Assembly (NCBI GenBank): GCA_947501625.1
Contig: CANMWN010000001.1
Location: forward strand, 62,001 to 126,000
Source: an uncultured Flavobacteriaceae bacterium
Lineage (GTDB): Bacteria > Bacteroidota > Bacteroidia > Flavobacteriales > Flavobacteriaceae
DNA: 64,000 bases
Reading direction: 5' to 3'
Positions 1 to 64,000 of this stretch are shown piece after piece; position 1 is the first letter of the stretch, and the number at the start of each line of letters is the position of its first letter. The notes below the pieces were generated by a model, which was not told where the DNA came from, searched no databases, and saw nothing but the letters and a program-made list of their open reading frames with translations. Made by a program: the position numbers and the translations under genes.

Positions 1-690
1 AATGTTGAATATAGAAATTAAAATAAAATGTGGAATTAAGGAAAAAAAAATGAACAAGTATTTGTCTGCAACTTTCATATTATAATCAATATATTGCAAC
101 AACAATGACATTGGAATAGTAATGATACATATACTAGCTAAAAAAACCAATTTATTAGAAAATAGATGTAATTCAATATCATTATTGGCTGATGTATTCA
201 ACAAATGGACTTTATGTTTTTTATTAATTATAAAGGTTTTTACGGAATAATAAATAGCAAACATAAGATACAATAGCACTAACCAAATTGGATCATTTAT
301 GCCATCTTCATGATACATATTCAACTTATCATTATCATCCATTAGAATGGTTGGAATAAACAGCATGAGCATTAGTATCGGAAAAATAAAATGTGCATAC
401 CAATACTTTGTCTTAACATTTAACTGATTTTGAAACACATACACTAAAGGAAGAATAAAGAAAAATAATGGACTTGTAACAAATAATAGTTTAGGATAAT
501 GAGTCTCTAAATTTGAAAACCTAATAATTCTCTCAAATAAGATTAATATAATACAAAACAAAAACGCATTAACCCATAATGCATATTTAGGTTTATATCG
601 ACTACTATTAGAAACTAAAAACACAACTGCAATAATTGCGTTTATAATTCCACTAAATAGAATTAAAGAAGACCAATCAAAAGTTATCAT
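1..690 (-). CDS. Polytopic membrane protein, N-terminal part (cut by window edge)
   Basis: The minus-strand frame is open from an ATG at 688-690 to the first base of the window (230 codons, no stop), so the C-terminus lies outside. The visible part is a run of hydrophobic helices: roughly residues 8-26, 37-53, 68-85, 95-112, 130-150, 180-200 and 210-230. This arrangement resembles the membrane domain of flavobacterial 7TM AraC-type regulators or of 7TM sensor kinases. The output domain that would decide between them is not in the window. It lies 23 bp after the UbiA gene on the same strand and could share its transcript. Existence as a gene is fairly sure; the class is inference. Confidence 0.6.
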   Translation of the reverse strand, partial: MITFDWSSLILFSGIINAIIAVVFLVSNSSRYKPKYALWVNAFLFCIILILFERIIRFSNLETHYPKLLFVTSPLFFFILPLVYVFQNQLNVKTKYWYAHFIFPILMLMLFIPTILMDDNDKLNMYHEDGINDPIWLVLLYLMFAIYYSVKTFIINKKHKVHLLNTSANNDIELHLFSNKLVFLASICIITIPMSLLLQYIDYNMKVADKYLFIFFSLIPHFILISIFNI

Positions 691-713
691 AATTACTAAA
701 CTATAAAATAAAC

Positions 714-1622
714 CTACAAAATCCTACTAACAATCAATGAAGTATCAATAAAAATAAGGCTAAAAATACCTACAAGAATGAGTAATTTTAATAAACTGTG
801 TAGTATGATATAGCGTTTTGTTGTACTAGAATTCCAAAGCAGTAAAACAAAAACTGGAAGAAATAATAATGCCGCTAAAAAGTACACTTTCATCCATCCT
901 ATTTCAGGATATTGCCACAAGATGTAAATAGGAATCAAGATTAAAAGAGACAATCCTGAACTCAACCACTTAGTAAATGGCACACCGTACTTTATCGGAA
1001 TACTTTGATGGTTGGTTAAAATATCTCCATTCATATTTTCCAGTGTTTTCACCAATTCACGTATCAGCAATAAAAGAAAGAGGAAAATAGCGTGTATAAA
1101 AATAATTTCAGAGAAGTTTTTATAATACACGAAAATCGCAAAAAATGGTAGTATCGTAACTATTGCCGCAGACAACCAACCAATAATTGGATAATGTTTC
1201 AGTTTATGAGAATAAAACCATATCAAAAAAATATAGACCGCAAAGAATAATGCTGCTTTCCACGATACTAAGAACGCTAATAGAAAACCAATAAAATTCA
1301 GTAAAAAATAAATATTCAAACGCGTTTTTTGACTTACTAGATTATCAATTCTTGACTTTACTGGTCGGTTGATCAAATCTCGTTCCTTGTCATAAAAATT
1401 GTTGATAATATATCCAGAAGCCACCACACAAACAGTTGCCAAGACTATAAAAAATAGATTAGAATCTAAAATGACTTTTCGCAAAGATTTTTCGGGAGAA
1501 AAAATAAAGATGGACGCTAAATATTGCGCAATGACCAAAGTCATAATATTATAACCTCTCACTACCGAGAACAAACTAAGCAACTTATATAAAAACGAAG
1601 TGTTTTTTACATTCTTTTCCAT
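714..1622 (-). CDS. UbiA-family prenyltransferase
   Basis: Integral membrane prenyltransferase of 302 residues with about nine hydrophobic helices. The first Asp-rich, Mg-diphosphate-binding motif is clear at residues 74-82 (NNFYDKERD), followed by NRP. The second motif region, residues 189-200 (ending ENMNGD), keeps Asp200 but has Thr where an Asp would be expected at its start. It follows mevalonate kinase by 33 bp on the same strand, which fits an enzyme using a mevalonate-derived prenyl diphosphate. Relatives in flavobacteria are usually named geranylgeranylglycerol-phosphate geranylgeranyltransferase, but the true acceptor (glycerol phosphate, quinone precursor or another lipid) cannot be read from sequence. 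Confidence 0.8.
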   Translation of the reverse strand: MEKNVKNTSFLYKLLSLFSVVRGYNIMTLVIAQYLASIFIFSPEKSLRKVILDSNLFFIVLATVCVVASGYIINNFYDKERDLINRPVKSRIDNLVSQKTRLNIYFLLNFIGFLLAFLVSWKAALFFAVYIFLIWFYSHKLKHYPIIGWLSAAIVTILPFFAIFVYYKNFSEIIFIHAIFLFLLLLIRELVKTLENMNGDILTNHQSIPIKYGVPFTKWLSSGLSLLILIPIYILWQYPEIGWMKVYFLAALLFLPVFVLLLWNSSTTKRYIILHSLLKLLILVGIFSLIFIDTSLIVSRIL

Positions 1623-1655
1623 AGTAAAAGTTACTTGATATAAAAGTTTAAGAAT

Positions 1656-2582
1656 TTAGAATCGGTATACCAATTCCAATTTATACTTGTTTAGCATTTT
1701 TTTGGCTTTTTCATAATCTTCAGTAAATCCAAGAATATAGCCTCCGCCTCCTGAGCCACACAATTTTAAGTAATAAGCGTTGGTATCAATTCCTTGCTGC
1801 CACAGTTTATGAAACGCTTTAGGAATCATAGGCTTAAAATTAGACAACACCACTTTTGAAAGTGATTTTACATTGCCAAACAAAGATTTCATATTTCCAT
1901 GTAAGAAATCATCAATACATGCATCAGTATAACGAGCAAAATCTTGGTTTAACATCTTACGGAAACCTTCATTTTTCATCTTATCCATAAAGATATTGAT
2001 CATTGGAGCAGTTTCTCCAATAATTTCAGAATCTAATAAGAACACCGCACCTTTTCCTTCTTTTTGAGACGGAATTCCTGTTGGCTCCACATTGTCTTTA
2101 GAATTGATAAGAATTGGTAAACTTAAATAAGAATTTAAAGGATCTAAACCTGAACTTTTGCCATGAAAGAATGATTCCATCAAAGAAAAAATCTGTTTTA
2201 ACTTCAACAGTTTATCACGTGTTAAGTTTTCTAAAACTGTGATTTTATCATCGGCATATTTATCATATATAGATGCAACTAACGCACCTGAACTTCCAAC
2301 TCCATACCCTTGTGGTATACTAGAATCAAAATACATTCCTCTATCAATATCGCGTTTTAAAGCATCTAATTCAAAATGCACTAAATCAGTATCCAAATTA
2401 GATAAGTATGAATGATATTTTAGTAAGTTTTCGTTAGAATTTTTCGCTTCTTTCGTAAGTTCTTCAGTCACTTTCAAAGCACCTTTATAAGAATTATAAG
2501 GTATTGCTAATCCTTTAGAATCTTTGATGATTCCATACTCACCAAAGAGTAATATTTTTGCGTAAAATAGGGGTCCTTTCAT
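1656..2582 (-). CDS. Mevalonate kinase-type GHMP kinase
   Basis: GHMP-superfamily kinase of 308 residues, expected to phosphorylate mevalonate with ATP in the cytoplasm. The N-terminus (FYAKILLFGEYGII) is the GHMP substrate-binding motif I. The ATP-binding P-loop motif II is PQGYGVGSSGALVAS, near residues 90-104. The C-terminal glycine-rich motif III is KLCGSGGGGYILGF, near residues 273-286. It sits 3 bp downstream of the diphosphomevalonate decarboxylase gene in the same operon, consistent with the mevalonate pathway. Phosphomevalonate kinase is the main alternative within the same superfamily. The ATG start places motif I where the family needs it. Confidence 0.85.
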   Translation of the reverse strand: MKGPLFYAKILLFGEYGIIKDSKGLAIPYNSYKGALKVTEELTKEAKNSNENLLKYHSYLSNLDTDLVHFELDALKRDIDRGMYFDSSIPQGYGVGSSGALVASIYDKYADDKITVLENLTRDKLLKLKQIFSLMESFFHGKSSGLDPLNSYLSLPILINSKDNVEPTGIPSQKEGKGAVFLLDSEIIGETAPMINIFMDKMKNEGFRKMLNQDFARYTDACIDDFLHGNMKSLFGNVKSLSKVVLSNFKPMIPKAFHKLWQQGIDTNAYYLKLCGSGGGGYILGFTEDYEKAKKMLNKYKLELVYRF

Positions 2583-2585
2583 AGA

Positions 2586-3665
2586 TTAAACTTGTTTTGC
2601 TCCAAAACCAATTCTATCACAAATATAATGATTATTTTGACAATATTGAATTAATTCATTAACCACAAATGAGTTAACTTCTTCTTTTTCATTTTCTGGA
2701 TACAACAAATGCACATTTGCACCAGCATCTAAGGTGAAACATAAGTTTAAATTTGTTTCTTTTCTGAATTCCCAAATCTTATTAATAATTTTCAACGTAT
2801 TTGGTTTCATCAAAATAAAATAAGGATTAGAAGTCATCATCATTGCATGTAAAGTCAACGCTTCACTTTCAACCAAATTCGTAAATGCTTTTAAATCTCC
2901 GGATTTAAGTATTTCTTTTATTTTACTGATATTCTCTTCTGCTTGTTCAAAACGATTGCGCGCATAAGGATGACCAAACATTAATTTATGACCAACAGTA
3001 CTACTCACCTGTTTTTCTCCTTCATCAACCAATAAAATCGTATCATGGTAATTTTTAAAGTTTTCGTGAATATCATCAGAAAACTCTACTCCATATAAAT
3101 CCGAACTATCTTTTATTTCATCATGATTTCCCCAAACTACAACACTTCCTTTGATACTTCTACAAGCACTTCCTGAACCTAAACGAGCCAAGAAAGATGC
3201 TTTTTTATAAAAATACGCATCAGTCATTTTGTTATTCAGTGAACGTTCCAAACTCATCACACACAAAGCCAATGCACTCATTCCACTTGCTGAAGATGCT
3301 ATACCGCTACTATGTGGAAATGAATTGCGAGAATGAATTGTAAAGTCATAATCAGACAAAAAAGGGCAATAGTTTTCAATTCGTTCAAAAAAAGTGGCAA
3401 TTTTAGGTTTAAAATCATCTTTTTTCTCACCTTCAAAATAGACTTCAAAATCACCAGAATCACCTTTCTTTTTAGAAAACTCCAAAGTTGTTAATGTAAA
3501 GCAAGCATCTAATGTAAAACTGATAGATGTGTTTTCTGGAATTTGATGTTCTTTCTTTCCCCAATATTTAACTAAGGCAATATTACTTGGAGTTTTCCAG
3601 GTATATTTTCCAGAATCTATTGAAGAAGGATTAGAAATTGTAGCGATGAAATCTTTTTCGGTCAA
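2586..3665 (-). CDS. mvaD: Diphosphomevalonate decarboxylase
   Basis: Converts 5-diphosphomevalonate to isopentenyl diphosphate with ATP, the last step of the classical mevalonate pathway. The 359-residue protein shows the family signature SNIALVKYWGKK near residues 27-38. It also has the ATP-binding PHSSGIASSASGMSALAL stretch near 116-133 and GSGSACRSIKG near 163-173. Its length fits the bacterial family. The start codon is TTG at 3663-3665, only about 18 nt downstream of a good -7 box (3683-3690), so the leader is short. It is first gene of an operon with mevalonate kinase and the UbiA prenyltransferase. Confidence 0.92.
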   Translation of the reverse strand: MTEKDFIATISNPSSIDSGKYTWKTPSNIALVKYWGKKEHQIPENTSISFTLDACFTLTTLEFSKKKGDSGDFEVYFEGEKKDDFKPKIATFFERIENYCPFLSDYDFTIHSRNSFPHSSGIASSASGMSALALCVMSLERSLNNKMTDAYFYKKASFLARLGSGSACRSIKGSVVVWGNHDEIKDSSDLYGVEFSDDIHENFKNYHDTILLVDEGEKQVSSTVGHKLMFGHPYARNRFEQAEENISKIKEILKSGDLKAFTNLVESEALTLHAMMMTSNPYFILMKPNTLKIINKIWEFRKETNLNLCFTLDAGANVHLLYPENEKEEVNSFVVNELIQYCQNNHYICDRIGFGAKQV

Positions 3666-3682
3666 AGTATTATTATTTTAGG

Positions 3683-3690
3683 CAAATATA
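3683..3690 (-). promoter_or_regulatory. Bacteroidota -7 box before mvaD
   Basis: On the minus strand this reads TATATTTG, a full match to the TAnnTTTG -7 element of Bacteroidota housekeeping promoters. A TTG lies 13 bp further upstream (3704-3706), shorter than the usual 17-23 bp spacing, so the -33 part is unsure. It is placed to drive mvaD, mevalonate kinase and the UbiA gene with a leader of about 10 nt. Confidence 0.55.
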
Positions 3691-3721
3691 ACATTACTTT
3701 TGTCAAGATAAAAACGAGATT

Positions 3722-3955
3722 TTGAGTAGAAAAATAAAATTGATTTGGGATTTCAGAGGACCTGTTTCACTTGAAACAGCAAAACACCATTGCATTCATT
3801 TAAAAGAATATACGACGATTGAAAAATTGAATTATCATGAAGTTAATTTTATCCAAATTTCAGAAATGCATAGTATAGCCTTTATAACTGTTGATGAAAT
3901 AGATATGAAAACATTTAGAGATGCACTAAAACCTCATCGAGGAGAATTGGGTTAA
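3722..3955 (+). CDS. Conserved-looking small protein, 77 aa
   Basis: A short plus-strand gene between two minus-strand mevalonate-locus genes. It begins with a TTG codon; no ATG exists before residue 49 in this frame. The product is soluble, mixed alpha/beta, with His-rich segments (KHHCIHLKEY near residues 21-30) and no signal or membrane helix. I recognise it only as resembling small proteins of unknown function found in Bacteroidota. Its stop overlaps the stop of the convergent flavoprotein gene by 4 bp. Evidence that it is real is its non-random composition and tight fit between neighbours; no function can be assigned. Confidence 0.55.
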   Translation: MSRKIKLIWDFRGPVSLETAKHHCIHLKEYTTIEKLNYHEVNFIQISEMHSIAFITVDEIDMKTFRDALKPHRGELG

Positions 3956-5163
3956 TCTTCAGACATTGATAAACCTGCAATATATCCTCCAGTCCAAGCA
4001 TTTTGAAAATTAAATCCGCCAGTAACGGCATCAATATTTAAAACTTCGCCAGCAAAAAATAAGTTTTTATGGAGTTTACTTTCAAAGCGTTTGAAATTTA
4101 TTTCCTTAAGATTTACTCCTCCAGCAGTCACAAACTCATCTTTAAAAGTACTTTTACCATTGGCTTGAAAAACACCTTTTGTTAATTGCTTTGACAAACT
4201 ATCTAATTGTTTTTTTGATAAATCTACCCAACGATGATTCGTCTCTATCTCAGAATTAAGTACTAGTTGTTCCCATAATCTTTTTGGGATATCAGAAAAA
4301 GGAGATTTTAAAACAATTACTTTTTTATTCAATTCTTTTTGAAGGTTCTTTAACTGATCTAAAGTATTCTCAGTTGATTTTGAAATCCAGTTTACCTCTA
4401 CTTGAAATTGATAACCCAATTCAGCCAACACTCTTGCTCCAAATGCTGACATTTTTAATATTGCAGGACCACTCATTCCCCAATGTGTGATTAATAAAGG
4501 CCCAAAATCTTCCAATTTTGTTCCAGCAATTTTTACTGTAGCATTAGGAACTGAAATTCCTGGTAATTCTTGAATTCTTTTGTCATTGATATTGAAAGTA
4601 AACAATGAAGGTACAGGTGCGACAATTGAATGTCCTAAAGTTTCTGACAGGCTCCAAACTTTTGGGTTAGAACCAGCAGCTATTAATAATTTATCAGCAC
4701 TAAAATTAGTTTCGGTTGTTTTAACATCAAAGCCTTTTTCTAGGATATCTATTGATTGCACATTTTGATTAAACAAAATTTTTACTCCTGCTTGTTCAGC
4801 ACTATTTACCAAACAATCAATTATAGTTTGAGAAGAATTGGATTCAGGAAAAATACGATTATCATCTTCTATTTTTAAAGGCACACCGCGATTTTCAAAC
4901 CATTCCATGGTATCGCCTGTCATAAATGTATGAAATGGCCCCAACAATTCTTTTTTTCCTCTTGGATAAAACTCAACTAAATCTCTTGGAGTAAAACAAG
5001 CGTGTGTAACATTACATCTTCCACCTCCAGAAATTTTAACTTTTTGTAATACTTTTTTTCCTTTTTCAAGTATAATAACTTCATTTTCAGGATTCCTTTC
5101 TGCTGCTGTTATCGCTGCAAAAAAACCTGCTGCACCTCCTCCTACAATTATTATTCTACTCAT
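3952..5163 (-). CDS. HI0933/BaiN-type NAD(P)/FAD-dependent oxidoreductase
   Basis: Flavoprotein of 403 residues. The N-terminal dinucleotide-binding fold IIIVGGGAAGFFAA (residues 4-17) is followed by the family-specific KVKISGGGRCNVTH near 41-54. The C-terminal FAD contacts TAGGVNLKEI and FFAGEVLNIDAVTGGFNFQNA occur near 345-390. This is the HI0933-like family (aminoacetone oxidase/BaiN relatives), whose physiological substrate is generally unknown. The gene start overlaps the end of the GYDIA kinase gene by 4 bp, so they are co-translated after HMG-CoA reductase, but no direct role in isoprenoid synthesis is evident. Confidence 0.85.
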   Translation of the reverse strand: MSRIIIVGGGAAGFFAAITAAERNPENEVIILEKGKKVLQKVKISGGGRCNVTHACFTPRDLVEFYPRGKKELLGPFHTFMTGDTMEWFENRGVPLKIEDDNRIFPESNSSQTIIDCLVNSAEQAGVKILFNQNVQSIDILEKGFDVKTTETNFSADKLLIAAGSNPKVWSLSETLGHSIVAPVPSLFTFNINDKRIQELPGISVPNATVKIAGTKLEDFGPLLITHWGMSGPAILKMSAFGARVLAELGYQFQVEVNWISKSTENTLDQLKNLQKELNKKVIVLKSPFSDIPKRLWEQLVLNSEIETNHRWVDLSKKQLDSLSKQLTKGVFQANGKSTFKDEFVTAGGVNLKEINFKRFESKLHKNLFFAGEVLNIDAVTGGFNFQNAWTGGYIAGLSMSED

Positions 5164-6086
5164 AAAATCATATTATTATAAGGAATCACCGTTTGAAAAC
5201 CTTTTTCTTTAAAATATTGAGGTGTTTCTTCATTTCCAGTGGCTAAAATAAAATCTCCTCCCCAAGCACCTAAACTTTTTGTTTGTCCAAAATAGTCTTT
5301 AAATACAATTTCTTGAATTGGTTTATTTCCGATGATTTTAGAAATTAATTGTTCATGTTCTTTCAATAATTTTTCAAAATCAACTATTGAATTGCATTTT
5401 AAAATTTCATTAGTAATCTCAGAAACTCTTTTAATTATAGAACTCTTTTCGATTTTACTCTCGTTATATTTTTTAATTCCAGTTTTACTATTCTGTTTTA
5501 CATTCAAATGAACAAAATACAACTGGTCAGAAAAACTTGGGTTAAAATTTACTTTTTCTACTATCGGATGTTTATTTTCTAACTGATATCTAATTGGCGT
5601 ACTATTTTGAGCACAAGCAATATCGTAACCACTTCCTCCAAAAGAATTATTTAATAATTCGAATGCATCAACACTTGCCCATGAAGCAATATTATTTATC
5701 AACGTTGAAGAAGTTCCAAGTCCCCAATTTCGAGGAAAAGTCAAATTTGTTTTTACATGAAAACCTGAATCTTGATTCAAAAACTCAGTATTCATTTTTT
5801 TTGCTTCAAGCAATATTTTTTGGAGGGTTATTGCTAATGATTCTTTTGAATTATCATTTTCGGCATTAAAAGTTTCTGCAATAATTCTTAAATCAGGTAA
5901 TCTGAATTCGGCATCAAACCAACAATTTCCATTATCATCATAACTTTGCCAAAGCAAACTTGACTCATCAATTTTACTGATGACTAAGTCCTGACCAAAC
6001 TTTGTAGGAATTGCTAAAGATTTCGCTCCATCTAAAACAAGGTATTCTCCAGTTAACAAAAGTTTACCGTTACTATAAAACTTCAT
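5160..6086 (-). CDS. GYDIA-family GHMP kinase, candidate phosphomevalonate kinase
   Basis: Diverged GHMP kinase of 308 residues. Motif I is visible at the N-terminus (GKLLLTGEYLVLDGAKSLAIP, residues 7-27), the glycine/serine P-loop as PRNWGLGTSST (118-128), and the naming motif GGSGYDIACA at 150-159. A C-terminal LGAWGGDF replaces the usual glycine-rich motif III. It starts on the base after the HMG-CoA reductase stop and overlaps the next gene by 4 bp. The window also encodes HMG-CoA reductase, mevalonate kinase and the decarboxylase, but no recognisable phosphomevalonate kinase. This protein is therefore the best local candidate for that step; this is inference from context, not from a diagnostic residue. 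Confidence 0.82.
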   Translation of the reverse strand: MKFYSNGKLLLTGEYLVLDGAKSLAIPTKFGQDLVISKIDESSLLWQSYDDNGNCWFDAEFRLPDLRIIAETFNAENDNSKESLAITLQKILLEAKKMNTEFLNQDSGFHVKTNLTFPRNWGLGTSSTLINNIASWASVDAFELLNNSFGGSGYDIACAQNSTPIRYQLENKHPIVEKVNFNPSFSDQLYFVHLNVKQNSKTGIKKYNESKIEKSSIIKRVSEITNEILKCNSIVDFEKLLKEHEQLISKIIGNKPIQEIVFKDYFGQTKSLGAWGGDFILATGNEETPQYFKEKGFQTVIPYNNMIL

Positions 6087-7358
6087 CTACTTAGATAGTT
6101 TATTGTATTCATCAACCACAGCACTATGAGAAACTTGTTTGTCAGAAAAATAATTAATTAAATATGCTCTTTCATCTTCCGTTGCTCCAAGTTGCTTAAT
6201 AATATTACTCAAATGCATTTTCATATGTCCTTGTTGAATCCCAGTAGTAGTCAATGCTCGAAGAGCAGCAAAATTTTGAGCCAATCCTGCCACAGCAATG
6301 ATTTCCATCAATTCTCTAGCAGAAGGATTTTGCAACATTTGCAATGATAATTTTGATAAAGGATGTAAAGAGGTTAGTCCACCAACTGTACCTAAAGCAA
6401 GTGGTATTTCTATCCAAAATTTAAAAATTCCATTTTTTACTTCACAATTAGTCAAACTCTTATATTTTCCACTTCTTGATGCATAGGCGTGAGCACCAGC
6501 TTCAATGGCTCTAAAATCATTGCCCGTGGCAATCACAACTGCATCGATTCCGTTCATAATTCCTTTATTGTGAGTTACTGCTCTATGCGCCTCTACATTA
6601 GCAATATTTACTGCTTGTTCAAATTTTGTTGCAAATAATTGAGGGTCATTTTCACCTAAATCAGAAACATCACAACTAACTTCAGCTCTTACCAAACATT
6701 CAGGAACATAGTTTGATAGAATACTCATTACAATTTGAATCTCATCATTTTTAAATTCAGAAGCAATTGTTTCTAAACATGAATTGATAAAATTTGCTCC
6801 CATTGAATCCTTTGTTTCGAAAGTCACATGTAATTGATAGTAATTTTCCAATTCCGATGTTTTATCTCTTAACTCAATATCAAGAATTCCACCTCCACGC
6901 TTTCGCATGTTTTTGGTAATAGTTTCAGTTGATTTATATAAATCAATTTTAATATCTTTAAAGTGTTTTTTTAATTTCTGAAAATCTCCAGCATACATAA
7001 AATGCACTTGTCCAATTTTGGTAGTAGAAATTACTTCGGCTTTAAATCCACCTCTTGCACTCCAAAATTTGGCAACTAAAGAGGCCGCTGCAACTACAGA
7101 ACTCTCTTCCACAACCATAGGAATTACATAATCTCTGCCATTTATTTTAAAGTTTGGTGCAACACCATAGGGCAAATAGTAATTTGAAATCGTGTTTTCA
7201 ATAAATTCATCATGCAATTCTTGTAATTCTTGATCTCTATTCCAATAGGTTTTTAAAATTCTTTTTGCACTTTCATTATTATCAAAAAAATTCTCTACAA
7301 GCCAATCTATTTTTGCTTCTTTAGAAAATTTAGAAAATCCGGTAACTGTTTTTGACAT
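6087..7358 (-). CDS. mvaA: Hydroxymethylglutaryl-CoA reductase (class II-like)
   Basis: Interconverts HMG-CoA and mevalonate using NAD(P)H. The 423-residue size and motifs match bacterial class II enzymes. The catalytic Glu lies in VEESSVVAAASL (near residue 83), Lys in VTHNKGIMNGIDAVV, Asp in ATGNDFRAIEAGAHAYA, and the C-terminal catalytic His in GHMKMHLSNI. The family is often labelled degradative after Pseudomonas mevalonii. Here it heads a gene string leading to mevalonate-consuming kinases, so a biosynthetic role is more likely. A TATCTTTG promoter element precedes it by about 26 bp. Confidence 0.92.
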   Translation of the reverse strand: MSKTVTGFSKFSKEAKIDWLVENFFDNNESAKRILKTYWNRDQELQELHDEFIENTISNYYLPYGVAPNFKINGRDYVIPMVVEESSVVAAASLVAKFWSARGGFKAEVISTTKIGQVHFMYAGDFQKLKKHFKDIKIDLYKSTETITKNMRKRGGGILDIELRDKTSELENYYQLHVTFETKDSMGANFINSCLETIASEFKNDEIQIVMSILSNYVPECLVRAEVSCDVSDLGENDPQLFATKFEQAVNIANVEAHRAVTHNKGIMNGIDAVVIATGNDFRAIEAGAHAYASRSGKYKSLTNCEVKNGIFKFWIEIPLALGTVGGLTSLHPLSKLSLQMLQNPSARELMEIIAVAGLAQNFAALRALTTTGIQQGHMKMHLSNIIKQLGATEDERAYLINYFSDKQVSHSAVVDEYNKLSK

Positions 7359-7383
7359 GAATAAATCAATAAAAAATATATAA

Positions 7384-7391
7384 CAAAGATA
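7384..7391 (-). promoter_or_regulatory. Bacteroidota -7 box before HMG-CoA reductase
   Basis: Minus-strand TATCTTTG, a full TAnnTTTG match, 25 bp upstream of the HMG-CoA reductase ATG. The predicted leader is about 20 nt. No TTG sits exactly 19 bp upstream, so only the -7 element is supported. The rest of the 202-bp divergent gap to the POT transporter (7359-7560) is very A+T-rich, with no other clear signal. Confidence 0.5.
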
Positions 7392-7560
7392 CTCTAATTC
7401 ATTTTAAAATAAGAGTAGTTTTTAATTTCAATAAATCTTAAAATTTGATTGATTTTATTTCGATATCAAAAAATTAACTTATTTTTATCGGCAACAAAAT
7501 AAAAAACTGCATTTTTTGAAAAAGAAAAACTTAATCTTTAATTAAAAAATTACAATAATT

Positions 7561-8946
7561 ATGTCAAGCACAGCATTAAAAAAACAAAAAGAACTATTTG
7601 GACATCCAGTAGGTCTATATGTATTATTTTTCACTGAAATGTGGGAACGTTTTTCATACTATGGAATGCGAGCAATTTTAGTTTTATATCTAGTTCAAGC
7701 TACCACTGACAAAAATGCTGGTTTAGGCTGGACTAATGGTGAAGCCCTTGCTCTTTATGGTTGGTACACCATGTTAGTATATGTCGCTTCTATTCCTGGT
7801 GGATGGCTTGCAGATAAGTTTTTGGGACAAAAGAAAGCTGTTCTTTACGGTGGTATATTGCTAGTTCTAGGTCACAGTGTCTTAGCGATTGAACAAATGT
7901 GGGCTTTTTACTCAGGGCTCGGATTAATTATTTTAGGAGTTGGTCTTTTAAAACCAAACATTTCAACAATGGTAGGAGGACTATATCAACAAGGTGATAT
8001 AAGACGTGATAAAGGATTTACTATATTTTACATAGGTATTAATATTGGAGCTTTTCTTTCAAGTTTAATTGTTGGATATGTTGGTGAGGTTCACGGTTGG
8101 CATTATGGTTTTGGTTTAGCCGGAATTGGAATGGCTTTAGGGCTTATTCAATATCTAGTTGGTCAGAAACACTTAAAATATGTTGGTAACTTTCTTGGCG
8201 CTTCTGAAAACAAAGAAGAAAAAGAAGCTATGAAAAAACCACTAACTAAAATTGAAAAAGACAGAGTAATTGTATTATTCATTTCTTTCCTATTAGTAAT
8301 TGTTTTCTGGGGAGCTTTTGAACAAGCTGGAGGATTAATGAATATCTATGCTAAAGAGAAAACTAACAGAATGTTAATGGGAATGGAAATTCCAGCATCT
8401 TGGTTCCAATCATTGAATGCTATGTTTATTATTTTCTTAGGAACAACTGTTGCTGGATATTGGGCTAAAAGAAAGTTAAAAGGTAAAGTGTCAACTTCAT
8501 TATTTAAAATGATACTTGGTCTAATAATTATGGGTACTGGTTTCTTTTTTATGACTGCTGCTGCTGGACAATATGAAGCAGATGGTTCTTCTGCAATGTA
8601 TTGGTTAGTTTTAGCATACTTATTCCACACAGTTGGTGAATTGTGTATTTCTCCAGTTGCTTTATCATATATTACCAAATTAGCTCCATTAAAATATGCC
8701 TCTTTAATGATGGGTATTTATTTTGCTATGACAGGTTTTGGAAATAAACTAGCAGGTCTTTTAGGAGAAGCTTCGGAGAGTCTAGGCGAATACACTATTT
8801 TTACCGGTATTGCTATTTTCTGTGTTGTTTTTGGTGGATTAGTTATGCTATTCAGAAAAAAATTAGAAGCTTTGACGCATGGTGCTGAAGATAATGAAAG
8901 AACAATGAATGAAGAAGCAGAAGGTTTCGAATTGGCTGACCAATAA
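7561..8946 (+). CDS. POT/PTR2-family peptide transporter
   Basis: Proton-coupled oligopeptide importer of the inner membrane, 461 residues with about 12-14 helices. Diagnostic features are the helix-1 proton-coupling motif EMWERFSYYGMRAILVLYL near residues 27-45, the loop PGGWLADKFLGQKKAVLYGG near 80-99, and FTIFYIGINIGAF near 160-172. The late FAMTGFGNKLAGLLG segment is also typical of bacterial di/tripeptide permeases. Exact substrate (di- versus tripeptides) cannot be told. It is monocistronic, facing the comEC operon with only 4 bp between stop codons and no obvious terminator hairpin there. Confidence 0.92.
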   Translation: MSSTALKKQKELFGHPVGLYVLFFTEMWERFSYYGMRAILVLYLVQATTDKNAGLGWTNGEALALYGWYTMLVYVASIPGGWLADKFLGQKKAVLYGGILLVLGHSVLAIEQMWAFYSGLGLIILGVGLLKPNISTMVGGLYQQGDIRRDKGFTIFYIGINIGAFLSSLIVGYVGEVHGWHYGFGLAGIGMALGLIQYLVGQKHLKYVGNFLGASENKEEKEAMKKPLTKIEKDRVIVLFISFLLVIVFWGAFEQAGGLMNIYAKEKTNRMLMGMEIPASWFQSLNAMFIIFLGTTVAGYWAKRKLKGKVSTSLFKMILGLIIMGTGFFFMTAAAGQYEADGSSAMYWLVLAYLFHTVGELCISPVALSYITKLAPLKYASLMMGIYFAMTGFGNKLAGLLGEASESLGEYTIFTGIAIFCVVFGGLVMLFRKKLEALTHGAEDNERTMNEEAEGFELADQ

Positions 8947-8950
8947 TAAA

Positions 8951-10981
8951 CTATTCTTTTAAAATATATGCTCCTTTTTGCAGTGTACTGTGAAAAGGAG
9001 TATTTTTTTGGATACAAGTTTCTGACCATCTTTTCACATAAGATTTAAAGTTTGATCCATCTGCAATAATAATTTTTGGCTTTAATGAGTCAATCAATCT
9101 TGCCAAATTTATTTTAGGAGATTGCTGCAATAGAACAATATCTGGTTTTAAACTTTTAAATTGATATACGCCCAAACTATCTATAATCACAACTTTTTTA
9201 TTATCAAATTCATAAATGTTTTGAAAAGAATCTATACTTATATTAATACCACCAACTCCAACTTTATACTGATTAATTAGTTTATCATTCTTTAATGCTA
9301 CGCTATCCAAATCATGAAAAACAGCCAATTCATCTCCATTTTTTATTCCTAATATTGAATATCTACTTTTATGAAAAACTATGATTTCATTATTATTTCT
9401 CAATTGATACTTTTCAAAAATCAAAACTGATGAAACAACAATTAATGCTAAAGAAAAGGAAACGAATCTCGTATAACTTTTATATTTTACAAATTGAATA
9501 AAAAACAAAATACTCAAATAGGTTGACAGCATTAACAAAAAAGTATATGTAATATTTTTAAACAGAAAACTTTCTTGATGTGCAACCCATTCTACAACTG
9601 AATTCATAAAATAAATTAAATTACTATAAATAGTTGCTAAAGATGTTGATAGTAAATCAAATAACGATAAGAAAATTACCAGTATCCCTACACCAAGTAT
9701 TATTCCTAAAATTGGAATTATTAAAAGATTGGAAATAAAAAATAGACTTGGGAATTGATGAAAATAATATAAACTCAATGGCAAAACACCAATTTGAGCA
9801 GCTACTGAAACTGTAAAAATTTTCCAGAAAAAATCTAATAATTTAATCTTGATTGAAAATATATTATAGAGTAGTGGTTGTATCCAAACAATTGCAAATA
9901 CAGCAATATAACTAAGTTGAAAACCAACCTCAAACAAAAAATAAGGATTAAACAATAACAACACAAACATTGAAATAATCAATGTATTATAAATATTGGT
10001 TGGTCTTTTGAATTGCATGCCTATTGCAACTGCTGTAAACATAGTTACTGCTCTCACAACTGATGGAGACAAACCTGCAATAAATGCAAATATCCAAAGA
10101 AATGAAACCACAAGAATTAGTTTTATTAATTTACCATTTTTAACCCTTGATATAGGCGAGAAAAGAAAATTTAAAATCAATAGAATAATTCCAACATGTA
10201 GTCCTGAAACCGCTAAAATATGAATTGCTCCTGCTCCAGCATAACTCTCTAGCAACTCTTTAGAAATATCTTGTCGTTGTCCTAAGAGTAATGCATTAAT
10301 TACTCCTAATTCATTTCCCGAAAATCCATTCTTTTTCAAGGATTCATTAACTCTATTTCGAAAATTAGAAGCCAATGCTGAAAAAGAAAAACTAGCATTT
10401 GGAAACTTATAAAATGTTTGATTTGTTAAATACATTTGATACTCAATTTGCTGTCTCTCTAAATAGTTTTTATAATCAAATTGATAAGGGTTTTTGGGTT
10501 TTGGAATTTCTAAAAAATCTGCATTAATAAAAAGCCTATCATTTAAATTTAACACCAGTAAACTATCTTTTTTTAAATTAATTAAAACTTTTCCAAAAGT
10601 CTGTTTATCTTCAATTTGATTAACATTTGCAATAAATTTTCGGTTAAAAAACCCTTCTTTAAGTTCTTCTGTAATTGTTAAAGTTACATTATTAGTTTGG
10701 TTTAAATAATTTGTATAGTGGTGTTCAAAACTCTTATCAGTATGAATAAACATAGTTAAAGCACCCACAAAAAAGAAAGTTAAATAGGTAGCGTAATTGT
10801 AATTAAGTTTTGGTAAAAAATCTTTTTTTGATTTATAATAAAAGATTACAAGCAAAACAAGAGAAACTAAAATCGAAGAAATTATATAGATAGAGTCAAG
10901 TTCAAAAAAATACTGAATTAATATTCCAAACACCAAAAAAAGTGTCAACTGAATAGGAATAAATTTCAAGTAGTTTTTCAT
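8951..10981 (-). CDS. comEC: ComEC/Rec2-family competence membrane protein
   Basis: Large polytopic protein (676 residues) of the family that forms the DNA-uptake channel. The N-terminal region has membrane helices followed by an OB-like soluble section. The central competence domain carries the hallmark ALLLGQRQDIS and HILAVSGLHVGIILLILNFL near residues 227-270. More helices follow. The C-terminal ~130 residues are a shortened soluble part lacking an obvious HxHxDH metallo-lactamase motif, as in many Bacteroidota ComEC proteins. It is the last gene of the surE-lpxB operon, 24 bp after lpxB. Whether this organism is naturally competent is not shown. Confidence 0.85.
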   Translation of the reverse strand: MKNYLKFIPIQLTLFLVFGILIQYFFELDSIYIISSILVSLVLLVIFYYKSKKDFLPKLNYNYATYLTFFFVGALTMFIHTDKSFEHHYTNYLNQTNNVTLTITEELKEGFFNRKFIANVNQIEDKQTFGKVLINLKKDSLLVLNLNDRLFINADFLEIPKPKNPYQFDYKNYLERQQIEYQMYLTNQTFYKFPNASFSFSALASNFRNRVNESLKKNGFSGNELGVINALLLGQRQDISKELLESYAGAGAIHILAVSGLHVGIILLILNFLFSPISRVKNGKLIKLILVVSFLWIFAFIAGLSPSVVRAVTMFTAVAIGMQFKRPTNIYNTLIISMFVLLLFNPYFLFEVGFQLSYIAVFAIVWIQPLLYNIFSIKIKLLDFFWKIFTVSVAAQIGVLPLSLYYFHQFPSLFFISNLLIIPILGIILGVGILVIFLSLFDLLSTSLATIYSNLIYFMNSVVEWVAHQESFLFKNITYTFLLMLSTYLSILFFIQFVKYKSYTRFVSFSLALIVVSSVLIFEKYQLRNNNEIIVFHKSRYSILGIKNGDELAVFHDLDSVALKNDKLINQYKVGVGGINISIDSFQNIYEFDNKKVVIIDSLGVYQFKSLKPDIVLLQQSPKINLARLIDSLKPKIIIADGSNFKSYVKRWSETCIQKNTPFHSTLQKGAYILKE

Positions 10982-11005
10982 AGCACCGTTAAAGGTACTA
11001 AAAAA

Positions 11006-12109
11006 TTAAGAATTGTAAATTAAATTTGCAGCCTTGTCACTAGCACCTTTTCCACCAAGTTTTTGTTCCAATTCATAATAATCGGTAAACAATTTTTCTC
11101 GATATGGTAGTGACAATATTTTTTCTAATTCGGTTTTCAAACGCTTTTCATTAAAATCATTTTGAATTAGTTCAGTCACCACTTCTTTATCCATTATCAA
11201 ATTAACCAAAGAAATATATTTTAGCGTAATTATTCTTTTTGCAATCTGATAAGAAATCCAACTACCCTTATAACATACAACTTGAGGAACTTTGAATAAT
11301 GCTGTTTCCAAAGTTGCAGTTCCAGAAGTCACCAAAGCCGCATACGAAACTGATAATAAGTCGTAGGTTTTATTACTGATAAATTTTACGTTATCGGTTT
11401 TAATAAATTGCTGATAAAAAGAAAAGTCTTGACTTGGTGCGCCAGCAATAACAAATTGATATTCAGAAAAAGAATTTGTCATTTTTAACATTACTGACAG
11501 CATCTTAGTAATTTCTTGCTTTCTACTTCCAGGAAGCAAGGCAATAATTGGCTTATCTGTCAACTCATATTTCTTTCTAAACGCTTTTTCATCTACTTGC
11601 TCTCTATCAGCAATTGCATCAATTAAAGGATGTCCAACAAATTCAACATCACAATCATGTTGCTTATAAAAATCTTGTTCAAAAGGTAAAATAACATACA
11701 TATTATCTACATATGACTTTATCTTTTCAATCCTTGAAGACCTTGAAGCCCAAACCTGAGGAGAAATATAGTAATTGGTATTAAAAGAATGCTCTTTTGC
11801 CCATTTTGCAATTCGCAAATTAAAGCCAGAATAGTCAATAAATATGATTTTATCAGGATGATAGTGTTCAATATCATGCTTACAATAATTCATGTTTTTT
11901 GATATTGTTCTGAGGTTCATTAAAACCTCAACAAAACCCATAAATGCTAGATCTTTATAATGCTTTACCAATGTCCCGCCAACTCCTTGCATCAAATCTC
12001 CTCCCCAAAATCTAAATTCAGCATTGATATCAATTTTTTTCAATGCCTTCATCAAATTAGAGCCATGTAAATCTCCTGATGCTTCTCCTGCTATGATATA
12101 ATATTTCAC
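11006..12109 (-). CDS. lpxB: Lipid-A-disaccharide synthase
   Basis: GT19 glycosyltransferase that joins UDP-2,3-diacylglucosamine and lipid X to give the lipid A disaccharide at the inner membrane. The 367-residue length is normal. The family signature AGEASGDLHGSNL is at residues 7-19. Further conserved stretches are PQVWASRSSRI near 137-147, VGHPLIDAI near 178-186, and the C-terminal nucleotide-binding segment LVTSGTATLETALF near 258-271. It shows the cell is Gram-negative with lipid A. Three bases separate it from the preceding small membrane protein gene. Confidence 0.95.
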   Translation of the reverse strand: MKYYIIAGEASGDLHGSNLMKALKKIDINAEFRFWGGDLMQGVGGTLVKHYKDLAFMGFVEVLMNLRTISKNMNYCKHDIEHYHPDKIIFIDYSGFNLRIAKWAKEHSFNTNYYISPQVWASRSSRIEKIKSYVDNMYVILPFEQDFYKQHDCDVEFVGHPLIDAIADREQVDEKAFRKKYELTDKPIIALLPGSRKQEITKMLSVMLKMTNSFSEYQFVIAGAPSQDFSFYQQFIKTDNVKFISNKTYDLLSVSYAALVTSGTATLETALFKVPQVVCYKGSWISYQIAKRIITLKYISLVNLIMDKEVVTELIQNDFNEKRLKTELEKILSLPYREKLFTDYYELEQKLGGKGASDKAANLIYNS

Positions 12110-12112
12110 CTC

Positions 12113-12391
12113 TTATAAAAACTTCAAAATCAACATAATAAAAGCAGTAGCAATTGTAGTAATTAAAACTCCTCTTGCCCTGTAATCTTGCTTTTTCTTT
12201 ATAAAAACAAAAAACACAAATAAGTTTGGAATAGCCGCCAAACCTAAAACTTTTCCATATAGATTTCCATCTTTAATCAACTTCATCGTTTCTTCGAAAC
12301 TGTGAGTCGAAAATAATTCGATATATAAAAAAAAGCCACAAATAGTTGCAAAAACAGCAACTAAAATTCCTATTAAAATTTCTTTTTTCAT
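12113..12391 (-). CDS. Small membrane protein between surE and lpxB, 92 aa
   Basis: Three hydrophobic segments (residues 4-27, 47-64 and 75-91) separated by short Lys-rich loops predict an inner-membrane protein. I recognise no named family. It is tightly packed: 4 bp from surE and 3 bp from lpxB, so it is surely cotranscribed. The position suggests a conserved operon member, perhaps acting at the envelope, but no function can be given from sequence alone. Confidence 0.7.
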   Translation of the reverse strand: MKKEILIGILVAVFATICGFFLYIELFSTHSFEETMKLIKDGNLYGKVLGLAAIPNLFVFFVFIKKKQDYRARGVLITTIATAFIMLILKFL

Positions 12392-12395
12392 TAGA

Positions 12396-13163
12396 TTATA
12401 ATTCCCAATTATTTAATTTTTGTATAAAATGGTGCGCTGTTAAATCAAATTGTGTTGGAACAACCGACACAAAATTATTAGCAAGCGCCCACTGATCAGT
12501 ATCTTCACCTTTATCCATTAATTCATATTTACCTGAAAGCCAATAATATTCTTTTCCTGTTGGATTTACTCTTTTATCAAAATCTTCAATCCAATTTCCT
12601 CTTGCCTGACGGCAAATTTTTATTCCTGAAAATTCACCTTCTGTTTTTGGAAAATTGACATTCAAAACGATTCCCTCAGGTAAACCGTTTTCTAATACAT
12701 TTAATGTAATCTTTTTTATCGATTCTTTCAAATTATCAAAATTAGCATTCCAAGAATAATCTAAAAGCGAAAATCCAATAGCAGGAATACCTTCAATTCC
12801 AGCCTCTATTGCTGCACTCATTGTTCCTGAATAAATAACATTTATAGAAGAATTTGAGCCATGATTAATTCCAGATACGCAAATATCTGGTTTTCTATCT
12901 AGCACTTCTCTTACAGCAATTTTAACGCAATCAGCTGGAGTTCCTGAGCATTGATATTCTGTTTGTAAACCTTTATCAATTTTAATCTCATCACAAGTAA
13001 GCATAGAGTCTATCGTAATTGCATGACCCATTCCACTTTGCGGGCTATCAGGAGCTACAACTATTACTTCACCAATCTCATTCATTATTTGAATTAATTT
13101 TCTAATTCCTGGTGCTGTAATTCCATCATCATTGGTAACTAAAATTAATGGCTTTTTTGACAT
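12396..13163 (-). CDS. surE: 5'/3'-nucleotidase SurE
   Basis: Metal-dependent nucleoside monophosphate phosphatase, 255 residues. The active-site motif LVTNDDGITAPG is at residues 8-19, with metal ligands Asp12 and Asp13. Ser43 lies in APDSPQSGMGHAIT and Asn100 in SGINHGSNSS, both expected ligands. SurE is linked to stationary-phase survival in other bacteria. Here it is the first gene of a four-gene operon (surE, small membrane protein, lpxB, comEC), a neighbourhood I associate with flavobacteria. Confidence 0.95.
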   Translation of the reverse strand: MSKKPLILVTNDDGITAPGIRKLIQIMNEIGEVIVVAPDSPQSGMGHAITIDSMLTCDEIKIDKGLQTEYQCSGTPADCVKIAVREVLDRKPDICVSGINHGSNSSINVIYSGTMSAAIEAGIEGIPAIGFSLLDYSWNANFDNLKESIKKITLNVLENGLPEGIVLNVNFPKTEGEFSGIKICRQARGNWIEDFDKRVNPTGKEYYWLSGKYELMDKGEDTDQWALANNFVSVVPTQFDLTAHHFIQKLNNWEL

Positions 13164-13295
13164 TGTATATAAATAACATTTAAAAACAAATTTACTACAA
13201 TTTTATTGTTTCTCATTTTAAATCAATTTTAACATTTTCTAAAGACAATAAGTTCCACTTTATCGTTAGTATTGAACTAACAAACTTAATATAGG

Positions 13296-13799
13296 ATGAA
13301 AAAAATAGTATTCTTAGTTTTATTTGTAAGTTTTATACAAATAAGCGCACAAAATAAAGATAAAGAAGATTGCAAATGTTGTACTGAAAAACATCAAGAA
13401 TTTGATTTTTGGGTTGGAGACTGGACAGTATATGATACAAATGGCAAGGTTGTTGGTACCAATAAAATAAGTAAGTTATATGACAATTGCGTATTAAGAG
13501 AAGAATGGTCTTCTACTGCTGCAAATAAAGGTACAAGTAATAATTATTATAATAATACTGACAAGACTTGGAATCAAGTTTGGGTTGACAATTCTGGTTT
13601 TAGCCTAGTACTTAAAGGAGGCTTGAAAGATGGAAAAATGATATTAAAAAGTGAATTAATACAAGGCAGAAAAGGAAAGTATTACAATCAAATAACATGG
13701 ACACCTAATAAAGATGGAAGTGTTACACAAGTTTGGGAATATTTTAAAGAAGATGGTTCTCTAATTCAAGAAGCATTTAGAGGTATTTATAAAAAATAA
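13296..13799 (+). CDS. Secreted beta-rich protein of unknown function, 167 aa
   Basis: A signal peptide (residues 1-18, cleavage after SAQ) is followed by a Cys cluster CKCC (about 27-30) and then a Trp-rich, beta-strand-like body. The body begins EFDFWVGDWTVYD and includes WNQVWVDNSG and TQVWEYF. The FDFWxGxW start is seen in lipocalin-like periplasmic proteins often annotated only as hypothetical or DUF1579-like. It is probably a calycin-fold export of unknown ligand. A short inverted repeat (GTTAGT/ACTAAC, 13265-13281) lies just upstream. Monocistronic; divergent from surE. Confidence 0.65.
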   Translation: MKKIVFLVLFVSFIQISAQNKDKEDCKCCTEKHQEFDFWVGDWTVYDTNGKVVGTNKISKLYDNCVLREEWSSTAANKGTSNNYYNNTDKTWNQVWVDNSGFSLVLKGGLKDGKMILKSELIQGRKGKYYNQITWTPNKDGSVTQVWEYFKEDGSLIQEAFRGIYKK

Positions 13800-13828
13800 A
13801 AAAAAGTAAAAAAATTGAAATAATCATT

Positions 13829-13850
13829 GTATTTTAGTTCGCTAAAATAC
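13829..13850 (+). promoter_or_regulatory. Perfect 9-bp hairpin with TTCG loop upstream of prc
   Basis: GTATTTTAG, a TTCG tetraloop and CTAAAATAC form a perfect stem-loop between the secreted protein gene and prc. There is no T-run after it, so it is a poor terminator on the plus strand. Its left arm contains TATTTTAG, a variant of the TAnnTTTG -7 box, placed about 36 bp before the prc ATG. It may therefore be promoter, operator or both. Confidence 0.4.
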
Positions 13851-13873
13851 TGACAATAAAGGACTGAGGATTT

Positions 13874-16222
13874 ATGAAAAGACATAATAAAATAACATCA
13901 TTAATATTAGTAATTGCATTTTTACTAGTAAGTTTCAAACCCAACATTAATAATACTGATGAAAAGGATAAAGTTTTAGTTACTATTCTAAAATATATGT
14001 TAACCAAAGGTCATTATAATCCGCAAGAAATAAATGATGGATTTTCTGAGAAAATATTTGACGACTTTATTGACAATTTAGATCCTGCAAAGCGTTATTT
14101 CCTTCAATCTGATATTGATGAGTTTTCTAAATTCAAGACCAAAATAGATGATCAAATATTAAATGAAGATATTTCTTTTTACAAACTTGTATTTGACCGT
14201 TTCATGCAAAGAATGGATGAAGCTAAAGGTTATTATAAAGAAATTTTAAAAACACCTTACGACTTTACTAAAGATGAAGTTTTAGATGTTGATTATGACA
14301 ACATGAGTTTTGCCAAAAATCAAGAAGAACTTTTTAACATATGGAAGAAACAACTAAAATACAGCACATTATCTAGACTTCATGACAAACTTTCAAATGA
14401 ATTCCCAGATATTAATGACACTAATAACTTAAGCGAATTTGAAGAAAAATTCAGAAATGAACTCATAAATGACACCTATACATTTAATAAATATCAATCA
14501 AAAAATGAGGTTAAGCAAATCCAAAGGTTGCTTGTAAAAAACAACATCAGTTTAGGTACATCAGGAATCAAAAATGATGGTGTAGATGGTGTTTTTGGAT
14601 TAATGACAAAACAAGGAATAACCAAGTATAAAAACTTATTAAAATCAAAAAACAAAACTAGTTATACTCCTGAACAATTCACAAAATACGAAAAAGAAGC
14701 AAGGGAAAGCACTATAAAAAACTACAATGACTTTTATGAAAATCTTAAAGACTTTAGTCATTCTGATTGGTTTTCTACTTATTTAAATAGTATTACTGAA
14801 GCATTTGACCCTCACACAGCCTATTTTGCTCCAAGAACAAAAAAAGAGTTTGATGAAAGTCTATCTGGAAAATTAGAAGGTATAGGTGCAAGACTATATG
14901 TAAAAAATGATTATATAAAAGTATCAGAACTTATTTCAGGAGGACCAGCATGGAGAGCAGGAGAATTGGAAGTTGGAGATATCATTCTTAAAGTTGCTCA
15001 AGGAGATGAAGAACCACTTGATGTTGTTGGAATGAGGCTTACCAAAGCAATAGAATTCATAAAAGGAAAAAAAGGTACTGAAGTAAGGTTAACGCTCAAA
15101 AAAATTGATGGCTCAGTAGAAGAGATTTCAATTATTAGAGATGTAGTAGAATTACAAGAAACTTTTGTAAAATCAAGTGTTGTAGAAAAAGATGGTAAAA
15201 AATATGGAGTTATAAATTTACCTAAATTCTATATCGATTTTAATGATACCAAATCTAGGAATTGCGCTAAAGACATGGCAAAAGAACTTGAGCGTTTGAA
15301 AAAAGAAAATATCGATGGAGTTCTTATTGATTTGAGAAACAATGGAGGAGGCTCGCTTCCGGCTGTAATTGAAATGGCAGGATTGTTTATTAAAGACGGA
15401 CCAGTAGTACAAGTAAAATATAAAAACGAAAAACCAATTGTTCAAAAAGATAGGGATAAATCTATACTTTGGGATGGCCCTATGGTAGTCCTTACTAACG
15501 AATTATCAGCATCGGCATCTGAAATTTTCGCTGCTGCTATGCAAGATTATAAAAGAGCAGTAATTCTTGGTAGTAAACAAACTTATGGCAAAGGAACTGT
15601 TCAAAATGTATTGAATTTAAATCAATATTATCAACATCAAGAAGACTTAGGTGGACTTGCTTTAACAATTCAAAAGTTCTATAGAATAAATGGAGGTTCT
15701 ACTCAATTGGAAGGAGTAAAACCTGATGTGATTTTACCTTCTAGATATACCTATATGAATGTTGGTGAAAAAGATTTTGACAATCCATTACCTTGGGATA
15801 AAATCAAAAAAGCAAATTATAAACAATGGGATAAGTATAGTAATTTTGATGATGCAATTGCTAATAGTATTGAACGTATTAACAAAAACCCTCAGTTTAT
15901 GTTGATAGACTCAAATGCTAAATGGTTAAAAAAAGGTCAAGACGACACTACAATTTACTTAAATTATGATTCTTATAAGAATGACTTGAGCAATCATGCA
16001 AAGGAAAGTAAACAGTTTAGGGATTTATATAAGTATAAAACAAACTTGACTTTTAATTCTCCTGCTTATGAGGTTTCTTTAATAAAAAAGGACTCAGTTC
16101 TTGGCAAAAAAAGACTGGCTTGGCATAGAAATCTTTCTAAAGACGTTTACATTGAAGAAGGTTTAAATGTTCTTGGAGATTTAAAGTTAAAGAGTCAACA
16201 ACTACAATTGGTGAAAAATTAA
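13874..16222 (+). CDS. prc: Prc-type C-terminal processing protease with internal PG-binding-like insertion
   Basis: Periplasmic S41A tail-specific protease, 782 residues, anchored or exported by a hydrophobic N-terminus (residues 7-21). Residues 30-330 form the tail-specific-protease N-terminal domain, split by residues 212-256. That insert has the pattern of a peptidoglycan-binding repeat (VKQIQRLL, then GVDGVFGLMTKQGITKY). A PDZ domain covers about 335-420 (GIGARL, GGPAWRAG). The catalytic domain has Ser547 in ELSASASEIFAAAMQ and Lys573 in TYGKGTVQ. A DUF3340-like C-terminal part follows. It likely degrades misfolded or tagged envelope proteins. The insertion is the unusual feature. It ends with a strong hairpin terminator. 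Confidence 0.92.
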   Translation: MKRHNKITSLILVIAFLLVSFKPNINNTDEKDKVLVTILKYMLTKGHYNPQEINDGFSEKIFDDFIDNLDPAKRYFLQSDIDEFSKFKTKIDDQILNEDISFYKLVFDRFMQRMDEAKGYYKEILKTPYDFTKDEVLDVDYDNMSFAKNQEELFNIWKKQLKYSTLSRLHDKLSNEFPDINDTNNLSEFEEKFRNELINDTYTFNKYQSKNEVKQIQRLLVKNNISLGTSGIKNDGVDGVFGLMTKQGITKYKNLLKSKNKTSYTPEQFTKYEKEARESTIKNYNDFYENLKDFSHSDWFSTYLNSITEAFDPHTAYFAPRTKKEFDESLSGKLEGIGARLYVKNDYIKVSELISGGPAWRAGELEVGDIILKVAQGDEEPLDVVGMRLTKAIEFIKGKKGTEVRLTLKKIDGSVEEISIIRDVVELQETFVKSSVVEKDGKKYGVINLPKFYIDFNDTKSRNCAKDMAKELERLKKENIDGVLIDLRNNGGGSLPAVIEMAGLFIKDGPVVQVKYKNEKPIVQKDRDKSILWDGPMVVLTNELSASASEIFAAAMQDYKRAVILGSKQTYGKGTVQNVLNLNQYYQHQEDLGGLALTIQKFYRINGGSTQLEGVKPDVILPSRYTYMNVGEKDFDNPLPWDKIKKANYKQWDKYSNFDDAIANSIERINKNPQFMLIDSNAKWLKKGQDDTTIYLNYDSYKNDLSNHAKESKQFRDLYKYKTNLTFNSPAYEVSLIKKDSVLGKKRLAWHRNLSKDVYIEEGLNVLGDLKLKSQQLQLVKN

Positions 16223-16231
16223 TTCTTTCTT

Positions 16232-16267
16232 TTTTAAGCGAAAATATATCAATATTTTCGCTTAAAA
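16232..16267 (+). terminator. Perfect 16-bp stem-loop after prc
   Basis: Arms 16232-16247 and 16252-16267 are exact reverse complements with an ATCA loop; the arms start with TTTT and end with AAAA around an AAGCGAAAATAT core. Located 10 bp after the prc stop and 8 bp before the thioesterase ATG. It most likely ends prc transcription, possibly in both directions, or controls read-through into the next gene. Confidence 0.7.
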
Positions 16268-16275
16268 TTTAATAT

Positions 16276-16722
16276 ATGTCTTTCGAAATAAAATTCCCTA
16301 CAGTTTGGGCAAACTTTGATGCCAATGCACATATGCGTCATACTGCCTATAATGATTATGCTGCCGAAGTACGTTCACGATTTTTTATGGCTCAAGGTTT
16401 CTCTTTGACTGAATTTGCTAAACATAATATTGGTCCAATTTTATTTTCTGAAAACACTAAGTTTTTTAGAGAAATAAAGTTAGGAGAAAATATTACCGCC
16501 AATTTAGAGTTAATTGCAGCCTCAAGTAAATTCGAACGATTTAAATTCAAGCATCAAATAATTAAAGAGAATGGTATCGTTTCAGCTGAAATTGAAGTTT
16601 ATGGAGCTTGGATAGATCTAACAAAACGCAAACTGACAACTCCTCCACAAGAAATGATTACCATATTTGAAGGATTAGAAAAATCAGATGATTTTGAATT
16701 AATTGAATTGAAAAATGCGTAA
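16276..16722 (+). CDS. Hotdog-fold acyl-CoA thioesterase
   Basis: Single hotdog-domain protein of 148 residues. The N-terminal VWANFDANAHMRHTAYNDYA (residues 10-29) is the 4HBT/YbgC-like active-site helix region, with Asp/Asn and His in the expected places. It probably hydrolyses acyl-CoA thioesters in the cytosol; chain length is unknown. The next gene starts 8 bp before its stop, so the two are translationally coupled, though a nuclease partner makes no obvious metabolic sense. Confidence 0.8.
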   Translation: MSFEIKFPTVWANFDANAHMRHTAYNDYAAEVRSRFFMAQGFSLTEFAKHNIGPILFSENTKFFREIKLGENITANLELIAASSKFERFKFKHQIIKENGIVSAEIEVYGAWIDLTKRKLTTPPQEMITIFEGLEKSDDFELIELKNA

Positions 16723-17497
16723 ACCAAAAGTTGTCTATACAATTCTTTCTTTACTTATTGCAATTTTCTTTTATTGGTATCAACAACAAAATACATTTGA
16801 GAAAATAAAAGTTGATATTGAAGGATTTAATTATTTACCTACTTCAACTACTGGTCAAATTATTCAACACAACAATTATACGCTTTCCTATAATGAACTG
16901 TATGAACAAGCGGAATGGGTAGCCTATGAATTAAATAAATCACATTTAACATACGATGATAGAAGGCGTCCTTATTTCATTAACGATCCAAAAGTTTTAA
17001 CTGGTTCGGCAAATTATAGAAACTTTAAAAACTCTGGTTATGACAGAGGTCATTTATGTCCTGCTGGAGATAGGCGTTTTTCAAAAGAAGCCTATGATGA
17101 AACGTTTTACACTTCCAATATTACTCCGCAAAAAAATGATTTTAATGCAGGTATTTGGAACAGACTGGAAATGAAAACTCGCTATTGGGCAAAAAAATAT
17201 GGTCAACTCTACGTAGTTACTGGTGGAGTTTTAACTAAAGATTTAAAAACGATAGGTTATGAAGATGTTGCTGTTCCAAAACAGTTTTACAAAATCATCT
17301 TAGACTATTCGGAACCAGAAATAAAAGCAATTGCATTTTTATTACCTCATCAAGAATCAAAAAGGTCTCTCAAAAATTTTGTTACGAGTATTGACAAAAT
17401 TGAACAATTAACAGGAATTGATTTTTTCTCAAACCTTCCTGACAATCTTGAGAATAAATTAGAGTCTTCAAAAAATTATTCAAACTGGAAATTCTAA
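16715..17497 (+). CDS. DNA/RNA non-specific endonuclease, membrane-anchored
   Basis: His-Me finger nuclease of the NUC1/EndA family, 260 residues. The catalytic motif YDRGHLCPAGDRR occupies residues 109-121, with His113 as general base. The Mg-binding SNITPQKNDFNAGIWNRLE follows at 134-152. A single N-terminal hydrophobic segment (residues 6-21) predicts export or membrane anchoring. It probably degrades extracellular or periplasmic nucleic acid for nutrients or during DNA uptake; specificity is expected to be low. It overlaps the thioesterase gene by 8 bp. Confidence 0.9.
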   Translation: MRKPKVVYTILSLLIAIFFYWYQQQNTFEKIKVDIEGFNYLPTSTTGQIIQHNNYTLSYNELYEQAEWVAYELNKSHLTYDDRRRPYFINDPKVLTGSANYRNFKNSGYDRGHLCPAGDRRFSKEAYDETFYTSNITPQKNDFNAGIWNRLEMKTRYWAKKYGQLYVVTGGVLTKDLKTIGYEDVAVPKQFYKIILDYSEPEIKAIAFLLPHQESKRSLKNFVTSIDKIEQLTGIDFFSNLPDNLENKLESSKNYSNWKF

Positions 17498-17498
17498 T

Positions 17499-17528
17499 AA
17501 AAAAGCACCTCAATTGAGATGCTTTTTT
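17499..17528. terminator. Bidirectional terminator between nuclease and 119-aa gene
   Basis: Near-perfect inverted repeat AAAAAAGCACCTCAATTGAG followed by ATGCTTTTTT. It runs into a T-tract on both strands and sits between convergent genes (stop at 17497, opposing stop at 17532). Confidence 0.75.
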
Positions 17529-17531
17529 AAT

Positions 17532-17891
17532 TTAGTTATTAATTTTAAAGTACTTGAGAATACTTTTCAAATCCAGTTGAAAAATTGTCCCAATGATTAA
17601 ATCATGCATTTGGTTTAATTCATCGAGACTCATTGCAAATTTTAATTCTTCTAATGGAGTTTCTAATAATATAGTTTGACAGGTTTTAATATTATCGCAT
17701 TTATGACAAATTCTTGGATTATCAATTTTACTTTTTAACTGTTTAGAAAACAAAAACAATTGATAATAATCTAAGGTTAACCCAGTATTTCTAAATATTA
17801 ACTGAGCTTTTTTTAAATCAGAATCAATTGGATCGATCGAATTCAAAGCAACTCCAATATTATTCTGATAAATTATAGTAACCTGTTCCAT
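17532..17891 (-). CDS. Small Cys-containing protein beside the heme locus, 119 aa
   Basis: Soluble protein of 119 residues with no signal peptide. It carries a CHKC motif (about residues 61-64) with a further Cys nearby (KTC), suggesting a metal site. The layout, a short domain, then Cys residues, then a second helical half, resembles a small Bacteroidota family found next to HmuY/TonB loci (possibly DUF6686); I am not certain. It lies 9 bp downstream of the DUF6607-like gene and is probably cotranscribed with it. Function unknown. Confidence 0.55.
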   Translation of the reverse strand: MEQVTIIYQNNIGVALNSIDPIDSDLKKAQLIFRNTGLTLDYYQLFLFSKQLKSKIDNPRICHKCDNIKTCQTILLETPLEELKFAMSLDELNQMHDLIIGTIFQLDLKSILKYFKINN

Positions 17892-17900
17892 ATTATTGAA

Positions 17901-18806
17901 TTAAGATTGTTCTTCTTTGATTAAAAACTTCTCGATAACCTCTTTGATTTCTTTTTTTGTTGCATTGTTTTTTAACCCAAATATATACTTATAAAGCAGT
18001 TTATCATCTACTTTGCTTTTCAATTTTATCTGTGAATTATTAGCATAGACTTCATTCCATACATTTCTAACTTTTTTCCATAACTTTTCATTCTCTTTCC
18101 ACCAATTTTGTGCTACAATACATCGAGAATCATCTACTTTTTTATAAATATTATAACCTTTTTCTTGTGCTAATAGTTCATCCTTTTCACCATCTTCCCT
18201 AATAATTTTATCATTATCTTGTTCATGCAACCAACCATAATCTTTTATTTGTACAAAGTTTCCTCTAGCCATTATATTATAGTCATCTCTTTTAGAATAT
18301 TCTCTTCTTGGCAACGGTGAGTTTGCTTTATTTCTCCAAAAGTGATTTCCGTCTACATGTACCCAAGTAGCAGAACCTGAATATCTTGGACTATCATCTA
18401 CTTGATATACTTTTTGTGACCATTGTCCTTTTACAGCATCTTCTGAAAGTCTATAATTATTCCAAGTATTCTTCTTTTTATATTCAAATAGGTCTTGGTC
18501 TTCATATTTCCAATCCTGTCTCCAATGTTTTATAACCATAGTATCATAAACAACTAATAAATGTTGAATAGAGATGAAATCATCCTTATCAGTTACCAAT
18601 TCTGCCCATTCAAGTGCGCTTGCCTTATAATCATAGGCTTTTTCATAGGCAATATCAGGAGCAAAAGTCTCTGTATACTTAAACTTAACTTCGTAACAAC
18701 CACACATATCTTTGATTGCTTTTTTATCTAATTCTTTTTTGTTTTGAGCATTTCCAATTATAGAAAATGTTAAAAATAATACTGTTAATAATGATAATTG
18801 TTTCAT
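17901..18806 (-). CDS. DUF6607-like secreted protein
   Basis: Exported protein of 301 residues; signal peptide residues 1-20 (cleavage after GNAQ). The mature part starts with a CGCYEVKFKY segment and holds HWRQDWKYEDQDLFEYK, SPRYSGSATWVHVDG and PLPRREYSKRDDYN. I recognise these as features of DUF6607, a family seen beside TonB/HmuY heme genes in flavobacteria. It is transcribed divergently from the TonB receptor across a 103-bp gap. Its neighbourhood points to a periplasmic role in heme or iron acquisition; the biochemical role is unknown. Confidence 0.75.
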   Translation of the reverse strand: MKQLSLLTVLFLTFSIIGNAQNKKELDKKAIKDMCGCYEVKFKYTETFAPDIAYEKAYDYKASALEWAELVTDKDDFISIQHLLVVYDTMVIKHWRQDWKYEDQDLFEYKKKNTWNNYRLSEDAVKGQWSQKVYQVDDSPRYSGSATWVHVDGNHFWRNKANSPLPRREYSKRDDYNIMARGNFVQIKDYGWLHEQDNDKIIREDGEKDELLAQEKGYNIYKKVDDSRCIVAQNWWKENEKLWKKVRNVWNEVYANNSQIKLKSKVDDKLLYKYIFGLKNNATKKEIKEVIEKFLIKEEQS

Positions 18807-18884
18807 TTCTAGTGATCTGTTTTTGAGTTTAAAAAAAATTTAAAATTTTTACTATTATTATTTAGATTGAATAAAAATAACGTA

Positions 18885-18892
18885 TATATTTG
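18885..18892 (+). promoter_or_regulatory. Bacteroidota -7 box before the TonB receptor
   Basis: TATATTTG, a full TAnnTTTG match, 17 bp before the receptor ATG at 18910. A TTG occurs at 18867-18869 with 15 bp spacing, slightly shorter than usual. No Fur-like palindrome was obvious in the 103-bp divergent gap. Confidence 0.55.
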
Positions 18893-18909
18893 CCACAAAT
18901 TAATCAAGA

Positions 18910-20994
18910 ATGAATCTAAATAACAAATATTTTCTAATTTATTTTTTACTTTTTTTTACAAGCGTTTCATTTGCTCAACAAACAAAAGAGATTGCAAGTG
19001 ATTCTACCAAAGTTGAAAATTTAGACGAAGTTATTATTACAGCAACAAGAACTATTAGGCAATTATCTTCTTTACCTCTTCCAGCGCAAATCATTTCAAA
19101 AAAAGACATCAAACAATCAAATTCTGTTAGATTAAATGACATTCTAAACGAACAAACAGGATTGATTACAGTTCCTGATTTTGGTGGCGGAGAAGGAATT
19201 CAATTACAAGGATTAGATTCTCAATACACATTAATTTTAGTAGATGGTGTTCCGCTTGTAGGTCGTTCAGCGGGAACGTTAGACATCAGCAGAGTAACAA
19301 TAGGAAATATCAAACAAATAGAAGTTGTTAAAGGTGCTTCGTCTAGTCTATATGGTAGTGAAGCTCTTGGAGGTGTTATCAATATAATTACTGAAACTCC
19401 CAAAAATGGCTTTTATGGAAATGCTAATTATAGAGTTGGTTCTTTTAATACCAATGATATAAGCACAACACTAAACTACAAGAAAAAGAAATTTGGCGTT
19501 ACTACTTTTTTCAACAGATATAGTAGTGAAGGATATGACTTAGATACAAGTGATGATTTAAAAACGGTTGATCCGTTTAGTAATTATACATTAAATGCAA
19601 AGGTTACTTATGATTTTTCTGACAAAACTGATCTTCTCATTTCTGGTAAATATTACACACAAAATCAAGATTATAATGCTTCTACTACTCTAAAAGGAGA
19701 AAGTGAACTAAACGAATGGAATACTCATTTAAAACTGAGCCATACTTATAATGAAAAATGGAGCAGTTATTTTGAATTCTATGCAACAAGATATAAAGCA
19801 AAAGATTTTCTAAACAACGAAGATGGAAGTAGATTTAGTGATAGTTATTACAATCAATTATTAATACGCCCAGAAATAAGAGCCACTTACAATCCAACAG
19901 AAAAAAACGCTTTTATTGGAGGTGTAGGATTCAATCATGAAACTTTAGACAGAACCGATTTCTTAATAAAACCTGAATTTAATTCTCCTTATGTCTATCT
20001 TCAATATGATGGGAAATTCAACGAAAAACTGAATTTAATTCTTGGCGCTCGTTTTGACAGTCACAGTAAATACAAATCACAGTTTAGTCCAAAAGCAGCA
20101 GTTCGATATGAATTTAATGAAAGATTATCTATCAAAGGTTCAGCAGGTTACGGATTTAAAGCGCCAGATTTCAGGCAGTTGTATTTCGATTTCTCTAACG
20201 CAACAGTTGGTTACACTGTTTTGGGTTACAACGCTGTTTCTACTGCAATTCCTAAGTTAGAAGCACAAGGAGAAATTGCCAATATTATTGTTCCGCTATC
20301 AGAATTTGAAAATGAATTGAATACCGAAAATTCTATTAGTATGAATCTTGGTGTTGACTATAAACTATCATCAGAAATAAAATTAGGCGTAAATCTATTT
20401 AGAAACAATATTGACGATTTAATTGACACCAGAATTATTGCCACTAAAACCAACGGTCAAAGTGTGTTTAGTTATTATAATGTCAACAAAGTATATACAC
20501 AAGGTTTAGAATTTAATGCAAGTTGGAAACCAATAAATCAACTTAAAATAACTGGAGGATATCAACTGCTATTTGCCAAAGATAAAGATGCTGAAAAAGC
20601 ATTTGAAAACGGAGAAGTATTTGCCAGAGAAAATCCAAGTTCCCCATCATTTCAACTAAAGAAAGAAGATTACTTCGGTTTGTATAATCGTTCTCGACAT
20701 ATGGCGAATTTAAAAGTGTTCTACAACATTCCGAAGTGGAATTTAGACACCAATATTAGAGGAACTTATCGAAGTGAATATGGATTACTAGACAGCAACG
20801 GAAACGACTATTTAGACACCTATGACGATCTCGTTGATGGCTATGCTATTATTGACTTTGCAGTAAATAAAACCTTCTATAAAAACTATCAATTAGGTTT
20901 TGGAATAGACAACATATTTGACTTTACAGACACACAAAACATCAGCAATATTGCTGGTAGAATTATATACGGGAAACTTAACATTCAATTTTAA
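18910..20994 (+). CDS. TonB-dependent outer-membrane receptor, probably heme
   Basis: Outer-membrane beta-barrel of 694 residues. Signal peptide residues 1-23 (cleavage after SFAQ). A TonB-box-like LDEVIITATRT lies near 40-50. The plug domain follows (PAQIISKKDIK, VDGVPLVGR, and VVKGASSSLYGSEALGGVINI near 140-160), then the barrel to the C-terminal KLNIQF with terminal Phe. HmuY lies immediately downstream (11 bp), so heme is the likely substrate, as in the HmuR/HmuY pair. Cobalamin or siderophore are alternatives for this receptor class. It is first gene of a three-gene operon. Confidence 0.9.
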   Translation: MNLNNKYFLIYFLLFFTSVSFAQQTKEIASDSTKVENLDEVIITATRTIRQLSSLPLPAQIISKKDIKQSNSVRLNDILNEQTGLITVPDFGGGEGIQLQGLDSQYTLILVDGVPLVGRSAGTLDISRVTIGNIKQIEVVKGASSSLYGSEALGGVINIITETPKNGFYGNANYRVGSFNTNDISTTLNYKKKKFGVTTFFNRYSSEGYDLDTSDDLKTVDPFSNYTLNAKVTYDFSDKTDLLISGKYYTQNQDYNASTTLKGESELNEWNTHLKLSHTYNEKWSSYFEFYATRYKAKDFLNNEDGSRFSDSYYNQLLIRPEIRATYNPTEKNAFIGGVGFNHETLDRTDFLIKPEFNSPYVYLQYDGKFNEKLNLILGARFDSHSKYKSQFSPKAAVRYEFNERLSIKGSAGYGFKAPDFRQLYFDFSNATVGYTVLGYNAVSTAIPKLEAQGEIANIIVPLSEFENELNTENSISMNLGVDYKLSSEIKLGVNLFRNNIDDLIDTRIIATKTNGQSVFSYYNVNKVYTQGLEFNASWKPINQLKITGGYQLLFAKDKDAEKAFENGEVFARENPSSPSFQLKKEDYFGLYNRSRHMANLKVFYNIPKWNLDTNIRGTYRSEYGLLDSNGNDYLDTYDDLVDGYAIIDFAVNKTFYKNYQLGFGIDNIFDFTDTQNISNIAGRIIYGKLNIQF

Positions 20995-21005
20995 ATATAT
21001 ATAAC

Positions 21006-21641
21006 ATGAACACAATTAAATCAATTAAATTTTTAGCAATTTTAGCAGTATTCATCGGTTTCACATCTTGTGATGATGATGATTCAACACCATTATTAGA
21101 CATTGAAACACAAACAATTGCAAACTTACACGCACCACAATCTGGAGGACAAGGACAACCAGTTTCTGGAGCATTTGCAAAGTTTAGTTTTTCTGCAGAA
21201 ACAACGACAACAAGCGATACAGATTGGGATATTGCCTTTAGAGGGACTTCAATTATTGTAAATGGTGGCGTATCTTTAGGAACTGCCGATGAACCATCTA
21301 GAACTGGTGATGCAGCAGCATATATTGCAAACGGAACTATGGCTTCTGTTACCGATGTTGACACAACATTATTTGTTCAAGATTCTGATACAGGATACGC
21401 AATTGCAACAGGAAGTGGAAACGGATGGTACACCTATGCTGGACCTCCATCACACTTGATTACTCCTACTCCTGGAAAAATATTAGTTTTTAAAACTAGA
21501 GATGGAAAATATGCAAAAGTAGAAATCTTGAGTTATTATGAAAATGCTCCTGCAAATCCTGATGCTTTTGTAGATGCAACTCCATATTTCACATTCAACT
21601 ATGTATATCAACCAAATGCTGGTGAAATGACTTTCGAATAA
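21006..21641 (+). CDS. HmuY-family heme-binding lipoprotein
   Basis: Lipoprotein of 211 residues: N-terminal hydrophobic signal with lipobox FTSC (Cys about residue 22) followed by an acidic DDDD run. The body contains the HmuY hallmark TDWDIAFRGTSIIVNGG near residues 70-86 and a C-terminal FTFNYVYQPN. HmuY binds heme at the cell surface and hands it to the TonB receptor. The heme ligands cannot be assigned by eye, as few His are present and relatives may use Met. It overlaps the DoxX-like gene by one base (TAATG). Confidence 0.85.
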   Translation: MNTIKSIKFLAILAVFIGFTSCDDDDSTPLLDIETQTIANLHAPQSGGQGQPVSGAFAKFSFSAETTTTSDTDWDIAFRGTSIIVNGGVSLGTADEPSRTGDAAAYIANGTMASVTDVDTTLFVQDSDTGYAIATGSGNGWYTYAGPPSHLITPTPGKILVFKTRDGKYAKVEILSYYENAPANPDAFVDATPYFTFNYVYQPNAGEMTFE

Positions 21642-22090
21642 TGGCTAAATCTATTAACATTTTGTTTATCGTATTTCGTCTTTTTTTAGGAGGATTTATG
21701 ATTTATGGCGGAATTCAAAAATTTGAAAAACCAAGTCCAACTGCAATTGAAGTGTTGGAAAAGGCAAACAAGTTTTCGTCTCCAGAAAAGGAAAGTACGC
21801 TACAAAAGATATTGTACATAAGCGGCTCTAAACAAACTGGCTATTTTTGGCAAGTATTAGGAGTGTGTGAATTGCTGTTTGGATTGCTCTTAATAGCACA
21901 AGGAACAGGATTTATAGGCGCATTGTTCTTATTGCCTATTACTTTACACATTTTCTTATTTCACTTGTTTTTAGAACCAGATGGCGTAAAAGAATTGATA
22001 CAAACTGGTGCTTTATTTGCTGTGAATATTGCTTTGGTATTGCGCGAGAAAGAACGATGGAAACATTTACTTTGGTTAAAACCTATTTAA
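21641..22090 (+). CDS. DoxX-like membrane protein
   Basis: Four-helix inner-membrane protein of 149 residues. The first helix VFRLFLGGFMIYGGIQKFEKP (residues 11-31) is the DoxX/DoxD-type motif. Later helices lie near 68-85, 90-110 and 120-140. Cotranscribed with HmuY by stop-start overlap, so possibly linked to redox or transport aspects of heme uptake; the family has no single established function. Confidence 0.75.
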   Translation: MAKSINILFIVFRLFLGGFMIYGGIQKFEKPSPTAIEVLEKANKFSSPEKESTLQKILYISGSKQTGYFWQVLGVCELLFGLLLIAQGTGFIGALFLLPITLHIFLFHLFLEPDGVKELIQTGALFAVNIALVLREKERWKHLLWLKPI

Positions 22091-22094
22091 ATTT

Positions 22095-22124
22095 AAAAAC
22101 CCTCGCTGAAAAGTGAGGGTTTTT
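22095..22124 (+). terminator. Rho-independent terminator after the heme operon
   Basis: AAAACCCTCGCT, GAAA-type loop and AGTGAGGGTTTT with one mismatch, followed by T-rich sequence, 5 bp after the DoxX-like stop. The remaining 158 bp up to the KAP gene are very A+T-rich with no clear promoter match. Confidence 0.8.
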
Positions 22125-22282
22125 AGTTTTATAAATGAATGTTAATAATAAATAATTTAGCAACTTGTTTTAAGTATATTACACTACAATTTTATTATGC
22201 TGAATTAGTTTATAACTTTTAATAAATTTTATAAATATCTGATATTATTATACTTAACTTGTAATTACAAAATACATATTTT

Positions 22283-25200
22283 ATGAGTATAAAGTTTATT
22301 GAAGATAAAGAGTTTGACTTATCTAATTCTAAAAACGAAGACTTATTAGGAACTAAACCATATGCAGAAACTTTATTTGAAGTAATTCAAAAATCTAAAG
22401 GGAAACAAAATATTGGATTATTTGGCGGTTGGGGAAGTGGAAAATCCACTATTGTAAAAACTTTAGAAGTATTTATTGAAGATTATAACAAAAAAAAGGG
22501 CAGCAAAAAAATTGCGTATTTTAAATATGATGCTTGGAAATATTCAAAAGATGATTTTAGAAGAAGTTTCATTAAAAGTTTAAATTCAAAATTTAAAGTA
22601 ATTAAGGATGAATCTATAAATGAAATACTTTATAATGAAACGACTACTCAAGACACTTCTAAGAAGAAGTTAGATGTAAATTATGGAAAACTTACTCTAC
22701 TTTTAATTTCAGCAATTATACTCATTTCCATAATTGGTGTTTATATTTTACCAAATATTACTGATAGTGATACAAAATCTATACTTGTATTAGTTTCTCT
22801 TTTGGGTTCCTTTCTATTCTATTTATCACGTGACTCTTTTAGAATAATCCCATTTACAGTTAAACATTCAAAACTAATTGAACCTGAGAGATTTGAAGAA
22901 ACATTCCAAATAATAATCAATAAAATATTTGGCATTAACAAAACTTGGATGGAAAAGTTTAATGACTATTTTAAATCAAGCTTAGACTACAAAAAAGTTG
23001 TTGTTGTTATTGATAATTTGGATAGATGTGATAATGACAATTTGAAAGAAACTTTAATTACTATGAAAAATTTTCTTGAAAATGAAAATGTTGTCTTTTT
23101 ACTTCCTGTTGATGAAAATGGAGTTACATCTTTTCTAAATGGGAATAGTGAAGATGCCGAAGAGTATCTAAGAAAAATATTTCATCAAATTATAAGGCTA
23201 AAGAAATTTACTCCAAAGGAATTAGTTCAATACACTAAAAATTTAAATGAAAATGAAAACTTAAACCTTTCTAATACTGGTATTAGATTAATTTGTCAAG
23301 AATTCACAACAAATCCGAGAAAAATAATTCAATTTCTAAACAATTTGCAAACGGAAAGAGAATTAATAAAAAGACAAATAAAAGAAGGTTATGTAAATTT
23401 AGAATACAATTCCCAAGCAGATGAATTCTTAATTAAGCTACTGATAATTAAACAAGAGTGGAATTCATTATATAAATCTATTCTTGATGATGTACATTTT
23501 CTAAATAAAATAAATAAAGCACTGAAATTTAAAATTGAACAAATTGATGATGAATTTATTATTAAAATAGATAATCAAGAATATAGGCTAACTCGAAATC
23601 AAAAGAGGTTTTTTAAAAGAAATATAGATGTTCACTTTAATAACCTTGAACCTTTTATTTTAAATATTGATAGAGATAAAGATGTTCCAGATGAATTACG
23701 TGAATTCATTGAAAATGGTGAACTAAACGAAATCTATAATTTACTGTCAATTAACCAAGAAAATAAATCAAATAAGGAAAGTGTCAAATTATTACTAAAC
23801 CAAATTGAAAGCGTATATGATTATAACAGTAATAAGTTTGAGGATTATAAATCTATAGCCCTACCTGTTTCCGAAATGCTATTTGAAATATTGACTAATA
23901 AAAGTTTTCAAAATGAAATTAAAAGTAATTTTAAATCTTATAGCTTCATAAACAGAATTTTCTCAAATAATCAATTTAACAACCTAATTATAAATCTAAA
24001 TGATTTTGAGGCATTTTGTGATTCTGTAAAATGGTTTTATTTCGAATTAAATTACAAAGAACCATATAATAAGTTATTTAACTACTTGAAACTTTCCATT
24101 AGGCCAGATACAACTGTAGATGGGATTCATAAAAAAATTGAATGTTTTATTAAAGTTTTTAAAGAGCATCTTGAATTAATAAAAGGTTTAAGTTTTAACT
24201 TAAAGAAGAAAATTTTAGAAAACCCATCATTATTAAAATCATATAAAGTCTTTGAAACAGATTTGGATGTTACACGAACTTTAATCGATTCTGAATTTAT
24301 AGATGGGATGTTAGAATTATTGAATCAAGATAAAATTGAAGATAAAAAAGTAATTGATATCTTAATTAAGTTAACAGATAAATACATAGAAAGAAAATAT
24401 ATTAAAGATCCATTAATATTTACTGAATTCACTAATTACTTTTTAGGTAAACTTGAGTCAGAATTTAATTTAAAAAGTACTACTACAAAAGGAGTTTTTA
24501 CATTAAATCATATTGTTGAGAAGTTAGTAGAGTTATTGCCAAAAACAGATTCGGATACCCTAAATATTGATGAAGAATTATTGAATAATATACATCTAAA
24601 GTTAAACAGAGAATATACTAGCAGTTTAAAAGACTTAGAAATAGATTTTTACATAAACTTTAGCCAAATGATTTTTAATTATATGAAATTAAATATCGAT
24701 TTTGCTACAGGTGATAATATGGAAAAATATTTTAACAATTACTTTGTTAAATCTGATTATGAAAAACTAAGTTTAGGTATTAATGGAATTTACCAGCAAA
24801 TTATTAATTATTATTCTCCTTTTAGTTGGAATTTTTTTGATAAAATTCTTACTAAACTTAATAGTAATAAGAAGAGGGATTTTTATAAGACATTAATGTT
24901 AATGTATAATAAAACAACCTCTGATAAAGGTCTTTCTCCTCCTCAAAAAACAAAACTAACTGACAGAATTATTACCTATTATTTATATTGGAGGAATTAT
25001 CCAAATATGTTAAAACAAGTAAAGATTTGGATGCAAGAAATTTATAAGAAAGATAAAAATCTGTTTTTTGAATCTGTTGATAATTTAGATTCTGAAGATT
25101 TAGAAATATATGTTTACAATCTTTACAAGTTAAATGACAGCAAATTAATTGGTAATTCATTCACAAAACATTTAAACTCTTTAAATCATTATAAAAGTTT

Positions 25201-25540
25201 TGAAAAATTTATTCGATTTGTTGGAATTAAGCACACTTCAAAAGTCCAAGAGAAATTATTATTGGATGTTTGTCAAAAGGACTATCCGCCCTTTAATTGG
25301 CTTTTTTCAGCAAAAAATATAATCCTCAAACCTCCTTTTAATAAAGTAATAAATAGATATTTAGAATCATATAATAAAAGCCACCAAAACACTGACTATC
25401 TTAACAATTTATTAAAGTTGAATAAAGAGGAATTACATAGTTCTACTATTAAAAACATAGTTGAATTTATGAATAATATAATTAGACCTACAAAAAGACA
25501 TAAAGACAAAATAGGTTTATTAAAAAAGAAAATATCTTAG
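22283..25540 (+). CDS. KAP-family P-loop NTPase with membrane hairpin
   Basis: Large STAND/KAP-type NTPase of 1085 residues. Walker A is GGWGSGKST (48-56). Two transmembrane helices (about 137-157 and 166-184) are inserted between the Walker motifs. Walker B is VVVVIDNLDR (239-248), followed by LLPVDENG and EYLRKIFHQIIRL near 295-305. These are hallmarks of the KAP family (Kidins220/ARMS and PifA), with the NTPase held at the membrane facing the cytosol. Residues 340-1085 are a long, helix-rich, repeat-like region with no domain I recognise. Some KAP proteins act in phage or plasmid exclusion; that is only a possibility here. It stands alone between spacers, with Lys/Asn/Ile-rich composition suggestive of transfer. 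Confidence 0.88.
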   Translation: MSIKFIEDKEFDLSNSKNEDLLGTKPYAETLFEVIQKSKGKQNIGLFGGWGSGKSTIVKTLEVFIEDYNKKKGSKKIAYFKYDAWKYSKDDFRRSFIKSLNSKFKVIKDESINEILYNETTTQDTSKKKLDVNYGKLTLLLISAIILISIIGVYILPNITDSDTKSILVLVSLLGSFLFYLSRDSFRIIPFTVKHSKLIEPERFEETFQIIINKIFGINKTWMEKFNDYFKSSLDYKKVVVVIDNLDRCDNDNLKETLITMKNFLENENVVFLLPVDENGVTSFLNGNSEDAEEYLRKIFHQIIRLKKFTPKELVQYTKNLNENENLNLSNTGIRLICQEFTTNPRKIIQFLNNLQTERELIKRQIKEGYVNLEYNSQADEFLIKLLIIKQEWNSLYKSILDDVHFLNKINKALKFKIEQIDDEFIIKIDNQEYRLTRNQKRFFKRNIDVHFNNLEPFILNIDRDKDVPDELREFIENGELNEIYNLLSINQENKSNKESVKLLLNQIESVYDYNSNKFEDYKSIALPVSEMLFEILTNKSFQNEIKSNFKSYSFINRIFSNNQFNNLIINLNDFEAFCDSVKWFYFELNYKEPYNKLFNYLKLSIRPDTTVDGIHKKIECFIKVFKEHLELIKGLSFNLKKKILENPSLLKSYKVFETDLDVTRTLIDSEFIDGMLELLNQDKIEDKKVIDILIKLTDKYIERKYIKDPLIFTEFTNYFLGKLESEFNLKSTTTKGVFTLNHIVEKLVELLPKTDSDTLNIDEELLNNIHLKLNREYTSSLKDLEIDFYINFSQMIFNYMKLNIDFATGDNMEKYFNNYFVKSDYEKLSLGINGIYQQIINYYSPFSWNFFDKILTKLNSNKKRDFYKTLMLMYNKTTSDKGLSPPQKTKLTDRIITYYLYWRNYPNMLKQVKIWMQEIYKKDKNLFFESVDNLDSEDLEIYVYNLYKLNDSKLIGNSFTKHLNSLNHYKSFEKFIRFVGIKHTSKVQEKLLLDVCQKDYPPFNWLFSAKNIILKPPFNKVINRYLESYNKSHQNTDYLNNLLKLNKEELHSSTIKNIVEFMNNIIRPTKRHKDKIGLLKKKIS

Positions 25541-25688
25541 AATCATTTCACACATTATATTTCACTTTTCTCCTATTATCTTCGCATAAAAAGTTAATTA
25601 ACATTTTAGTGAAAGTTTAAAATAGAAAACTATCAAGACTTCTGTTTACAAACGCAGCTTCGTTAATATAATTGAATTCTTAAATTTA

Positions 25689-26816
25689 TTATTTTGTCGG
25701 AATAATTTTTACAATTCCAACATCTTCTACAGCAGCATACATATAACCGTCAGGTCCTTGTCTTACATTCCTTACACGTCCCATATCTTCTATTAACTTT
25801 TCTCGTTTCACCACTTTATTGTTCTTTAAAATCAATCGTTCTAGATATTGAAATTTTAATGAACCAACCAAAAGATTGCCTTTCCAGTCTCCATAGATAT
25901 CAGAAGTAATAAATGCCATTCCACTTGGTGCAATTGAAGGCGTCCAATAAAATAAAGGTTGTTCCATTCCAGGAAGTGATGTATGTTCTGTAAATGATGT
26001 ACCGCTATAATTTACTCCATAACTAATTTTAGGCCAACCAAAATTTTTGCCTTTTTCAATAATATTTATTTCATCTCCACCTTTTGGACCGTGTTCATGT
26101 ATCCATATTTTTCCAGTTTCTGGATGTTTGACCATTCCTTGCGGATTTCTATGTCCGTAACTAAAAATTGCTGTTTTAGCATTTGGAGTGTTTACAAAAG
26201 GGTTGCTTTTTGGAATACTTCCATCATCATTGAGTCTATATATTTTTCCGCAATCGCGAGTTATATCTTGTGGATTTCCATCTCTATCTCCTCGATCTCC
26301 AACCGAGAAATATAAAAATCCATTATTATCAAACTCAATACGAGAACCAAAATGTTGACCACGATTAGAGTTTGGACTTGCCTTGTATAAATGCTCAATA
26401 TGTATCAATTTATTTCCGCTTAATTTTGCTCTAATTAAAGCAGTATTTCCACCATTTCCTTCGCCATCACTAGACGCATAGGTCATGTATATCCAACCGT
26501 TTTTACTATAATCTGGATGCAATTCTATATCTAGCAATCCTCCTTGACCTCTAGAATATATTTCTGGAAGTCCTTTAATTATTGTTTTCTTTCCATTATT
26601 AAAAGATATTAATTCGCCTGATATTTCTGTAATTAATAAACTTCCATCTGGAAGAAATACAAAACCCCAAGGAATATCCAAATCAGGAACAACAACTTCA
26701 GTTCTATAGTTTGCAATATTAGAGGCTTCTTCAACTTCAACAGTAGATTTGTTCTGTTGCGCACAAGATATAATTGAAATAAAACTGGCGATATATAGAA
26801 ATTTGAATTGTTTCAT
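25689..26816 (-). CDS. PQQ-type aldose sugar dehydrogenase-like lipoprotein
   Basis: Six-bladed beta-propeller of the soluble glucose dehydrogenase/YliI (Asd) family, 375 residues. N-terminal lipobox IISC (Cys about 18). Characteristic stretches: LDIPWGFVFLPDGSLLITE (about 46-64), GGLLDIELHPDY, SYGHRNPQGMVKHPETG, WIHEHGPKGGDEIN and the C-terminal VRNVRQGPDGYMYA. Expected to oxidise aldoses with PQQ in the periplasm, though members can lack the cofactor. Monocistronic; PQQ biosynthesis genes are not in the window. Confidence 0.88.
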   Translation of the reverse strand: MKQFKFLYIASFISIISCAQQNKSTVEVEEASNIANYRTEVVVPDLDIPWGFVFLPDGSLLITEISGELISFNNGKKTIIKGLPEIYSRGQGGLLDIELHPDYSKNGWIYMTYASSDGEGNGGNTALIRAKLSGNKLIHIEHLYKASPNSNRGQHFGSRIEFDNNGFLYFSVGDRGDRDGNPQDITRDCGKIYRLNDDGSIPKSNPFVNTPNAKTAIFSYGHRNPQGMVKHPETGKIWIHEHGPKGGDEINIIEKGKNFGWPKISYGVNYSGTSFTEHTSLPGMEQPLFYWTPSIAPSGMAFITSDIYGDWKGNLLVGSLKFQYLERLILKNNKVVKREKLIEDMGRVRNVRQGPDGYMYAAVEDVGIVKIIPTK

Positions 26817-26897
26817 ACCATTGAATTTAGAAGTATAAAGTTATACATATTTATTTGAAATAGTTAAATACACAGTTTTATACATTTCTTTCAATAG

Positions 26898-26927
26898 AAA
26901 AAGGCTTCTCAATATGAGAAGCCTTTT
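26898..26927 (-). terminator. Terminator hairpin downstream of tRNA-Leu
   Basis: AAAAGGCTTCTC, an AATAT loop and GAGAAGCCTTTT form a strong stem. It lies 10 bp past the 3' end of the tRNA on the minus strand and 81 bp upstream of the sugar dehydrogenase gene, so it ends tRNA transcription. Confidence 0.75.
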
Positions 26928-26936
26928 ATTCTTTTG

Positions 26937-27018
26937 TACAGGCGGAGAGACTCGAACTCTCACAGCTTTCGCCACTAGATCCTAAGTCTAGCGTGTCTAC
27001 CAATTCCACCACGCCTGC
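26937..27018 (-). tRNA. tRNA-Leu (anticodon UAG)
   Basis: Read on the minus strand: acceptor arm GCAGGCG pairs with CGCCTGT, D-arm GGTGGAATTGGTAGACACG, and anticodon stem CTAGA/TCTAG around loop CTTAGGA, giving anticodon TAG. A long class II variable arm (GTGGCGAAAGCTGTG region) and T-arm GAGTTCGAGTCTC complete the 82-nt molecule. The discriminator is A and CCA is not encoded. The first acceptor pair is G-U. Decodes CUN leucine codons, mainly CUA. Confidence 0.93.
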
Positions 27019-27106
27019 AAAAGGTCTGCAAATATACACAATACTTATAAATCACAAAGAAGTTCCAGTATATTTTTATTATTTTTGAGTCACTAAATTT
27101 ATAGCA

Positions 27107-28498
27107 ATGAAAAACATAAAACCATATATAAACGAGCATAAAGATCGTTTTATCAACGAACTTCTTGACCTTTTAAAAATACCATCAGTAAGTGCTGATC
27201 CTGCGTATAAAAATGATGTGTTAAATACCGCTGAAGCAGTTAAAACATCTCTTGAAAAAGCAGGTTGCAACAAAGTTGAAATTTGTGAAACTCCTGGTTA
27301 TCCAATTGTATATGGCGAAAAAATTATCGACAGTAATTTACCAACCGTTCTTGTATATGGACATTATGATGTTCAGCCTGCAGATCCGATTGAATTATGG
27401 GACTCACCACCTTATGAGCCAGTAATTAAAAAAACGGATATTCATCCTGAAGGAGCAATTTTTGCTCGTGGTGCTTGTGATGACAAAGGGCAAATGTATA
27501 TGCATGTGAAAGCACTAGAAATAATGACTTCAACAGGTCAATTACCATGCAATGTAAAATTTATGATAGAAGGCGAAGAAGAAGTTGGCTCTGAAAGTTT
27601 GGCTTGGTTTGTACCAAGAAACAGAGAAAAATTAGCAAATGATGTTATTTTAATTTCTGATACAGGAATGATTGCAAATGATATTCCGTCAATTACAACT
27701 GGTTTACGTGGTTTGAGTTATGTAGAAGTAGAAGTTACAGGTCCAAATCGTGATTTACATTCAGGATTGTATGGAGGAGCCGTTGCAAATCCAATTAATA
27801 TTTTAACAAAAATGATTGCTTCATTGCATGATGAAAATAATCATATAACTATTCCAGGTTTTTATGACAAGGTTGAAGAATTATCGAGAGCAGAAAGAGA
27901 TGAAATGGCTAAAGCCCCTTTTTCGTTAGAGAACTATAAAAAAGCCTTAGACATTGATGAAGTATATGGCGAAAAAGGATATACAACCAATGAACGAAAC
28001 TCAATTAGACCAACTTTAGACGTAAACGGAATTTGGGGAGGATATATTGGTGAAGGTGCTAAAACTGTGATTGCTTCACAGGCATTTGCTAAAATATCTA
28101 TGCGATTGGTTCCCAATCAAGATTGGGAAGAAATTACAGAATTATTCCAAAAACATTTTGAAAGTATTGCACCAAAATCAGTAACTGTAAAAGTAAAACC
28201 TCATCATGGAGGTCAAGGATATGTAACTCCAATTGACAATATTGGATATCAAGCAGCAAGTAAAGCCTATGAGCAAACATTTGGTAAAACACCAATTCCT
28301 CAAAGAAGTGGAGGCTCAATTCCAATTGTTTCATTATTTGAACAAGAATTAAAAAGCAAAACTATATTAATGGGATTCGGTTTAAACTCTGATGCTATAC
28401 ATTCACCAAATGAACATTTTGGTGTATGGAATTACCTAAAAGGAATAGAAACTATTCCATATTTTTACAAGCATTTCACTGAACTAAGCACTAAATAA
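27107..28498 (+). CDS. M20-family dipeptidase
   Basis: Zinc metallopeptidase of 463 residues related to carnosinase-type dipeptidases. Metal/catalytic features: VLVYGHYDVQPAD with His86 and Asp88, ARGACDDKGQ with the bridging Asp at 125, and the general-base segment EGEEEVGSES starting at 155. A dimerisation (lid) domain covers roughly 200-350, and the last metal His is likely in SDAIHSPNEHFG near 435-446. Cytoplasmic, no signal peptide. It would hydrolyse dipeptides, matching the POT importer elsewhere in the window. Confidence 0.9.
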   Translation: MKNIKPYINEHKDRFINELLDLLKIPSVSADPAYKNDVLNTAEAVKTSLEKAGCNKVEICETPGYPIVYGEKIIDSNLPTVLVYGHYDVQPADPIELWDSPPYEPVIKKTDIHPEGAIFARGACDDKGQMYMHVKALEIMTSTGQLPCNVKFMIEGEEEVGSESLAWFVPRNREKLANDVILISDTGMIANDIPSITTGLRGLSYVEVEVTGPNRDLHSGLYGGAVANPINILTKMIASLHDENNHITIPGFYDKVEELSRAERDEMAKAPFSLENYKKALDIDEVYGEKGYTTNERNSIRPTLDVNGIWGGYIGEGAKTVIASQAFAKISMRLVPNQDWEEITELFQKHFESIAPKSVTVKVKPHHGGQGYVTPIDNIGYQAASKAYEQTFGKTPIPQRSGGSIPIVSLFEQELKSKTILMGFGLNSDAIHSPNEHFGVWNYLKGIETIPYFYKHFTELSTK

Positions 28499-28499
28499 T

Positions 28500-28823
28500 A
28501 TGTGGGAAGAACGCTTAAAATTGTACGATTCTATAGTTGATTTATGCCCTCGTTTTGAGAGAAAAGGTAAAAAGATGATTTACACATCTGCCAATGGATA
28601 TATGTTTACGCTTTTAAATAAAGATGCTGAAATTGGTATTCGATTTTCAAAAGAAGACCAAGAAGCGTTTATGAAAAAGTATAATACTACCATTTATAAG
28701 TCTTATGGTGCGGTTATGAAAGGTTATGTTTTAATTCCTGATGAAATGTTAAATGATAAAAAGACTGTTGCAAGTTATATGGATAAGAGTTATGATTATG
28801 TAATGTCTCTTCCTCCTAAATAA
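28500..28823 (+). CDS. Small hypothetical protein (TfoX/YjbR-like fold possible), 107 aa
   Basis: Soluble protein of 107 residues starting 1 bp after the dipeptidase stop. Segments such as KMIYTSANGYMFTLLNKDAEIGIRF followed by SKEDQEAFMKKYN suggest a small alpha/beta domain of the TfoX-N/MmcQ kind. I cannot place it firmly. Close spacing suggests it shares the dipeptidase transcript. Function unknown. Confidence 0.6.
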   Translation: MWEERLKLYDSIVDLCPRFERKGKKMIYTSANGYMFTLLNKDAEIGIRFSKEDQEAFMKKYNTTIYKSYGAVMKGYVLIPDEMLNDKKTVASYMDKSYDYVMSLPPK

Positions 28824-28831
28824 TATAATAA

Positions 28832-29383
28832 TTGAGCAACTATATTTTTACTTCCCATAGATTAGGCTTCAGAGAATGGTCACTAAATGATTTAGATGCT
28901 ATGTCCGAAATTTGTGCTGACAAAGAAGTCATGGAACACTTTCCGTCAACCCTTTCTCGTGAACAAACTGCCGAATTAATAGCAAAACGACAACGAATAT
29001 TCACTGAAAATGATTTTTGCTATTACGCTGCAGAAATTATTGAAACCAAAGAATTTATTGGATTCATTGGAATAGAAAAGCAAGAATATGACGCTGGATT
29101 TGAAACTCCGTTTATTGATATCGGTTGGCGATTAAAAAGAAGCACATGGAATAAAGGCTATGCAACTGAAGGCGCAAAAAGATGTTTGCAATATGCTTTT
29201 GGAACACTCAATCTTCCTGTTATTTATTCAATAGCAACAGAAAAAAATATAAAGTCAATGCATTTGATGAAAAAAACAGGGATGAAAAAATTACATAATT
29301 TTAAGCATCCTTTATTAAATGATTTTCCAGATTTACAAACGTGTGTTGCATATAAAATTACTAAAGAAGATTGGCAACATTAA
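28832..29383 (+). CDS. GNAT acetyltransferase (RimJ/RimL type)
   Basis: N-acetyltransferase of 183 residues using acetyl-CoA. It begins RLGFREWSLNDLDAMSEI. It contains the acyl-CoA loop DIGWRLKRSTWNKGYATEGAKRCLQYAF (near 95-125), with the Q/R-x-x-G-x-A pattern varied to WNKGYA, and ends with ATEKNIKSMHLMKKTGM. The start is a TTG at 28832; no in-frame ATG precedes the conserved core. Substrate unknown (protein N-termini or a small amine). It overlaps the following regulator gene by 13 bp. Confidence 0.82.
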   Translation: MSNYIFTSHRLGFREWSLNDLDAMSEICADKEVMEHFPSTLSREQTAELIAKRQRIFTENDFCYYAAEIIETKEFIGFIGIEKQEYDAGFETPFIDIGWRLKRSTWNKGYATEGAKRCLQYAFGTLNLPVIYSIATEKNIKSMHLMKKTGMKKLHNFKHPLLNDFPDLQTCVAYKITKEDWQH

Positions 29384-30282
29384 ACGAAACTTATAGTAGT
29401 CAAATCAATAAAGTGTTATTGTATATAGATGATAATTTAGACCAAGAATTATCATTAGAATTAATTGCAAAAACAACACACTACTCCCCTTTTCACTTTC
29501 ACAGAATTTTTAAAAACGAAATTGGAGAAACACTGAACCAATACATTAATAGAAGAAGGATAGAAAAGTGTGCTGGATTACTATTTAGAAGGAAGGAACT
29601 TCCGATAAATGAGATATTCACCAATTATGGTTTTACAACCAACTCTTCTTTTACCAGAGCATTTAAAAAATATTATAATGTTAGTCCCACAGAATTTAGA
29701 AAACTGAGTCCAAGTAAATATAGCAAGATAAGACAAACGCAAAGCAAGAATGGACAAAAGAGCCAAGTATTTGAAACATACATTTGCAACATTATTAATC
29801 ATTTAAATTGGATACAAATGAATGCAAAAATTGAAGTACAAGAATGTGAAAAAGTTGAATTGGCTTATATAAACTGTATAGGAATTCAAGAACAATCACC
29901 TGCTTTTGGCAGATTAATGAGATGGGCAGGCCCTAAAGGATTATTAGACGCACCAGATTTTAAAATGGCTACTATTTACCATAACAGTTTTAAAGTCACG
30001 GCTCCAAACAAAGTAAGAATGAGTGTTTGCTTGGTTTTGGACAAACCCACAAACGCAGAAGGAGAAGTAGGTTTGCGAACTATTGAAAAAGGTAAATATA
30101 TCATTGCACACCATGAAATAGGAGTTCATGAATTTGAGCGAGCATGGACAAGTTTGTTTGTTTGGATGAATGAAAATGGTTACAAAAAAGCCGAACAAGA
30201 CCCTTATGAGATTTACCATAATGATTTTAATACACACCCTCAAAAAAAATGTATTGTGGACTTATATATTCCTGTGGAGTAA
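29371..30282 (+). CDS. AraC-family regulator with GyrI-like effector domain
   Basis: 303 residues. The N-terminal double helix-turn-helix (about 8-110; LSLELIAKTTHYSPFHFHRIFK and INEIFTNYGFTTNSSFTRAFKKYY) is the AraC DNA-binding module. Residues 148-302 form a GyrI-like/SHV2 ligand-binding domain ending DLYIPV. Such Rob/BmrR-type regulators sense small hydrophobic molecules and activate efflux or detoxification genes. The TTG start at 29371 lies inside the end of the GNAT gene, implying co-regulation. Target genes are unknown. Confidence 0.87.
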   Translation: MATLNETYSSQINKVLLYIDDNLDQELSLELIAKTTHYSPFHFHRIFKNEIGETLNQYINRRRIEKCAGLLFRRKELPINEIFTNYGFTTNSSFTRAFKKYYNVSPTEFRKLSPSKYSKIRQTQSKNGQKSQVFETYICNIINHLNWIQMNAKIEVQECEKVELAYINCIGIQEQSPAFGRLMRWAGPKGLLDAPDFKMATIYHNSFKVTAPNKVRMSVCLVLDKPTNAEGEVGLRTIEKGKYIIAHHEIGVHEFERAWTSLFVWMNENGYKKAEQDPYEIYHNDFNTHPQKKCIVDLYIPVE

Positions 30283-30294
30283 ATTTTAATTTAG

Positions 30295-30302
30295 TATCTT
30301 CG
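30295..30302 (+). promoter_or_regulatory. Possible -7 box before the TonB-C-domain protein
   Basis: TATCTTCG differs by one base from the TAnnTTTG consensus and lies 5 bp before the ATG at 30308, so transcripts would be leaderless or nearly so. No convincing -33 TTG at standard spacing. Confidence 0.3.
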
Positions 30303-30307
30303 TTTAC

Positions 30308-31195
30308 ATGAAATATTTTAATTCTTTTTTTACTTTAATACTATTTACGCAAATTCTAATAGCTCAAGAATCAGACTGTTTCGAGAACTTAACTGGATCT
30401 TATTGGCCTATCAAAGTAGGATTGGAAAGAAATTATATATCAGGTAACAACACATACAGTTCTTTATTTAATGGTGATAGTATTAAATATAATGGAAAAT
30501 ATTATTTAGTAGAAACTAAAAAATATTCAAACGGAAAAACTAAAATAAGTTATTGGAGAAGAGATAGTAAGGGTAATATCCTTAACTACAATAAAGAAAA
30601 AAGTATTGTATCAATGGAATTACCATCTAATTCAAAAATTGGACAAAAGTGGAAAAGCACAGACAAAACATGGACTTATAAAATAATAAGTTTAAGCAGT
30701 AATTATTCTACTCCTTTTTGTGAATTTTCAAATTTATTAGAAGTTGAAACAACAAGTTCAGAACGTAAAGGAATGATATACAACTTATTTTATATGAAGG
30801 GAAAAGGTATGATAGGTTTAAATGTTAATGGAAAGCCTTATACATATATTAAGCCAAATAGAAAGTTGAATGAAAAAAGTTTTATGGCATTTGGCTGCCA
30901 AAATTATGAAACTGTACAAGAAATTCAAACTTGCACTTCCGCTAAAATATCTGAATACATCAAAAATAACTTCAGGCCAACTACAAAAATTAAAAAAGGA
31001 AAAATTATAGTTCGAATAGTTATTCAAACTGATGGGGTAGTTCAAGAAGCAATAATTATTAAAGGTATAAAAAAAGCAAAGAAACAAGAAAATGAATTAA
31101 TTAGGGTAATTAAATCTTTACCCAAGTTTATTCCCGCTCAAATTGATGAGAACCAGCCTATAAAAACTTCCTTTATTATACCAGTACAATTTTAA
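30308..31195 (+). CDS. Secreted protein with TonB-like C-terminal domain
   Basis: 295 residues with signal peptide 1-19 (cleavage after IAQ). The middle part (about 20-200) is an unassigned beta-rich region with paired Cys. The C-terminal 85 residues (IKKGKIIVRIVIQTDGVV ... PAQIDENQPIKTSFIIPVQF) match the TonB C-terminal fold common as a stand-alone periplasmic domain in Bacteroidota. It may bind a partner at the envelope. A TATCTTCG element at 30295-30302 would give an almost leaderless message. The 155 bp after it (31196-31350) shows no clear feature. Confidence 0.7.
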   Translation: MKYFNSFFTLILFTQILIAQESDCFENLTGSYWPIKVGLERNYISGNNTYSSLFNGDSIKYNGKYYLVETKKYSNGKTKISYWRRDSKGNILNYNKEKSIVSMELPSNSKIGQKWKSTDKTWTYKIISLSSNYSTPFCEFSNLLEVETTSSERKGMIYNLFYMKGKGMIGLNVNGKPYTYIKPNRKLNEKSFMAFGCQNYETVQEIQTCTSAKISEYIKNNFRPTTKIKKGKIIVRIVIQTDGVVQEAIIIKGIKKAKKQENELIRVIKSLPKFIPAQIDENQPIKTSFIIPVQF

Positions 31196-31350
31196 AAGAA
31201 TAAAAAACGATTTGCCAATACTGTATATAATAAATTGCTAAAGTAACCTACTTACAAAATCTTCTTTACTGACACATTTTATGCATACAACAATGCGATT
31301 ATAAAAAACTCAAAAAAATCGTATTATTGTAGTGCCTAAAAATTCTAAGA

Positions 31351-32538
31351 ATGAAGAAAATCCTCTTATTAATGCTTTTCGCATTAACAATCTCAACTTC
31401 CTATGCTCAAAGAACCTTATCAGAAAAAGTAAATTATTTTGATATTCGTATCCCAAATCAGCCGTTAGATGAAACCATAAAATCATACAACGTAATTGTT
31501 GAAATTCCTTACACACTTACTGTTGAGGAATTAAATGCACAATCTTTGGCAGCATTTGAAGAAGAAAAAGCCAATTATGACAATCTGGTAAAAGAAAGTG
31601 AAGTTGAATTTCAAGAAAGACTAGCAAGCCATGACGATGATGTTAAAAAAGCAGAAGCACGTTATGACAAAGAAATGAAGGACTTTAAAAGTTTGTCATT
31701 ACTAGAACGTCTTGCATTGACCGATCAAGGTAAGAAACCTCAGTTAAAAGTTCCTGCCAAACCTGTTTATGTAAAGCCTAGTGAGCCTGAATATAGAAAA
31801 CCTAACTTAGATGATCATTTGATATTTGACAACAAAGTCATGGCTGACGGAGTTGAATTAAAAGGTTACGAAAGAGGAAATGATTTATTGATTGTAATTA
31901 ACATTTCTAAAATGCAGTTTCAAGACAATGCTGGACAAACATTTTACAGTCAACCAACAAATGTGAAAGTACTGAAAGGTGCAGAGACTATTGATGAAAA
32001 AAACTTTGATGACAAGTTCCAATTTTTAACGTCTTCATCAAGTAACACCATCAATCTTGACAGACATGAGAAAAGTAATGTTAAAAAAATAATGGGTAAT
32101 ATCAATAACTATCTCAATGAAGAGTTTGGCTACATCCCTTTTCCAACAGTTATACAAATTGAGTATCCAAAAAATAAAGGTCGTGAATATGATGCGCTTG
32201 AAAATGCAAAAATAAAAACTATTTCTGCTTTCCGTAGATTAAAAGAAGACACGTCAATGGATACAAGAAAACGTTCGGAAGAAGAATTAAAAGCAGTAAG
32301 AGAAGTATGGAAAAGTGAACTGCAAAAAATAAACTACAAAGACAAAAAAGCCGTAATGAACAAGAAAGTTGCAAAGATGATTTTCTTTAATTTATTGCGA
32401 GTAGATATCCGTCTAAAAGATAAAACAGTTGCTGAAGAAACATTGGCTGCTATCCAAGAAAAAATGATTGATTTGAGTCTTAATTACACTGAAAAAACAA
32501 CCTTAACAAGACTTGAAGAACAAGTTTACAAAATGTAA
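31351..32538 (+). CDS. Exported protein of unknown function, 395 aa
   Basis: Signal peptide 1-19 (cleavage after SYAQ). The mature region has a strongly charged, Glu/Lys-rich helical stretch (about 60-125) likely to form a coiled coil, then Pro-rich LKVPAKPVYVKPSEPEYRKP. A mixed C-terminal domain follows, ending with another helical segment. I do not recognise a named family. It lies 3 bp before a second exported protein gene, so the two form a unit whose products probably act together in the periplasm. Confidence 0.7.
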   Translation: MKKILLLMLFALTISTSYAQRTLSEKVNYFDIRIPNQPLDETIKSYNVIVEIPYTLTVEELNAQSLAAFEEEKANYDNLVKESEVEFQERLASHDDDVKKAEARYDKEMKDFKSLSLLERLALTDQGKKPQLKVPAKPVYVKPSEPEYRKPNLDDHLIFDNKVMADGVELKGYERGNDLLIVINISKMQFQDNAGQTFYSQPTNVKVLKGAETIDEKNFDDKFQFLTSSSSNTINLDRHEKSNVKKIMGNINNYLNEEFGYIPFPTVIQIEYPKNKGREYDALENAKIKTISAFRRLKEDTSMDTRKRSEEELKAVREVWKSELQKINYKDKKAVMNKKVAKMIFFNLLRVDIRLKDKTVAEETLAAIQEKMIDLSLNYTEKTTLTRLEEQVYKM

Positions 32539-32541
32539 TCC

Positions 32542-33987
32542 ATGAAAAAGATTTTAATATTTTTAATTGCCCTGTTCGTTTCTAATAACACATTTTCACA
32601 AGATTTTACCGTAGAAGTTGGTCCAAGTTTCGCCAAAGCAAATAAGAAAGACGTTTATAAAATTGTATTTCCTACAGCTTACGGTTTTACAACGCTGCAT
32701 CATCTAGACAATGTAATGCTTGACAACAATAAAACCATGACGTTGACTAAGTATGATCAAACAATGCAAGCCATAGAAACCATTGATTTTAACTTACCAA
32801 AATTAGGTTTACGTGCTGCTGATTTACAAGAAGTCATAGAACTTGAAAACCAACTTGTTTTCCTATCTACAGTAATGGATAAAAAGTCTAAAAAGCATCA
32901 AGTTAATGCTCAAGTTTATAACAACAATGATAACAGTGTAACTGAACATAAAGTTTTAGCATCTTTTGCTATTGAAGGCTATTCCAAATCTGGATATTTT
33001 CAATTAGCAATTTCTCCTGACAAATCTAAAATTGCAATTGTTGCAAATATGCCTTTCAAAAAGAAAACACAAGAACAAGTTGAAGTTTGGGTGTATGACA
33101 ATCAATTGAATTTAGTTTGGAATCAAAAAGAAACATTGAATTACAAAAGTGAAAGAGCCTATCAAGAACAAGTATTCGTTTTAAATTCTGGAGAAGTATT
33201 GATGAATAAATTAAGTAACGCTTTCAAGAAAACAAGAAAGGCTGAACTTATTACATTTAATGGCACATCAGCAAGCACAAGCGACTTTTCTTCTCTTGGG
33301 TTTCAGCCAATGGATATGAAACTTATTGATGCAAATGGCAAACCAATGTTAGTAGGTTTTTTCTGGGATGGAAAAAAAGTAATGCTAAAAATAAATTCAA
33401 AAGAAGGTGACGAAACAAACGGTGCTTTTTTATTTGATTTAACCACCAAAAATCTAATTGGAATACACAATTGGGATGAAAAAGTAAAACCAAACGAACT
33501 TAAAAGTTTGAAAGTAATAGACGTTGAAGTTATCAATAATGACATTTATATGATTGGTGAAAAACAACTCACTGCTAGTGAGTTTAAGAAGACTGGAAGT
33601 TCAATGTCTATGGAAATGGATTATACACATACATTTGGTGCTAGTGTAATTGTAAATATGGATACTAGAGGAACGCTTAAAGGGTTTAAACCTTTTATGA
33701 ATTCAAAAAAATACATCAATGAAGCAAAAGAAAAAGGTTCGCTTGCAAGTGTCTATTTAAATAATGGTTTACGTTTGTTTGCTAACAATAACTACATAAG
33801 TCTTTACACTTACTTTAAAGATGGTAAAGCTACATTTAGAACGCCAACTGTAAGACCAAAAGGTGCGATTTCTGACTCTACTCCGTATATTATTCCAAGT
33901 ACTGTAAAAGCAGTAAAAGATTATAATTTAGTATATTTTATTTCAACTTATGCTGATGAATATTGGTTCAATAGAATGAGTTGGTAG
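32542..33987 (+). CDS. Exported beta-propeller-like protein of unknown function, 481 aa
   Basis: Signal peptide 1-19 (cleavage after TFSQ). The mature protein is beta-rich with repeated stretches such as FQLAISPDKSKIAIVANMPF and VEVWVYDNQLNLVWNQKE, resembling propeller blades. No catalytic motif stands out. It follows the 395-residue exported protein by 3 bp, and a third exported protein gene begins about 100 bp later. Likely a secreted structural or binding protein; family not recognised. Confidence 0.7.
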   Translation: MKKILIFLIALFVSNNTFSQDFTVEVGPSFAKANKKDVYKIVFPTAYGFTTLHHLDNVMLDNNKTMTLTKYDQTMQAIETIDFNLPKLGLRAADLQEVIELENQLVFLSTVMDKKSKKHQVNAQVYNNNDNSVTEHKVLASFAIEGYSKSGYFQLAISPDKSKIAIVANMPFKKKTQEQVEVWVYDNQLNLVWNQKETLNYKSERAYQEQVFVLNSGEVLMNKLSNAFKKTRKAELITFNGTSASTSDFSSLGFQPMDMKLIDANGKPMLVGFFWDGKKVMLKINSKEGDETNGAFLFDLTTKNLIGIHNWDEKVKPNELKSLKVIDVEVINNDIYMIGEKQLTASEFKKTGSSMSMEMDYTHTFGASVIVNMDTRGTLKGFKPFMNSKKYINEAKEKGSLASVYLNNGLRLFANNNYISLYTYFKDGKATFRTPTVRPKGAISDSTPYIIPSTVKAVKDYNLVYFISTYADEYWFNRMSW

Positions 33988-34059
33988 GTAAGTTGGCACA
34001 ATTTATGTTGTTTATTTTACAATTATAGTTTTCTTAACAAGTGTTTTGTTTTAAAACTA

Positions 34060-34067
34060 TACTTTTG
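34060..34067 (+). promoter_or_regulatory. Bacteroidota -7 box before the 222-aa exported protein
   Basis: TACTTTTG matches TAnnTTTG and lies 18 bp before the ATG at 34086. Because it lies downstream of the upstream in-frame GTG at 34041, it supports 34086 as the true start. Confidence 0.45.
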
Positions 34068-34085
34068 TTCAATCATTATAAATAT

Positions 34086-34754
34086 ATGAATCAGCGTTTT
34101 ATATTTTTTTGTTTATTCGTCATAGTTAGTTTTACTTCATTTGCACAACTAGAAAGTAATAATGGTAGTTCCAAAGGTACATTGGAAATCCCTCCAGCCA
34201 TTGAAGTTGTAAAGCATGATTTTAATGATCCAAGAAATCAAAGTCAAGTAAGCGATGATGACAAAAAAGAGTTTTTGAATGACAAAATTCAAAAACTAGT
34301 TGAGGAGCAGAATAGAAAAAACAACCAAAGCGACCAAATCTTAACACCTAAGCAACTACAACAGAAAAAAGTAGCAAAACAACAAGGCGAAATTCATAGA
34401 AAATACAAAATAGTCGATCAATACTTAGGAGGGTTTAGCAGTACTTCTAAAAAAGTTGTAATACTTTGTCGAGACTTTCAATATCCTGATGGTGATGTAG
34501 TTACGATTTATCTCAATGACAAACCAGTCATCATGAATGTAACATTAGAAGCCAATATTCAACAATTTGTATTACCCTTAAAAGAAGGTTTAAATGTTAT
34601 TTCATTCAAGGCGTTAAATCAAGGCTCTTCAGGTCCCAATACTGCTGCATTCGGAATATATGATGAAAAAGGAAATGAAATTTCTTCCAATGCATGGAAT
34701 TTAGCAACTGGAGCAAAAGCAACACTTTCTATTGCTAGAATCAGCGAAGAATAA
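34086..34754 (+). CDS. Exported protein of unknown function, 222 aa
   Basis: The ATG at 34086 was chosen because it begins a proper signal peptide (MNQRFIFFCLFVIVSFTSFAQ region, cleavage after FAQ), whereas an in-frame GTG 45 bp upstream would add a non-signal extension lying over the promoter. The mature protein has a charged linker (about 60-110, Gln/Lys/Asp-rich). A compact C-terminal domain contains DFQYPDGDVVTIYLNDKPV and LPLKEGLNVISFKALNQG, resembling an immunoglobulin-like or secretion-associated fold. No named family recognised. A palindromic hairpin follows the stop. Confidence 0.68.
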   Translation: MNQRFIFFCLFVIVSFTSFAQLESNNGSSKGTLEIPPAIEVVKHDFNDPRNQSQVSDDDKKEFLNDKIQKLVEEQNRKNNQSDQILTPKQLQQKKVAKQQGEIHRKYKIVDQYLGGFSSTSKKVVILCRDFQYPDGDVVTIYLNDKPVIMNVTLEANIQQFVLPLKEGLNVISFKALNQGSSGPNTAAFGIYDEKGNEISSNAWNLATGAKATLSIARISEE

Positions 34755-34758
34755 TGTC

Positions 34759-34778
34759 ATTCCTGCGAAAGCAGGAAT
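34759..34778. repeat. Short extragenic palindrome (ATTCCTGC-GAAA-GCAGGAAT)
   Basis: A perfect 8-bp stem with a GAAA loop between two convergent genes (stop at 34754, opposing stop at 34796). The core sequence preceded by GTC is one I associate with repeated extragenic palindromes in flavobacterial genomes. It has no T-run, so termination is possible but not required. Only one copy is seen in this window. Confidence 0.5.
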
Positions 34779-34795
34779 CCAAAACAAATTAAACT

Positions 34796-35374
34796 CTATA
34801 ACTTCTTTACATATTTTGTGATAATCACAATTTGAGTTGGCCCAACTTTACCTTCAATATATTCAGCATTTTCGGGATCCAAAGAAATTCTACGAACGGC
34901 TGTTCCTTGTTTAGCAACCATACTCGACCCTTTTACTTTCAAATCTTTAACCAATACCACAGAATCTCCTGCCTGCAAAATTGTTCCGTTTACATCTCTG
35001 TGAATTACTTTTTCGCTCTCGTCTAACCCTTCACCAGTAGCCTTAGCAAACTTCAAAACCTCATCTTCAAGATATAGCATATCTAATAAGTCTTGTGGCC
35101 AGCCTTCATTTTTTAATCTAGACAACATGCGCCAAGCCATAACTTGAACTGCTTGAAATTCACTCCACATACTATCATTTAAACACCTCCAATGATTTGA
35201 ATCAGTTGCTTCTGGATTATCAATTTGTTCAACACAAGTTTCACAAGCCAATAAACTTCCATCCAATCCGCCAGTAGAAACAGGTTTAACTTCATAAATA
35301 CTTAAGTTAGTTTTTGATGAACATAGTTCACACTGCTTCCCACTTCTTTGCTCTAAATCTTGTAATAAACTCAT
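34796..35374 (-). CDS. PhnA-like zinc-ribbon protein
   Basis: 192 residues. N-terminal zinc ribbon CELC (about 15-18) with LACETC (about 42-47), followed by a helical middle part. The C-terminal PhnA/YjdM domain (about 125-192) contains the signature DVNGTILQAGDSVVLVKDLKVKGSS and the KQGTAVRRISL segment. Despite the name, the family is not shown to act on phosphonates in Bacteroidota; function is uncertain. Monocistronic with its own promoter region at 35375-35445. Confidence 0.8.
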   Translation of the reverse strand: MSLLQDLEQRSGKQCELCSSKTNLSIYEVKPVSTGGLDGSLLACETCVEQIDNPEATDSNHWRCLNDSMWSEFQAVQVMAWRMLSRLKNEGWPQDLLDMLYLEDEVLKFAKATGEGLDESEKVIHRDVNGTILQAGDSVVLVKDLKVKGSSMVAKQGTAVRRISLDPENAEYIEGKVGPTQIVIITKYVKKL

Positions 35375-35445
35375 TTGAAAATTTTATAAACACAAAACTA
35401 CATTTATAAAATGTATCAACAACTATAATTTTATACATTTACAAT

Positions 35446-35949
35446 ATGAAATTTGAAACCGAAAGACTTATTATTTCTGAAATCACACTCGAAGATGCAC
35501 CTTTTATTGTTGAATTATATAATGATAAGGATTATATACATTTTATAAGAGACAAAAATGTTAGAACGATTGAAGATGCAAAAAAAAATATTCAAGAAAC
35601 TTTTATAGATATCTATAAAAAACAAGACTTTGGGTATTATAAAGTTTTATTAAAAAGCAATAATACTCCTATTGGCACTAGTGGATTGATGAAAAGAGAT
35701 GGTCTAGTTTATGTTGATATTGGCTTTGCATATTTAAAAGAATATCGTGGTAAAGGCTATGCTTACGAAGCAACCAAAAGAATTTTAGATTTTGCAATCG
35801 ACGAATTAAAAATGAGTCCAATTGCTGCAATTACAACACAAGAAAATATAAGTTCTTCAAACCTTTTAGAACGAATGGGATTTATACATGAAAGAAATCT
35901 ATTCATTCCAAATGATCCTGAGGAATTACGATTATTTATGTACTACTAA
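35446..35949 (+). CDS. GNAT acetyltransferase (RimJ/RimL type)
   Basis: 167 residues starting FETERLIISEITLEDAPFIVELYND, typical of RimJ-like GNATs. The acetyl-CoA loop YLKEYRGKGYAYEATKRILDFA is near 103-124, with the R-G-K-G-Y-A core. The terminal TTQENISSSNLLERMGFIHE motif matches too. Cytoplasmic; substrate unknown. Monocistronic and not closely related to the other GNAT at 28.8 kb beyond shared motifs. Confidence 0.82.
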   Translation: MKFETERLIISEITLEDAPFIVELYNDKDYIHFIRDKNVRTIEDAKKNIQETFIDIYKKQDFGYYKVLLKSNNTPIGTSGLMKRDGLVYVDIGFAYLKEYRGKGYAYEATKRILDFAIDELKMSPIAAITTQENISSSNLLERMGFIHERNLFIPNDPEELRLFMYY

Positions 35950-36012
35950 AAAATAATTAATTGCAATGTAACAATTTACGTTTGAGAATCGTTATATAAG
36001 AAACGTACGATT

Positions 36013-37116
36013 ATGCTCAAACAATTTTTCTGGATGTGCTCTGGCGCAGATACCGATATACTTTCTAATAGTTCAAAAGCCGAACAAACTAAATTTGCAG
36101 GAATTGGTGGTACTGTATTTTTTACAGCAGTCATGGCAACAATAGCCTCGAGTTACGCTTTATATACTGTTTTTGACAATTTATATGCGTCAATTTTCTT
36201 CGGATTGGTTTGGGGACTACTTATTTTTAATCTCGATAGATTTATTGTTTCTACCATTAAAAAAAGTGACAATAAGTGGAAAGAAATTGCACAAGCAACA
36301 CCAAGAATTATTTTAGCAATCATTATTGCAATTGTTATTTCAAAACCATTGGAATTAAAAATATTTGAAAAAGAAATCGATCAAGTATTATTAACTCAAA
36401 AGAATGATTTAACACTAGCAAATAAAGAGCAAATTGCCAATCAATATACTCCAGAAATTACAACTATTCAAAATGAAATAAGCGCTTTAAAATCAGAAAT
36501 AGATACTAAAGAGGCTGAAACTAACGCTTTATATGAAACCTATATTGCAGAAGCTGAAGGTAGAAAAGGCACTGAAATAGTTGGGAAAGGACCTGTTTAT
36601 AAAGAGAAACGCGAAAAACACGATGCGGCACTGCAAGAGTTACAACAACTTAAACAAGAGAATAAAGAAAAGATTAACGCTAAAGAATCTCAAATCACTT
36701 CATTGATAGAAAATCAAAAAAATCAAGAGGCCACAACGCAACCAATTATTGATGGTTTTGACGGATTAATGGCGCGCATAAATGCCTTAAATGAGTTGCC
36801 TTGGTTGCCATCTTTTTTCATCTTTTTATTATTTCTTGCTATAGAAACTTCGCCAATATTTGCCAAATTAATTGCTCCAAAAAGTGAATATGACTTTAAA
36901 TTGGAAGACACTGAAAATGCTGTTAAAACTTGGGTTAGCCAAAAAGTAAAACAACGTAAAGAAATGTTACAAACCGACATTATTTTAAACGAAAAAGTAT
37001 ATTCAGATATATCGGAAGAGGAAGAATTGTACAATTACAAGCGCAAAAAGGCACGTGAATTAATGCAACAACAAGCAGATGCTTTTCATAAAAGCCAGCA
37101 AAAGATTATAGGATAG
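36013..37116 (+). CDS. DUF4407 membrane protein with coiled coil
   Basis: 367 residues. Helices lie at about 28-48, 54-74 and 92-110, then a long charged coiled coil (about 125-245, rich in Glu/Lys/Gln). A fourth helix is at about 258-275 (PSFFIFLLFLAIETSPIFAKL), and the tail is charged and cytoplasmic. The FWMCSGADTDIL start and NLDRFIVSTIKK are characteristic of DUF4407. Family members are widespread in Bacteroidota with no established function. Monocistronic; a TACGTTTG element at 35977-35984 could be its -7 box. Confidence 0.85.
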   Translation: MLKQFFWMCSGADTDILSNSSKAEQTKFAGIGGTVFFTAVMATIASSYALYTVFDNLYASIFFGLVWGLLIFNLDRFIVSTIKKSDNKWKEIAQATPRIILAIIIAIVISKPLELKIFEKEIDQVLLTQKNDLTLANKEQIANQYTPEITTIQNEISALKSEIDTKEAETNALYETYIAEAEGRKGTEIVGKGPVYKEKREKHDAALQELQQLKQENKEKINAKESQITSLIENQKNQEATTQPIIDGFDGLMARINALNELPWLPSFFIFLLFLAIETSPIFAKLIAPKSEYDFKLEDTENAVKTWVSQKVKQRKEMLQTDIILNEKVYSDISEEEELYNYKRKKARELMQQQADAFHKSQQKIIG

Positions 37117-37163
37117 CTCTCAAAACTATGTAAATAATATCCATAAATAATATGATTTTAACT

Positions 37164-37190
37164 AGTTGTGAGTAAAATTTTATTACAACT
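37164..37190. promoter_or_regulatory. Candidate operator dyad before the hydroxyproline genes
   Basis: AGTTGT and ACAACT form a 6-bp inverted repeat separated by 15 bp that include TAAAATTTTA. It lies 24 bp upstream of the pyrroline-2-carboxylate reductase ATG. It could be a site for the cluster's AraC regulator, but no matching copy was seen before the divergent genes at 48.1 kb. Confidence 0.25.
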
Positions 37191-37213
37191 TATTAATTCA
37201 TTAATTTTATTGA

Positions 37214-38173
37214 ATGGATTCCGTTGTAACAATTAGTGCTGATTTTATAGAACGTCATACCAATTTCAATGAATTGATATTGGAATTAAAAAACGCATTT
37301 AAAAACAATAAAATTATTGTTCCCCTGCGTCATCACCATGATTTTCCAAATCCAAAAGTTAACACAGATTCCACTTTATTACTGATGCCTGCATGGAACC
37401 CAAGTAAAAATGCAGGTGTAAAAATAGTAACTGTAAGTCCAGAAAATAGGCAGTTTGATTTACCCTCCATAAATGGAACTTATATCTATTTAGACGCTAC
37501 AAAGGGTACTGTAAAAGCGCTACTTGAAGCAAAAAGTTTGACCGCCAAGAGAACTGCAGCAGCATCTGCACTTGCATCTACATTTTTATCAAAAAGTGAC
37601 GCTTCTACATTATTAATGATAGGTACAGGAGCGCTTTCTATTAATCTAATTAAAGCACATGCTTCTGTAAGACCCATAAAAGAAGTATATGTTTGGGGAA
37701 GAAGTTTTGATAAGGCAAAAAACATTTGTGAGCTATTAATCAATGAAGATTTTAATAGCGTTCCAATAAAAAATATTAAAGAAAAAATCAGCAAAGTTGA
37801 TATTATTTCATGTGCAACACTATCTAAAACACCGTTAGTTTTAGGAAAACTTCTAAAAGAGGGTCAACATATAGATTTAGTTGGTGCATATAAAAAAGAT
37901 ATGCGTGAAACTGATGACGAAACGATACTAAAATCGTCTATATTTCTCGATACATTTCAAGGCGGATTAAAAGAAAGTGGTGATATAGTAATTCCGCTTC
38001 AAAATGAAACTTTAAAAGAAACCGATATTAAAGCAGATTTATTTCAATTATGCGCCAATCAGAAAACAGGAAGAAAATCTGAAAAAGAAATTACAGTGTT
38101 TAAATCAGTAGGTCATGCATTAGAAGATTTGACCGCTGCAAATTATTATTACAATAAATTTAAAAATGAGTAA
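37214..38173 (+). CDS. Pyrroline-2-carboxylate reductase-like (ornithine cyclodeaminase family)
   Basis: 319 residues of the OCD/mu-crystallin superfamily. The N-terminal substrate domain has VPLRHHHDFPNPK near 37-49. The Rossmann motif LMIGTGALSINLIKAH is near 136-150, and VDIISCATLSKTPLV near 196-210. The next gene starts 8 bp before its stop and encodes a trans-3-hydroxyproline dehydratase, whose product spontaneously gives 1-pyrroline-2-carboxylate. Reduction of that imine to L-proline by an OCD-family enzyme is established elsewhere. The assignment therefore rests on family plus coupling; a true ornithine cyclodeaminase is less likely. Confidence 0.82.
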   Translation: MDSVVTISADFIERHTNFNELILELKNAFKNNKIIVPLRHHHDFPNPKVNTDSTLLLMPAWNPSKNAGVKIVTVSPENRQFDLPSINGTYIYLDATKGTVKALLEAKSLTAKRTAAASALASTFLSKSDASTLLMIGTGALSINLIKAHASVRPIKEVYVWGRSFDKAKNICELLINEDFNSVPIKNIKEKISKVDIISCATLSKTPLVLGKLLKEGQHIDLVGAYKKDMRETDDETILKSSIFLDTFQGGLKESGDIVIPLQNETLKETDIKADLFQLCANQKTGRKSEKEITVFKSVGHALEDLTAANYYYNKFKNE

Positions 38174-39233
38174 AGTCTATCAAAACATTTTAAAAAACAG
38201 CTCTTTTGAACCTCCTAAAGATTGGCTACAAATCAAAACTATTGATATGCATACTGGAGGTGAGCCATTAAGAGTTATTATCGACGGATTTCCAGAATTA
38301 AAAGGAAATTCGGTATTGGAATATAGAAGGTATTGTAAAGATAATTATGACGAACTAAGAACTAGATTAATGTTTGAACCAAGAGGTCATGCAGATATGT
38401 ATGGCTGTATTTTAACTCCTCCAAATGATAATGAAGGTGATTTCGGAATTTTATTTTTGCACAACGAAGGGTATTCTACAATGTGTGGACATGCAATAAT
38501 TGCTATTTCAACATTGGCCATTGAAATGAATTGGATAGATGCAAAAGAAGGTGATAATATTTTAAAAATCGATGCTCCTTGTGGGCGAATTACTTCTTAT
38601 ACTAATGTTGAGTATGGTAAAGTAACTGGAGTTCGTTTTCATTGTGTACCCAGTTTTGTAGTTGGTTTAGATAAAACTGTAAAAGTTGAAGGAATAGGAA
38701 ACGTTACTTACGATTTGGCTTATGGCGGCGCTTTTTATGCCTATGTAGACATGGCAAAGAATAATTTTAATTTTGATTTAACTCCTAGTTCATATAGAAA
38801 ATTAATTTCTACAGGAATGGATATTAAACATGCTGTTATGAAAACTAATAGTGAAATTTTACATCCTTTTGAAAAAGATTTGAGTTTCTTATACGGTACC
38901 ATTTTTATTGACAACCAAAAGCAAAAATCAGGAAGTGACAGCAGAAATGTCTGCATTTTTGCGGAAGGAGAAGTTGATCGTTGCCCAACAGGCTCTGGAG
39001 TTTCTGGCAGAATGGCAATTCATAAAGCAAGAAAAGAAATTGACTATGGAGAAACTATGACAATTGAAAGCATCACCAACTCTGTATTTAAGGGATCCAT
39101 AGTTTCTGAAGAAAAGTATGGTAATTTTAATGCAATAATCCCTCAGGTTGAGGGTACCGCTCATATAACTGGAATACAAACATTTGTTATCGATCCAAAT
39201 GATCCAATGAAAAACGGGTTTATACTACGATAA
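38166..39233 (+). CDS. trans-3-hydroxy-L-proline dehydratase (proline racemase superfamily)
   Basis: 355 residues of the proline racemase fold. The first catalytic residue is Cys107 in STMCGHA. The position that is Cys in epimerases is Thr275 in DRCPTGSGVSGR. This Cys/Thr pair is the known signature of trans-3-hydroxy-L-proline dehydratases (as in the human enzyme, Cys104/Thr273), rather than of 4-hydroxyproline epimerase or proline racemase. The MHTGGEPLRVI start and EPRGHADMYG also fit. The reaction would give dehydroproline/pyrroline-2-carboxylate for the co-translated reductase. The DUF-like name proline racemase would be misleading. Confidence 0.85.
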   Translation: MSKVYQNILKNSSFEPPKDWLQIKTIDMHTGGEPLRVIIDGFPELKGNSVLEYRRYCKDNYDELRTRLMFEPRGHADMYGCILTPPNDNEGDFGILFLHNEGYSTMCGHAIIAISTLAIEMNWIDAKEGDNILKIDAPCGRITSYTNVEYGKVTGVRFHCVPSFVVGLDKTVKVEGIGNVTYDLAYGGAFYAYVDMAKNNFNFDLTPSSYRKLISTGMDIKHAVMKTNSEILHPFEKDLSFLYGTIFIDNQKQKSGSDSRNVCIFAEGEVDRCPTGSGVSGRMAIHKARKEIDYGETMTIESITNSVFKGSIVSEEKYGNFNAIIPQVEGTAHITGIQTFVIDPNDPMKNGFILR

Positions 39234-39238
39234 TGAAA

Positions 39239-40486
39239 TTAAAACTTTCTATCGGGATGAAAAGGTACTAAATCTAATGAAGGTTTTTTACCTGCAATTA
39301 TTTCCGAAACTAATTTTCCAGTAGCCGGACCTAAACTCCATCCCATCATTGCATGACCAGAAGCAATTGTCAAATTGGAATATTTGTAAGATTTTCCAAT
39401 AAATGGCAATCCGTCTGGAGTTACTGGGCGAAGGCCACAAGTGGCGTCTCTTTTTTCTTCTTTAGTAATTTCTAAATTCTTATAATAACTTTTAGCAGCA
39501 TTTGCTATTGCTTCCACTCTAACTGGGTTTATTTTGTGATTTATACCAGCAATTTCCATAGTTCCTGCAAAACGAGTAAATCCATTCATTGGCGTGACAG
39601 CAACTTTTTTCTCTAGTAATATTGTTGGTATTTTTATCCCCGTGTTTCTTTCAACATTTATTCGATACCCTTTCCCTGCTTGAATCAATAGATTTAGTCC
39701 TATTTTTTTTGACAAAATTGGACTCCAAGAACCACTCGAAAGTACAATTTCATCTGCTTCTATTTGCCTATCATCAGTTACCAACTTTGAAATTTTATTG
39801 CCATGAATTACTACATCTTTAACTTCTTCATTAATCAAAAAAGTGACACCATTACTTTTCAAATAAGTAACCATTGCATTCATAAACTCTTTTGGAGTAG
39901 AGTGCGCATCACATTTGTAATAAACTGCACCTTTCACCTCAATTCCAGAGTTTGGATCTAATTGTTCAACTTCTCGTCTATTTAAATGCTCAACTTCTAA
40001 ACCTTCCATAATCGCTCTTTGGCCAACTTCCCATTCAGCCTCTCCTGCCTTTTCAGTTTGATAGGCCATTAAAAGGCCTTTGTGCTCATAATGAAAATTT
40101 AATTCATTGGAAGATGTAAAATTTTCATACAATTCTCTACTCAATAAATTAATATCTCTAATTACAGGTATTGCCTTTTCAACTTTACTTTTAGTGGCTG
40201 ATTTTTTAAATGACCAAGCCCATTTTAAAAATTCTAAATCAAAGCGAGGTTTAACGTAAAAGGGACTTGAAGAATCAAACATCCATTTCAACCCTTTAGT
40301 AATAATTCCAGGAGCAGCTAAAGAAATAATATGACTTGGAGTTATATAACCAGCATTTACAAATGAAGCACCAGAAGTAATATCAGATTTATCAATAACG
40401 GTAACTTCACATCCTTCTTTTTGAAGAAAATAAGCAGAACATAGTCCGACTATTCCACCACCAATAATAACAACTTGTTTACTCAT
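39239..40486 (-). CDS. FAD-dependent D-amino-acid (D-hydroxyproline) dehydrogenase
   Basis: DadA/DAO-superfamily flavoprotein of 415 residues. FAD-binding GGGIVGLCSAYFLQKEG is at residues 8-24, with the acidic end VIDKSD. The C-terminal CGLRPVTPDGLPFIGKS and ASGHAMMGWSLGPATGKLV segments are typical. Located directly downstream of genes for hydroxyproline epimerase, deaminase and dehydrogenase, its expected substrate is cis-4-hydroxy-D-proline, giving 1-pyrroline-4-hydroxy-2-carboxylate. Generic D-amino acid dehydrogenase is the alternative. It ends 5 bp from the convergent dehydratase stop. Confidence 0.85.
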   Translation of the reverse strand: MSKQVVIIGGGIVGLCSAYFLQKEGCEVTVIDKSDITSGASFVNAGYITPSHIISLAAPGIITKGLKWMFDSSSPFYVKPRFDLEFLKWAWSFKKSATKSKVEKAIPVIRDINLLSRELYENFTSSNELNFHYEHKGLLMAYQTEKAGEAEWEVGQRAIMEGLEVEHLNRREVEQLDPNSGIEVKGAVYYKCDAHSTPKEFMNAMVTYLKSNGVTFLINEEVKDVVIHGNKISKLVTDDRQIEADEIVLSSGSWSPILSKKIGLNLLIQAGKGYRINVERNTGIKIPTILLEKKVAVTPMNGFTRFAGTMEIAGINHKINPVRVEAIANAAKSYYKNLEITKEEKRDATCGLRPVTPDGLPFIGKSYKYSNLTIASGHAMMGWSLGPATGKLVSEIIAGKKPSLDLVPFHPDRKF

Positions 40487-42745
40487 CTAATTCCAATTAA
40501 AATCCCAAATTGGCTCTTGATTTTTTAGGTGTTCAACAAAATAATTCCACCTCTTTTTTATAAAATACTTTCTATAATTACCAACATAACCATGTCGTTG
40601 ACTTGGCAAAATTAATAAATCAAATTCTTTATCAGCTTTTATTAATTCTTCTGCTAATTTAAACGAAGCTGATGGATTCACATTATCATCCAAACTTCCG
40701 TGCGTAATAAGCAACTTACCTTTTAAATTTTTGGCATTGGTAACGTTAGATACATTTTGATAGGTTGAATCTATTGGCCAACCTTGATACATTTCTGGCC
40801 ACCAAGCCTTTTCCATTCTAAAATCATGATCTGCTGAACTTGACACACCAACTTTATAAAAATCTGGGAAGGCTAGTAAGGCTCTTCCGGTATCAAATCC
40901 ACCTGCCGAATGTCCAAAAATTCCCACTTTATCTAAATCTATCCAAGAATATTTCTTCGCAAGGTATTTTATTGCAAGCACATGATCTTCTAGGTTATTT
41001 CCCATGTTTTTATATGAATGATTATGAAATTCCTTTGAACGTCCTGAAGTTCCTAAACCATCAACCATCATAACAACAAAACCCAATTCAGCCAAGGATT
41101 GATTCATAAAAATCCTATCAAATGATTTTGGAAAAACCTGCGTATGTGGTCCTGTATAAGAATGATCAATTATCGGATATTTCTTAAGCGAATCAAAGTT
41201 TGTGGGCTTCCATATTGCTCCATAAATAGTAGTTTTTCCATCTTTAGCCATTAATTCAAACGTTTCTGGAGTTTTCCAGCCTTTTGACTTAGCATCACTA
41301 ACATTTGCAGTAGTTAAATAAGTTAAAATTTTTCCAGAATTAGCATCTCTTAAAACAGTTTTTGTAGGGATATTAACTGTAGAATAATTGTCAACAAAAT
41401 AATTTCCGTCTTTGGAAAAACTAACATCATGATGCGTCAATTCAGGAGTTAACAACGTTATATTTCCTTTCAGGTCAACTTTATAAACTTGTTGATGGTA
41501 TGGGTTGTTATTCTCTTCTTTTCCTGATGCAGTAAAATAAATTTCTCCATTTTTATCATCTATATGCTTTATGTCGTTTATATAAAAATCGCCATTGGTT
41601 AATGATGTTGTTTTATAAGATAATAAATCAACTAAATAGAGTTGTCTCCATCCACTTCTTTCCGACAAGAAAACTATTTTTTTATCATTATCATACAATC
41701 GGTAATCAAAATTATCAATATTAGTTTTACTTTCTTCAGTAATCAAAGTTTTCTCAATTCCAGTATTCAAATCAACTCTTTTCACATATTCTTTTTGATA
41801 ACCTCGTTCAGCATATCTAGCGAATAAAACTCCAGATTCTTCAGACCATTGGGTCGAAACTGAATTAATATGTGTACCAATTGGAAGATTAGTTTTTACT
41901 TCCTTTTTTTTATCAATATTATAAAAAACAGGTTTGATATGAACCATAGTTGTATCGCCTGGAGACCCTCTATAATAAGATAATAATTTTGGTTTGTATA
42001 ACGTATCAATACTATAATCCAACAAATACATTTTTTCGGCAATTCTTGTATCAACAACCGATGCAGAAATCCATTTACTATCTTTTGACCAATCTACATA
42101 AAATCGTTTTGGTCTTTCTCCATTTTCACCTTCCATTTTATCATACCAACCATACCAAGATGCATATTGATAATGATCAGTTCCATCAAATGATAATTGA
42201 TGTTCTTCATCAGTTTCGGTAGATTTTATAAATAGATTATAGTCATTACTAAATGCAATCCATTTACCATCAGGAGATGTTGTTTCAAATTGATTATTTT
42301 CTTTTTTTTCTTCTTCACTTAAAATTAACTCATAATTATCAAGATTTAAAAGGTATTTATTTCCATCAAAATAAAAAGACAAATTAGTTCCTTTATCTTG
42401 ATATTCAATTTGAGATAATATTAATTGATTTGACTCAACTTTTTTATCTAGCAAGTCATTTAAAGAGTTTGTCAATTTTTGATGATTAAATAAAGGCTCA
42501 ACCAAATAATCATTAAAAGAAACTGTTTTATACACCCTCCCATTCTTACCATAATCCACAAACCAAATTCCAGAACCATCTTCGAACCAATTTACTTTGG
42601 TATTCAAATTAAATGCCGTTTTATTATTGTAATTATCGTACATAAAGCTAACAGCACGTTTGTAATCTTCTTTAGTAATTTCTTGTGCGCAAAGAGGCTC
42701 AAAAAGAAAAATTGTCAATAAAAAAATAAAGATTGTTCGTTTCAT
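40487..42745 (-). CDS. Dipeptidyl-peptidase IV-like S9 prolyl peptidase, exported
   Basis: About 752 residues from the ATG at 42743-42745, which opens a signal peptide (MKRTIFIFLLTIFLFEPLCAQ region). An in-frame ATG 57 bp upstream would overlap the epimerase gene and give no better signal. Residues ~30-480 form a DPP IV beta-propeller with the conserved YGWYDKMEGENGERPKRFYVDW. The C-terminal alpha/beta hydrolase has the nucleophile Ser in FGHSAGGFDTG, Asp in THGSLDDNVNP and His in QRHGYVGNYRK. It removes X-Pro dipeptides from peptide N-termini in the periplasm. Within a hydroxyproline cluster it likely feeds the pathway from collagen-like peptides. Confidence 0.9.
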   Translation of the reverse strand: MKRTIFIFLLTIFLFEPLCAQEITKEDYKRAVSFMYDNYNNKTAFNLNTKVNWFEDGSGIWFVDYGKNGRVYKTVSFNDYLVEPLFNHQKLTNSLNDLLDKKVESNQLILSQIEYQDKGTNLSFYFDGNKYLLNLDNYELILSEEEKKENNQFETTSPDGKWIAFSNDYNLFIKSTETDEEHQLSFDGTDHYQYASWYGWYDKMEGENGERPKRFYVDWSKDSKWISASVVDTRIAEKMYLLDYSIDTLYKPKLLSYYRGSPGDTTMVHIKPVFYNIDKKKEVKTNLPIGTHINSVSTQWSEESGVLFARYAERGYQKEYVKRVDLNTGIEKTLITEESKTNIDNFDYRLYDNDKKIVFLSERSGWRQLYLVDLLSYKTTSLTNGDFYINDIKHIDDKNGEIYFTASGKEENNNPYHQQVYKVDLKGNITLLTPELTHHDVSFSKDGNYFVDNYSTVNIPTKTVLRDANSGKILTYLTTANVSDAKSKGWKTPETFELMAKDGKTTIYGAIWKPTNFDSLKKYPIIDHSYTGPHTQVFPKSFDRIFMNQSLAELGFVVMMVDGLGTSGRSKEFHNHSYKNMGNNLEDHVLAIKYLAKKYSWIDLDKVGIFGHSAGGFDTGRALLAFPDFYKVGVSSSADHDFRMEKAWWPEMYQGWPIDSTYQNVSNVTNAKNLKGKLLITHGSLDDNVNPSASFKLAEELIKADKEFDLLILPSQRHGYVGNYRKYFIKKRWNYFVEHLKNQEPIWDFNWN

Positions 42746-42755
42746 AAATTTTATT

Positions 42756-43766
42756 TTAAATAACCTGAAATCCATAAGCATATGGATCATCTTCTGTATC
42801 AATTGTTATGGTATTATGTCCATAAATTTTAGCCCAACCTTGAATACTTGGAATAATCGCCAATTTCCCATCAATAGTAGTTTCACCTTCTACACATCCA
42901 ATAAACTTACTTCCAATAAAACTCTCATGGATATACTTTTCACCTTTTTTCAATTTTCCTTTAGTGTATAATTGTGCTAATCTTGCTGAAGTTCCAGTTC
43001 CGCAAGGACTTCTATCAATTGCTTTATCGCCATAAAAAACTGCATTTCTTCCTGAAGAATTTGAATCTAAAGGCTTACCTGTCCAAAGCATGTGCGTAAC
43101 ATCTTTAATCGTATTATTTTCGGGATGAATAAACTTATTAGGATATTTAGCATTTATTTTTTCTCTCACTACTTGAGAGTATTGAATTATTTGGCTTGCA
43201 GTAAAATCTTGAATTCCAGTAAAATTATCCTGAGGATCAACAATTGCATAATAATTACCGCCATACGAAACATCAAAAGAGATTTCTCCTAATTCAGGAC
43301 AATCAATTGTTAAATTTTCAGCAGCCAAATAACTTTTAACATTCGTTAGTTTAACCCAATCTACTTTACCTTTTGTTTGTTGATATTCAATTTCCACCAA
43401 ACCAGCAGGTGCCTCCATTTTTATTTTTCCAGGAGTTTTAGGTGTAACTAAACCTTCTTCAATAGCAATAGTTATAGTACCTATGGTACCATGACCACAC
43501 ATTGGCAAGCAACCTGAAGTTTCAATAAATAAAATTGCAAAATCGTTTTCTGGGTTATGCGGAGGATACAAAATACTTCCGCTCATCATATCGTGTCCTC
43601 TCGGTTCAAACATCAAACCTTTTCGAATCCAATCATATTCTTTAAGAAAGTGTTGACGTTTTTCACTCATTGAATTACCAATTAAGTTTGGCCCTCCTTC
43701 TTTTATTACTCGAACAGGATTACCACAGGTATGTGCATCAATACAAACGAAAGTTGATTTACTCAT
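42756..43766 (-). CDS. 4-hydroxyproline 2-epimerase
   Basis: 336 residues of the proline racemase superfamily. Both catalytic cysteines are present: Cys90 in CLPMCGHGTIG and Cys255 in DRSPCGTGTSARLAQL. The RSPCGTG context and DMMSGSILYPP are typical of 4-hydroxyproline epimerases. It converts trans-4-hydroxy-L-proline to cis-4-hydroxy-D-proline. Its start overlaps the DUF885 gene end by 8 bp and it sits with the dehydrogenase, deaminase and aldehyde dehydrogenase of the same route. Proline racemase is the main alternative, disfavoured by context. Confidence 0.9.
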   Translation of the reverse strand: MSKSTFVCIDAHTCGNPVRVIKEGGPNLIGNSMSEKRQHFLKEYDWIRKGLMFEPRGHDMMSGSILYPPHNPENDFAILFIETSGCLPMCGHGTIGTITIAIEEGLVTPKTPGKIKMEAPAGLVEIEYQQTKGKVDWVKLTNVKSYLAAENLTIDCPELGEISFDVSYGGNYYAIVDPQDNFTGIQDFTASQIIQYSQVVREKINAKYPNKFIHPENNTIKDVTHMLWTGKPLDSNSSGRNAVFYGDKAIDRSPCGTGTSARLAQLYTKGKLKKGEKYIHESFIGSKFIGCVEGETTIDGKLAIIPSIQGWAKIYGHNTITIDTEDDPYAYGFQVI

Positions 43767-45480
43767 TTTTCAATCTCTCAATATAATTATCAACTCTTTC
43801 TTCCATAATTGCCAAAGTAACAGTTCCTTGTTCCAAAATTATTTCATGAAACGCTCTGATATCGAATTTAGAACCCAATGCCTTTTCTGCTCTTTTACGA
43901 AGTTCACGTATTTTTAACTCCCCAATTTTATAGGATAATGCTTGTCCTGGCCAAGATATATATCTATCCGTTTCGGTATTGATTTCATGTAATGAAAGTG
44001 CAGTATTAGAAGACATGTAATCTACAACTTGTTGTCTTGTCCAACCTTTAGCATGAATCCCAGTATCTACTACCAATCGACAAGCACGCCACATTTCATA
44101 AGTATATTTTCCAAATTGCTCATAAGGTGTAGTATACATACCCATTTCATCCGCTAAATACTCGGAATATAACCCCCAACCTTCGCCATAGGCCGACAAA
44201 TACAAATCTTTCCTAAATTGAGGAATACTATCTCCCAATTCGTTATTTAAACTTCCTTGTAAATGATGTCCTGGAACTGCTTCATGAACTGTTAGGGATG
44301 GTAGTGTATATAAAGTACGACTTGGCAAATCATAAGTATTAACCCAGTAATAACCTGGATCTTTACTATCTTTTGAAGTTCCAATATAACGTCCTCCTGT
44401 ATATTTCGGCGCTATTGCATCAGGAACTGGCGCTACACCATAAGGTTTTCTTGGTAATGTTTTAAAAAACCTTGGCAATTGTGCATCAGCGCGTTTAGAC
44501 ATATCTCTTGCAATCATCATCAACTCATTTGGAGTTTTTGCATAAAACTGCTCATCAGTTCTTAAAAAATGAAAAAAATCGGCAAAAGAACCTTTAAATT
44601 CTAAATCTTTGATAATCTGTTCCATTTCTGCTTTTATGCGAGCAACTTCACTTAAACCAATTTTATGAATATCGTCTGCAGTATATTGAGTACTTGTTGT
44701 ATAAAAATTAATTCTATCTTGATACTTTTCTTTACCATTTGGAGTTTCTGACACACCAATAGTCTTTCTTGTTTTTGGGAAATATTCTGTTTCAAAAAAC
44801 TGCTTAATTCTTTTAAATTCTGGCGTAACACTGTTTTCTATTGCTTTTTTTGCAGCTTTTAAAACCGAATCTTTTTGACTCTCAGTCAAATCATTAGGTA
44901 AATTTTTAAAAGGAGAATAATAGTAACTATCTTTAAAATTTTCTACAATATTACTATTATAAGTAGATTCATAGCCTTTAAAAATTACTAACGGTTGAGA
45001 AACACCTTTTTCAAGTCCCTCACGCAGGTTAACAAAATGTTGATTTACATACTCAGGAATAGCATTCAATTTGTTCAAATACTTTTTAACATCATCATAA
45101 TTGGTCAATGGTCGAACATTGTAGGTAAGGCTACTATGAAATCCAGCATCTGACAATAAAGGGTTTAAATATCCTTCTAAATCATAATAAGCTATTTGAT
45201 CCTTAAGTATAAATTTAAGTAACTCATAAGAAATTTTATCAGTTTCTTTTAATTCTTCTTTATTTACTTTAGTTAACTTATCAAGCACACTTTGAGCAAA
45301 CTCTGCTTGAGACTGATAATGTTCTTTGGTATAAACACCTAAAGGGAATTTTTCATCATCATATGCTTCATAATCTTGATATTCATTAATGATATCATCT
45401 AAATTAACAGAAGGATTATTTGTTTTACAACTTATTATAAATACAAACAACAACGTGCAAATTATCTTAAGGTATTTCAT
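43759..45480 (-). CDS. DUF885 lipoprotein (putative metallopeptidase)
   Basis: 573 residues. N-terminal signal with lipobox FIISC (Cys about 18) implies a membrane-anchored periplasmic protein. DUF885 features: the HEAVPGHHLQGSLNNEL metal-like motif near 405-421, YGEGWGLYSEYLADEMG near 436-452, and the C-terminal ISWPGQALSYKIGELKIRELR. The HExxxGHH pattern suggests a zinc peptidase, and several relatives are annotated as such, though activity is rarely shown. Its place between hydroxyproline enzymes and next to a DPP IV-like peptidase suggests peptide breakdown. Confidence 0.85.
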   Translation of the reverse strand: MKYLKIICTLLFVFIISCKTNNPSVNLDDIINEYQDYEAYDDEKFPLGVYTKEHYQSQAEFAQSVLDKLTKVNKEELKETDKISYELLKFILKDQIAYYDLEGYLNPLLSDAGFHSSLTYNVRPLTNYDDVKKYLNKLNAIPEYVNQHFVNLREGLEKGVSQPLVIFKGYESTYNSNIVENFKDSYYYSPFKNLPNDLTESQKDSVLKAAKKAIENSVTPEFKRIKQFFETEYFPKTRKTIGVSETPNGKEKYQDRINFYTTSTQYTADDIHKIGLSEVARIKAEMEQIIKDLEFKGSFADFFHFLRTDEQFYAKTPNELMMIARDMSKRADAQLPRFFKTLPRKPYGVAPVPDAIAPKYTGGRYIGTSKDSKDPGYYWVNTYDLPSRTLYTLPSLTVHEAVPGHHLQGSLNNELGDSIPQFRKDLYLSAYGEGWGLYSEYLADEMGMYTTPYEQFGKYTYEMWRACRLVVDTGIHAKGWTRQQVVDYMSSNTALSLHEINTETDRYISWPGQALSYKIGELKIRELRKRAEKALGSKFDIRAFHEIILEQGTVTLAIMEERVDNYIERLKNE

Positions 45481-45484
45481 GTTA

Positions 45485-47068
45485 TTAAATTTTATTATTT
45501 GTTAATTCTCCATTTACAGTTCTCAATATTTCTAATGGATTTTCATTTTTTAATTCATTTGGCAATAAATCATTTGGCCAATCTTGATAACTAAAAGGTC
45601 TTACCCAACGTTTTATCGAGTTTACTCCAACAGCTGTAAATCGGCTATCAGTTGATGCTGGATAAGGACCACCATGTACCATTGAGGTACACACTTCAAC
45701 TCCAGTTGGAACACCATTAAATATAATTCTCCCAACTCTATTTTGCAAGGAGTTAACTACATTATTGTAGTTAGAAACTTCTTTTTCGTCCGAAATTAGA
45801 GTTCCTGTTAATTGTCCTTCTAACTTTGAAATTATTTTTTCTAATTCCTTAACATTTTCACATTGAACTACAATTGAAAACGGACCAAAAACTTCTTGAT
45901 GTAACTTAGTATTATTCAAAAATGTTTCGCCATCTACAGTTGCTATTACTTGTCTTGCAAAATTTGATTGAATAATATCTTCAAATTCTGCAGTCACTTT
46001 AATATTCTCTTGAGATAGTACTGCAGACTTATTCTGAACATAAGCACTCACAATATTAGGGTGCAACATACAAGTTGGGTCAATCTTTAAAATATTAGAA
46101 GACAAGTTATCTACAAAGTTTGATAATTCTTCACTTTTCAAGCCTAATATCAATCCAGGATTGGTACAAAACTGACCAGTTCCTAATGTAATAGATTTAG
46201 CATAGATTGACGCCAATGAATCACCGTTATTTTGAAGCGCTTTTGGCAATATTACAACTGGATTAATACTTCCCATTTCAGCAAATACAGGAATAGGTTC
46301 ATCACGTTGTGCTGCTAAATCATATAATGCTCTACCTCCACGAATGCTTCCAGTAAAACCTACTGCTTTAACATCAGGATGTTTTACCAATTGAACACCA
46401 ACTTCAATTCCACTACTATTAATATTTGAAAAAACACCATTTGGCATTCCAGTTTTTTCTGCAGCTTTTATAATTGCAGATGAAACCAATTCTCCAGTTC
46501 CTGCATGCATAGGATGTGATTTAACAATTACTGGACAACCTGAAGCCAATGCTGCAGCAGTATCACCTCCTGCAGTGGAATATGCTAACGGAAAATTACT
46601 CGCTCCAAAAACTACCACAGGACCTAAAGGAATCATTAATTTACGAACATCTGGTCTTGGCATTGGTTCTCGATCAGGTTGAGCAGTATCAATAGTCGCT
46701 TCGACCCAAGAACTTTCATCAACCAACTTTGCAAATGCTCTTAATTGACCAACAGTTCTTCCTCTTTCACCTTTTGCTCTTCCTTCTGGCAAACCTGTCT
46801 CAGAACAATATGTTTGAATTAACTCATCATCTAAAGCCAAAATCTCATCAGCAATAGCGTCTAAAAATACTGCTTTTCTTGTTCCTGAGATTTTACTAAA
46901 TTCTATATATGCACCCTTGGCTAAAGCAACTGCATTATCTATTTCATCAGAAGTTGCTTCAATAAAAGCAGTTTCATTTTCTTGATTTAATTGAGGGTTA
47001 AATGTTTTATATGTTTTGCTACCTTCAGCACTTAATTTATTCCCAATATAATTTTTCCCTGTAATCAT
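45485..47068 (-). CDS. 2-oxoglutarate semialdehyde dehydrogenase (ALDH family)
   Basis: 527 residues, aldehyde dehydrogenase (NADP-type) fold. NAD(P)-binding GPVVVFGASNFPLAYSTAGG is near 149-168, and VGFTGSIRGGRAL near 235-247. The catalytic Glu is in FAEMGSINPVV and catalytic Cys in GTGQFCTNPGL near 300. The length and ASNFPLAYS/FAEMGSINP motifs match ketoglutarate semialdehyde dehydrogenases used for hydroxyproline, sugar-acid or glucarate breakdown. Next to the deaminase gene, it would complete conversion of hydroxyproline to 2-oxoglutarate. Confidence 0.88.
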   Translation of the reverse strand: MITGKNYIGNKLSAEGSKTYKTFNPQLNQENETAFIEATSDEIDNAVALAKGAYIEFSKISGTRKAVFLDAIADEILALDDELIQTYCSETGLPEGRAKGERGRTVGQLRAFAKLVDESSWVEATIDTAQPDREPMPRPDVRKLMIPLGPVVVFGASNFPLAYSTAGGDTAAALASGCPVIVKSHPMHAGTGELVSSAIIKAAEKTGMPNGVFSNINSSGIEVGVQLVKHPDVKAVGFTGSIRGGRALYDLAAQRDEPIPVFAEMGSINPVVILPKALQNNGDSLASIYAKSITLGTGQFCTNPGLILGLKSEELSNFVDNLSSNILKIDPTCMLHPNIVSAYVQNKSAVLSQENIKVTAEFEDIIQSNFARQVIATVDGETFLNNTKLHQEVFGPFSIVVQCENVKELEKIISKLEGQLTGTLISDEKEVSNYNNVVNSLQNRVGRIIFNGVPTGVEVCTSMVHGGPYPASTDSRFTAVGVNSIKRWVRPFSYQDWPNDLLPNELKNENPLEILRTVNGELTNNKI

Positions 47069-47142
47069 CCTTACTTATTTTTTAAATGTTTTTTTTCAAA
47101 TTTACTGATTTGTTAGCTACTTCTTTTGAATATTTCAAAGTC

Positions 47143-48099
47143 TTAACCTATTAAGTCCAGAACTTCAAGTCTTTCTTTTGCTAGAATATATCTTACATGT
47201 ACATCATCAATTTGCTGTTGAGTTAATTTCTTACCAAAGGTACGAAGTCCTCCAGCAACATCATTATGATGAATTCCCATAGCAAGCTTAAGATATTCCA
47301 TAAGCAGTGGCTGAGCATCCAAATAAGATAAGGAATTTAAAGCCTGAGAGATTTTATTTGCCTCAGCCCATTCTCCATTTAAAACATACTCCTGCATAGT
47401 AATACTTGCTTTTGGGAATATAGTACCTACACCTGTAATCCCTCCACTTGCTCCAGCGAGTCCTGCATATACAGTGACTGTGTCTACTCCTGCCAAAATT
47501 TTTAAATCTTTGTTATCTAACATCAAGGTTTCAATAATTGAAACATCTATAGTCGATATTTTAAGAGCAGTTACCTTAGGAAGAACAGAAAGTCTTTTAA
47601 GAAGGTCAGTTGAGAGTGCATGATAACCCGCAGCATCAGGATTGTTATAAGGCATAATAGTTACGCCAACATCTTTTGCAATTGCTTCAGAAAGTGCATA
47701 GTACTCATACATTTCTTTTTCAGAAGGAACTGTCTTAGTTTTTGGTGGCATAACCATGACCGTATCAACTCCAACTGTTGCAAGTCCTTCAACGATTTTA
47801 GCAAGTTCTTCCTTAGTTTCTGCTGCTGCTCCACTAATCAACGGGACATTATATTCTTTAGCAACCTCAGAAAGGGATTTAAGTAAGGAAAGACGCTGCT
47901 TAGTGCTCAGGTAACTATTCTCACCTAGAGTTCCAGAACCTACAAGTCCGCTCATTCTGCTTCCGCCTTTTCCTTGAACTTTTAAAATACCTGCAGCCTG
48001 TTTTTGTGTTGCATCAAAGTCAATTTCAAGAGCGCCGGATTTTGACTCTTTCAACCATGTAAACACGGCAGGCATTACTCCATTCCATTCTAAACTCAT
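47143..48099 (-). CDS. DHDPS-family 1-pyrroline-4-hydroxy-2-carboxylate deaminase-like
   Basis: 318 residues, TIM-barrel class I aldolase-type fold. The Tyr-containing motif PYNNPDAAGYH begins at residue 150 and the Schiff-base Lys is 180 in TALKIST. The GSGTLGENSYLS loop (55-66) replaces the usual GTTGE phosphate/keto-acid loop. Relatives in hydroxyproline clusters remove ammonia from 1-pyrroline-4-hydroxy-2-carboxylate to give 2-oxoglutarate semialdehyde, matching the next gene's enzyme. It is first gene of the minus-strand cluster, divergent from the AraC regulator. Dihydrodipicolinate synthase itself is unlikely given location. Confidence 0.85.
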   Translation of the reverse strand: MSLEWNGVMPAVFTWLKESKSGALEIDFDATQKQAAGILKVQGKGGSRMSGLVGSGTLGENSYLSTKQRLSLLKSLSEVAKEYNVPLISGAAAETKEELAKIVEGLATVGVDTVMVMPPKTKTVPSEKEMYEYYALSEAIAKDVGVTIMPYNNPDAAGYHALSTDLLKRLSVLPKVTALKISTIDVSIIETLMLDNKDLKILAGVDTVTVYAGLAGASGGITGVGTIFPKASITMQEYVLNGEWAEANKISQALNSLSYLDAQPLLMEYLKLAMGIHHNDVAGGLRTFGKKLTQQQIDDVHVRYILAKERLEVLDLIG

Positions 48100-48223
48100 C
48101 GTAAAATATTTTTTGGTAAAATTACACTGATTCTTCGTCTTTCGTTAATCTCAAAATATCCACTACTTGTACATTTTTATCCAGATAAGTGATATAATTT
48201 CTTTTTTTGATTAATATTGCACC

Positions 48224-49066
48224 ATGAAAGTCCTTCCATTTAAAATACCAAAACCAGAAAACAATGCAATTGTATTTCAAGAAGATATAGAAATATATTT
48301 CTATGACAAACTTCATCAACATGAAGAAATTCAAATAACTTTAATTCTTGAAGGTAAAGGGACATTAATCGTAGGTGATTCAATCAACTACTATGACAAA
48401 GGAGATATCCTAGTTATTGGAAGTAACATTCCACATGTATTTAAAAGTGATAGTGATGAAATATCAAAATCGCACATGCAAAGTTTATTCTTTTCAAATA
48501 CTTCTTTTGGTGTTGATTTTTTTTATCTTGAAGAATTACAAGAATTAAAACCGTTTTTTAAACGCGCAAAGCATGGGTTTAAAATAACTTCTTCAAAAAA
48601 TTTGATTTCTAATTTGTTTTCAGAATTAAAAAAGGCTACAAAATTTAAATTATTTACTTCATTATTGGAAATTATAAGAGTTTCTTCAAGTGCTAATTAT
48701 AAAAGTCTCTCTTCATTTATATATGAAAAAAAATATTCTGAAATTGAAGGTAAGAGAATGCAGGCTGTTTTTGATTACACCATGCAAAACTTTCAAAAAG
48801 ATATTTCTCTAAACACTATTGCGTCTGTAGCAGCAATGACTAAAAATGCTTTCTGCAAATACTTCAAAAAAAGAACGAATAAGACTTATTTTAACTTTTT
48901 GACCGAACTAAGAATAGAACATGCGTGTAAACTACTAATTGAAAACAAGGACATTTCAATTTCTGAAATTGCTTATAATTCTGGATTTAATAACATCTCT
49001 AACTTCAACAGGCGATTTAAAGAAATTAAAAAAGTAAGTCCTTCTAAATTTAAGAAAGAGAATTAA
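48224..49066 (+). CDS. AraC-family regulator with cupin sensor domain
   Basis: 280 residues. The N-terminal cupin (about 15-110; LHQHEEIQITLILEGKGTLIVGD) probably binds the effector. The C-terminal double helix-turn-helix (about 178-280; ISLNTIASVAAMTKNAFCKYFKKRT and ISISEIAYNSGFNNISNFNRRFK) binds DNA. Transcribed away from the hydroxyproline enzymes across a 124-bp gap, it is the likely local activator. The ligand is inferred to be hydroxyproline or an intermediate. Its 3' end overlaps the convergent MmcQ/YjbR gene by 17 bp. Confidence 0.87.
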   Translation: MKVLPFKIPKPENNAIVFQEDIEIYFYDKLHQHEEIQITLILEGKGTLIVGDSINYYDKGDILVIGSNIPHVFKSDSDEISKSHMQSLFFSNTSFGVDFFYLEELQELKPFFKRAKHGFKITSSKNLISNLFSELKKATKFKLFTSLLEIIRVSSSANYKSLSSFIYEKKYSEIEGKRMQAVFDYTMQNFQKDISLNTIASVAAMTKNAFCKYFKKRTNKTYFNFLTELRIEHACKLLIENKDISISEIAYNSGFNNISNFNRRFKEIKKVSPSKFKKEN

Positions 49067-49412
49067 GTTCGTCTTTCAATTTTTTAGTTAATCCACTTAC
49101 AACTAAATCATAAGAGTGATCAATTAATTCAAAGAAAAAATCATCAGAAAAAGTAGTGTTAGGAAATACTGTATTCCAATGTTTTTTACTCATGTGATAT
49201 CCTGGAATAATCGAAGATTCATATTCTTCTCTCAATTCCATTGACCATTCAGGATTGCATTTTAAATTTACCTGAAAAGGTTGACGTTCTAGACCACAAA
49301 GTGCAAACATTTTCCCCATCACTTTAAATACCAAAGTTTGTTCATCAAAAGGGAAAGATTCTGTTACTCCTTTTTTGGTCAAACAGTATTCTCTATATTG
49401 TTCTATATTCAT
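49050..49412 (-). CDS. MmcQ/YjbR-family protein
   Basis: 120 residues, the full small YjbR fold: KKGVTESFPFDEQTLVFKVMGKMFAL near 13-38, FQVNLKCNPEW near 46-56, and MSKKHWNTVFPN near 75-86. The family is structurally like DNA-binding CyaY-type domains and often called DNA-binding, but function is not established. It is last gene of the ruvC operon, overlapping the DUF4230 gene by 4 bp. Confidence 0.85.
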   Translation of the reverse strand: MNIEQYREYCLTKKGVTESFPFDEQTLVFKVMGKMFALCGLERQPFQVNLKCNPEWSMELREEYESSIIPGYHMSKKHWNTVFPNTTFSDDFFFELIDHSYDLVVSGLTKKLKDELNSLS

Positions 49413-50017
49413 TCTAGCAACTTTTTTGGTTCTTCAGGCAATTCAAGATTACTCGTATCTAATTTCCACCCAATAGTATTAGCAAGAGTTTCTATATTTT
49501 GAATATTTTCTAGCATTTCTTTATTAGCAAGTTCCAACAATCCACTTTCAGGAATTTTATCAACAATCGCTTGTTTTACCTCCTTATTTAATTCAGTTAA
49601 ATCAGTCGCATTAAATTTATTTAAAAACCCTTCTGATTTGTTATAATAAGCAGCATCTATATCCATTGAGAGTAATTTAGCACTTGGAAAATCTGTTATT
49701 GAAATGGTTTTATTAGAAATGTTTGGCGTGATTTTCATTTCCGATAAATCATAACCAATCTGTACAGTTGCATTAACAGTCAGTATTGCCTTTTTTTCAC
49801 TTGGAATTAGGTTTAAAAAATATTTTTTCACACTTTTTTTGGTATGAATTTCGGAGAAATTCCCTTCAACCGAAACCAATTTACAGACTTTTTTTATACT
49901 CTCAACTAGAATAATTGACTGCTTGTCAACTTCTTCTTTTCTAGAATTATTATAAAAATATTTTACTCCAAGAAAGGCAACCAATGCTCCGAAAAGCACA
50001 CCAATAATCACATCCAT
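49409..50017 (-). CDS. DUF4230 membrane-anchored protein
   Basis: 202 residues. A single N-terminal helix (about 2-23) is followed by a soluble domain. The body has VCKLVSVEGNFSEI near 45-58 and ATVQIGYDLSEMKITP near 85-100, typical of DUF4230. Predicted extracytoplasmic and envelope-associated; function unknown. Lies 1 bp after the cyclase gene. Confidence 0.8.
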   Translation of the reverse strand: MDVIIGVLFGALVAFLGVKYFYNNSRKEEVDKQSIILVESIKKVCKLVSVEGNFSEIHTKKSVKKYFLNLIPSEKKAILTVNATVQIGYDLSEMKITPNISNKTISITDFPSAKLLSMDIDAAYYNKSEGFLNKFNATDLTELNKEVKQAIVDKIPESGLLELANKEMLENIQNIETLANTIGWKLDTSNLELPEEPKKLLE

Positions 50018-50018
50018 A

Positions 50019-50768
50019 TTATCTCAATTTATATAAGACAGGTCGACTTGGCGACGCATCATTATTAAATGATGCAACCTGCAAATTCAACAAATATTCT
50101 CCATCTTTTACTTTATTTTTTACATATACAAACTCTGTAATTGTAGCATCCAATCTTTGTTTACCATCATAATTCCAAAATGCTTTATGAGCCAACAATT
50201 TTCCAGCATCCTTTTCTTTATCAACCGACGGCAAATCAACCAACAAGTGTTTCACTCCAATTTTTCGAATATAATTTGCTGCCTCCTCAGACAAATAAGG
50301 TGGATTGGTATTTGAATACTGACTTGTTCTTTTTGATTTATCATTAGGTAATGTTCTAATAACTAAAGCTTCGATATTATCATTTTGAATAGCCTTTTCT
50401 ACTTGATTTTTAGTGACAACACTATCTCCATCACTTTGAATTTCAGGAGTTATTGAAATGAGTTGGGCTATAAAAAAGAATTTATCAAAACTATCATTTA
50501 CGCTATGAAACTCTTTAGTTATATGTCCTATAGATTCTGTATGCGTTCCGTGAGCATGAGGGTTAAATTGAACATTATTAAAATTAACTGGTGAGCCTTT
50601 CTCCACACTACCAATAAAACCATCATTTATTACTGGCTCAATTTTAGGCGCATCTAAATACCATGCATTCACATTACTTTTTGAAGAAGATAATGTTAAA
50701 GAAATATCAATTGGCTTTGAGAGGTTTATTCTATATTTTTTATTGTATAGTTTGATTTTAACTTTCAT
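50019..50768 (-). CDS. Cyclase/kynurenine-formamidase family metal hydrolase
   Basis: 249 residues of the cyclase (KynB-like) family. The metal-binding motif FNPHAHGTHTESIGHI is at about 69-84 with two His and the HxGTHxE pattern. Also present are VIRTLPN near 135-141 and PYLSEEAANYIRKIGVKHLLVDLPSVD near 156-182. It likely hydrolyses an amide or lactone; no other tryptophan-degradation genes are nearby, so calling it kynurenine formamidase would be unsupported. Confidence 0.85.
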   Translation of the reverse strand: MKVKIKLYNKKYRINLSKPIDISLTLSSSKSNVNAWYLDAPKIEPVINDGFIGSVEKGSPVNFNNVQFNPHAHGTHTESIGHITKEFHSVNDSFDKFFFIAQLISITPEIQSDGDSVVTKNQVEKAIQNDNIEALVIRTLPNDKSKRTSQYSNTNPPYLSEEAANYIRKIGVKHLLVDLPSVDKEKDAGKLLAHKAFWNYDGKQRLDATITEFVYVKNKVKDGEYLLNLQVASFNNDASPSRPVLYKLR

Positions 50769-50787
50769 TTTTTAAAAATAATCATTT

Positions 50788-51927
50788 TTAATCAACCATA
50801 AACAATTCAGATGCAATTCCGTCAGCAAGAAATTTCCCTTTTTCAGCTGTTTTAAGTTTCTTCGCTCCATTTGAATCAACAACTAATTCAAGTAATTCTT
50901 GCTTGACAAACTTCCGAGAAGAAGCCAGTAAATGAGTCAAATACTTTTCTCCAAACTCTTGTTCAATTTTATTTAATGAAACACCCCAAATCGTTCTTAA
51001 TCCTGTCATAATATATTCATTGAATTGATCATTTAGAGTAAGCACCTCAACTTTTTTAGGCAAAATTTCACTTTGAATCGACTTTATATATTTAGCATTA
51101 TTTGAAACGTTCCAACTTCGTTCTTTACCATTAAAAGAATGTGCTGATGGTCCAACACCTAAATACGGTTTTCCTTGCCAATAACTTGTATTGTGCTTCG
51201 AGAAAAAATCTGGTTTTCCAAAATTCGAAATTTCATATTGAATAAATTCATTTAGCATAGTATCTTCAACCAAAATATCAAAATGTTCTTTCGCTAATTG
51301 TTCATCCAAAGGTGAATATTTCCCATTTTTTATAAATGCATCTAGCGCTGTTTTTGGCTCAACTGTCAACGCATAACTAGAAATATGATTGACTCCAAAA
51401 TCAAAAGCAATTTGCAAATTTTCTTTCCATTTTTCAATACTCATATTCAGCACTCCGTAAATCAAATCAATCGTAATATTATCAAAGTAGCGACTCGCCA
51501 CTGAGAGGCACTTTTTTGATTCTTCAGCATTATGAGAACGATTCATATATTGTAAATCTTCATCAAAAAAAGATTGAATTCCGACACTTAATCTATTAAT
51601 CGGACTTTCAGAAAGCTCAAGTATTTTTTCATTACTTAAATCATCAGGATTGGCTTCTAAAGTTATTTCTGGATTATCAACAACTTCAAAATTTTGTTGA
51701 ATAACATCAAGTAAAAATTGAATTTCATTAATACTCAACAAACTAGGTGTACCTCCTCCAAAATAAATTGTTTCGACCGTTTCTGTGATTTCCTCTTTTC
51801 GCAAAATCAGTTCGTCAGCAATGGCCAGAATCATCTCTGATTTTCTTTTTAATGAAGTAGAAAAATGAAAATCACAATAATGACATGCTTGTTTACAAAA
51901 AGGAATATGTAGGTAAATTCCTGCCAA
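50788..51927 (-). CDS. hemW: Radical SAM heme chaperone HemW
   Basis: 379 residues. The 4Fe-4S/SAM motif is C11-x3-C15-x2-C18 (IPFCKQACHYCDFHFS). Further HemW segments: TIYFGGGTPSLLS near 59-71, LEANPDDL near 92-99 and GVGPSAHSFNGKERSWN near 240-256. Formerly named coproporphyrinogen oxidase-like; HemW delivers heme to apoproteins. The first three Cys and following Phe match HemW rather than HemN. Next to DUF3667 and ruvC in a minus-strand operon. Confidence 0.9.
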   Translation of the reverse strand: MAGIYLHIPFCKQACHYCDFHFSTSLKRKSEMILAIADELILRKEEITETVETIYFGGGTPSLLSINEIQFLLDVIQQNFEVVDNPEITLEANPDDLSNEKILELSESPINRLSVGIQSFFDEDLQYMNRSHNAEESKKCLSVASRYFDNITIDLIYGVLNMSIEKWKENLQIAFDFGVNHISSYALTVEPKTALDAFIKNGKYSPLDEQLAKEHFDILVEDTMLNEFIQYEISNFGKPDFFSKHNTSYWQGKPYLGVGPSAHSFNGKERSWNVSNNAKYIKSIQSEILPKKVEVLTLNDQFNEYIMTGLRTIWGVSLNKIEQEFGEKYLTHLLASSRKFVKQELLELVVDSNGAKKLKTAEKGKFLADGIASELFMVD

Positions 51928-52674
51928 CTAAAGAGTTTTTAACCAAACAATAAGGAAAGATAAGCCAAAGCCTAATAGTATATATAATATTACGGAAGTC
52001 ATATAAGCAAATAATAGTTTAATAATTAACCATATATTTCTAGATTTAAATAATGAGGTAAGTGCATAAAGTATATACAACAATAATATTGCTAAAGGAA
52101 TCATCCTTAACTCAGGATTAACAAATTTTAAATAAAAAATTAAAACAGAGGTTATTATAGTATAAAACCCAATTATATAAAACGAAATTGCAATATATTC
52201 TGACCAAAAATATCGTTTTGAAAAAAAAAGTTTAAGTGCTATTGAAAGTGTAAATACAAAAATAAAAACAATATTATTCCCATTTTTAGAAAAGTATCTT
52301 CCCGACTCAACTAATAAATTCATTGTTTCTTGGCTCCCTCCTCCTGCAGCAACAAAGCCTTCCATTGGGTCAAAATTTGATATTGTTTTCAATAAAACAA
52401 AAACTATGGTAGTTAATATTAAGAAAGCAACTGGTTTGTAATATTTTTTTCTTTTACCGCTTAGGTATTCCCTGAACAATTTTCCAGGATTTACAACCAA
52501 CATTTTCAAAGTAAGGAACAATGGTGCATTTACTGAAAATACAGTATCAACAAAATCTTGAAAAGTCTCTTTAAAGGTTACTTTATGAATTGATGTGCGT
52601 TGACCACAATTTTCACAGTAGTTAACATTGACCGGTTGTTCGCAATTTTTACAAATATTTAAAGAATCACTCAT
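51928..52674 (-). CDS. DUF3667 membrane protein with zinc ribbon
   Basis: 248 residues. N-terminal zinc ribbon CKNCEQPVNVNYCENCGQRT (about 8-27), then a cytoplasmic helix segment (LTLKMLVVNPGKLFREYLSGKRKKYYKPVAFL) and about five membrane helices to the C-terminus. This is the standard DUF3667 architecture, common in Bacteroidota and of unknown function. Exactly packed between ruvC and hemW (1 bp and 0 bp spacing). Confidence 0.85.
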   Translation of the reverse strand: MSDSLNICKNCEQPVNVNYCENCGQRTSIHKVTFKETFQDFVDTVFSVNAPLFLTLKMLVVNPGKLFREYLSGKRKKYYKPVAFLILTTIVFVLLKTISNFDPMEGFVAAGGGSQETMNLLVESGRYFSKNGNNIVFIFVFTLSIALKLFFSKRYFWSEYIAISFYIIGFYTIITSVLIFYLKFVNPELRMIPLAILLLYILYALTSLFKSRNIWLIIKLLFAYMTSVILYILLGFGLSFLIVWLKTL

Positions 52675-52675
52675 T

Positions 52676-53227
52676 TCAACTCACTTTATTAGGGTTTTGC
52701 TTAACAAAAGCACTCCAACCTGTATAACTTTTCCCAGCAGTGACTTTACCGCTATTATAAAAATGGCATACTGCTGCAGCCAACCCATCAGTTGCATCTA
52801 AATTTTTAGGCAACGATTTTAATTTCAACGTATTTTGAAGCATTCCAGCAACTTGCTCTTTACTTGCATTACCATTTCCGGTAATTGCCATTTTTATTTT
52901 TTTTGGTGCATATTCTGTAATTGGTACTTGTCTTGATAATCCTGCAGCAATAGCAACTCCTTGCGCCCTTCCTAACTTCAACATTGATTGTACATTTTTA
53001 CCAAAAAAAGGGGCTTCAATGGCTATCTCATCTGGATGATAAGTGTCGATTAATTGAATAGTTCTTTCAAAAATACATCTCAATTTTACAAAATGGTCGT
53101 CATACTTTTTCAATGCCAATTCATTCATCAACATAAATTCCATTTTTTTATTGACAACTTTTATTAAGCCAAAACCCATAATGGTGGTTCCGGGATCAAT
53201 TCCTAATATGATTTTTTCTGTAGACAA
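52676..53227 (-). CDS. ruvC: Holliday junction resolvase RuvC
   Basis: 183 residues. RNase H-fold endonuclease that cleaves Holliday junctions with RuvAB. Catalytic acids: Asp11 in [13 protein letters not shown], Glu in [20 protein letters not shown] near 67-86, and the C-terminal Asp pair in [16 protein letters not shown] near 143-158. First gene of a six-gene operon with unrelated envelope proteins. An A/T-rich palindrome lies in the short divergent gap to the next plus-strand gene. Confidence 0.95.
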
Positions 53228-53239
53228 TATTTTGTTTCT

Positions 53240-53259
53240 TTGTTGTAAATGTACAACAA
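53240..53259 (+). promoter_or_regulatory. Inverted repeat spanning the start codon of the UPF0104-like gene
   Basis: TTGTTGTA and TACAACAA are exact reverse complements separated by AATG, so the ATG start (53249-53251) lies in the hairpin loop. It is also close to the ruvC start (53227) on the other strand. It could bind a regulator or restrict translation; chance in A+T-rich DNA is possible. Confidence 0.35.
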
Positions 53260-54202
53260 CCTAAACCCAAAATACAAGTCGTTTTTATTTTTTCTAATTA
53301 AACTTAGTATAATTGGTGGTTCATTATATTTTATTTACCATAAAATAACTCAAAATGGTTCCTTAAGTTTTAATGAATTTTCTAATCAGTTAGGCAATAT
53401 ACTTTTTAAAAAAACTTGGATAATTCCAATTTTACTATTATTTACTGTATTAAATTGGTTTTTTGAAATCTTCAAATGGAAAACACTTGCTAATTCAATC
53501 AAATTTACTTCATTTTATGAGGCTACAAAACAAAGTTTAGCATCTCATACTGTATCTTTATTAACACCTTACAGGATTGGTGAATATGGAGGAAAAGCAC
53601 TTTACTTTCCAGGTAACAAAAAAAAGATAGTATTATTAAATTTGACAGGAAATTTATACCAACTATTAGTGACAATATTATTTGGTGTTTTTGGAGTAAT
53701 CTATTTTATTGATAATTATGATATTGAAATAGATCTATATAAAGTTAGAGGGTTAGGTTATTTTATCGGGTTTATTTTATTACTTTTTATAACCAATAAA
53801 AATCGGAAATTGCTTTACTTTTTTGATTTTGAAAAATTAGTTGATTATATTAAAAAGTTTACACTTTCATTTCATTTAAAGATTTTTATATCCTCTGTTA
53901 TCAGATACTTATTATTTTCACACCAGTTTTATTTTTTACTAATATTATTTGGTGCTGAAATTGACTATGAATCATTAATGTTACTAATTTTCTCAATGTA
54001 TTTTATTGCATCTTTTATTCCAACAATAACTTTATTTGATTGGGCAATAAAAGGCTCTGTTTCAATTTATATATTTTCTTTTTTAAATATTCCTGAAATA
54101 ACAATAATTACTATTACAACTTTAATGTGGATTTTAAATTTTGCGTTGCCTGCTATAATTGGAATTTTATTTGTTATAACGTTTAAACCTGTAAAAAGAT
54201 AA
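53249..54202 (+). CDS. UPF0104/lysylphosphatidylglycerol synthase TM-region protein
   Basis: 317 residues with about seven to eight membrane helices. The [17 protein letters not shown] motif near 102-118 is the conserved loop of the LPG-synthase transmembrane (UPF0104) family, which acts as lipid flippase or in glycolipid handling. It lacks the aminoacyl-transferase domain of MprF. The next gene, a membrane glycosyltransferase, overlaps by one base (TAATG), suggesting they act together on a lipid-linked sugar. Confidence 0.8.
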
Positions 54203-55329
54203 TGATATATATTTTGGGGTTTATTATTTTAAATTATGTGGTTTTAATTTCTACACTTATTGTTGGTTTTGACAAAATCAAAATTTTCAAAAGTGACAGA
54301 AAAAATGTAGTAAATACCTTTTCTATTGTTATTCCTTTCAGAAATGAAAGTAGTAATTTATCAAACCTATTAAAAAGTTTAACTAGTTTAAGTTATCCAA
54401 CTAGTCTATTTGAAATTATATTTATTGACGATGAATCTACAGATAATTCTATCGAAATAATTAACAACAATTTGCACGACACTGTTATTAATTATAAAAT
54501 TATTTCAAATAAAAGGAAATCACAATCTCCAAAAAAAGACGCTATAGAAACAGCAATTTCGGTTTCAAAACACAATTGGATTGTAACTACAGATGCTGAT
54601 TGTATTGTACCGAAAAATTGGCTAAAATTATTTGATGATTTTATTGAAATCAATAATTCTAAAATGATTTGTGGTCCTGTAACTTATAAAATTGACAACA
54701 CTTTTTTACAAAAACTTCAATTATTAGACTTTATAAGTTTGATTGGAAGTACCATAGGGGGCTTTGGAATTGAAAAACCCTTTTTATGTAATGGCGCAAA
54801 CTTATGCTATTCAAAAAAAGCATTTTTAGCAGTAAATGGATTTGAAGGAAATAATAATATTTCTAGTGGCGATGATATTTTTTTATTACAAAAAATGATT
54901 TCAAAATTTCCAAGTCAAATTCATTATTTAAAATCAATGAAAGGTTTAGTTCATACAAAACCTGAAACAACTTTAAAAAAACTTATTTTTCAAAGAATTC
55001 GTTGGGCATCAAAAAGTAAATACTACAAAAATTCGTTTAGCAAACTTGTTGGAGTTTTAGTATTCCTTACCAATTTTAGTCTTGCAATTTTATTACTTTC
55101 AAGTTTATTAAACTTATATATTTGGAGCATTACATTACTATTTTTGGCATTTAAATTTATGATTGACTTTATACTAATATTCAAAACATTGATTTTTACT
55201 AATCAATTAAAAAACATATTTATTTATCCAATAACATCCATTATATATCCTTTTTTTATCGTTTTTGTCTTTTTTTATTCCTTTTTCAATAAAAGTTTTG
55301 AATGGAAAAGCAGAACGTTTAAAGCGTAA
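54202..55329 (+). CDS. GT2 membrane glycosyltransferase
   Basis: 375 residues. N-terminal helix, then a GT-A domain (SIVIPFRNESSNLSNLLKSL near 38-57; FIDDESTDNS near 73-82; the DxD motif TTDADCIVP near 128-136). The Q-x-x-R-W motif QRIRWASKSK occurs near 260-269, and three C-terminal helices follow. Processive-type inverting enzyme with activated sugar donor in the cytosol; product unknown. Coupled to the upstream membrane protein. Confidence 0.87.
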   Translation: MIYILGFIILNYVVLISTLIVGFDKIKIFKSDRKNVVNTFSIVIPFRNESSNLSNLLKSLTSLSYPTSLFEIIFIDDESTDNSIEIINNNLHDTVINYKIISNKRKSQSPKKDAIETAISVSKHNWIVTTDADCIVPKNWLKLFDDFIEINNSKMICGPVTYKIDNTFLQKLQLLDFISLIGSTIGGFGIEKPFLCNGANLCYSKKAFLAVNGFEGNNNISSGDDIFLLQKMISKFPSQIHYLKSMKGLVHTKPETTLKKLIFQRIRWASKSKYYKNSFSKLVGVLVFLTNFSLAILLLSSLLNLYIWSITLLFLAFKFMIDFILIFKTLIFTNQLKNIFIYPITSIIYPFFIVFVFFYSFFNKSFEWKSRTFKA

Positions 55330-55337
55330 TTTTTCAG

Positions 55338-55345
55338 TATATTTA
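55338..55345 (+). promoter_or_regulatory. Possible -7 box before first Bax-inhibitor-like gene
   Basis: TATATTTA, one mismatch to TAnnTTTG, 18 bp before the ATG at 55364. Weak -33; spacing to the upstream glycosyltransferase (34 bp) leaves room for an own promoter. Confidence 0.35.
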
Positions 55346-55363
55346 CGAATATAAATCAAAAAA

Positions 55364-56101
55364 ATGTCAATTCTAAACCAAACATCCAACCCAGCATTTA
55401 CAAATTACATTTGGAATAATCAACAAAAAGAGAATGATATGATGACCTTAAATGGAATAATATTAAAAACATTCTTTTGCTTAATTCTAGTCGGATTATC
55501 TACTTGGTATGTTTGGAATTTAGTTCATCAAGGGGTAAATGTAAAATGGTACACGTCATTAGGATTATTGGCATCAATCGTTTTAAGTATTTTGACTTCT
55601 TATAAGCATACTTGGGCGAAATTTACTGCCCCATTATACTCTTTTGCCAAAGGGTTTTTTCTCGGAGGTATTTCTGCTTATGCCGAAAAACAGTTTGAAG
55701 GAATGCCTATGCGTGCCGTTACTGTCACTATAATCACATTTTTTGTAATGTTAATTCTATATAGAATAAGGGTAATTGTAGTAACAAAACAATTTCGTAG
55801 TGTAATTATCTCTGCTACAGTTACAATAATGATTATATATCTAATTACATGGATTTTAAGTTTTTTTGGGATTTTTGTTCCTTTTATTCATGGAACTTCA
55901 TGGTTTGCGATTGGATTTAATATTATTGCCGCTTGTGTTGCATCACTTGCCTTATTATTAGATTTTGATTTTATTGAACGAAAAGTCAATATAGCCCCTA
56001 AATATATGGAATGGGTAGCAACTTGGGGCTTACTAATTACGCTAATTTGGTTATATGTTGAAGTACTACGGCTTATGAAAAAACTTGCAATTCGATTTTA
56101 A
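55364..56101 (+). CDS. Bax inhibitor-1/YccA-family membrane protein (copy 1)
   Basis: 245 residues with seven membrane helices. Starts with a cytoplasmic SNPAFTNYIWNN segment and MTLNGIILKTFFCL near 27-40. It ends LLLDFDFIERKVNIAPKYMEWVATWG near 200-226, the conserved BI-1 C-terminal region with an acidic pair. The superfamily forms pH-sensitive calcium leak channels in other bacteria; substrate here is unknown. A related gene lies 680 bp downstream, sharing the same start and end motifs, so it is one of a duplicated pair. Confidence 0.85.
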   Translation: MSILNQTSNPAFTNYIWNNQQKENDMMTLNGIILKTFFCLILVGLSTWYVWNLVHQGVNVKWYTSLGLLASIVLSILTSYKHTWAKFTAPLYSFAKGFFLGGISAYAEKQFEGMPMRAVTVTIITFFVMLILYRIRVIVVTKQFRSVIISATVTIMIIYLITWILSFFGIFVPFIHGTSWFAIGFNIIAACVASLALLLDFDFIERKVNIAPKYMEWVATWGLLITLIWLYVEVLRLMKKLAIRF

Positions 56102-56118
56102 ATTCTTTGCATATTTAG

Positions 56119-56126
56119 TATTTTCG
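56119..56126 (+). promoter_or_regulatory. Possible -7 box before the 159-aa gene
   Basis: TATTTTCG, one mismatch to TAnnTTTG, 22 bp before the ATG at 56149, with TTT 19 bp upstream in the -33 position. Confidence 0.3.
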
Positions 56127-56148
56127 CATTATAAACTAACCAACTAGA

Positions 56149-56628
56149 ATGAAAGCACATACTACCTATAAAATTTTCCCTAAAGCTATAAATGATTTTA
56201 TCAATGACAACTATGATTTATCAAACATCAATTTTGGTAATATTAAAAATAATATTGATGCAATACTTGAGAAACTAAAAATAAATACAGAACTTGAATG
56301 TGAATGGGATATTACACCACTCTATTTTTTTGACAAAGTCGGGATAAATAAAAACAACAACAAGCCATCAGATTTTGAAGAGTTCTCAAATTTTAAATTT
56401 AAATTTAAGGCAATTGAAGGAGTAACTTACAATAACTATGAAAAAGCAATTAAGTTATTTGAAGATAATTTTATCAATAAATACCAACTTCCAATTCAAC
56501 AAGAAAGAGAGATATACTTAAAAAACTTAGAAAAAAAGAGAAATAAAAGAGAACAGTTAGTTTATTTTATTTCAGGGGCAATATTAATTTCCTTAATTAT
56601 CATAGTTTTCTTACTTAAACAGAATTAA
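56149..56628 (+). CDS. Tail-anchored protein of unknown function, 159 aa
   Basis: A hydrophilic, Asn/Lys-rich N-terminal domain (about 1-130) is followed by a basic segment (KRNKREQ) and one C-terminal membrane helix (about 138-157). No family recognised. It is inserted between the two related Bax-inhibitor-like genes, each with its own promoter-like element, so it may be a later insertion. Function unknown. Confidence 0.6.
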   Translation: MKAHTTYKIFPKAINDFINDNYDLSNINFGNIKNNIDAILEKLKINTELECEWDITPLYFFDKVGINKNNNKPSDFEEFSNFKFKFKAIEGVTYNNYEKAIKLFEDNFINKYQLPIQQEREIYLKNLEKKRNKREQLVYFISGAILISLIIIVFLLKQN

Positions 56629-56721
56629 TCAATTTTTGATCCGCCTTGCTAATATATGACGTGAATTATTGCCTAAATGGTTAGTTTTTAGTAACAAACG
56701 GTAATTTTTTTTCAAAATGAT

Positions 56722-56751
56722 TTGCATTTTTTAAAATTAAGCCTATATTTG
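56722..56751 (+). promoter_or_regulatory. Full Bacteroidota promoter before second Bax-inhibitor-like gene
   Basis: TTG at 56722-56724, 19 bp spacer, then TATATTTG at 56744-56751: an exact TTG-N19-TAnnTTTG promoter. The expected transcription start is near 56758, about 24 nt before the ATG at 56782. The TTG is the -33 element and should not be read as a start codon. The rest of the gap from 56629 shows no gene. Confidence 0.75.
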
Positions 56752-56781
56752 AACCAAAGTCAACCCCACAAACCCCACATT

Positions 56782-57528
56782 ATGGCTCTTTATTCGTACA
56801 AAACCTCTAACCCTGCATTTAGCAGAGATGTTTGGAAAGGCTATTCTTCATCATCTAATAAGATGACTGTTAACGGAATTATTTTAAAGTCTTTCTTTTG
56901 CCTTTTTTTAGTAGCAATTACTGCATGGTTCACACAAACACTTCAAATCAAAGGTTACAACTTAAATTCGATTATGTATTTAGGTTTAGTTGGATCTATA
57001 TTCTTTAGTTTATTAACTGCCTTTATTCATAGACTAGCAGCAATCTTAGTTCCTTTATATTCGCTTTCTTTAGGTTTATTTTTAGGAAGTATTTCTATTT
57101 ATACCGAAAGTAAATTTCAAGGTATGCCAATTCAAGCGATTGGAGTGACAATAACTACATTTTTTGCAATGTTATTTTTATACAAATCCAAAATTGTAAA
57201 AGTCACAGAACGCTTTAGAAGCGTATTGATAGTAGCAATTGCTATAATCATGACTATTTATGCAATAAGTTGGTTATTAAACACTTTCAATATTGAACTC
57301 CCATTTTCTTCAATAGATAGTAATTCATCATATTTGTCTATAGCATTTAATACATTGGCAGCAGGAGTTGCTGCATTTACACTACTATTAGATTTTGATT
57401 TTATTGAAAGAAAGAAAAACCACGTTCCTAGATACATGGAATGGGTTGCAACTTGGGGACTATTAGTTACCCTTGTTTGGGTATACGTAGAAGCATTAAG
57501 AATAATGAAAAAAATTGCTATAAATTAG
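56782..57528 (+). CDS. Bax inhibitor-1/YccA-family membrane protein (copy 2)
   Basis: 248 residues from the ATG at 56782, chosen because upstream in-frame codons lie inside a complete promoter and because copy 1 begins at the equivalent point (SNPAF motif). Seven membrane helices. MTVNGIILKSFFCL and LLLDFDFIERKKNHVPRYMEWVATWG mirror copy 1. Copies differ mainly in the middle helices and loops. Likely membrane channel or stress protein of the BI-1 superfamily. Its stop overlaps the convergent 42-residue gene. Confidence 0.87.
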   Translation: MALYSYKTSNPAFSRDVWKGYSSSSNKMTVNGIILKSFFCLFLVAITAWFTQTLQIKGYNLNSIMYLGLVGSIFFSLLTAFIHRLAAILVPLYSLSLGLFLGSISIYTESKFQGMPIQAIGVTITTFFAMLFLYKSKIVKVTERFRSVLIVAIAIIMTIYAISWLLNTFNIELPFSSIDSNSSYLSIAFNTLAAGVAAFTLLLDFDFIERKKNHVPRYMEWVATWGLLVTLVWVYVEALRIMKKIAIN

Positions 57529-57653
57529 AACCAGTTTTTCATTAAACTTTCGGCATTTAGCCAAAAGTAAAGAATACCTAACAATAAAATTAATAGTATT
57601 ATTAATCTACTTTTGTTAGGTTTTCTTCTTTTTTTTATTCTATTAAATTCCAT
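57525..57653 (-). CDS. 42-residue single-pass membrane protein
   Basis: An ATG at 57651-57653 opens a 42-codon frame ending with TAA at 57525-57527. A basic N-terminus (KKRRKPNKSR, about residues 7-16) precedes one hydrophobic helix (about 17-32, LIILLILLLGILYFWL) and a short tail. This positive-inside layout is that of a real small membrane protein rather than chance. It lies 6 bp downstream of mnmD on the same strand, and its stop overlaps the stop of the convergent Bax-inhibitor gene by 2 bp. Function unknown. Confidence 0.6.
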   Translation of the reverse strand: MEFNRIKKRRKPNKSRLIILLILLLGILYFWLNAESLMKNWF

Positions 57654-57659
57654 ATATAA

Positions 57660-58322
57660 TTATTGTTTTATTGCCCTTAACATTTCTCTTTTCCCAGGAG
57701 GGCCTTGAAGTTTTTCAACTTTAAAACCAACCTCAATTAATGTTCTTCTCACACTACCCTTAGCAGAATAGGTAACTAAAACACCATCTTTTTTTAAAGA
57801 TGTATACATTTTTTTTAATATCTTAATTGTCCATAATTCTGGTTGAACTCTTGCGCCAAATGCATCAAAATATATCAAATTATAAATACTATTATCTTTA
57901 ATATCTTGAAAAAATTGTTTTCTTTTAGTTAAAACAAAGTGAGAATTTACTTCACAACTTTGCTCCCATTTTTCAGAATGAATTCTCTCAAAAATTTCAC
58001 TACCATTATCAAAATTTAATTGCTCTACATAATTTAATTGCTCTAACTCATTTTTAAGGACTGGATAAGCTTCAACTCCAACATAATCAACATCTAGGTT
58101 TAACTTTTGAGATTCAAAATAAGTTATCAAACAATTTAAACCAGTCCCAAAACCTATTTCTAGAATAGAAATACTTTGATTTTCGAACAAAGCCAAACCG
58201 CTCTTTATAAACACATGATAAGCCTCTTGAATAGCACCATGAGTAGAATGATATTGCTCATTCCATTCAGTTAAGTGAATAGTTGTAGAACCATCAGAAG
58301 TTATAATAACTTTTCGTTCCAA
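57660..58322 (-). CDS. mnmD: tRNA 5-methylaminomethyl-2-thiouridine methyltransferase MnmD
   Basis: 220 residues. SAM-dependent methyltransferase completing mnm5s2U at the wobble base of Lys, Glu and Gln tRNAs. Starts with a TSDGSTTIHLTEWNEQYHSTHGA segment (about 8-30). SAM-binding ILEIGFGTGLNCLI is near 53-66, and YFDAFGARVQPELWT near 149-163 is the MnmD catalytic/SAM motif. Only the methyltransferase domain is present; the MnmC1 oxidase fused in enterobacteria is absent. Cotranscribed downstream of two small lipoprotein genes. Confidence 0.88.
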   Translation of the reverse strand: MERKVIITSDGSTTIHLTEWNEQYHSTHGAIQEAYHVFIKSGLALFENQSISILEIGFGTGLNCLITYFESQKLNLDVDYVGVEAYPVLKNELEQLNYVEQLNFDNGSEIFERIHSEKWEQSCEVNSHFVLTKRKQFFQDIKDNSIYNLIYFDAFGARVQPELWTIKILKKMYTSLKKDGVLVTYSAKGSVRRTLIEVGFKVEKLQGPPGKREMLRAIKQ

Positions 58323-58323
58323 C

Positions 58324-58758
58324 TTACTTAATTAATAATTTTTCAATTCTTGGTATCGGTCCTGTACAAGAAGTTTGATGGCAAGCAATACAAGTATTAA
58401 TAGCATTATTAAAGTTAGTTTTGACGTTTTCTAAAGTTGAATTACTTATTGACTTTTCGTGTTCCAAAAAACTTGCTGCAAATGTTTCAAATACTCTATT
58501 TCTTTCAAAAGTATTGGTCATTTCTGCAGTATGAATTTTAAGAAACTTATCAGGGAATTCTTGAGTTGGAAGTATTCCATTTTCAATTAATTTTTTAATA
58601 GAATCGTTGTATTGATACATTTCTTCCATTAATAAAGCCAATTCTGAAGCAGAATACATTACCAATTCTTCTTTTTTTTCAGAATTTTCTTTTTTTGAAA
58701 TTTTAGAATTACATGATATAAAAATCAATAGTAAAAAAAACAAGAAAAATTTATTCAT
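58324..58758 (-). CDS. Lipoprotein with CxxCH heme-c-like motif
   Basis: 144 residues from the ATG at 58756-58758, chosen because it directly begins a lipoprotein signal (MNKFFLFFLLLIFISC, lipobox Cys at 16); an ATG 18 bp upstream adds a non-signal prefix. The C-terminal third contains INTCIACHQTSC, a CxxCH motif typical of covalent c-type heme, in an otherwise helical body. The pattern is like small cytochrome c-prime-type or cytochrome c domains. It overlaps the DUF4920 gene by 8 bp. Possible periplasmic electron carrier; heme attachment not proven. Confidence 0.7.
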   Translation of the reverse strand: MNKFFLFFLLLIFISCNSKISKKENSEKKEELVMYSASELALLMEEMYQYNDSIKKLIENGILPTQEFPDKFLKIHTAEMTNTFERNRVFETFAASFLEHEKSISNSTLENVKTNFNNAINTCIACHQTSCTGPIPRIEKLLIK

Positions 58759-59239
58759 TCTTTGCATTTTCATCATTTAATAAAACACCATCAGCAAGAA
58801 AAGCATAGGTATATTTTGGCTCAGTAATTTCAGCAATCTCCTCTTCAGATTTCCCTGCATCTTTAGCATAATGTTGCAATTCTTCTACAGATATTTCAGT
58901 GACATAAGCCTTTCCATTTACTATAACATCCATTTTATCAGAATTTAAAGGAACAAAAAAACCGTAATCTTTAAATTTAACCATTGATTCCTTTTCGTCA
59001 CCTAAATCCAATTTCATCCAGCAACCTTTTGCTTTACAAACACTATTAATATTAGATGCAAACTTTACATCAATTGTATCTCCTACTTCCATGCTTTCAA
59101 ACTTTTTTTTCATTTCTTCTTTAGAAATAAAGTTAGAAGCTTCTATTTTTTTACCAAATGATTTATAGGCAATTTTCTCTTCTTTCTTACAGGCAGAAAA
59201 AACAACTAACAATACTATAATAATTCCAATATTTTTCAT
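58751..59239 (-). CDS. DUF4920 lipoprotein
   Basis: 162 residues from the ATG at 59237-59239, which starts a lipoprotein signal (MKNIGIIIVLLVVFSAC, Cys 17); the in-frame upstream start at 59266 has no better signal. The mature part, AYKSFGKKIEASNFIS through KAKGCWMKLDLG to PKYTYAFLADGVLL, matches DUF4920, a small periplasmic beta-rich family of unknown role. First gene of an operon with the CxxCH lipoprotein and mnmD; divergent from ilvE. Confidence 0.8.
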   Translation of the reverse strand: MKNIGIIIVLLVVFSACKKEEKIAYKSFGKKIEASNFISKEEMKKKFESMEVGDTIDVKFASNINSVCKAKGCWMKLDLGDEKESMVKFKDYGFFVPLNSDKMDVIVNGKAYVTEISVEELQHYAKDAGKSEEEIAEITEPKYTYAFLADGVLLNDENAKNE

Positions 59240-59329
59240 CACTATTTTATTTAAATTAGCTAACAAAGTTACATTTTATTATCAGTAAATAAAAGAAGAC
59301 TGTTTAAATAAATAGTCAATACAATTACG

Positions 59330-59337
59330 TATCTTTG
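59330..59337 (+). promoter_or_regulatory. Bacteroidota -7 box before ilvE
   Basis: TATCTTTG, a full TAnnTTTG match, 24 bp before the ilvE ATG. A TGTTTA at 59301-59306 is the nearest -33-like element with longer-than-usual spacing. Confidence 0.55.
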
Positions 59338-59361
59338 CAAAAAGTTTAAGCTGCAACCCTT

Positions 59362-60432
59362 ATGAATGTAGAAACAAAAAATATTATCATAAATAAAATT
59401 GCGAAATCAAGAATAAACGAGGTAGATTTTAACAATTTAGGTTTTGGTCAACAGTTTTCTGACCACATGTTTGTATGTGATTATAAAAACGGTAAATGGC
59501 AACAATCAGAAATTACTCCTTTTCAAAACATTAGTTTATCACCTTCTGCTAAGATTTTTCATTATGGTCAATCTATTTTTGAAGGCATGAAGGCTTATAA
59601 AGATGAAGATGGTAAAATTTTGTTATTTAGACCTTTAGAAAATATTAAACGCTTAAATATTTCTGCTAAAAGATTAGCGATTCCTGAATTTCCTGAAGAA
59701 CTTTTTATGGAAGGTTTAGAAACTCTTTTAAGAGTCGATGAAAATTGGATTCCAACATCAGAAGGAAGTTCACTTTATATTAGACCATTTATGCTTGCTA
59801 CTGGTAATGGCTTTCATGCTTCACCATCTGATGAGTATAAAATTGTAATTGCAACATCTCCTTCAGGAGCATATTTTGGGGGTGAAGTAAAAGTGTTGAT
59901 TGAAGAAAAATATTCTCGATCGGCTAATGGTGGCGTAGGTTATGCAAAAGCAGGCGGGAATTATGCTGGACAATTTTATCCAACTCAACTTGCAAAAGAA
60001 AAAGGATATCAGCAAGTTATTTGGACTGATGATAATACTCATGAATATATTGAAGAGGCTGGCGCAATGAATATTTTTGTTAGAATTGGAGATACATTAC
60101 TTACTGGACCAACTAGCGATAGAATATTAGACGGAATAACACGTAAAAGTATTATTGATATTGCTAAAGATGAAGGAATTAAAGTAGAAGTGCGAAAGAT
60201 TAAAGTTAGTGAACTTGTTGAAGCTTCTAAAAAAGGTAATTTAAAAGAATTATTTGGTGCCGGAACTGCTGCTGTAATTTCACCAATTGCAGGTTTTGGT
60301 CATAGAGGGCAAGATTATGATTTACCTAATATAGAAAATTCATTTGCTGCTAGGTTGAAAAAAAGAATAACAGATATTCAATACGGAAGAGCCGAAGATA
60401 AGTTTGGCTGGAGTTATAAAGTACAAAAATAA
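59362..60432 (+). CDS. ilvE: Branched-chain amino acid aminotransferase
   Basis: 356 residues, fold-type IV PLP transaminase for Val/Leu/Ile and their keto acids. HYGQSIFEGMKAYK (67-80), YIRPFMLATG (139-148), the Schiff-base Lys196 in YAKAGGNYA and the EAGAMNIFVRIGDTL, GPTSDRILDGITRKS motifs are complete. Length matches the eukaryote-like IlvE group common in Bacteroidota. Monocistronic with a hairpin after the stop. Confidence 0.93.
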   Translation: MNVETKNIIINKIAKSRINEVDFNNLGFGQQFSDHMFVCDYKNGKWQQSEITPFQNISLSPSAKIFHYGQSIFEGMKAYKDEDGKILLFRPLENIKRLNISAKRLAIPEFPEELFMEGLETLLRVDENWIPTSEGSSLYIRPFMLATGNGFHASPSDEYKIVIATSPSGAYFGGEVKVLIEEKYSRSANGGVGYAKAGGNYAGQFYPTQLAKEKGYQQVIWTDDNTHEYIEEAGAMNIFVRIGDTLLTGPTSDRILDGITRKSIIDIAKDEGIKVEVRKIKVSELVEASKKGNLKELFGAGTAAVISPIAGFGHRGQDYDLPNIENSFAARLKKRITDIQYGRAEDKFGWSYKVQK

Positions 60433-60458
60433 AAAAAGCGCCTATTGGCTCTTTTTTT
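60431..60458. terminator. Terminator between ilvE and the pyrophosphohydrolase gene
   Basis: AAAAAAAGCGCC, TATT loop, GGCTCTTTTTTT: a short G/C stem with one mismatch flanked by A and T runs, serving convergent genes on both strands. Confidence 0.6.
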
Positions 60459-60843
60459 ATTTTTCTAATATTTCTTTAATTTTGGGCTTAAAATAATTAG
60501 GCCCTTTTAAAACTTTACCATCTTCACGATAAATAGGCTTTCCATCTTCACCCAACTTACTCATATTACTTCGTTGTATTTCATCAAACACTTCTTCAAT
60601 TTTATATTGCATTCCGTGTTCAATAATTGTTCCGCATAAAATATACAGCATATCGCCAAGAGCATCAGCAACTTCAATCAAATCGTCATTCTGAGCAGCT
60701 TCATAGTATTCTTCATTTTCTTCAGCCATTAAATTGAATCTTAATTTATTCTTCGCTTCACCAAGATTAGCGGTGGGTTCATGTTTTAATCCCAATTTAA
60801 AAGCCTCATGAAAGGCAGTAACTGCTTTAATTTTGTTTTTCAT
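60457..60843 (-). CDS. MazG-like nucleotide pyrophosphohydrolase
   Basis: 128 residues, a single all-alpha NTP-PPase domain. Acidic Mg-binding residues occur in MAEENEEYYEAAQNDDLIEVADALGDMLYILCG (about 34-66), the E-x-x-E ... E-x-x-D pattern. Similar to the phosphoribosyl-ATP/DR2231-type group. It probably removes pyrophosphate from non-canonical nucleotides. Placed 7 bp after the SDR gene on the same strand; direct link unclear. Confidence 0.82.
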   Translation of the reverse strand: MKNKIKAVTAFHEAFKLGLKHEPTANLGEAKNKLRFNLMAEENEEYYEAAQNDDLIEVADALGDMLYILCGTIIEHGMQYKIEEVFDEIQRSNMSKLGEDGKPIYREDGKVLKGPNYFKPKIKEILEK

Positions 60844-60850
60844 TATATAA

Positions 60851-61573
60851 TTAAAAGTATTTTGTTAATATTCTTGCTGGTACAATTTTTAAAACAATTG
60901 CTATTATTAACCAACGTTTAGTAATGTATGCTTTTCTTTTTTTGCTCTTTATTGCTTTTAATATTTGTTTTGTTGCTTTCTCAACTGATGCCATCCAAAA
61001 TGTTTCTCCTGTAATAATATCCGTATCAACATATCCTGGCAATATATTTGTAATATTTATATTAGCTTTCTTAGTTCGCTTAGCTTTCATCCATAGCGAC
61101 TCCAGATAATTAGTTTGATAAGCTTTAGATGCGTGATATGCAGGAACGTGTCTATTTCCTCTAAGAGATGCAATTGAAGAAATCCCAACTAAATGCCCAT
61201 ATCCTTGATTCTTAAAAAAATTATACGACAATTGGTATATTCTTGTTGCACCAACAACATTAGTTTGGATAGTTGGATAGTCATCTTCCCAGTTTAAAGC
61301 ATAATTCTCTTTTCCAATACCTGCATTATGAACAATTAAATCAACTTTTTGAAACATAGTAGGTATTAAATCAAATAAATTCTTTGTAGCATTAACATCA
61401 TCAACATCATGCTGTTGAATAAAATAATCTTCAGGATTTTCTTTTTGAATTTGTTTCAATAACTCAATTCGTCTGCCAGTAATTAAGACTTTATAACCTT
61501 CATTAACTAATAGTCTCGCCAATTCTTTACCAATTCCAGAACTTGCACCAAAAATTATAGCATTTTTACTCAT
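60851..61573 (-). CDS. SDR-family oxidoreductase
   Basis: 240 residues, Rossmann short-chain dehydrogenase. Cofactor motif FGASSGIGKELARLL (8-22), NAG in IVHNAGIGKENYA near 82-94, and catalytic Ser/Tyr/Lys in VGISSIASL and YHASKAY near 130-155. A C-terminal basic/hydrophobic tail (KRKAYITKRWLIIAIVLKIVP) may contact the membrane, as in DltE/YqjQ-like classical SDRs. Substrate unknown; NADP preference suggested by the GRR motif after strand 2. Confidence 0.85.
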   Translation of the reverse strand: MSKNAIIFGASSGIGKELARLLVNEGYKVLITGRRIELLKQIQKENPEDYFIQQHDVDDVNATKNLFDLIPTMFQKVDLIVHNAGIGKENYALNWEDDYPTIQTNVVGATRIYQLSYNFFKNQGYGHLVGISSIASLRGNRHVPAYHASKAYQTNYLESLWMKAKRTKKANINITNILPGYVDTDIITGETFWMASVEKATKQILKAIKSKKRKAYITKRWLIIAIVLKIVPARILTKYF

Positions 61574-61630
61574 TATAGGCAGTAGTAATCTACAAATAGT
61601 TTATTTTTGAAACCATAAATATACGTCAAT

Positions 61631-61816
61631 ATGTTTACTTCTGGACAGAAAATTTTTGCGCTCTTTTTTATTATTGCATTTGCAATTTTAATATTTTGGA
61701 GTTACAGAAAAGATATAAAATTACACAAAATACATTTCAAAAACACCTACAAGGTTATTATAGCAATTTTAGCAGTAATAGCACTTTTTACATTAATTAC
61801 ATTTTCAATGCATTAA
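61631..61816 (+). CDS. Small membrane protein, 61 aa
   Basis: Two hydrophobic helices (about 6-23 and 41-58) joined by a basic loop (YRKDIKLHKIHFKNTYK). The residue composition and ATG with room for a promoter in the 57-bp divergent gap support a genuine gene. It resembles short membrane proteins seen in Flavobacteriaceae; no function known. Its stop is 3 bp from the convergent tag stop. Confidence 0.6.
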   Translation: MFTSGQKIFALFFIIAFAILIFWSYRKDIKLHKIHFKNTYKVIIAILAVIALFTLITFSMH

Positions 61817-61819
61817 AGG

Positions 61820-62383
61820 TCACACTTGACTATATCTGAAACAATTTGTGGTATGATCATTAACCATTCCAGTAGCCTGCATATGCGCATAAACTACGGT
61901 AGTTCCAACAAACTTAAACCCTCTTTTTTTTAAGTCTTTCGAAATAATATCTGACAGTTCTGTATTTGCAGGAACATCCCTATTTAACTTCCATTTATTT
62001 TTAATTGGCTTTCCATTAACAAAACTCCATATATATTTTGAAAACGTACCAAACTCTTCTTGAACTTTCATAAAAGCAATTGCATTACTTATGGTAGCTT
62101 TAATCTTCAATTTATTACGAATTATTCCGACATTATTTAATAATTCATTAAACTTTTGCTCATCGTATTTAGAAATTTTATGATAGTCAAAATTATCAAA
62201 TGCCTTTCTAAAATTTTCTCTCTTTCGCAAAACAGTAATCCAACTCAAACCAGCTTGAAAAGTTTCTAAAATCAAGAATTCAAACAATTTTTGTTCATCA
62301 TATAAAGGAACTCCCCATTCTTCATCATGATATTGAATATATAAAGGGTCTTCTCCAACCCAACTACAGCGAACTATATTCAT
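61820..62383 (-). CDS. tag: DNA-3-methyladenine glycosylase I
   Basis: 187 residues. Base-excision glycosylase removing 3-methyladenine. The N-terminal RCSWVGEDPLYIQYHDEEWGVPLYDEQKLFEFLILE is the Tag signature, with zinc ligands Cys6 and His20 by position. Catalytic-region motifs are FQAGLSWITVLRKRENFR and the C-terminal NDHTTNCFRY with remaining zinc ligands. Length is normal. Monocistronic. Confidence 0.93.
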   Translation of the reverse strand: MNIVRCSWVGEDPLYIQYHDEEWGVPLYDEQKLFEFLILETFQAGLSWITVLRKRENFRKAFDNFDYHKISKYDEQKFNELLNNVGIIRNKLKIKATISNAIAFMKVQEEFGTFSKYIWSFVNGKPIKNKWKLNRDVPANTELSDIISKDLKKRGFKFVGTTVVYAHMQATGMVNDHTTNCFRYSQV

Positions 62384-62459
62384 TATAAATATCTATTTCC
62401 TCAAAAATACATAAATTTGGAACAGTTATTGAGCATTTTTTTGATATAACTCTATTAAA

Positions 62460-62861
62460 ATGAAACATTTATTATCAATTTTAGTGATTATTTTCTTAGT
62501 TGTAAGTTGTGGAACACCTAAGAAGATGAATAAAATATCTTCACAAAATAATTTGGAAGATGCAGTAGTGATAGAAAATGACAGTCTAGAATACCAAATT
62601 ATTATTTATGATCCTGGTTTTAATATTTATTTAAAAACAATTGCTAGACCTGAAAATTACTATACACAAAGTTTTCTAGAGAATAAAAACATATTTTACG
62701 TATCTCAATGGAATTATAGAGCGCAAAACCCTATACAATACGGAGATTTTTATGCAAGTATTATCGATTATGACCAACATGTAGATTATGGATTGGAAGT
62801 CAATTATAAACTTTATAATTACTTTCAATATATAAGACGACAATACGGTATTAGATTATAG
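62460..62861 (+). CDS. DUF6146-like lipoprotein
   Basis: 133 residues. N-terminal lipobox VVSC (Cys about 17), then SLEYQIIIYDPGFNIYLKTIARP and YTQSFLENKNIFYVSQWNYRAQNP, ending with VNYKLYNYFQYIRRQYGI. I associate this with DUF6146, a flavobacterial lipoprotein family of unknown function. A TAAATTTG element at 62412-62419 may be the -7 box. Followed by a clear hairpin terminator. Confidence 0.7.
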   Translation: MKHLLSILVIIFLVVSCGTPKKMNKISSQNNLEDAVVIENDSLEYQIIIYDPGFNIYLKTIARPENYYTQSFLENKNIFYVSQWNYRAQNPIQYGDFYASIIDYDQHVDYGLEVNYKLYNYFQYIRRQYGIRL

Positions 62862-62870
62862 AAAATAAAA

Positions 62871-62891
62871 AAGCCGAGTAAAATTCGGCTT
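62871..62891. terminator. Terminator between the DUF6146-like gene and pckA
   Basis: AAGCCGA and TCGGCTT form a 7-bp stem with a 7-nt A-rich loop, preceded by an A-run and followed by TATAAAAAT; convergent genes end at 62861 and 62902. Confidence 0.65.
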
Positions 62892-62901
62892 ATAAAAATA
62901 T

Positions 62902-64000
62902 TTAATTAGCTGATGGCGGTGCTCCTGCCATAATTTCTTCATTTGCAAATTCTTCAAATTGTTTGAAATTTTCTTTAAAAGAATTTACTAATTTTTTAGC
63001 CGTTTCATAATAGCCTTTATCATTATTCCAAGATTTTCTTGGACTCAATATTTCATCAGGAACATTAGGACAAGTTCTTGGTTGCGCCAATCCAAACATA
63101 GAATGAACATGATAATTATCCTTATTTGCATCTTCAAGGCTTCCATTCATTGCAGCAGAAATCATTGCGCGCGTATATTTCAATTTCATTCTTGATCCAA
63201 CACCATAAGGACCACCAGTCCAACCAGTATTAACCAACCAAACATTCACACCTGTATCTTTCATTTTAGCACTTAACATTTCAGCATATTTTGTTGGGTG
63301 TAAAGGCATAAAAGGTGCTCCAAAACAAGCGGAAAAACTTGGTTGAGGCTCTGTAACTCCTGCTTCAGTTCCTGCAACTTTTGCAGTATAACCAGAAATA
63401 AAGTGATAAGCTGCTTGACCAGGAGTCAGTTTTGAAATTGGAGGCAATACTCCAAAAGCATCAGCAGTCAAGAAAAATATATTCTTAGGATTTTTACCTA
63501 TTGATGGTTTTTTAATATTTTCAATATGATAAATTGGATAACTTACTCGCGTATTTTGAGTTATAGAGGTATCTTCAAAATCAACAGTTCCATTTTCATC
63601 CATAATCACATTTTCAAGAATTGCTCCTTTTTTAATTGCGTCATAAATTTCAGGCTCTTGTTCTTTTGAAAGATTAATTACTTTTGCATAGCAACCACCT
63701 TCAAAATTAAAGACTGTATTTTCTTTGGTCCAACCATGTTCATCATCACCAATCAAACTTCTATTAGGATCAGTAGACAAAGTTGTCTTTCCAGTTCCCG
63801 AAAGTCCAAAGAAAATTGAAGTATCACCATCTTTACCTACATTAGCAGAACAATGCATAGGTAACGTTTCTTTAAATACAGGAAGAATAAAATTCAAAGC
63901 AGAAAAAATTCCTTTTTTAATTTCACCTGTATAGCCAGTACCTCCAATCAAAGCAATTTTCTTCTCAAAATTCAATATTGCAAAATTATGTTGACGTGTT
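62902..64000 (-). CDS. pckA: Phosphoenolpyruvate carboxykinase (ATP), C-terminal part
   Basis: The frame stays open to the window end, and the residues before the first in-frame TTG ([14 protein letters not shown]) belong to the family, so the gene is cut and lacks roughly its first third (full enzymes are about 530 residues). The kinase P-loop [15 protein letters not shown] and the downstream LIGDDEHGW Mg/Mn site are present. [11 protein letters not shown] and TGWTGGPYG match ATP-dependent PEPCK. It decarboxylates oxaloacetate to PEP in gluconeogenesis, which suits amino acid (including hydroxyproline) use. A TTG at 63973-63975 is not the real start. Confidence 0.94.

Follow-up and report, generated by a model that had tools for sequence, protein, structure and literature searches.

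A peptidoglycan-binding-like repeat inside the N-terminal helical domain of the Prc protease in one genus of Flavobacteriaceae

The Prc (Tsp) protease encoded in the window, by which we mean the whole 64,000-nucleotide stretch of DNA analyzed here, from an uncultured Flavobacteriaceae bacterium, contains a segment at about residues 210 to 256 that is, judged by profile homology, a peptidoglycan-binding domain (PGBD)-like repeat. The insert to which it belongs sits in a length-variable loop of the N-terminal helical domain, and within the Bacteroidota genomes surveyed it was found only in the genus of the window. As a tentative reading, to which we give somewhat less than an even chance, we propose that a Prc with an intact catalytic dyad gained a PGBD-like repeat that binds peptidoglycan and would hold the protease at the sacculus. 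Peptidoglycan binding, tethering, and murein-hydrolase substrates are properties that we infer for this organism. The protease and its parts occupy the following positions of the window.

13874 to 16222, plus strand: Prc/Tsp (C-terminal processing) protease ORF, 782 amino acids, from the ORF call and Pfam and NCBIfam profile matches
14402 to 14665, plus strand: extra segment, residues ~177 to 264, which replaces a short linker of sister Prc proteins, from alignments and loop lengths
14429 to 14494, plus strand: insert-specific conserved helix and linker (LSEFEEKFRNEL...Y), residues 186 to 207, kept in 10 carriers
14501 to 14641, plus strand: PG_binding_1-like (PGBD) repeat, residues 210 to 256, from profile evidence
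14666 to 14737, plus strand: first part of the helix that follows in the Prc N-terminal domain (TPEQFTKYEKEARES...), residues 265 to 288, from hhalign and a low-confidence model
14870 to 15097, plus strand: PDZ domain, residues 333 to 408, Pfam match
15200 to 15730, plus strand: Peptidase_S41 domain, residues 443 to 619, Pfam match
15746 to 16183, plus strand: domain-search segment C-terminal to Peptidase_S41, Pfam match

A Pfam search of the ORF found TSP_NTD (in two stretches), PDZ, Peptidase_S41, and DUF3340 in that order, at 172.8, 38.4, 161.3, and 127.4 bits, respectively, each above its Pfam cutoff; all four domains lie in one chain, which places the protein among the long-form Prc/Tsp proteases. 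The NCBIfam model for C-terminal processing peptidases, TIGR00225, is matched at 303 bits against a cutoff of 218.6, and the E. coli-type exception model NF008388 stays below its cutoff (515 versus 825 bits). E. coli Prc belongs to the same protease family and has the same domain order. In the alignment with E. coli chain 5wql, which carries a K477A change, window residues 42 to 167 correspond to E. coli residues 51 to 176 and residues 271 to 700 to E. coli residues 182 to 611, dyad included. The catalytic dyad of E. coli Prc is S452/K477 (PMC5686067, PMC6686036), and a hand count on the alignment places S547 and K573 of the window protein at positions 452 and 477. The N terminus of the window Prc is a hydrophobic segment without a lipobox cysteine. 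As for the genomic neighbors, NCBIfam matches identify lpxB and surE upstream of prc (11006 to 13163, minus strand), and downstream of it (16276 to 17497, plus strand) lie two ORFs, one of them thioesterase-like on a subthreshold match and the other matched by no NCBIfam model, which we take to resemble a DNA/RNA non-specific endonuclease.

Across the insertion point, 5 residues of E. coli Prc (177 to 181) face 103 unaligned residues of the window protein (168 to 270), with profile alignment in agreement, and sister Prc proteins are 58 to 76 residues shorter over the same loop. The initial annotation had described canonical Prc as lacking the repeat, and E. coli Prc indeed has no insert in either the pairwise or the profile alignment. 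Its proposal that a PGBD-like repeat interrupts the tail-specific protease N-terminal domain is likewise upheld by the two separate stretches of TSP_NTD and by the profile evidence for the repeat, and the motifs it named are present: QIQRLL at 215 to 220, GVDGVFG at 236 to 242, and T245, I249, and Y252 in the spacing T-x3-I-x2-Y. The extent that it gave, residues 212 to 256, fits the repeat itself (~210 to 256) and falls short of the whole extra segment, which spans ~177 to 264. Measured from the tryptophan of the preceding motif to DPHT, the loop is 57 residues long in 17 of the 18 Prc proteins from outside the family, 73 to 103 in Flavobacteriaceae Prc proteins that lack the insert (82 to 84 in the three non-carriers of the genus), and 142 to 158 in the ten carriers, lengths that come from 66 of 69 Prc proteins, with the 18th extra-family protein (L064) anchored on the wrong tryptophan. 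Charged linkers ~21 to 26 residues beyond the common length of 77 occur in the same loop of three Flavobacteriaceae Prc proteins (L113, L114, and L118), and no PGBD is found there.

The conserved helix and linker directly precede the PGBD repeat, and the helix (residues 188 to 198) is present in the full-length model, a low-confidence prediction. At the other end, the hhalign match to PGBDs (described below) runs on into the start of the Prc helix from ~265, a helix start that non-carrier Prc proteins also have. Because of this continuation, the Prc helix may double as the third helix of the repeat. In contrast to PG_binding_1 domains, the window repeat, if it has a third helix, seems to share that helix with the adjoining part of Prc.

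The evidence that the segment is a PGBD comes mainly from profiles. A PF01471 search, which the initial annotation had named as a check, gave a mixed result: in the whole window protein the family matches residues 210 to 252, over profile positions 2 to 37 of 57 (36 of 57), at an E value of 0.12 and 13.1 bits, under the cutoff of 23 bits, and four of the ten orthologous inserts do reach that cutoff in genome scans (24.8, 24.5, 24.2, and 23.0 bits). A fifth carrier insert scores 21.0 bits in these scans, and the remaining five, that of the window included, have no PF01471 match at an E value of ≤0.01, nor do the three genomes of the genus whose Prc is without the insert. With a 92-residue excerpt of the window protein, the match improves to an E value of 0.0089 and 16.6 bits, also under 23 bits, and an unrelated phage family, Skunalike_TailTerm, scores slightly better (E value, 0.0066). 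Eight of the ten carriers match PF01471 at an E value of ≤1 (best, 2e-5), and 16 other families are matched by one carrier of the ten each. Compared with the PDB, a profile of the ten carriers gave 12 matches at an E value of ≤1; the best, 4nso ("Effector protein"; E value, 1e-6), is aligned on the repeat and is the only one below 0.01, the second, an adenylosuccinate lyase (E value, 0.042), is aligned outside the repeat, and six weaker ones (E values of 0.089 to 0.79) are cell-wall enzymes by name. An hhalign comparison with 13 independent PGBD rows, 4 of them from genomes of the window's genus, gave a probability of 89 and an E value of 2.3e-6 over 60 columns; four other Prc regions, aligned as negative controls, gave E values of 0.26 to 0.54 and one aligned column each. 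These rows had been gathered with PF01471 from other proteins of relatives, not with the insert, by taking 20 of 30 loci and dropping 7 with a stop in the extended stretch. Residues Q217, L220, G228, D238, G239, G242, and T245 of the repeat are invariant in all ten carriers, and we take this pattern (Q..L, G, DG..G..T) to be the signature of the PF01471 repeat.

Structure prediction, at low confidence, argues neither for nor against the PGBD fold. AlphaFold gave a pLDDT of 71.5 and a pTM of 0.50 for the insert (8-row alignment) and a mean pLDDT of 42.8 for the full-length protein (10-row alignment). A Foldseek search of the insert model against the PDB returned 13 matches at an E value of ≤10, of which none reached ≤0.001 and none was described as a PGBD, and VIA-align comparison of the insert model with 90 chains gave a best Z score of 3.9 and no clear PGBD. 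One of these chains is Salmonella TtsA, which we take to be a muramidase, at a weak Z score of 2.4.

Thirteen of 14 genomes of the genus have a Prc match; ten carry the insert and three are without it. The insert is absent from all 17 extra-genus Prc proteins of the initial 30 loci, and a motif search did not find it in 17 further Prc proteins of the family. The segment is therefore not a normal part of all Prc proteins, the circumstance under which the initial annotation would have been mistaken, since it occurs in 10 of 13 Prc-bearing genomes of the genus and in none of 17 outside it. The contigs with the insert that bear names are from metagenome-assembled genomes labeled Flavobacteriaceae (four), Lutibacter sp. 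(two), and Urechidicola sp. (one). Surveys with the carrier profile at an E value of ≤0.001 found matches in 13 of 397 genomes of the family (3 full length, all in the window's genus), 6 of 346 genomes of the order, and 3 of 345 genomes of the phylum, with one full-length match, the window's own genome, in each of the latter two; these counts are of matches rather than of Prc presence, with ~11 to 12 candidates scored per genome and genomes shared among the three surveys. The matches that are not full length are partial, in other frames, or to the flank alone. The frequency of the insert in Flavobacteriaceae, a question posed by the initial annotation, is thus low, and in the samples to which this carrier profile was applied the insert is limited to one genus; a very different PGBD inside another Prc could escape the profile.

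The history of the insert is compatible with more than one course. In the best tree of the 30 Prc proteins, with the insert columns left out, the non-carriers, which represent three species, group into one clade (99/97), unlike the carriers, and two changes are implied in all. The AU test does not reject a topology in which the carriers are monophyletic (p-AU, 0.177), and both a gain with a loss and a single later gain are therefore compatible with the tree. In the window genome (G000; 98.96% complete), PF01471 has no match at an E value of ≤1 besides the Prc insert, and the genome therefore yielded no donor of its own for the repeat.

Over the extra segment, the ten carrier sequences are 46 to 57% identical to the window protein. 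The dN/dS ratio of the insert is 0.06 to 0.25 in five carrier pairs, three of them from one trio and all with high dS (0.72 to 1.83), and that of the flanks is 0.05 to 0.07, so that the insert ratio is 1.3 to 3.9 times that of the flanks. No internal stop occurs in any of the ten carriers, one of which is a contig-end fragment. Purifying selection acts on the insert, though less strongly than on the flanks and the enzyme.

The arrangement known from E. coli provides a point of comparison for how the protease might be positioned. There, Prc is a soluble protein that the lipoprotein NlpI recruits, via Prc helices h1 and h14, to both the outer membrane and MepS (PMC5686067). E. coli Prc thus differs from the window protein in being without the insert and in using NlpI; in the window's genus, no NlpI match lies over the cutoff. 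Specifically, none of 21 genomes, which include 13 of the 14 genus genomes, reaches the 250-bit cutoff of the NlpI model NF008391, which among 14 control genomes was passed by E. coli alone. Partial matches to this model in 18 of the 21 genomes, the best in the carrier G008 (E value, 7e-17; positions 7 to 164 of 297; 62 versus 250 bits), weaken the view that these bacteria do without NlpI, and an NlpI-like TPR adaptor, diverged to below the model cutoff, may also be present. The NlpI-contact residues of E. coli Prc given in PMC5686067 differ in the window protein wherever they can be aligned: M42, L580, and Q589 stand at the positions of R51, R484, and M493, respectively. L494 falls in an alignment gap, and R47 is outside the aligned part.

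A lipobox cysteine would be another means of attachment, and none is present in the 13 Prc proteins of the genus, carriers and the three non-carriers alike. Elsewhere in the family, all 14 Prc proteins of one other Flavobacteriaceae clade of the tree, by eye, and 2 of the 17 further family Prc proteins have a lipobox-like cysteine and are probably lipoproteins, judging from their N termini. The signal-peptide end in these proteins (L015 to L024, L026 to L029, L115, and L116) reads [VFAS][ATG]SC, with SFTTK or SFTNK after it in most cases; the N terminus of L013 has an ambiguous LIAC. We considered and rejected an exchange of lipobox for PGBD within the family, since 15 of the 17 further family Prc proteins lack both, as do other Prc proteins, the three non-carriers among them.

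We propose that in the ancestry of the genus the repeat, together with its short leading helix, would have entered the length-variable loop of the Prc N-terminal helical domain. The repeat would bind peptidoglycan and, once bound, would keep the secreted protease at the sacculus, near its substrates, which in E. coli are murein hydrolases. In cis, it would take the role that the outer-membrane lipoprotein adaptor NlpI holds in E. coli. The profile evidence, together with the invariant PGBD signature within the repeat, supports such a tether, as do the low dN/dS of the insert (0.06 to 0.25), the aligned catalytic Ser and Lys, the lack of a clear sign of the adaptor arrangement of E. coli, the count of 0 of 13 genus Prc proteins with a lipobox, and the standing of the insert as the sole PF01471 match (E value, ≤1) in the window genome. 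The proposal is weakened by the weak match of the window repeat, the five unmatched carrier inserts, and the coverage of 36 of 57 profile positions, as well as by an insert that outpaces its flanks and by low-confidence structure models that gave no PGBD match. In addition, the three genus members without the insert are equally without a lipobox, which indicates that Prc can do without such a tether.

Other explanations have to be weighed against this proposal. That the segment is not a PGBD at all, and is a helical insertion resembling one by chance, would account for the subthreshold Pfam scores of the window protein, the unrelated phage family that scores as well, the fold searches without a PGBD, and the fact that just 1 of 12 PDB matches lies below an E value of 0.01. 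We regard this as highly improbable, given the four orthologues that reach the Pfam cutoff, the PDB profile match on the repeat at 1e-6, and the hhalign E value of 2.3e-6 beside four negative controls. A PGBD fragment could also have been captured and then tolerated in a freely variable loop, with little function. The existence of a clade of three species without the insert and the faster evolution of the insert relative to its flanks make such a near-neutral insertion credible, and the loop lengths (57, 73 to 103, and 142 to 158 residues) mark the site as variable. It is a serious rival, plausible without being probable, against which speak dN/dS ratios well below 1 in five of five pairs (three from one trio, and at high dS), the seven signature residues that stay invariant among ten sequences at 46 to 57% identity, and carriers that are free of internal stops.

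A third explanation accepts the PGBD-like fold and denies its attachment to the wall: the fold would be a protein-protein module that docks on a subunit, an adaptor, or the PDZ lid and regulates the protease. There is a precedent in CtpB, whose C-terminal dimerization motif resembles the gp144 peptidoglycan-binding domain despite a distinct function (PMC3808539). The insert also lies just ahead of a stretch whose E. coli residues touch the PDZ domain (PMC6686036) and which correspond, in the alignment to 5wql, to N283 and D298 of the window protein, and a conserved insert-specific helix precedes the repeat. We consider this role, too, to be a serious rival that is plausible without being probable; the PGBD signature is kept in 10 of 10 carriers, which a new interface alone need not do, and no partner is known. 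The insert runs directly into a helix whose E. coli counterpart contacts the PDZ lid, and this suggests a further, rather remote idea, namely, a wall-sensing protease in which peptidoglycan on the repeat would alter lid docking, such that the state of the sacculus would switch Prc without an adaptor.

In Firmicutes, Ctp proteins with a PGBD are shorter and have it at the C terminus; the window Prc, by contrast, is a long form that has it within the N-terminal domain. The window Prc resembles the S41/PDZ (Ctp) proteases with a peptidoglycan-binding domain in that the PGBD shares a chain with PDZ and S41 domains. According to a survey of PDZ proteins (PMC6411480), proteins with PDZ and Peptidase_S41 domains have further domains that vary by lineage, among them DUF3340 and a peptidoglycan-binding domain, and peptidoglycan-binding domains in S41/PDZ proteases are thus already published. 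The PG_binding_1 domains of SleB, gp144, and lytic transglycosylases have the signature and the profile match in common with the window repeat; these proteins are cell-wall enzymes, whereas the host of the window repeat is a protease. Two features seem new: the PGBD is placed within the N-terminal helical domain of a long-form Prc, and members of one genus differ in whether they have it. Among the literature matches listed, titles and the beginnings of abstracts describe no PGBD inside the Prc N-terminal domain.

We know of no account of how Prc proteins of Bacteroidota find their substrates. In E. coli and P. aeruginosa, Ctp proteases degrade murein hydrolases with outer-membrane lipoprotein partners (PMC5686067, PMC6050968). 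A tail-specific protease mutant of Flavobacterium columnare has a growth defect, and that report gives the function of the protease as not known to its authors (PMC9936825). The genus of the window, with both carrier and non-carrier species, is a natural system in which to ask whether attachment to the wall is important to Prc.
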